A stretch of 15,571 nucleotides of DNA from Candidatus Heimdallarchaeota archaeon. GTDB taxonomy: Archaea > Asgardarchaeota > Heimdallarchaeia > Heimdallarchaeales > Heimdallarchaeaceae. Location: contig JAGLTP010000134.1 of NCBI GenBank assembly GCA_023135215.1, positions 1 to 15,571 on the forward strand. Direction: 5' to 3'. Below are positions 1-15,571 of the stretch, piece by piece. The first letter of the stretch is position 1. Every line of letters begins with the position of its first letter. A program made the translations under genes and the position numbers. The notes below the pieces were generated by a model. It ran no database searches and had not been told where the DNA came from. It worked only from the letters and a program-made list of their open reading frames with translations.

Positions 1-933
1 GAGCTTATTGGAAAAAACCACACTGAAAAGAAATACATGGCAATAGAGCATTCTTCAAAGCTGAATGTGAAGAGTGTGAAATTTCATCCAGGAGGTTCCG
101 CAGCAAATACAACATGTAATTTATCTCATATTGGATTAAAAACTGCATTTATTGGGGGAGTTGGAAACGATGTGAATGGAGAAGTGTGCCTAGAAGATAT
201 GGAAAAGCATGGTGTTGATGTTTCAGGAGTCAGTGTATTTACTGAAGATACAACGGCAATTTCAGTTATACTCCTAACCCCCTGGGGAAAAGATAGCTCA
301 ATTCTAGCTTATAAGGGTGCAAATAACCTATTTTCAGAGGACCATATAGTTGAAGAAATACTACTATCCACAAAATGTTTTGTATGGACTTCTTTAACTT
401 CTGATAAGGGAGTTAATGCTATCAAGAAATGTATTGAACTAACAAAATCAGTTGACGGATTGATAGCGGGAGCACCATCGATTTCAATCATTAAAAATAG
501 ACCCGAGGAAGCAATATCTCTTCTGAGGAAATGTGATATTACAAGTATGAATGAAGAGGAATTAATTGCTCTTACAAATGAGCAAGAAGTAATCAAAGGG
601 ATGAAGAAATTATTTGATTGGGGTCTTAAGATTGTAAACATCACATTTGGAAAAGAAGGTCAGTGGTTAAGTGATGGAAAGATTATTATCAAAACAAAAC
701 CACCAAAAGTTTTTGTTGAAGATACTACAGGTGCAGGCGATGCTACTATGAGTGGAATTATCTATGGGTTTCTTGAAAATAGAACATTACAAGAAACAGC
801 TCAAATTGCCTCAGCTTTAAGCGCAATGGAGATTGAATCACCAGGAGTAAGAGTTGGAACACCTCTAGAATATTCAGAACTTGAAGAGTTTATGAAAAAA
901 AATGAAGTGTCTCAAGAAATCAGTGATTTCTGA
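1..933 (+). CDS. PfkB-family (ribokinase-like) sugar or nucleoside kinase, 5' end cut by window
   Basis: ATP-dependent carbohydrate or nucleoside kinase of the ribokinase/PfkB superfamily, expected in the cytosol. Visible signatures are the N-terminal GGSAANTT motif (nt about 91-114), the central NEEEL motif (nt about 550-564), and the C-terminal DTTGAGDA motif (nt 721-744), which carries the catalytic Asp and the anion hole. The frame is open from base 1, and the usual first beta-strand with its Gly/Asp substrate motif is missing, so the gene almost certainly starts upstream. The first in-window ATG (nt 37) lies too close to GGSAAN to be the true start. Substrate specificity (sugar, nucleoside, ADP-ribose-like) cannot be read from these motifs. 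The family call is certain; the substrate is unknown. Confidence 0.93.
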   Translation, partial: ELIGKNHTEKKYMAIEHSSKLNVKSVKFHPGGSAANTTCNLSHIGLKTAFIGGVGNDVNGEVCLEDMEKHGVDVSGVSVFTEDTTAISVILLTPWGKDSSILAYKGANNLFSEDHIVEEILLSTKCFVWTSLTSDKGVNAIKKCIELTKSVDGLIAGAPSISIIKNRPEEAISLLRKCDITSMNEEELIALTNEQEVIKGMKKLFDWGLKIVNITFGKEGQWLSDGKIIIKTKPPKVFVEDTTGAGDATMSGIIYGFLENRTLQETAQIASALSAMEIESPGVRVGTPLEYSELEEFMKKNEVSQEISDF

Positions 934-1014
934 ATAATCTTAGGTAAGTCAATTTAATTCTTCAACAATCTACACAAAATTTAAAGAAAAAGAGTTTCAT
1001 CTCTAATTATAAAA

Positions 1015-1713
1015 ATGTCCTCGGCATCTGAAATCACAGACAACAATCTAAGAAACTGTATTGCTAGGGCGGATTCTAATTGTAATGATTGTGAGCTTAA
1101 TGGTAAATTAATCTGTTTTGTAGATAAGAAATTTGCAAATAAGTTTACAATCGGAAATATTCTGTATAGGTTGTTAGCTATTGAAATATTCATCTTTTCT
1201 GGATTATTAATAGGACATTGGTGGATGTTAATATCCTATGTAAGTACTGTTTTGATTACTTTCTTGATAATTGAACCTAGATTATTGTGCAGTCATTGTC
1301 CTTTCTATGAAAGAGAAGGAAAATGTTTGAAATGCTGGGCTTTGAGAGGAATGCCAAAATTATGGAGATATAGGCCTGAACCAATAAATAGAACGGAAAA
1401 AACATTTATGCTCATACTTGGGAGTTTCATAGATTTATTCCCATTTCTTGGATCAATATGGGGGATAGTCTACTTCTTTATGAATATTGAAGGTAATATC
1501 GTATTGGGAGTGGGAATACTAATTAGTACAGTTCTATTCTTAATTGTTGCAGGGTATTTTTCCAAGGTTTTGCTTGGATTTGCATGTAAAAAATGTGCAA
1601 ACTTTTCTTGTGCAATGAACAAAGTTCCAAAGGAAGTTATCAATAAATTTCTTGAAAAAAATCCTAAGATGAAAAAGGCTTGGATAAAAAGTGGTTGGAA
1701 AAAAGAAGAATAA
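1015..1713 (+). CDS. Cys-rich four-helix integral membrane protein, unknown function
   Basis: No function recognised. The 232-aa protein has a short cytosolic-looking N-terminus with CxxC (C23, C26) plus C15 and C34. It then has two hydrophobic segments (about 46-68 and 70-88), a hydrophilic loop with CxxC pairs C92/C95 and C104/C107 followed by a basic KLWRYRPEP stretch, two more hydrophobic segments (about 131-156 and 161-183), and a C-terminal C191xxC194...C199 patch before a Lys-rich tail. The eleven Cys residues cluster at the helix ends, which suggests metal or Fe-S binding or redox chemistry; that is inference. The loop pattern resembles a family of archaeal and bacterial hypothetical membrane proteins that I recall only by its conserved Cys/PKLW spacing. 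A TATA-like TTTAAA sits about 33 nt upstream of the ATG, so the leader would be very short. Confidence 0.85.
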   Translation: MSSASEITDNNLRNCIARADSNCNDCELNGKLICFVDKKFANKFTIGNILYRLLAIEIFIFSGLLIGHWWMLISYVSTVLITFLIIEPRLLCSHCPFYEREGKCLKCWALRGMPKLWRYRPEPINRTEKTFMLILGSFIDLFPFLGSIWGIVYFFMNIEGNIVLGVGILISTVLFLIVAGYFSKVLLGFACKKCANFSCAMNKVPKEVINKFLEKNPKMKKAWIKSGWKKEE

Positions 1714-1743
1714 CTATTTCAGTTTCAACTTTGCCCCCAAATT

Positions 1744-1753
1744 CTTTTTTAAG
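1744..1753 (+). promoter_or_regulatory. TATA-like box for the NIF3-like gene
   Basis: The T-rich TTTTTTAAG element is centred about 26 nt before the ATG at 1777, which predicts transcription starting at or next to the start codon. The same T-run could also terminate the upstream membrane-protein transcript. Confidence 0.5.
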
Positions 1754-1776
1754 CAGTTCATAATTTCTTGATTAGA

Positions 1777-2586
1777 ATGACTAAGACATTAGAAGAAATT
1801 ATTGCTTCTTTACGAAATTTAACTGATAAAGAAGTGTATCAATCATCAGATTTTGGAATTGAGTTTGGAACATATGCTCCAAGAGTCTTAAGCGCAATAA
1901 ATGTCAAGAGTATTGTAGTGTCTCCTTTTGTAAATCTAAGGTTGATACATTTTATGAACGAAAACAAAGCAAATCTAGTATTAACAGTTTTACCTCTTCC
2001 TTTTACTACCAAAAATTTTCCTCTATCTGAAAGCAATTTTGAGATCTTACGATCACTAGTTACGAATAATATAAAGACAATTAAACTCCCAGAAAAATGG
2101 ATATATGCAAAAAATGGGAGTTTCAAATACTTTGTTCAAACACTTGGAATAAGTAAAATTGAACCTTTTAATCTGACATTGAATTCAGAGAAAACAATAC
2201 CATACTGGAACCTTCCTAATCTTTCATTTGAAGATTTTCTTTCATCGTTAAGTCATTCAAATAAAAAATGGTTGACTTATCCCTATGCTCCTGGTGATTC
2301 AAAACTTTCCATTGTACTTGAAAGACACAGCTTTTCTCAGAATGATTTTGAACAGTTGAAGAAAAATAATATTTCAACCATTTTGAGTTTCAATTTGGAT
2401 ACAAGAAGAGCCCATGAATATCAAAAACATAAGATTAACTACGTCTTTATCCCCTTCCTGGATTATTGCAACATTTCATTAAGAAAATTTTCACAAATAC
2501 TACAATTGGAAACAAATGAAAAAGTTCTGTTCTATCCACACGAAACAATAAATTGGAAATCTTATGAAGAGCTAAAACTTAATTAG
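1777..2586 (+). CDS. NIF3/DUF34-like protein lacking the metal-binding residues
   Basis: A 269-aa protein whose layout follows the NIF3 (DUF34) family. The N-terminal TLEEIIASL helix and the D-x-GIEFG region correspond to the family's DNxGLQVG. ANLVLTVLPLPF (about 66-76) sits where NIF3 proteins have a THHPL(F) metal motif. SFEDFLSSL (150-158) and a second alpha/beta half follow, and LDYCN (228-232) sits where an H-Y-x-(T)E metal motif is expected. NIF3 proteins normally bind a di-metal centre through His, Asp and Glu; here THHP reads VLPL and the C-terminal His/Glu are absent, so this copy looks catalytically dead or repurposed. The match is from memory of the family, not a search. The start is the ATG at 1777, not the in-frame TTG 9 nt earlier, because a TATA-like TTTTTTAA lies about 26 nt before it (leaderless). 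Confidence 0.6.
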   Translation: MTKTLEEIIASLRNLTDKEVYQSSDFGIEFGTYAPRVLSAINVKSIVVSPFVNLRLIHFMNENKANLVLTVLPLPFTTKNFPLSESNFEILRSLVTNNIKTIKLPEKWIYAKNGSFKYFVQTLGISKIEPFNLTLNSEKTIPYWNLPNLSFEDFLSSLSHSNKKWLTYPYAPGDSKLSIVLERHSFSQNDFEQLKKNNISTILSFNLDTRRAHEYQKHKINYVFIPFLDYCNISLRKFSQILQLETNEKVLFYPHETINWKSYEELKLN

Positions 2587-2633
2587 CTTAAGTTTTTTCT
2601 TAAATAGAAGATACTCAATGATGGGGGAGTATA

Positions 2634-3959
2634 ATGAATTCTCTGATTCCACTAGTAATAACAATCTTATCTCAAATCGAGAAAGGGAAATCTATCCGTG
2701 TTGAACTTAGAAGGATCATTTCCGAATATAAATTGAACCGAGAAGAAGAATCAATACTATATTCTTTGGTTTTTGAAATTTTCAGAAAATTGAATGTTAT
2801 TGATCTTTATATAAAAAAGAGCAGTTCGTCTTTTTCTATCAAAAAAATATCAAGCAAGAATCGAGCTCTACTTAGAATTGCAACATATTTATTGAAAATC
2901 GATAATAAGCAATTTAAATACGTAAAAGAGAACCTTGATCCCCATTATGAAAACATTAAGGAACTAGGGTTTGATGAGATTCTGAAATTGATACAGGAAA
3001 TAAAAGAGGAAGAACTTTATGAGAATAGAGTAGATTTAGCTTCTAAATTGTCTATTGAGTTTTTTACTCCCACTTGGATTGTTAGAAAATTCATAAATCA
3101 GTGGGATGAGAATTTTGCAACAGAGTTAGTATCTACTTTTATTCAGAATCTCCCAGTATATGTTAGGGTAAATCCTTTCAAATCTAATATTGAAGAAATC
3201 ACCACAAATTTTAGGCGTAAAAACATAGCTTTTGAAGCTGTAAAAGAGATTGATGGACTTATTAAGATAACAGAAAGTGAAACCCCCATCCCTCAATATG
3301 ATGAATTTAAAGATGGAAAAATAGTAATTCAACAAAAAGCTTCTGCATTGGTTTCACTTGTTTTAAACCCTCAGAAGGGAGAAAAAATACTCGATATGTG
3401 TGCTTCTCCAGGCGGAAAAACCTCTCATCTAGCAGCAATGCTTGGGGATGGTAGGAATATTGAGGCTGTGGATATTAGTGAAGAAAGAATGAAGATATTG
3501 AAAGATAGATTAAAACTACTTGGCATAACTTCAGTGAAAACCACGCAAGCGGATGCAAGAACACTTCATAATCAAACAAGAAAAGAATATGATAAAATCC
3601 TTCTTGATCCTCCTTGTTCAGGATCAGGTACTTATTCTTCTAGACCTGAGATAAAATGGAGAGTAAAGCAAAGAGATTTGAGATGGTATATTAATCTACA
3701 GCGAGATTTACTCAATGAAGCTTCAAAACTTGTTAAAAAAGAGGGAACTATTGTTTATTCAACCTGTTCTTTATATAGAGAAGAAAATCATGAAATACTA
3801 TCTTCCTTTTTAGAAAAAAACAGTAATTTTTCTTTAGCAGAAACAACTCCAATGCTAGGTTTACCATCTCGACTACTACAAAACAAAGCACAAGAACTAT
3901 ATCCCCATATTCATGAAACAGAAGGTTTCTTCATTGCAAAAGTTAAAAGGAACAGTTGA
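2634..3959 (+). CDS. RNA (cytosine-5-)-methyltransferase, RsmB/NOP2/Sun family, with N-terminal NusB-like domain
   Basis: SAM-dependent enzyme that methylates C5 of cytosine in rRNA or tRNA. Residues about 1-140 form an all-helical NusB-like domain; about 170-441 are the Rossmann methyltransferase. The SAM motif ILDMCASPGGKT is at 252-263. DPPCSGSG (325-332) holds the cysteine that aids product release (C328), and STCS (376-379) holds the nucleophilic cysteine C378, so both catalytic cysteines are present. Length (441 aa) and domain order match bacterial RsmB (16S rRNA m5C967). Archaeal NSUN-type enzymes often lack a NusB domain, so the exact target is open. The start at 2634 is backed by a GGGGGAG Shine-Dalgarno-like stretch 4 nt upstream and a TTAAATA box further up (2600-2606). 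Confidence 0.93.
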   Translation: MNSLIPLVITILSQIEKGKSIRVELRRIISEYKLNREEESILYSLVFEIFRKLNVIDLYIKKSSSSFSIKKISSKNRALLRIATYLLKIDNKQFKYVKENLDPHYENIKELGFDEILKLIQEIKEEELYENRVDLASKLSIEFFTPTWIVRKFINQWDENFATELVSTFIQNLPVYVRVNPFKSNIEEITTNFRRKNIAFEAVKEIDGLIKITESETPIPQYDEFKDGKIVIQQKASALVSLVLNPQKGEKILDMCASPGGKTSHLAAMLGDGRNIEAVDISEERMKILKDRLKLLGITSVKTTQADARTLHNQTRKEYDKILLDPPCSGSGTYSSRPEIKWRVKQRDLRWYINLQRDLLNEASKLVKKEGTIVYSTCSLYREENHEILSSFLEKNSNFSLAETTPMLGLPSRLLQNKAQELYPHIHETEGFFIAKVKRNS

Positions 3960-4002
3960 AAACTAATCTCTCAACTGATTAATATAGAATTTTAGATATT
4001 GC

Positions 4003-4009
4003 TTTTTTT
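4003..4009 (+). terminator. T-tract terminator after the RNA methyltransferase gene
   Basis: A run of seven T residues lies 44 nt past the stop codon, at the convergent junction with the gelsolin-like gene. Archaeal RNA polymerase ends on such U-tracts without needing a hairpin. It overlaps the last codons of the opposite gene. Confidence 0.45.
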
Positions 4010-4640
4010 AATATATACTATCCAGTAACACATCTATTTTTTTAATTAATTCAGATCTAAGATGATGGCGTGGAGGTTTTTCCATGCTTTTAGCAGTTTC
4101 AATATTTGTATCGAAGAGAATTTTTGATGCAAGAGTCTTAACAATTTCTTCAACATCATAGTTTTTCAATTCACCAATTTGAGTTCTATCTTTGACTACA
4201 TCTCTTATTACAGCTTCACTTTCTTCAAATGAGATAGTCAGTGGCTCTGATGAGCCAAGGTCTTCTTGTATTATTGGTCTAGTTTTTTCACCATAGACAA
4301 ATGATGTTGGTTGTTTCTCAGAAAAGGGTTCTGCTCTAATTTCGGATGTTGGATGTGATTCCATCTTATCCAAAATGTATGTGAGAATTCGATCTTTATC
4401 TTCCTGTTCAATATTAATAACCCGATATTTCGATCCTCTAATTGTTTTCAAGTTTGTTGCGGCTCTTCCTGCGGAATATGACAAAGCACTAGATATACCA
4501 GTTTTTCTATAGATGTAAATTTTCTTACCTCTTCTGTCGATTATTAGAAAAGCATCCCCTTCATAAACTAAACTTTCTTTTACAGGAGGAACCTCATGAT
4601 AACTGCCATCTTTCTGTACCGAAAAAATTCGGAAAACCAT
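4008..4640 (-). CDS. Gelsolin-domain-like protein with C-terminal helical extension
   Basis: The first about 80 residues read like one gelsolin repeat: VFRIFSV strand, then SLVYEGDAFLIID (23-35), the IYIYRK strand (41-46), the long helix with ALSYSAGRAATNL (52-64), and the KYRVINIEQED strand (71-81). In gelsolin domains the 'L..GD.fiLD...iyvW.G' core is followed by this helix, and the domain binds actin. Single- and two-domain gelsolins regulating Asgard actins are established in the literature. Departures here: the 'W.G' is replaced by YRK, and the helix Glu that binds calcium appears as Ser, so Ca2+ control may be lost. Residues about 85-160 are polar and low in structure; 160-210 form a predicted helical pair. 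Upstream, GGTGAT lies 5-6 nt before the ATG, with a TATA box beyond. An unrelated alpha/beta domain is possible. Confidence 0.6.
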   Translation of the reverse strand: MVFRIFSVQKDGSYHEVPPVKESLVYEGDAFLIIDRRGKKIYIYRKTGISSALSYSAGRAATNLKTIRGSKYRVINIEQEDKDRILTYILDKMESHPTSEIRAEPFSEKQPTSFVYGEKTRPIIQEDLGSSEPLTISFEESEAVIRDVVKDRTQIGELKNYDVEEIVKTLASKILFDTNIETAKSMEKPPRHHLRSELIKKIDVLLDSIY

Positions 4641-4677
4641 AAATTATCACCCCAATTATTAAACATAAGGCAGAATA

Positions 4678-4688
4678 CTAAATAAGAA
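4678..4688 (-). promoter_or_regulatory. TATA box of the gelsolin-like gene
   Basis: On the minus strand this reads TTCTTATTTAG, centred about 42 nt before the ATG at 4640. Initiation about 26 nt downstream would give a leader of roughly 16 nt that just includes the GGGGTGAT Shine-Dalgarno (4646-4653). The same element with flanking AA (13 nt identical) precedes queE. Confidence 0.55.
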
Positions 4689-4709
4689 TTTCTTTTTATG
4701 GTGTTTTTC

Positions 4710-5426
4710 TCACTTATAGAGCGTTTTATCAGAAATTTCTGCATTACTGAATGCTCTTTTACGCCTTAAACAGGACTCACATTTACCACAATGAATAGGT
4801 TTTCCATCATTTGTCCAATCTTCTACATTATAACAGGAAGAAGAAAATTCAAGATTTGCTCCTTTCTTATCAAGATAATTTACAATGTTGTTTTTTAATG
4901 AATCATGAAAAGGTGCTTGAATTCTCACTTTGTTCATACACCCTAAAGTAAGCGATTCGTTCATTTTATCAACAAATTCTTTTGTATTATCAGGAAATGT
5001 TTCTCCCTCTTCTAAATTTGCCCCAAAAACAATATCAACAGGCTCTTTCATACTATCGGCAAAAGATGCTGCAATAGACAAAAACAAGAAATTTCTACCA
5101 GGAACCCATACTTGTTTCGCTGTTTCATTTGTAATTGCTTTCCGATCAAGTTCAGAGAAATTTGATAAGGAAGGAGGGTCTGTTTCCCCTTTTGATAACT
5201 TGGAACCTGCAAACTTAGCAAACTCCCCTAGAAAGGGAATTGAAATAATCTTCCCTTCCAAAGATAGAAGAGAACTATATTTTTGGTTTACTCTTTCTAT
5301 AACCTCATCCTCTTTGCTCCCGTAAAGCAAACTCAATAGTATAACTTTCTCATACCTATCTATAGCCCAATAAACACAAGCAGTGGAATCCAATCCTCCA
5401 GAAAACAAAACAATTGCTACACTCAT
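4710..5426 (-). CDS. queC: 7-cyano-7-deazaguanine (preQ0) synthase
   Basis: Converts 7-carboxy-7-deazaguanine to preQ0 using ATP and ammonia, the last step of the pathway encoded by this operon. The N-terminal PP-loop motif SGGLDST (9-15) binds ATP. VPGRN (108-112) and EEGETFPDNT (139-148) match the QueC core. The four zinc cysteines are C198 and C213, C216, C219 in HCGKCESCLRR. At 238 aa it is full length. It is the last gene of the operon, 35 nt after queD, and has its own AAGGGGAAG Shine-Dalgarno-like sequence. In archaea preQ0 is then inserted into tRNA position 15 by ArcTGT and turned into archaeosine; neither of those later genes is in this window. Confidence 0.96.
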   Translation of the reverse strand: MSVAIVLFSGGLDSTACVYWAIDRYEKVILLSLLYGSKEDEVIERVNQKYSSLLSLEGKIISIPFLGEFAKFAGSKLSKGETDPPSLSNFSELDRKAITNETAKQVWVPGRNFLFLSIAASFADSMKEPVDIVFGANLEEGETFPDNTKEFVDKMNESLTLGCMNKVRIQAPFHDSLKNNIVNYLDKKGANLEFSSSCYNVEDWTNDGKPIHCGKCESCLRRKRAFSNAEISDKTLYK

Positions 5427-5461
5427 AATCTTCCCCTTCTATGATTTCCGTTTCCACCTAT

Positions 5462-5920
5462 TCAATCTTCTCCTGAATATACAACAGTGCTTGTTGGGGT
5501 TTCAGACATTATAATTGTAATTTTAAATTGCGGGTATTGCTTTTTTATCAAGTTATGGATATGTTTTGAAAACAGCTCAACTGTTGTTGATTCTATTGGA
5601 ATAAAGACTACATCCTCTTTTGGCAAACGGTAAAGCTTTCCTTCACAAGTATTAATGATTATTTGCTTATCCTTAGTTTCAATTTGTAAATCTTTGCTCT
5701 CTGATGGTATCAAGATTTTGTGATCAAACTTTTTTAACATTTTTATCATATCTGATTTAAACAAACCAAAATCTATAATCATATTATTTTCATCAAGTTC
5801 TCCCTCAATCTCAATTTCTATTTGATAATTGTGTCCATGAATTTTCGCACATTTGTCATGTCTTACTAACATGTGTGCAGAAGCTATGGTTAACTTATCC
5901 CCTGAAATCCTTAATTTCAT
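5462..5920 (-). CDS. queD: 6-carboxy-tetrahydropterin synthase (PTPS family)
   Basis: Converts 7,8-dihydroneopterin triphosphate to 6-carboxy-5,6,7,8-tetrahydropterin. The zinc ligands are H16 (in SAH), H28 and H30. The catalytic Cys is C24 in CAKIHGH, which has the CxxxHGH spacing typical of QueD as opposed to mammalian-type PTPS. FDHKIL (65-70) carries the Asp/His pair, and E140 in the C-terminal MSETPTS motif would bind the pterin. The length of 152 aa is slightly long: an insert around 71-100 replaces the short loop of bacterial QueD. The gene lies 9 nt downstream of the DUF366 gene and has AGGGGA as Shine-Dalgarno, so it is part of the preQ0 operon. Confidence 0.94.
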   Translation of the reverse strand: MKLRISGDKLTIASAHMLVRHDKCAKIHGHNYQIEIEIEGELDENNMIIDFGLFKSDMIKMLKKFDHKILIPSESKDLQIETKDKQIIINTCEGKLYRLPKEDVVFIPIESTTVELFSKHIHNLIKKQYPQFKITIIMSETPTSTVVYSGED

Positions 5921-5929
5921 ATTTTTCCC

Positions 5930-6562
5930 CTAAATTGATTTGGTTTTCGATACATCCTCTTTTACCATCTGTAGTTCATCAATATACTGTTTAACTATAG
6001 ATATTATCCATTCCTTAAGTTGACTATCTTCAAATTCGAGTTCTAATAATCCTATTGCAGTTACATGCTGTGGAAACCCCGAACTTCCAACATTTAATCC
6101 AAAGTGTATTTTACTATTAGTTACTCCTACTGAAGCAATTGCAACATTTAGCTTTTTCTCACCAATGTATATGTCTGTTCCTTTTCTCTGGGCTTTTATC
6201 CCCTTTAAATTCAATTTTTCCAAGATTATTAATGTAAGCAATCGAAGACGATAATATTCTATCTCTAAATTTGGGGGTTGAATATCGAATTCTTCAATAA
6301 TTATATGTAAACTATCATCGGAACTTATCAGAATCTCGGCTAAATGTGATTCTCTTTGAATATCCTTGATATCTATCATTTCTGCAGGAGATAAGCTCAT
6401 TCCACCTCTAAAAACGAGGATGCTATTTCCTAAAACGTTGTAATTATTTGCTATATATTGGCTGGATAACTGTGAACCATCATATATTATGTTGTTCTCG
6501 AAATCTTCTACAACAATATTATAAGATCGATACTCAATCTTCTTCAATTTGTTCAAATCCAT
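5930..6562 (-). CDS. DUF366 family protein in the preQ0 operon
   Basis: The function is not established. Family features visible: YDGSQLSSQY (27-36), NVLGNSILVFRG (44-55), a DDSLHIIIEEFD segment (about 82-93), and a C-terminal half with KLNVAIASVGVTNSKIHFGLNVGSSG (about 137-162). That is the DUF366 pattern found mainly in archaea and some bacteria. The start codon lies inside the end of the cyclohydrolase gene (29 nt overlap in a different frame) and queD follows after 9 nt, so it is translationally coupled to pathway genes. This implies a role in pterin or deazapurine metabolism, such as an accessory to the cyclohydrolase step or binding of an intermediate, but that is inferred only from position. 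No signal peptide or membrane segment is visible. A start further downstream is possible but none has a better ribosome site. Confidence 0.85.
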   Translation of the reverse strand: MDLNKLKKIEYRSYNIVVEDFENNIIYDGSQLSSQYIANNYNVLGNSILVFRGGMSLSPAEMIDIKDIQRESHLAEILISSDDSLHIIIEEFDIQPPNLEIEYYRLRLLTLIILEKLNLKGIKAQRKGTDIYIGEKKLNVAIASVGVTNSKIHFGLNVGSSGFPQHVTAIGLLELEFEDSQLKEWIISIVKQYIDELQMVKEDVSKTKSI

Positions 6563-7502
6563 TTAATTGCTCTTTTAGCTTCTTCAGTGTTGTCCTTACT
6601 TCAGCTACTGCATTATGCTGATGTATACTTTCATAGTTTATCTGTTTAACTGCAATAATTGTTTCCTCTGGATGCTCAGTGAATCTTTCAACTACCTTTT
6701 GTAAAATAGAACGAACAACATCTTCTACGAAAACTGGATTCTGATGAGCATAAAGAACGACAGCCTGTTCATCTTTTCTTTTTAATACTTCATGAACAGG
6801 AGAACTCATTGAATTTTCAAGAATTTTAATAATATCTTCTAGTTCTACTCTTTCAGCATCTCTTGGTTGTTCAAAAAGTAAAATTGATTTTGATCTTTGA
6901 TTATGCGCAGCTATGGGAACAAGTTTCAAGATTTTATCAATATCGTCTGTGCTGAAACCTTCTTTCAACAATCTTTCTTTAGTAATATCTTTTGATAATT
7001 CTTGTGAGCATGGACAAACAGTAGTTCCCTCCACCTCTGCACCAATAATCTTTGTGATCTTTATTTCATTATTAGTTCTTTCTGCATAAGCCCCAGATCT
7101 AAGTACATGAACACTGGATTTATTTTCTAAAATTGCTTCTGAAAAGGTTTCCATTTCATAATCAGCACTAAGATTCACCTCAGCAAAATTAGCTCCTGGT
7201 TGCACTTCAATAACCTTTTCCGCAATTTTAGCGCATAACTCTTCACTATCAGTTATTACTTCACTACTTAATGTAGAGATTACCTCATTGATAGCTTCAA
7301 TGTTTCTTGACATGTGGATGCCTCTTTTACTCGGGAGTAGATCAACAAAAACATCTATTCTAGCAGATAATTCATTATATATTCCTCTTCTTTTTCTTCG
7401 AATTATCTTTGGTACATTACAAACCCCCACTCTACGTAATCCTATCTGGATTTTTGATTCATGTGCTTGAACATCGGATAATTCTTTACTTTTTAAATCC
7501 AT
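6534..7502 (-). CDS. mptA: GTP cyclohydrolase of the GCYH-IB/MptA (FolE2) family
   Basis: Opens the GTP ring to give the pterin precursor of preQ0. Family signatures: SDVQ (9-12), the HMSR motif (63-66), TVCPCSQE (161-168) with the metal-binding Cys pair C163/C165, VPIAAHNQR (195-203), and SIHQHNA (292-298). At 322 aa it matches MptA/FolE2 (about 300-320). Bacterial FolE2 yields dihydroneopterin triphosphate; archaeal MptA with Fe(II) yields the 2',3'-cyclic phosphate used for methanopterin. Because queD, which needs the triphosphate, sits in the same operon, FolE2-type chemistry is implied, but residues alone do not settle it. AAAGGT, ahead of the ATG, serves as Shine-Dalgarno. The gene starts 12 nt after queE ends and its last 29 nt overlap the DUF366 start. 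Confidence 0.94.
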   Translation of the reverse strand: MDLKSKELSDVQAHESKIQIGLRRVGVCNVPKIIRRKRRGIYNELSARIDVFVDLLPSKRGIHMSRNIEAINEVISTLSSEVITDSEELCAKIAEKVIEVQPGANFAEVNLSADYEMETFSEAILENKSSVHVLRSGAYAERTNNEIKITKIIGAEVEGTTVCPCSQELSKDITKERLLKEGFSTDDIDKILKLVPIAAHNQRSKSILLFEQPRDAERVELEDIIKILENSMSSPVHEVLKRKDEQAVVLYAHQNPVFVEDVVRSILQKVVERFTEHPEETIIAVKQINYESIHQHNAVAEVRTTLKKLKEQLNGFEQIEED

Positions 7503-7514
7503 TTTAATTACCTT

Positions 7515-8321
7515 TTATAATATATTCAATAATTTGTGCATTTGAACTGATAATCCTATCTTATCAGGAGGGAGATGTTCTGCAGCTATTCCTGAAAGCT
7601 CAATTATTTGTTCCCATGTTGGTTGCAAGATTTTAGATTTAGCTGGTGGAGTAACAATTTGAATAACTATCGGTACCCCTATTTTACCACATAATCTTGC
7701 TATTACTTCAAAATCTTCTTTTCTTGAAGATTTAGATATTACAGTTTTTGCAAAGACTTTAGTGTTGTTCTTTAATATTTTACACATTTCAATCTCCCTC
7801 TCAACTAATAAATCCCACTTGAGTGATGCCTCTGCACTACGATCTTTAACATCAACACAAGCGAAATCAACTAAATGTGTAACTCGTTTCAAAAAGTCTA
7901 TATTATCGATATAAGCTGTTTCTAGATACGTCTTATAATTCTCTTTTTTGAGAAGAATAAGCAACTTTTCCAGAAATTCAGGCTGATGTAGAGGTTCTCC
8001 ACCAGTGAAGCTAATTGAATGCAAATCATTAGTTGTTAAGTTTCTTATGTTTTTCAATACATTTTCAGCTGTTACTGGGTTGTTTATGTTTACAAAGGAT
8101 TGTGAACCTGCTTTTCTTTCTATCAGGCATTGCTTAGGTTGATTTGCTTTTGCTTCCGGTGAATCACACCATATACAACCTTTTGTTCCTAGCAATCCTT
8201 GAGCGAGAGGACATCCTGCTAACCTAATGAAGATTTGTCGCAATCCATAACAGCTACCTTCTACTGAAGCTCCTTCTCCTTGGAAACTTGAAAATATCTC
8301 CTGTATATAACCCTGTGACAT
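7515..8321 (-). CDS. queE: 7-carboxy-7-deazaguanine synthase (radical SAM), atypical cluster motif
   Basis: Radical SAM enzyme that rearranges 6-carboxytetrahydropterin to 7-carboxy-7-deazaguanine. The N-terminus EIFSSFQGEG (8-17) is the QueE hallmark that binds substrate, followed by RQIFIRLAGC. The [4Fe-4S] ligands are C37, C49 and C52, spaced CX11CX2C instead of the radical SAM standard CX3CX2C; the extra loop reads PLAQGLLGTKG. A CX14CX2C variant is known in Burkholderia QueE, so lengthened loops are tolerated. SFTGGEP (104-110) binds the SAM amino group. At 268 aa it is longer than the roughly 210-240 aa of many QueE. It is the first gene of the operon and has a TATA box about 26 nt before the ATG, so the transcript is probably leaderless. 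Confidence 0.94.
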   Translation of the reverse strand: MSQGYIQEIFSSFQGEGASVEGSCYGLRQIFIRLAGCPLAQGLLGTKGCIWCDSPEAKANQPKQCLIERKAGSQSFVNINNPVTAENVLKNIRNLTTNDLHSISFTGGEPLHQPEFLEKLLILLKKENYKTYLETAYIDNIDFLKRVTHLVDFACVDVKDRSAEASLKWDLLVEREIEMCKILKNNTKVFAKTVISKSSRKEDFEVIARLCGKIGVPIVIQIVTPPAKSKILQPTWEQIIELSGIAAEHLPPDKIGLSVQMHKLLNIL

Positions 8322-8342
8322 TGTATTAATTTTTTCTCTAAT

Positions 8343-8353
8343 CTAAATAAGAA
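8343..8353 (-). promoter_or_regulatory. TATA box of the preQ0 operon
   Basis: Minus-strand TTCTTATTTAG is centred about 26 nt before the queE ATG (8321), the distance expected for initiation at the start codon. No preQ0 riboswitch-like structure can exist in a leader this short. Identical over 13 nt (AATTCTTATTTAG) to the gelsolin-like gene promoter. Confidence 0.6.
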
Positions 8354-8400
8354 TTCCTTATGCAGATAGAATTATCCCTCAATTCAGCAATACTATCTCC

Positions 8401-8904
8401 CTATAAGCTATATCTTCCGATTTGTTCAAATGTAGCATATTTTTCTTTATACTCTATAACTTTTCTTGCATATTCCTTTGGATCTCTCTTCATTAAATTG
8501 GCAGCAGTTGAATTAAGTGGATCATCAGGATTTGGATTACTCAAAATGAAACGAATGGATTCAATAACATCCACTAAATTATTAGCTGGTGTCCAATCGA
8601 CACCAAGAACACCAACACAAATTCTCGTATCAAAAACATTTGCATGAAAAACCTTGGTAAGCATTTTTACTTTTGGTGGTTTAAATGGATATTCTCTTGG
8701 TATATCAATTTCTAAAACAAACACCCCCCCCTCATACAAACCCGCTCCAAAGATAAATCCTCGCCATAGTAGAGTATTTCCATCAACTGGCTTAAATGTA
8801 GGTAATTCCTTTTTAAGCTCATTTGCTTCTATTGCGATTCTTGGCCAGAATTCATCTTCAGATAACATATACTCATAACCTTTGGCATTTGCTAATAATC
8901 TCAA
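8401..8904 (-). CDS. Ubiquitin-conjugating (E2) enzyme
   Basis: E2 proteins carry ubiquitin on a cysteine and pass it to a target or E3. The UBC fold is readable in order: the N-terminal helix (about 23-34), the YPFKPPKV loop (72-79), HAN (87-89) in place of the usual HPN with the Asn for the oxyanion kept, the catalytic C96 in RICVGVLGVDW, W104, and the NPNPDDPLN turn (123-131), then two C-terminal helices. All conserved landmarks are in place, so activity is likely. The Pro-to-Ala change in HPN is notable. The start is a TTG with AAAGGT 6 nt ahead; no ATG or GTG start lies upstream before an in-frame stop. The first in-frame ATG (residue 13) would remove a 12-residue extension not needed for the fold, so either start is possible. 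It lies 10 nt after the 54-aa ORF. No ubiquitin, E1, RING or Rpn11 gene is in the window. Confidence 0.93.
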   Translation of the reverse strand: MRLLANAKGYEYMLSEDEFWPRIAIEANELKKELPTFKPVDGNTLLWRGFIFGAGLYEGGVFVLEIDIPREYPFKPPKVKMLTKVFHANVFDTRICVGVLGVDWTPANNLVDVIESIRFILSNPNPDDPLNSTAANLMKRDPKEYARKVIEYKEKYATFEQIGRYSL

Positions 8905-8914
8905 GGTTATACCT

Positions 8915-9079
8915 TTAATAGACTCCTGATTTACCCTGTTGCATCTCTAACAATATCATAAGTACTGCTGAGATTAATCCTTTTTGATCTCCAGCTATCT
9001 TTCTGAATTCTTCTCTTTCTAGCATCAATGCAAGAGATCGCCATCTCACTAATAACTCTACGATATCTCTTTCGCTCAT
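8915..9079 (-). CDS. Small helical protein (54 aa) upstream of the E2 gene
   Basis: An ORF of 54 codons, ATG to TAA, reading MSERDIVELLVRWRSLAL and ending in GKSGVY. It has no recognised family. It is amphipathic and probably two helices (about 4-27 and 31-47), rich in Arg/Glu, with no Cys, no C-terminal Gly-Gly and no membrane segment, so it is not a ubiquitin-like modifier. Support for a real gene: GAGG lies 4 nt before the ATG, a TATA-like TTAATAAAT element is centred about 34 nt upstream (giving a leader of roughly 8 nt that just contains the GAGG), and the E2 gene follows after only 10 nt with its own AAAGGT. It therefore appears to be the leader gene of an E2 operon. Whether it acts with E2 is unknown. 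Confidence 0.65.
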   Translation of the reverse strand: MSERDIVELLVRWRSLALMLEREEFRKIAGDQKGLISAVLMILLEMQQGKSGVY

Positions 9080-9105
9080 TAGCCTCATTTATGAAAAGTT
9101 TGTTA

Positions 9106-9118
9106 GATTTATTAAGAT
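9106..9118 (-). promoter_or_regulatory. TATA box of the small-ORF/E2 operon
   Basis: Minus-strand ATCTTAATAAATC, centred about 34 nt before the ATG at 9079. It faces away from the promoter of the coiled-coil gene, so 9080-9228 is a divergent promoter region with no further gene visible. Confidence 0.5.
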
Positions 9119-9187
9119 TATGTAAGGTTAAAGTCTTATGAGTAAATGCTTTCTCTGGAGCTCATCTAACGCTTCCTATTCCAAAAG

Positions 9188-9200
9188 TTTTTTTATATAC
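9188..9200 (+). promoter_or_regulatory. TATA box of the coiled-coil protein gene
   Basis: TTTTTTTATATAC is the strongest TATA-like element of the window, centred about 34 nt before the ATG at 9229. It predicts a leader of about 8 nt. Confidence 0.6.
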
Positions 9201-9228
9201 AAAGTGTTCAATTTAGTTGTGAGAGTAA

Positions 9229-9828
9229 ATGAGTAGCCCAGAAGAAATGCTAGTTCAACTAATAAACTCAATAAACAAATTGTCGAATCTTGTGCAAAAT
9301 GTAAATGAAGCAATAAATAAGCTATCAACCCAGATATCAAAGCTAGATACTAAAATTGATGGAATGACAACTAAAAGAGGTAAAAAATCAGCTCCACCGC
9401 CTGCTGCAGTGGCAGCACCCTCCCCCGCCGCTGAATCAGCACCACCACCTGCCGCAGAGGCAACTCCACCTCCTCAAGAGTATGTATCACCAGGTGTTGA
9501 AGAAACAGGAGACGTTTCATCTTCAGATGCAGCAGATGCAGCTTTTTCCGCGGTTTCTGCAAAATTCAAACACATTACTCAAATGATAAGCCCTCAATCC
9601 AGTTGTGGCTCTATAACTAAAATGCTAGAGGAACTCAGAGATGAGGTAGAGACTCATGTTGGTATGTCACCAATGTTATATGAACTTAATTCTTGGGTTC
9701 AAAGAATAGGCAAAATGCCTGAGTCTGATATTCTCTTACCAGACGTGCATAGCGAGTTAGTTGAGAAACTGGATGATTGGCTAAATAGAGTAACAAAAGC
9801 TATTCATTTGAAGTATCAAGAGGGGTAA
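9229..9828 (+). CDS. Coiled-coil protein with Pro/Ala-rich linker and helical C-terminal domain
   Basis: No family recognised. Residues 1-45 form a predicted coiled coil with a heptad pattern of Leu/Ile/Val in MLVQLINSINKLSNLVQNV onwards, suggesting oligomerisation. Residues about 50-85 are a low-complexity linker with KRGKK followed by repeated APPPAA/ATPPP units. The matching DNA (about 9390-9480) is far richer in G+C than its surroundings. Residues about 98-199 form an Ala-, Ser- then Leu-rich helical domain with one Cys (C126). There are no membrane segments. The architecture (oligomerising helix, flexible linker, helical head) recalls scaffold proteins, but no function can be given. It is followed by the zinc-ribbon gene after 86 nt on the same strand. 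Confidence 0.85.
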   Translation: MSSPEEMLVQLINSINKLSNLVQNVNEAINKLSTQISKLDTKIDGMTTKRGKKSAPPPAAVAAPSPAAESAPPPAAEATPPPQEYVSPGVEETGDVSSSDAADAAFSAVSAKFKHITQMISPQSSCGSITKMLEELRDEVETHVGMSPMLYELNSWVQRIGKMPESDILLPDVHSELVEKLDDWLNRVTKAIHLKYQEG

Positions 9829-9914
9829 AGATTCCAACAAGGGTAATACCCTCATTAATATCGATATGATACTTATTTTTTAACATATCAAGAGGAATCT
9901 ATATACGAATTGGA

Positions 9915-10550
9915 ATGAATCTTAATGATATAAAGGGTGTTATAGAAATTCAGGGTGAAACATATGACCCAAGAGCAATTCTCCAAGCAATTTTAGATCA
10001 GGGATTAAAAATACAAATGACTAATGGCTCTCTATTAGTTGGAAGAACTTTCATTGATCCATCAGCAAATCTCCCCCCAGAGTTATCACCTTGCCCAATA
10101 ATAGATTATTGCAAAATTTATGATAAAGTAAAATATGATTCAGTCACTGCAGGTACACCACATCTTTCCTCCTTAGATTCAGAATCAAGTTTCTCCTCTT
10201 TGGATCTATTTTCATCTTCTCCGAATGAATCAAGTAGAACTTATAGAGACCGTATTGATGTAAATGATGAGGATATTGATATTAGAAACCTTTTCGCAGA
10301 CTCAACGCCTCATGAGCCTACATTGGATATGGATGATGATCTTGATTTTCAATATGATACGGATATAAAACCCAAACCATCGTTTGAATCCAGGGAAATG
10401 ATTGGTTTATCATCACCAACTCGTTATGGCACACCCAGTATAAAGCCAACTAAAATTCCTAAAAATCTAAAAGGTGGGTGCCCAGGATGCAAAAATACAA
10501 TTAACATTAACTGGAAACACTGTCCTTTTTGCGGTTATATGATGAACTAA
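9915..10550 (+). CDS. Protein with N-terminal domain, acidic disordered middle and C-terminal zinc ribbon
   Basis: No family recognised. Residues 1-50 look folded (GVIEIQGETYDPRAILQAIL followed by a beta-hairpin-like QMTNGSLLVGRTF). Residues about 80-180 are Ser/Asp-rich and almost certainly disordered, with runs such as DMDDDLD. Residues 187-206 form a zinc ribbon: GCPGC (C189, C192) and HCPFCG (C203, C206). Zinc ribbons at the end of a flexible acidic tail often serve protein-protein or nucleic-acid contacts. The gene follows the coiled-coil gene on the same strand and converges on radA, with only 17 nt between. No clear Shine-Dalgarno is present, so the start is less sure. Confidence 0.85.
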   Translation: MNLNDIKGVIEIQGETYDPRAILQAILDQGLKIQMTNGSLLVGRTFIDPSANLPPELSPCPIIDYCKIYDKVKYDSVTAGTPHLSSLDSESSFSSLDLFSSSPNESSRTYRDRIDVNDEDIDIRNLFADSTPHEPTLDMDDDLDFQYDTDIKPKPSFESREMIGLSSPTRYGTPSIKPTKIPKNLKGGCPGCKNTININWKHCPFCGYMMN

Positions 10551-10552
10551 TC

Positions 10553-10570
10553 AAGTTTCTTTAGAAACTA
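10553..10570. terminator. Possible two-way terminator between convergent genes
   Basis: Palindrome AGTTTCTTTAGAAACT (10554-10569) can pair over 6-7 bp and sits exactly where the zinc-ribbon gene and radA converge, overlapping the radA stop codon. There is no long T-run, so the call is tentative. Confidence 0.3.
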
Positions 10571-11881
10571 CTCGCTTCCTTCTACATCAACACATCCTTC
10601 AGGAGTAATAGCAAACACTGCTTCAGTTTCAGGAAGATATGGTGAATCATAAATACGAATAATTCTTTTTTCTCCCTTTGATTTTCGTAAATAAAATCTT
10701 GTAATTGCCCAATGACCCAAAATGTTCCCGCCTATTGCTTGTGTAGGATCTCCAAAAAACGCCGCAGGATTTGATTGAACTTGATTTGTAATTGCTATAG
10801 CAACATTATAAGTATCTGCTAATCTACCGAGTATACCAAGATGATAATTTATTGTTTGTTGCCTTTCCGCAAGTGTACCTCTACCTGCATATTCTGCTCT
10901 AAAGTGAGCTGTAGCTGAATCTAATGCTACTAATCCATACTCATCTTTATGATTGTAAAATAATTCCAACAATCTTTCAACCAAACTCATTTGATGATCA
11001 GAATTATATGCTCTTGCATATGTTATATCTCTTAGAACATCTTCGAATTTCTTCTCCCATCCTAAATCCTTCTGTAACTTACCATGAATAGCTTTTATTC
11101 TACTAGGAGAAAAGGTTCCCTCAGTATCAATAAAAACTGCTTTCTTATTTACTCCTCCTAGTTCTGAGGGTAGTTGTACAGTTACACAGAGTTGATGACA
11201 CAATTGTGATTTACCCGATCTAAAAGGACCAAACATTTCAACAGTTTCACCTAATCTCACCCCAGATACGTTTAATTCATCTATTGTTGTTAATGCATCT
11301 AATGATTTAATACCATAAGTAAACGCTGGTGCATCTCTTTGTTTCTCTAGAATGTCATATGCATTGATAAATTCAATTCCACCACGTAAATCTTTAAGAG
11401 AAACTTTGTATTTCTTTGCTGCTGCTGATGTTATTCCATATTTTTCTTCCAGTTCTCTAATTGGTGTAGTTTCAAGAAGATAGACATTCAGACCTTTTTC
11501 TCTTAACATATCAGCTGTGCCTTTTCCAATTCCAGGAATATCTTCCAAACTAATTTCTTCTTTGAAGAATTTGTATTTTGGAATCATTTCTGTTACTGTT
11601 GTTCGTATTTTTTTAGCAACAGCCCTCTGCACTCCTAAATCTTGAAGTTCAATCAATCTAGTGGTCATTAATTGTTCAATAGTTATTATCTCATTTTCAG
11701 TAAGAATATCGAGAGTTTTTTTACCTAAGCCTGGGATATCTTTTAGTTTCATTATTACTTCTTTTTCTGCTTTTTCTTCGCTTTCTTTTTGGGCTATTTC
11801 AATTAGGTGTTCTTCATATTCTTCTTCTATTTCTTTTGCATCTGGTTTGGCTGTTTCTTCCTGTTTCTTCTTACTCATCAT
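10568..11881 (-). CDS. radA: RadA/Rad51 family recombinase with tandem helix-hairpin-helix domains
   Basis: Forms filaments on single-stranded DNA and drives strand exchange in homologous repair. Domains: a Lys/Glu-rich helical N-terminus (1-42); HhH domain 1 (about 45-100, LKDIPGLGKKT); HhH domain 2 (about 110-165, LEDIPGIGKGT); the FxxA polymerisation motif FINA (171-174); and the ATPase core with Walker A GPFRSGKS (218-225), IDTEGTF (251-257), Walker B LVALDS (317-322), and the L2 region ending in GGNILGH. Typical RadA has a single HhH domain and about 320-350 aa, so this protein is extended by the extra domain and tail. The Arg in Walker A resembles eukaryotic Rad51 (GEFRTGKT) rather than the common archaeal GEFGSGKT. 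Two ATGs are adjacent (11881, 11878), with GGTG just ahead. A paralogue rather than the main RadA cannot be excluded. Confidence 0.93.
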   Translation of the reverse strand: MMSKKKQEETAKPDAKEIEEEYEEHLIEIAQKESEEKAEKEVIMKLKDIPGLGKKTLDILTENEIITIEQLMTTRLIELQDLGVQRAVAKKIRTTVTEMIPKYKFFKEEISLEDIPGIGKGTADMLREKGLNVYLLETTPIRELEEKYGITSAAAKKYKVSLKDLRGGIEFINAYDILEKQRDAPAFTYGIKSLDALTTIDELNVSGVRLGETVEMFGPFRSGKSQLCHQLCVTVQLPSELGGVNKKAVFIDTEGTFSPSRIKAIHGKLQKDLGWEKKFEDVLRDITYARAYNSDHQMSLVERLLELFYNHKDEYGLVALDSATAHFRAEYAGRGTLAERQQTINYHLGILGRLADTYNVAIAITNQVQSNPAAFFGDPTQAIGGNILGHWAITRFYLRKSKGEKRIIRIYDSPYLPETEAVFAITPEGCVDVEGSE

Positions 11882-11915
11882 TATGCACCAATGCTAATTC
11901 AAACAAGAGGTTAGA

Positions 11916-11925
11916 GTATATAAAG
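11916..11925 (-). promoter_or_regulatory. TATA box of radA
   Basis: Minus-strand CTTTATATAC is centred about 39 nt before the ATG at 11881, giving a predicted leader of about 13 nt that contains GGTG. Confidence 0.55.
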
Positions 11926-11998
11926 ATAATACTTAATATACTATCTAACTTTCCTAAATTTAACTTCTTCGAAGGGAGACCCCATTGTAAAAGTAAAG

Positions 11999-12024
11999 AA
12001 AAAAAGATTATTCTACCATCTTTT
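11999..12024 (-). terminator. Hairpin plus T-tract terminator after the adenosyltransferase gene
   Basis: Read on the minus strand, AAAAGAT (12024-12018) pairs with ATCTTTT (12008-12002) across a 9-nt loop, and the stem runs into a seven-T tract (12005-11999) followed by more T-rich sequence. It lies 30-55 nt past the gene's stop codon and before the radA promoter. Confidence 0.5.
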
Positions 12025-12053
12025 AGCACATAACATAAATTAAAAACATGCTT

Positions 12054-12563
12054 CTAGAAATCTATCCCTTTTCTAGCTTCAATACCTTTGTTATACGGAT
12101 GTTTTTTTTCATCAACATAGATTAAGTTGTCCGCTTTTTTTCTAATATTTAGAGGTATTTTTCTTCCGGTGATAATTATTTCCTCTGTTATAAATTTGAA
12201 TAGCGTTTGGATTTCTTTCCATCTCACAAGCTTAAAGAAAAGCGCTACACCTAACTCGTCTAATAACAGTATATTTCGTTTGTTAATCTCAAAAGAATCT
12301 TTCAATTTTTGAATGCCTATTTTAATGGAATTCCTAAAATCTCTTCTATTGCTTGTTTTAGTAAAGAACTCTTCTTTACCGAAATAAAACCATTCAATCG
12401 CATCATATTCTTTGAAAAAATAGCATTCCCCACAATTCTTTCCTGTTTTGAGAAATTGAGCAACAGTTATTTCTTTCTTCAGTAAAGACTGGAGATAGAT
12501 GTGTCCTAAAGAATAAGTTGTCTTGCCTTTCCCTTCACCATAGATTATTGTGAGTCTCACCAT
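12054..12563 (-). CDS. cobA: Corrinoid (cob(I)alamin) adenosyltransferase, CobA/BtuR type
   Basis: Transfers the adenosyl group of ATP to reduced corrinoids to make coenzyme B12. The 169-aa protein is almost only the core. It has the P-loop GEGKGKTT (9-16), LLLDEL (99-104), TGRKIP (132-137, the family's 'TGR.aP' motif), and the C-terminal KHPYNKGIEARKGIDF (154-169), close to the family's KHPF..GI.AQ.GIE signature. Typical CobA/BtuR is 170-200 aa, so this is a compact form. The chosen start is the ATG at 12563: GTGATC lies just ahead and a TATA-like element (12587-12600) is centred about 30 nt upstream. An in-frame TTG at 12617 would add 18 residues that include that promoter region. It stands alone, not in a B12 gene cluster. 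Confidence 0.92.
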   Translation of the reverse strand: MVRLTIIYGEGKGKTTYSLGHIYLQSLLKKEITVAQFLKTGKNCGECYFFKEYDAIEWFYFGKEEFFTKTSNRRDFRNSIKIGIQKLKDSFEINKRNILLLDELGVALFFKLVRWKEIQTLFKFITEEIIITGRKIPLNIRKKADNLIYVDEKKHPYNKGIEARKGIDF

Positions 12564-12586
12564 TATGATCACTAGAAGTTTTACAT

Positions 12587-12600
12587 TCTTAAATATTAAG
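12587..12600 (-). promoter_or_regulatory. TATA-like box of the adenosyltransferase gene
   Basis: Minus-strand CTTAATATTTAAGA lies about 30 nt before the ATG at 12563. It would be inside the gene if the longer TTG start were used, which argues for the shorter start. Confidence 0.45.
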
Positions 12601-12625
12601 CAGTTAAGCAAACGCAAAGGATTGT

Positions 12626-13087
12626 TTATGAGGTTTTTACTTCATCCTCTTCTTCCTCATTCTTCTGAACATCCTTTTTTTCTGAAATTTCTTTTTCTTG
12701 ATGCTTCTTTTCCTCTAAAAACTGTTTGGCTGTTTTATCATACATCTTTCCAGTTCCATCACAAACAGGACACATTTCCGTTCGAGCTTCTTTTCCTCTT
12801 CCAGCATCCACATATCCAGTTCCATGACAATAAGGACAATTAACTCCAATAACTCGCGCACCTCTTCTAGAATAGATAAAAGATAAAATTACAAAGAGAA
12901 TCCCTAAAACGATAAAAATGATTCCAGCATTTTCCAATCCTCTCCCCTCCCCTCCCTGTTCAGAAATTGAAGCCCCCCTATCATATGTATATAATCCTAC
13001 AATGAATAATATTGCACCTAAAAGGAACATTAAGTAATAAGTAACGTAAATCTTTAGATTGGAGGTTCTTCTGAATTTTTTACTCAT
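12626..13087 (-). CDS. Two-helix membrane protein with DnaJ-like CxxCxGxG zinc motifs
   Basis: A 153-aa protein with no full-length family recognised. Two membrane segments (about 13-34 and 54-73) are joined by a short Gly/Glu loop. The second is followed by a basic SRRGAR stretch, placing the C-terminal part in the cytosol by the positive-inside rule. There, CPYCHGTG (84-91) and CPVCDGTG (106-113) match the paired CxxCxGxG units of the DnaJ cysteine-rich domain; one zinc would be held by the four Cys. The tail (about 117-153) is charged, probably a helix ending in an acidic run (EEEED). DnaJ zinc domains bind unfolded proteins and act in disulfide chemistry, so a membrane-tethered chaperone-like or zinc-structural role is possible, but no J-domain is present. 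It lies 55 nt after the small GTPase gene on the same strand. Confidence 0.87.
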   Translation of the reverse strand: MSKKFRRTSNLKIYVTYYLMFLLGAILFIVGLYTYDRGASISEQGGEGRGLENAGIIFIVLGILFVILSFIYSRRGARVIGVNCPYCHGTGYVDAGRGKEARTEMCPVCDGTGKMYDKTAKQFLEEKKHQEKEISEKKDVQKNEEEEDEVKTS

Positions 13088-13142
13088 TGAAGTAAATTTT
13101 ATTCAAACGCTGAAAAACATTGCGTTCTTGTTTGACTAGCTA

Positions 13143-13694
13143 TTATCTACCAGAAGATCTTCTTCTGTAATTTACCATTGCTGATGCAACTAGTGCTGTA
13201 ACAAACTCCCCTACTCCTTCACCTGTTAAAGCTGAAGTCTCTCTATATCTACATCCTAATTTTCGACTTATACGCTCTGCATCTTCTCTGCTTATCTCAC
13301 GAACAACATCTGTTTTGTTTCCAACTAGAGTAATATCTACTTCACGATCTTGTTCACGTAGCTCTCTTATCCAATTAGCGCATTCTCTAAATGATTCCTT
13401 ACTTGAAACATCGAAAATAATAGCAGCAGCATTAGTACCTGGGTAAAGAAGTTTTCTTACAACACCGAATCTTTTCTGACCAGCCATATCATAAAATAAA
13501 GCTACGGCTTTCCCCTTTTTTGTTTTAAAAGAATATGAGTGAAATTCAGCTCCACAAGTTGGTTTATATTTTTGTGAGAAAGAATTTTCCGTTAATCTTT
13601 TACAAATTGACGTCTTGCCAGATTTACCAGGTCCACAAATAGCCAACTTATAGATATCATAATCTCTGAATTTTACTTGTATCCTAGAGCCCAT
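13143..13694 (-). CDS. Ras/Rab-like small GTPase
   Basis: A 183-aa molecular switch of the Ras superfamily, as expanded in Asgard archaea. All five G motifs are intact: G1 GPGKSGKT (21-28), G2 T46 in KPTCGAEF, G3 DMAGQ (69-73) with the catalytic Gln as in Ras Q61, G4 NKTD (126-129), and G5 ETSALTG (152-158). Intrinsic GTPase activity is therefore expected. The C-terminus is basic (RRRSSGR) with no Cys for prenylation, so any membrane contact would be electrostatic or through a partner. The nearest eukaryotic group (Rab, Arf or Ras) cannot be fixed by eye; the DxAGQ form and the WIREL helix look Rab/Ras-like, not Arf-like. A TTTTAAT box lies about 37 nt upstream. The 196 nt on the far side, to the next gene, hold only divergent promoters. 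Confidence 0.95.
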   Translation of the reverse strand: MGSRIQVKFRDYDIYKLAICGPGKSGKTSICKRLTENSFSQKYKPTCGAEFHSYSFKTKKGKAVALFYDMAGQKRFGVVRKLLYPGTNAAAIIFDVSSKESFRECANWIRELREQDREVDITLVGNKTDVVREISREDAERISRKLGCRYRETSALTGEGVGEFVTALVASAMVNYRRRSSGR

Positions 13695-13861
13695 TCAATG
13701 AGCACCATTTAAAACCCCTCAGATTTGATTAAAAGAGGGTGTAATACTAAGCACTTACGAGAAAAGTATCTTACTTCATTTAGGGGGATAATATTCTATA
13801 CGTAAGAAATTCACTTCTTCCATTGGTATAGAAGACCATAAATTATACTCGGTGGTTAATT

Positions 13862-13870
13862 CTTAAATAT
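13862..13870 (+). promoter_or_regulatory. TATA box of the hydroxyacyl-CoA dehydrogenase gene
   Basis: CTTAAATAT is centred 25 nt before the ATG at 13891, implying a leaderless transcript. It is preceded by CGGTGG, which is too far from the ATG to act as a Shine-Dalgarno. Confidence 0.5.
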
Positions 13871-13890
13871 GAAGATTCTAATTTAATAAT

Positions 13891-14745
13891 ATGACAACAG
13901 AAATCACAAAAGCTGCTGTAGTAGGAGCGGGGACAATGGGGAGTGGCATTGCAATGGTTCTTGCACAAGCTGGAATAGAAGTTAACTTAGTTGATACTGA
14001 ACAGAAATATCTAGATTCAGGAGAAGATAGAATACGAAAATTTCTTGAGGGAAGTGTAAAAAGGGAAAAGATGACACAGGAAAACGCAGAAAATATAATG
14101 AATCATATAAACACAATGTTGGATTTACCAAAAGCAGTTGAAGGCATTCAGATAGTGATTGAAGCAATCGTTGAGGATGAATTAGCAAAAAAAGCACTTT
14201 TCGAAAAACTCGATGATTTATGTGATGAGGGAGTAATTTTTGCTAGTAACACTTCTGCTATCAGTATAACTGAATTAGCTTCTGTAACAAACAGAAAAGG
14301 AAAATTTGTTGGAATGCACTTTTTTAATCCCCCAACTCTGATGAAGCTGGTTGAAATAATAAAGGGTGAACAATCAGAAGAAATCTTTATTGAGAGAATA
14401 AAATCACTCTGTGTAAAATTAGGTAAGATTCCAATAACCTCAAATGAAGCACCAGGATTTATTGTAAACAGACTATTATGGCAATTTCTAAATGAAGCAT
14501 ATAGACTTCTAGAATCTGGAGTAGCGGAAGCAAAACACATTGATAAAGCAATAAAACTTGGATTGAATCATCCAATGGGACCTTTTGAGCTTTCTGATTA
14601 TATAGGATTAGATGTATTATTGCAAATTGGAGAATATATTTCTGAACAACTTGGAGATGAATATGCTCCAGCTAATTTGCTAAAATTGATGGTTGAAGAT
14701 GGGAAATTAGGAAAGAAAACTGGAAAAGGTTTTTATGACTATTAA
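13891..14745 (+). CDS. 3-hydroxyacyl-CoA (3-hydroxybutyryl-CoA) dehydrogenase
   Basis: Oxidises (S)-3-hydroxyacyl-CoA to 3-oxoacyl-CoA with NAD(P), or runs in reverse. Residues 1-183 are the Rossmann domain, with GAGTMG (12-17) and D35, which favours NAD. Catalytic residues follow the short-chain HAD pattern: S119 in ASNTS, H143 in GMHFFNPP, and the N146 region, then E155 nearby. The C-terminal dimer domain carries APGFIVNRLL (187-196), HPMGPFELSDYIGLD (227-241) and the GKKTGKGFYDY end (274-284). At 284 aa it is a complete stand-alone enzyme, not the fused FadB/FadJ form. Genes for thiolase, enoyl-CoA hydratase or acyl-CoA dehydrogenase are not in the window, so the direction (butyrate-type synthesis or fatty acid breakdown) is open. 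Confidence 0.96.
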   Translation: MTTEITKAAVVGAGTMGSGIAMVLAQAGIEVNLVDTEQKYLDSGEDRIRKFLEGSVKREKMTQENAENIMNHINTMLDLPKAVEGIQIVIEAIVEDELAKKALFEKLDDLCDEGVIFASNTSAISITELASVTNRKGKFVGMHFFNPPTLMKLVEIIKGEQSEEIFIERIKSLCVKLGKIPITSNEAPGFIVNRLLWQFLNEAYRLLESGVAEAKHIDKAIKLGLNHPMGPFELSDYIGLDVLLQIGEYISEQLGDEYAPANLLKLMVEDGKLGKKTGKGFYDY

Positions 14746-14770
14746 GTGCTGACTTAAATTTGAAAGAAAT

Positions 14771-14791
14771 AGATAAATTAGCTATTTATCT
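14771..14791. terminator. Inverted repeat at the convergent gene junction
   Basis: AGATAAAT (14771-14778) and ATTTATCT (14784-14791) are an 8-bp perfect inverted repeat with a 5-nt loop, overlapping the stop codon of the TRAP-beta-like gene and 26 nt past the dehydrogenase stop. The stem is AT-only except for one G-C pair and thus weak. On the + strand it is followed by a pyrimidine run (TCTTCTTATA), so a role in ending both genes is possible but unproven. Confidence 0.3.
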
Positions 14792-15469
14792 TCTTCTTAT
14801 ATAGAGGACTACTGAAGCAACAACTGCAGCTATAATTGGCGTAAATGCAAAAACCATCCATCCCCAACCGATTTTGATTTGTTTCCCTAATCTCCAATTA
14901 GGAATAGAACTATCCCAAACATCCTCTTCTGAATAGAATTCCAGGAGCAAATCAAGTTGACTCCTGATTTCATTCAAATCTGGATAATAATCATAATATG
15001 TCATATCTGCCCTTGGTAAACTTTTAGATCCACTTTCACTACTAGTTACATTATAAAAGAAAATGAATTCCGTACCATTTACTATCTGTGAAATATTTAA
15101 TGATAGTACATCTTCTGTTAGATAACCATATGTTATCTCCATTGCAGTGAATCCACTTTCTGATGACGATTGCATTGGAGTTTCTAATGTAATGTTACCG
15201 TCATCAAGGGAACCAAATTCACATGAAGTTAGTTTTAATGATTCTATCTCAGTAAGGTTTAGTGTTACAGTCACATTAGTAATTGTATAGTTCAAGAAGT
15301 TTTTAATAAAAATGCCAACAGTAAAATTCGAATCTACTGGCACTCTGTCCTGCATTTTTTGCTGGCCAAATACTAATTCATTCGAAGGAATGTAACTGTT
15401 AGTTGGTTTTATGAATAGCATAGTCAAGATTAATAGAGTAATTAATGCAACTTGGGTGTTTCTTTTCAT
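14786..15469 (-). CDS. Secreted-type single-pass membrane protein, TRAP-beta (SSR2)-like topology
   Basis: A 227-aa precursor. A signal peptide with basic MKRN and a hydrophobic run (about 7-20) is followed by an outside domain of predicted beta-strands (about 45-145) and a mixed region (about 150-195). One transmembrane helix (about 203-224) and a short basic tail YIRRR follow. Eight N-x-S/T sequons (N48, N60, N65, N71, N92, N125, N131, N140) suggest heavy N-glycosylation. The shape (cleaved signal, immunoglobulin-like outside domain, one helix near the C-terminus, basic tail) and the strand pattern resemble TRAP-beta of the eukaryotic Sec61-associated complex, reported in some form in Asgard archaea; this match is by eye only. 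The start at 15469 has AAGGAG 8 nt upstream; an in-frame ATG at 15490 has no such site. The TATA box is at about 15499-15512. Confidence 0.72.
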   Translation of the reverse strand: MKRNTQVALITLLILTMLFIKPTNSYIPSNELVFGQQKMQDRVPVDSNFTVGIFIKNFLNYTITNVTVTLNLTEIESLKLTSCEFGSLDDGNITLETPMQSSSESGFTAMEITYGYLTEDVLSLNISQIVNGTEFIFFYNVTSSESGSKSLPRADMTYYDYYPDLNEIRSQLDLLLEFYSEEDVWDSSIPNWRLGKQIKIGWGWMVFAFTPIIAAVVASVVLYIRRR

Positions 15470-15490
15470 TGTAAAACTCCTTGAAAGCAT

Positions 15491-15571
15491 AAAAAGTGAG
15501 TATATTTTTAACTTTAACTCTTCATGTCAACGAATTTTTTGCTGCTTTTTTAACTTCTTACTAAAAGAGAA
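15491..15571. other. Upstream region of the TRAP-beta-like gene
   Basis: This stretch carries the A/T-rich promoter of the minus-strand gene (TATA-like TTAAAAATATACTC at 15499-15512) and two short T-runs near 15534-15550 that could serve a gene lying beyond the window. No coding region is visible. Confidence 0.45.

Follow-up and report, generated by a model that had tools for sequence, protein, structure and literature searches.

A helical-unit protein family encoded beside an E2 ubiquitin-conjugating enzyme in Asgard archaea, a candidate accessory subunit of the enzyme

The window analysed here is a whole stretch of 15,571 nt from a Candidatus Heimdallarchaeota archaeon (contig JAGLTP010000134.1). 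Two neighbouring minus-strand genes are at issue, one coding for a 54-aa helical-unit protein (8915..9079; ATG 9079, stop 8915) and the other, directly downstream, for a 155-aa E2 ubiquitin-conjugating enzyme (8401..8868). The open reading frame of the E2 extends over 8401-8904 and gives 167 aa when read from a TTG, the numbering used for the residues that follow. It scores 113 bits with the PF00179 (UQ_con) profile, against a cut-off of 27 (1.1e-32). In an alignment of 36 rows, consisting of the window protein and 35 of 90 hits, C96 is invariant and H87, N89 and P124-L130 (PNPDDPL) are invariant or nearly so; the HxN motif reads HAN in the window and HPN in most other rows. The complete-looking E2 with its catalytic Cys and motifs, as the preliminary description had it, is thereby confirmed. 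Profile and catalytic residues identify the protein as a ubiquitin-conjugating enzyme E2, with predicted transfer activity. Relatives of the E2 at 83% and 76% identity bear the name Candidatus Heimdallarchaeaceae, and the order of the window genes is collinear with Asgard/Heimdallarchaeota MAG contigs, which places the window in a Heimdallarchaeaceae archaeon.

The E2 most likely starts at the ATG at 8868 and not at the TTG at 8904. Most relatives in the 36 aligned rows begin at the Met of this ATG, 12 residues past the TTG start, or one residue before it. Furthermore, a GG upstream (8879..8880, minus strand; G51/G52) is invariant in 14/14 aligned loci and constitutes a putative ribosome-binding site, 11-12 nt from the ATG in the window and closer in some loci. 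With this start the catalytic residue becomes Cys84, and the spacer between the small-gene stop and the E2 is 46 nt (8869..8914, minus strand) instead of the 10 nt first described. In 22 co-directional relatives the spacer is 30-59 nt. The 46 nt of the window appear too short for an evident E2 promoter, and we infer co-transcription of the two genes at co-directional loci.

Several other genes of the window deserve mention. Directly downstream of the E2, positions 4710-8321 hold a run of queC-like, queD-like, unassigned, folE2 and queE-like genes, a probable 7-deazapurine cluster (folE2 and radical-SAM by Pfam, the rest by eye). On the other side, a divergent gene (9229-9828) adjoins the small gene and is present in 23/23 window-type loci; its 199-aa product is rich in proline and alanine and has a coiled-coil-like N-terminus. 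Farther away are a Ras-family small GTPase (13143-13694; PF00071, 127.5 bits), as expected for Asgard archaea, and a secreted-looking protein (14786-15490) that carries a membrane segment at its C-terminus.

The small gene has its own signals. A TATA box, TTAATAAATC (9115-9106, minus strand), has a TTAATA core that is invariant in 14/14 aligned upstream regions, and a GAGG Shine-Dalgarno-like site (9086-9083, minus strand) occurs as GAGG or GAAGG in 10/14 aligned loci. The 54-aa frame directly upstream of the E2, with both signals, is found as originally described. A search of 5.8 billion proteins with the 54-aa sequence returns 23 matches from 23 candidates, the window's own included. Codon comparison with 23 relatives gives pS of 0.59-0.85 and pN of 0.035-0.25 for 21 of them, the remaining two being near-identical to the window gene. 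The small gene is under purifying selection and is a real protein gene. Length by itself is only mildly unusual and unconvincing, since mononucleotide shuffling of the region attains the observed ATG frame of 57 codons in 31 of 2000 trials (counted from an in-frame ATG upstream of the 54-aa start); the judgement relies on conservation. A frame that is so short, attained in those shuffles and devoid of a family hit, might suggest a spurious ORF or an upstream leader of the E2 rather than a protein gene, but this explanation is already refuted by the strength of the selection at the amino-acid level, by the homologues and by the occurrence of the small gene as a gene of its own on the opposite strand in locus L022 and in a second clade.

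The 54-aa protein contains neither Cys nor His, so that the zinc ligands of RING and other zinc E3s are absent. No profile of Pfam or NCBIfam reaches its cut-off for the small protein or its family, and at these cut-offs Pfam likewise gives no hit to the Vps23 steadiness box, Vps28 or known helical families for the small protein. Its family, apparently undescribed and seen mostly in Asgard archaea, is built from a two-helix unit of ~40 aa with the motif RWK/RWR...L...(G)(L/I)IAA, which the small protein also displays. The unit is present in one copy in Heimdallarchaeaceae and in two tandem copies in the second clade. Family profiles run over the best 80 of 99 E2 loci reveal the two-unit protein, of 86-88 aa, divergently upstream of the E2 in seven loci (L024-L027, L031, L032 and L040). 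The two forms align by hhalign with a probability of 94% (E 9e-8); the one-unit profile picks up the two-unit gene in 3/3 two-unit genomes searched, and the two-unit profile picks up the one-unit gene in 14/23 one-unit genomes (E <= 0.01).

A profile search of the protein database, in which the best 7988 candidates were scored, gives 81 proteins at E <= 1, with 79 below 1e-8. Forty-two of these are 78-90 aa long (P0114-P0155), with the two-unit layout in all 21 that were aligned. The remainder comprises the one-unit set, distant single units of 51 aa, and the two-unit proteins P0162 and P0168-P0170 (98.7% against the two-unit profile). Most hits are unlabelled; the named ones come from Asgard MAGs, except for one Bathyarchaeia and one Zixibacteria label, which we suspect to be mis-binned. 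No eukaryotic match appears among the 7988 candidates scored in this one search. A structure model of the two-unit protein displays four predicted helices (pLDDT 88.2, pTM 0.77), and no convincing structural relative is found among the matches listed. When the two-unit profile was run against PDB sequences, a candidate relative, SufU, emerged (E 8.5e-5, best single stretch 0.0036); this match straddles the junction between the two units, is not listed with the family profiles A2, A7, A9 and A10, and is treated as chance. Likewise, a link between P0169 and the E2 of L061 was discarded, as P0169 is not found in the genome of that locus (G028).

Linkage to the E2 was followed by running the unit profile over 227 genomes from the same phylum as G014 (Heimdallarchaeota AB_125). 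Of the 43 genome-level matches, 30 are strong, 9 weak (E 0.0025-0.075) and 4 distant; a second, weak match is seen in two of the strong-match genomes. When the 34 strong and distant places are compared with the E2 matches listed, 30 have the unit directly upstream of an orthologous E2, on the same strand in 22 pairs and divergently in eight. The co-occurrence in relatives that the preliminary description had set as a test is thus borne out, and so is the intactness of the small gene: internal stops are absent from the 30 E2-adjacent matches, and two slightly longer matches in a separate search of 28 genomes carry one stop each. In the latter search the one-unit profile gives one match in 19 genomes and none in nine; the small gene is single-copy where checked. 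The term 'operon', used at the outset, suits the co-directional majority and does not suit L022, the two-unit clade and Hodarchaea, where the pair is divergent. L022 (Ca. Heimdallarchaeum endolithica), in which the surrounding genes are still of the window type, branches deepest among the one-unit loci sampled in the E2 tree, and the other 22 one-unit loci are co-directional. Adjacency has been kept through a change of orientation.

The four distant relatives are unlinked to the E2, indicating that the unit can exist without this linkage. Among the E2 matches listed, the E2 is on another contig in G176-G178, and G179 has weaker E2 matches only. Distant single-unit relatives of 51 aa, away from the E2, are at L122 8535-8690(-), L123 6535-6690(-), L124 6005-6160(+) and L125 5903-6115(+). 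By eye, all four lie near a gene for a secreted-looking membrane-anchored protein and, in L123-L125, also near a phosphoribosyltransferase-like gene; in L140-L142, of the two-unit clade, ubiquitin has a similar gene nearby.

How much weight adjacency carries depends on the independence of the loci. All 20 window genes occur in the same order in L001, and the 22 window-type loci are not independent because the whole neighbourhood is collinear, as one long syntenic block. Between clades the situation differs. When the 20 window proteins are searched by tblastn (E <= 1e-6), the E2 alone is found in 7/7 two-unit loci and in eight Hodarchaeal loci, so that adjacency between clades is stronger evidence than adjacency within the window-type loci. 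A comparison of gene content (ORFs >= 80 aa within 8 kb of the E2) agrees for the one-unit and two-unit loci, which share, among the loci listed, at most five for each pair of clades, only the E2 and its antisense frame. Among the same loci, Hodarchaeal and two-unit loci have a MetRS-like gene in common, with an ABC-type gene also shared by L041, and one Hodarchaeal E2 neighbour matches in one one-unit locus; there, the independence of the clade comparison is weakened. Despite a change of orientation and, from clade to clade, the disappearance of the remaining window synteny, the pair has stayed together. It could be argued that the two genes are conserved neighbours devoid of a functional link, an ancestral arrangement persisting by chance, as the single syntenic block, the shared MetRS-like gene and the unlinked distant units would allow. 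This is quite unlikely given adjacency in three clades that has outlasted reorientation, with the E2 as the sole tblastn match between window-type loci and those of either other clade.

The third of these clades is Hodarchaea, where family membership is reached through intermediates. The proteins P0171 and P0172 match the family profile at E 0.45-0.68 in 5.8 billion sequences, and by tblastn their relatives lie divergently upstream of the E2 in L041, L043, L044, L046 and L058; the same kind of ORF is found at L042, L045 and L047. With the database size set to 100,000, profiles connect P0171/P0172 to P0169 at 8e-8 and to eight Hodarchaeal proteins at 1.5e-6 to 0.027. Direct hhalign comparison of the Hodarchaeal set with the two-unit or P0169 set gives 1-7%, which is not significant. 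Collectively, the ~98-aa Hodarchaeal proteins are probable members of the unit family via these intermediates. A profile (A12) that combines six Hodarchaeal ORFs with P0171 and P0172 detects this form in 12 of the 227 genomes, and in 10 of the 12 it is divergent from the E2, with 246-309 nt between them; in the two exceptions a 100-N gap occupies the E2 slot (G053) or the match is weak and partial (G057).

The Hodarchaeal neighbourhood is that of a ubiquitin gene cluster. In 8/8 loci the E2 has a RING gene at a distance of 3.2-3.6 kb, and ubiquitin and E1 lie 5.5-6.3 kb away in 7/8, neither being found in L042. Hence the family has, in Hodarchaea, RING, ubiquitin and E1 as neighbours at distances of up to ~6 kb. 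The initial view of the small protein as the E2's only partner stands for the window, but it fails for this probable homologue in an extended ubiquitin cluster. At the window-type loci (L001-L022 and L030), tblastn (E <= 1e-4) detects no ubiquitin, E1 or RING beside the E2, and by this search the canonical archaeal Ub-E2-E1-RING arrangement is absent there. The ubiquitin and E1-type genes that the preliminary description proposed to seek elsewhere do occur in related genomes: ubiquitin and ThiF/E1 matches are obtained in 12/12 genomes searched, with ThiF also in 11/14 control genomes, ThiF alone being common in prokaryotes. In three one-unit genomes inspected, ubiquitin and E1 lie together at a separate locus, which by eye also has UEV-/ESCRT-like genes. 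A protein of the ubiquitin system that acts on another component (a RING E3, E1, ubiquitin or a substrate), its linkage to the E2 being a remnant of the cluster, could account for the Hodarchaeal arrangement and for the other two clades, where RING, ubiquitin and E1 are not found near the E2 and ubiquitin is elsewhere. This alternative seems unlikely, as the gene adjoins specifically the E2 in both clades where the cluster has dispersed.

Most Aigarchaeal relatives, and those from Hermod-, Baldr-, Odin- and Njordarchaea, have the canonical cluster, with the E2 flanked by ubiquitin and E1. The E2 has therefore probably departed from this cluster in the partner-bearing clades, a direction inferred from these relatives. 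In a tree of 76 E2 rows (81 before removal of the partial L063 and of exact duplicates), every partner type makes up a single group, with supports of 100/99 (one-unit), 100/99 (two-unit) and 100/100 (Hodarchaeal); the deeper branches uniting the three groups are weakly supported, and at least three label changes are needed. No partner is detected at Kariarchaeota-like and related E2 loci, whose rows are placed between the group of one-unit loci and that of two-unit loci; there, the partner was either lost or has diverged beyond detection.

Other proteins adjoin the E2 where the small partner is missing. A helical-looking protein of 79-125 aa is encoded divergently, about 200 nt upstream of the E2, in L028, L033 and L039, and a same-looking one downstream in L023 and L029; by their likeness to the eye, these possibly constitute a second E2-neighbour family. 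The 118-125-aa neighbours (L023, L028, L033 and L039) were considered for the unit family and set aside, the unit motif not being seen by eye. Secreted-looking proteins encoded beside the E2 in L023, L029 and L039 have counterparts among the ORFs of window-type loci, perhaps in the gene at 14786-15490 of the window.

The persistence of the E2 beside a small helical gene makes the small protein a good candidate helper of archaeal ubiquitin tagging. Our preferred explanation is that it is an accessory subunit of the neighbouring E2 (adaptor or regulatory, such as an activator or anchor), acting as a four-helix tandem or homodimer, a reading to which we give a probability of roughly 0.45. The two-helix unit would be used once in Heimdallarchaeaceae, probably in a homodimer, or twice in tandem in the second clade. 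Either form would lead to the same compact four-helix body, predicted by modelling for the tandem and expected by analogy upon homodimerization of the one-unit protein. Given the gene linkage seen in the genomes, this body may attach to the E2 without a covalent bond and modulate its activity or location, possibly by holding a substrate or an E3 or by stabilising E2~ubiquitin. In a single-chain AlphaFold model of the small protein and the E2 (from L005, with the intervening stop read as Ser), E2 pLDDT is mostly >90; the small part, covered by only three alignment rows, has pLDDT of about 50. At this confidence, and with a model lacking PAE, no interface is claimed. Short helical elements that bind an E2 away from its active site and raise its activity exist in Cue1 (U7BR) and gp78 (G2BR). 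These elements reside in membrane-bound E3s or adaptors and are not two-helix repeats; the likeness is one of description and offers an analogy only for how the small protein might work.

A regulatory role at the E2 promoter, on transcription or RNA, would offer another explanation for the divergent arrangement, seen in 18 of 40 adjacent pairs with 222-309 nt between matches. Basic pI values (9.3-9.5) are obtained for the two-unit P0114 and P0116 and for the protein of the Hodarchaeal locus L041, as such a role might favour. But pI is 6.2 for the one-unit form, 6.3 for P0169 and 5.5 for P0172, Pfam and NCBIfam recognise no DNA-binding family, and in the 22 genomes where the gene precedes the E2 on the same strand the protein would regulate its own operon, which makes this role improbable.

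Comparison with known systems helps to place the accessory-subunit reading. The Caldiarchaeum-type operon groups Ub, E2, E1 and a small RING, with Rpn11 nearby, according to the portions of PMC5654768 covered here. Its E2 is about 40-55% identical to that of the window, which lies outside such an operon and has as neighbour a helical protein outside the named components. For the ubiquitin-ESCRT system of Heimdallarchaeota AB125, two E2-like proteins with a catalytic Cys and two UEV candidates are reported in the covered portions of PMC9192718; the lineage is the same, and the AB_125 genome carries the gene pair of the window (L020). These portions of PMC9192718 and PMC5654768 do not mention the small E2 neighbour. 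ESCRT neighbourhoods are surveyed in PMC10936438, likewise covered in part. Small hairpins of helices, or bundles of four, also occur in an Asgard ubiquitin-ESCRT context in the steadiness box of ESCRT-I and the C-terminal helical bundle of Vps28 (parts of PMC10936438 and PMC9192718), but Pfam gives the small protein no hit to these families and no ESCRT gene is recognised at the locus. Judged by title or abstract, none of the papers listed deals with a small E2 neighbour in Asgard archaea. The family is apparently absent from print, as far as titles, abstracts and parts of PMC9192718, PMC5654768, PMC10307638 and PMC10936438 extend.

What is new is a conserved component of a known ubiquitin system, with a helper role predicted from its sequence and gene context. 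Heimdallarchaea are closely related to eukaryotic cells, and Asgard ubiquitin systems are used to reconstruct the origin of eukaryotic ubiquitylation. Lists of Asgard components come largely from homology to eukaryotic parts, and a conserved E2 neighbour lacking a Pfam match, and lacking a eukaryotic match in one profile search, is of the kind that such lists miss. The small protein is tractable for direct assays of E2 binding and activation with cascades like that of Caldiarchaeum, already reconstituted (PMC5654768, in the part covered here). A bolder and unlikely proposal sees in the family a dedicated E2 cofactor of two-helix units, independent of RING and evolved in Heimdallarchaeia, which would form its four-helix body by duplication or dimerisation and would have replaced the operon-borne RING as the constant partner of the E2. 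If so, the ubiquitin system of the closest relatives of eukaryotes would have a core subunit that is absent from models of its origin.
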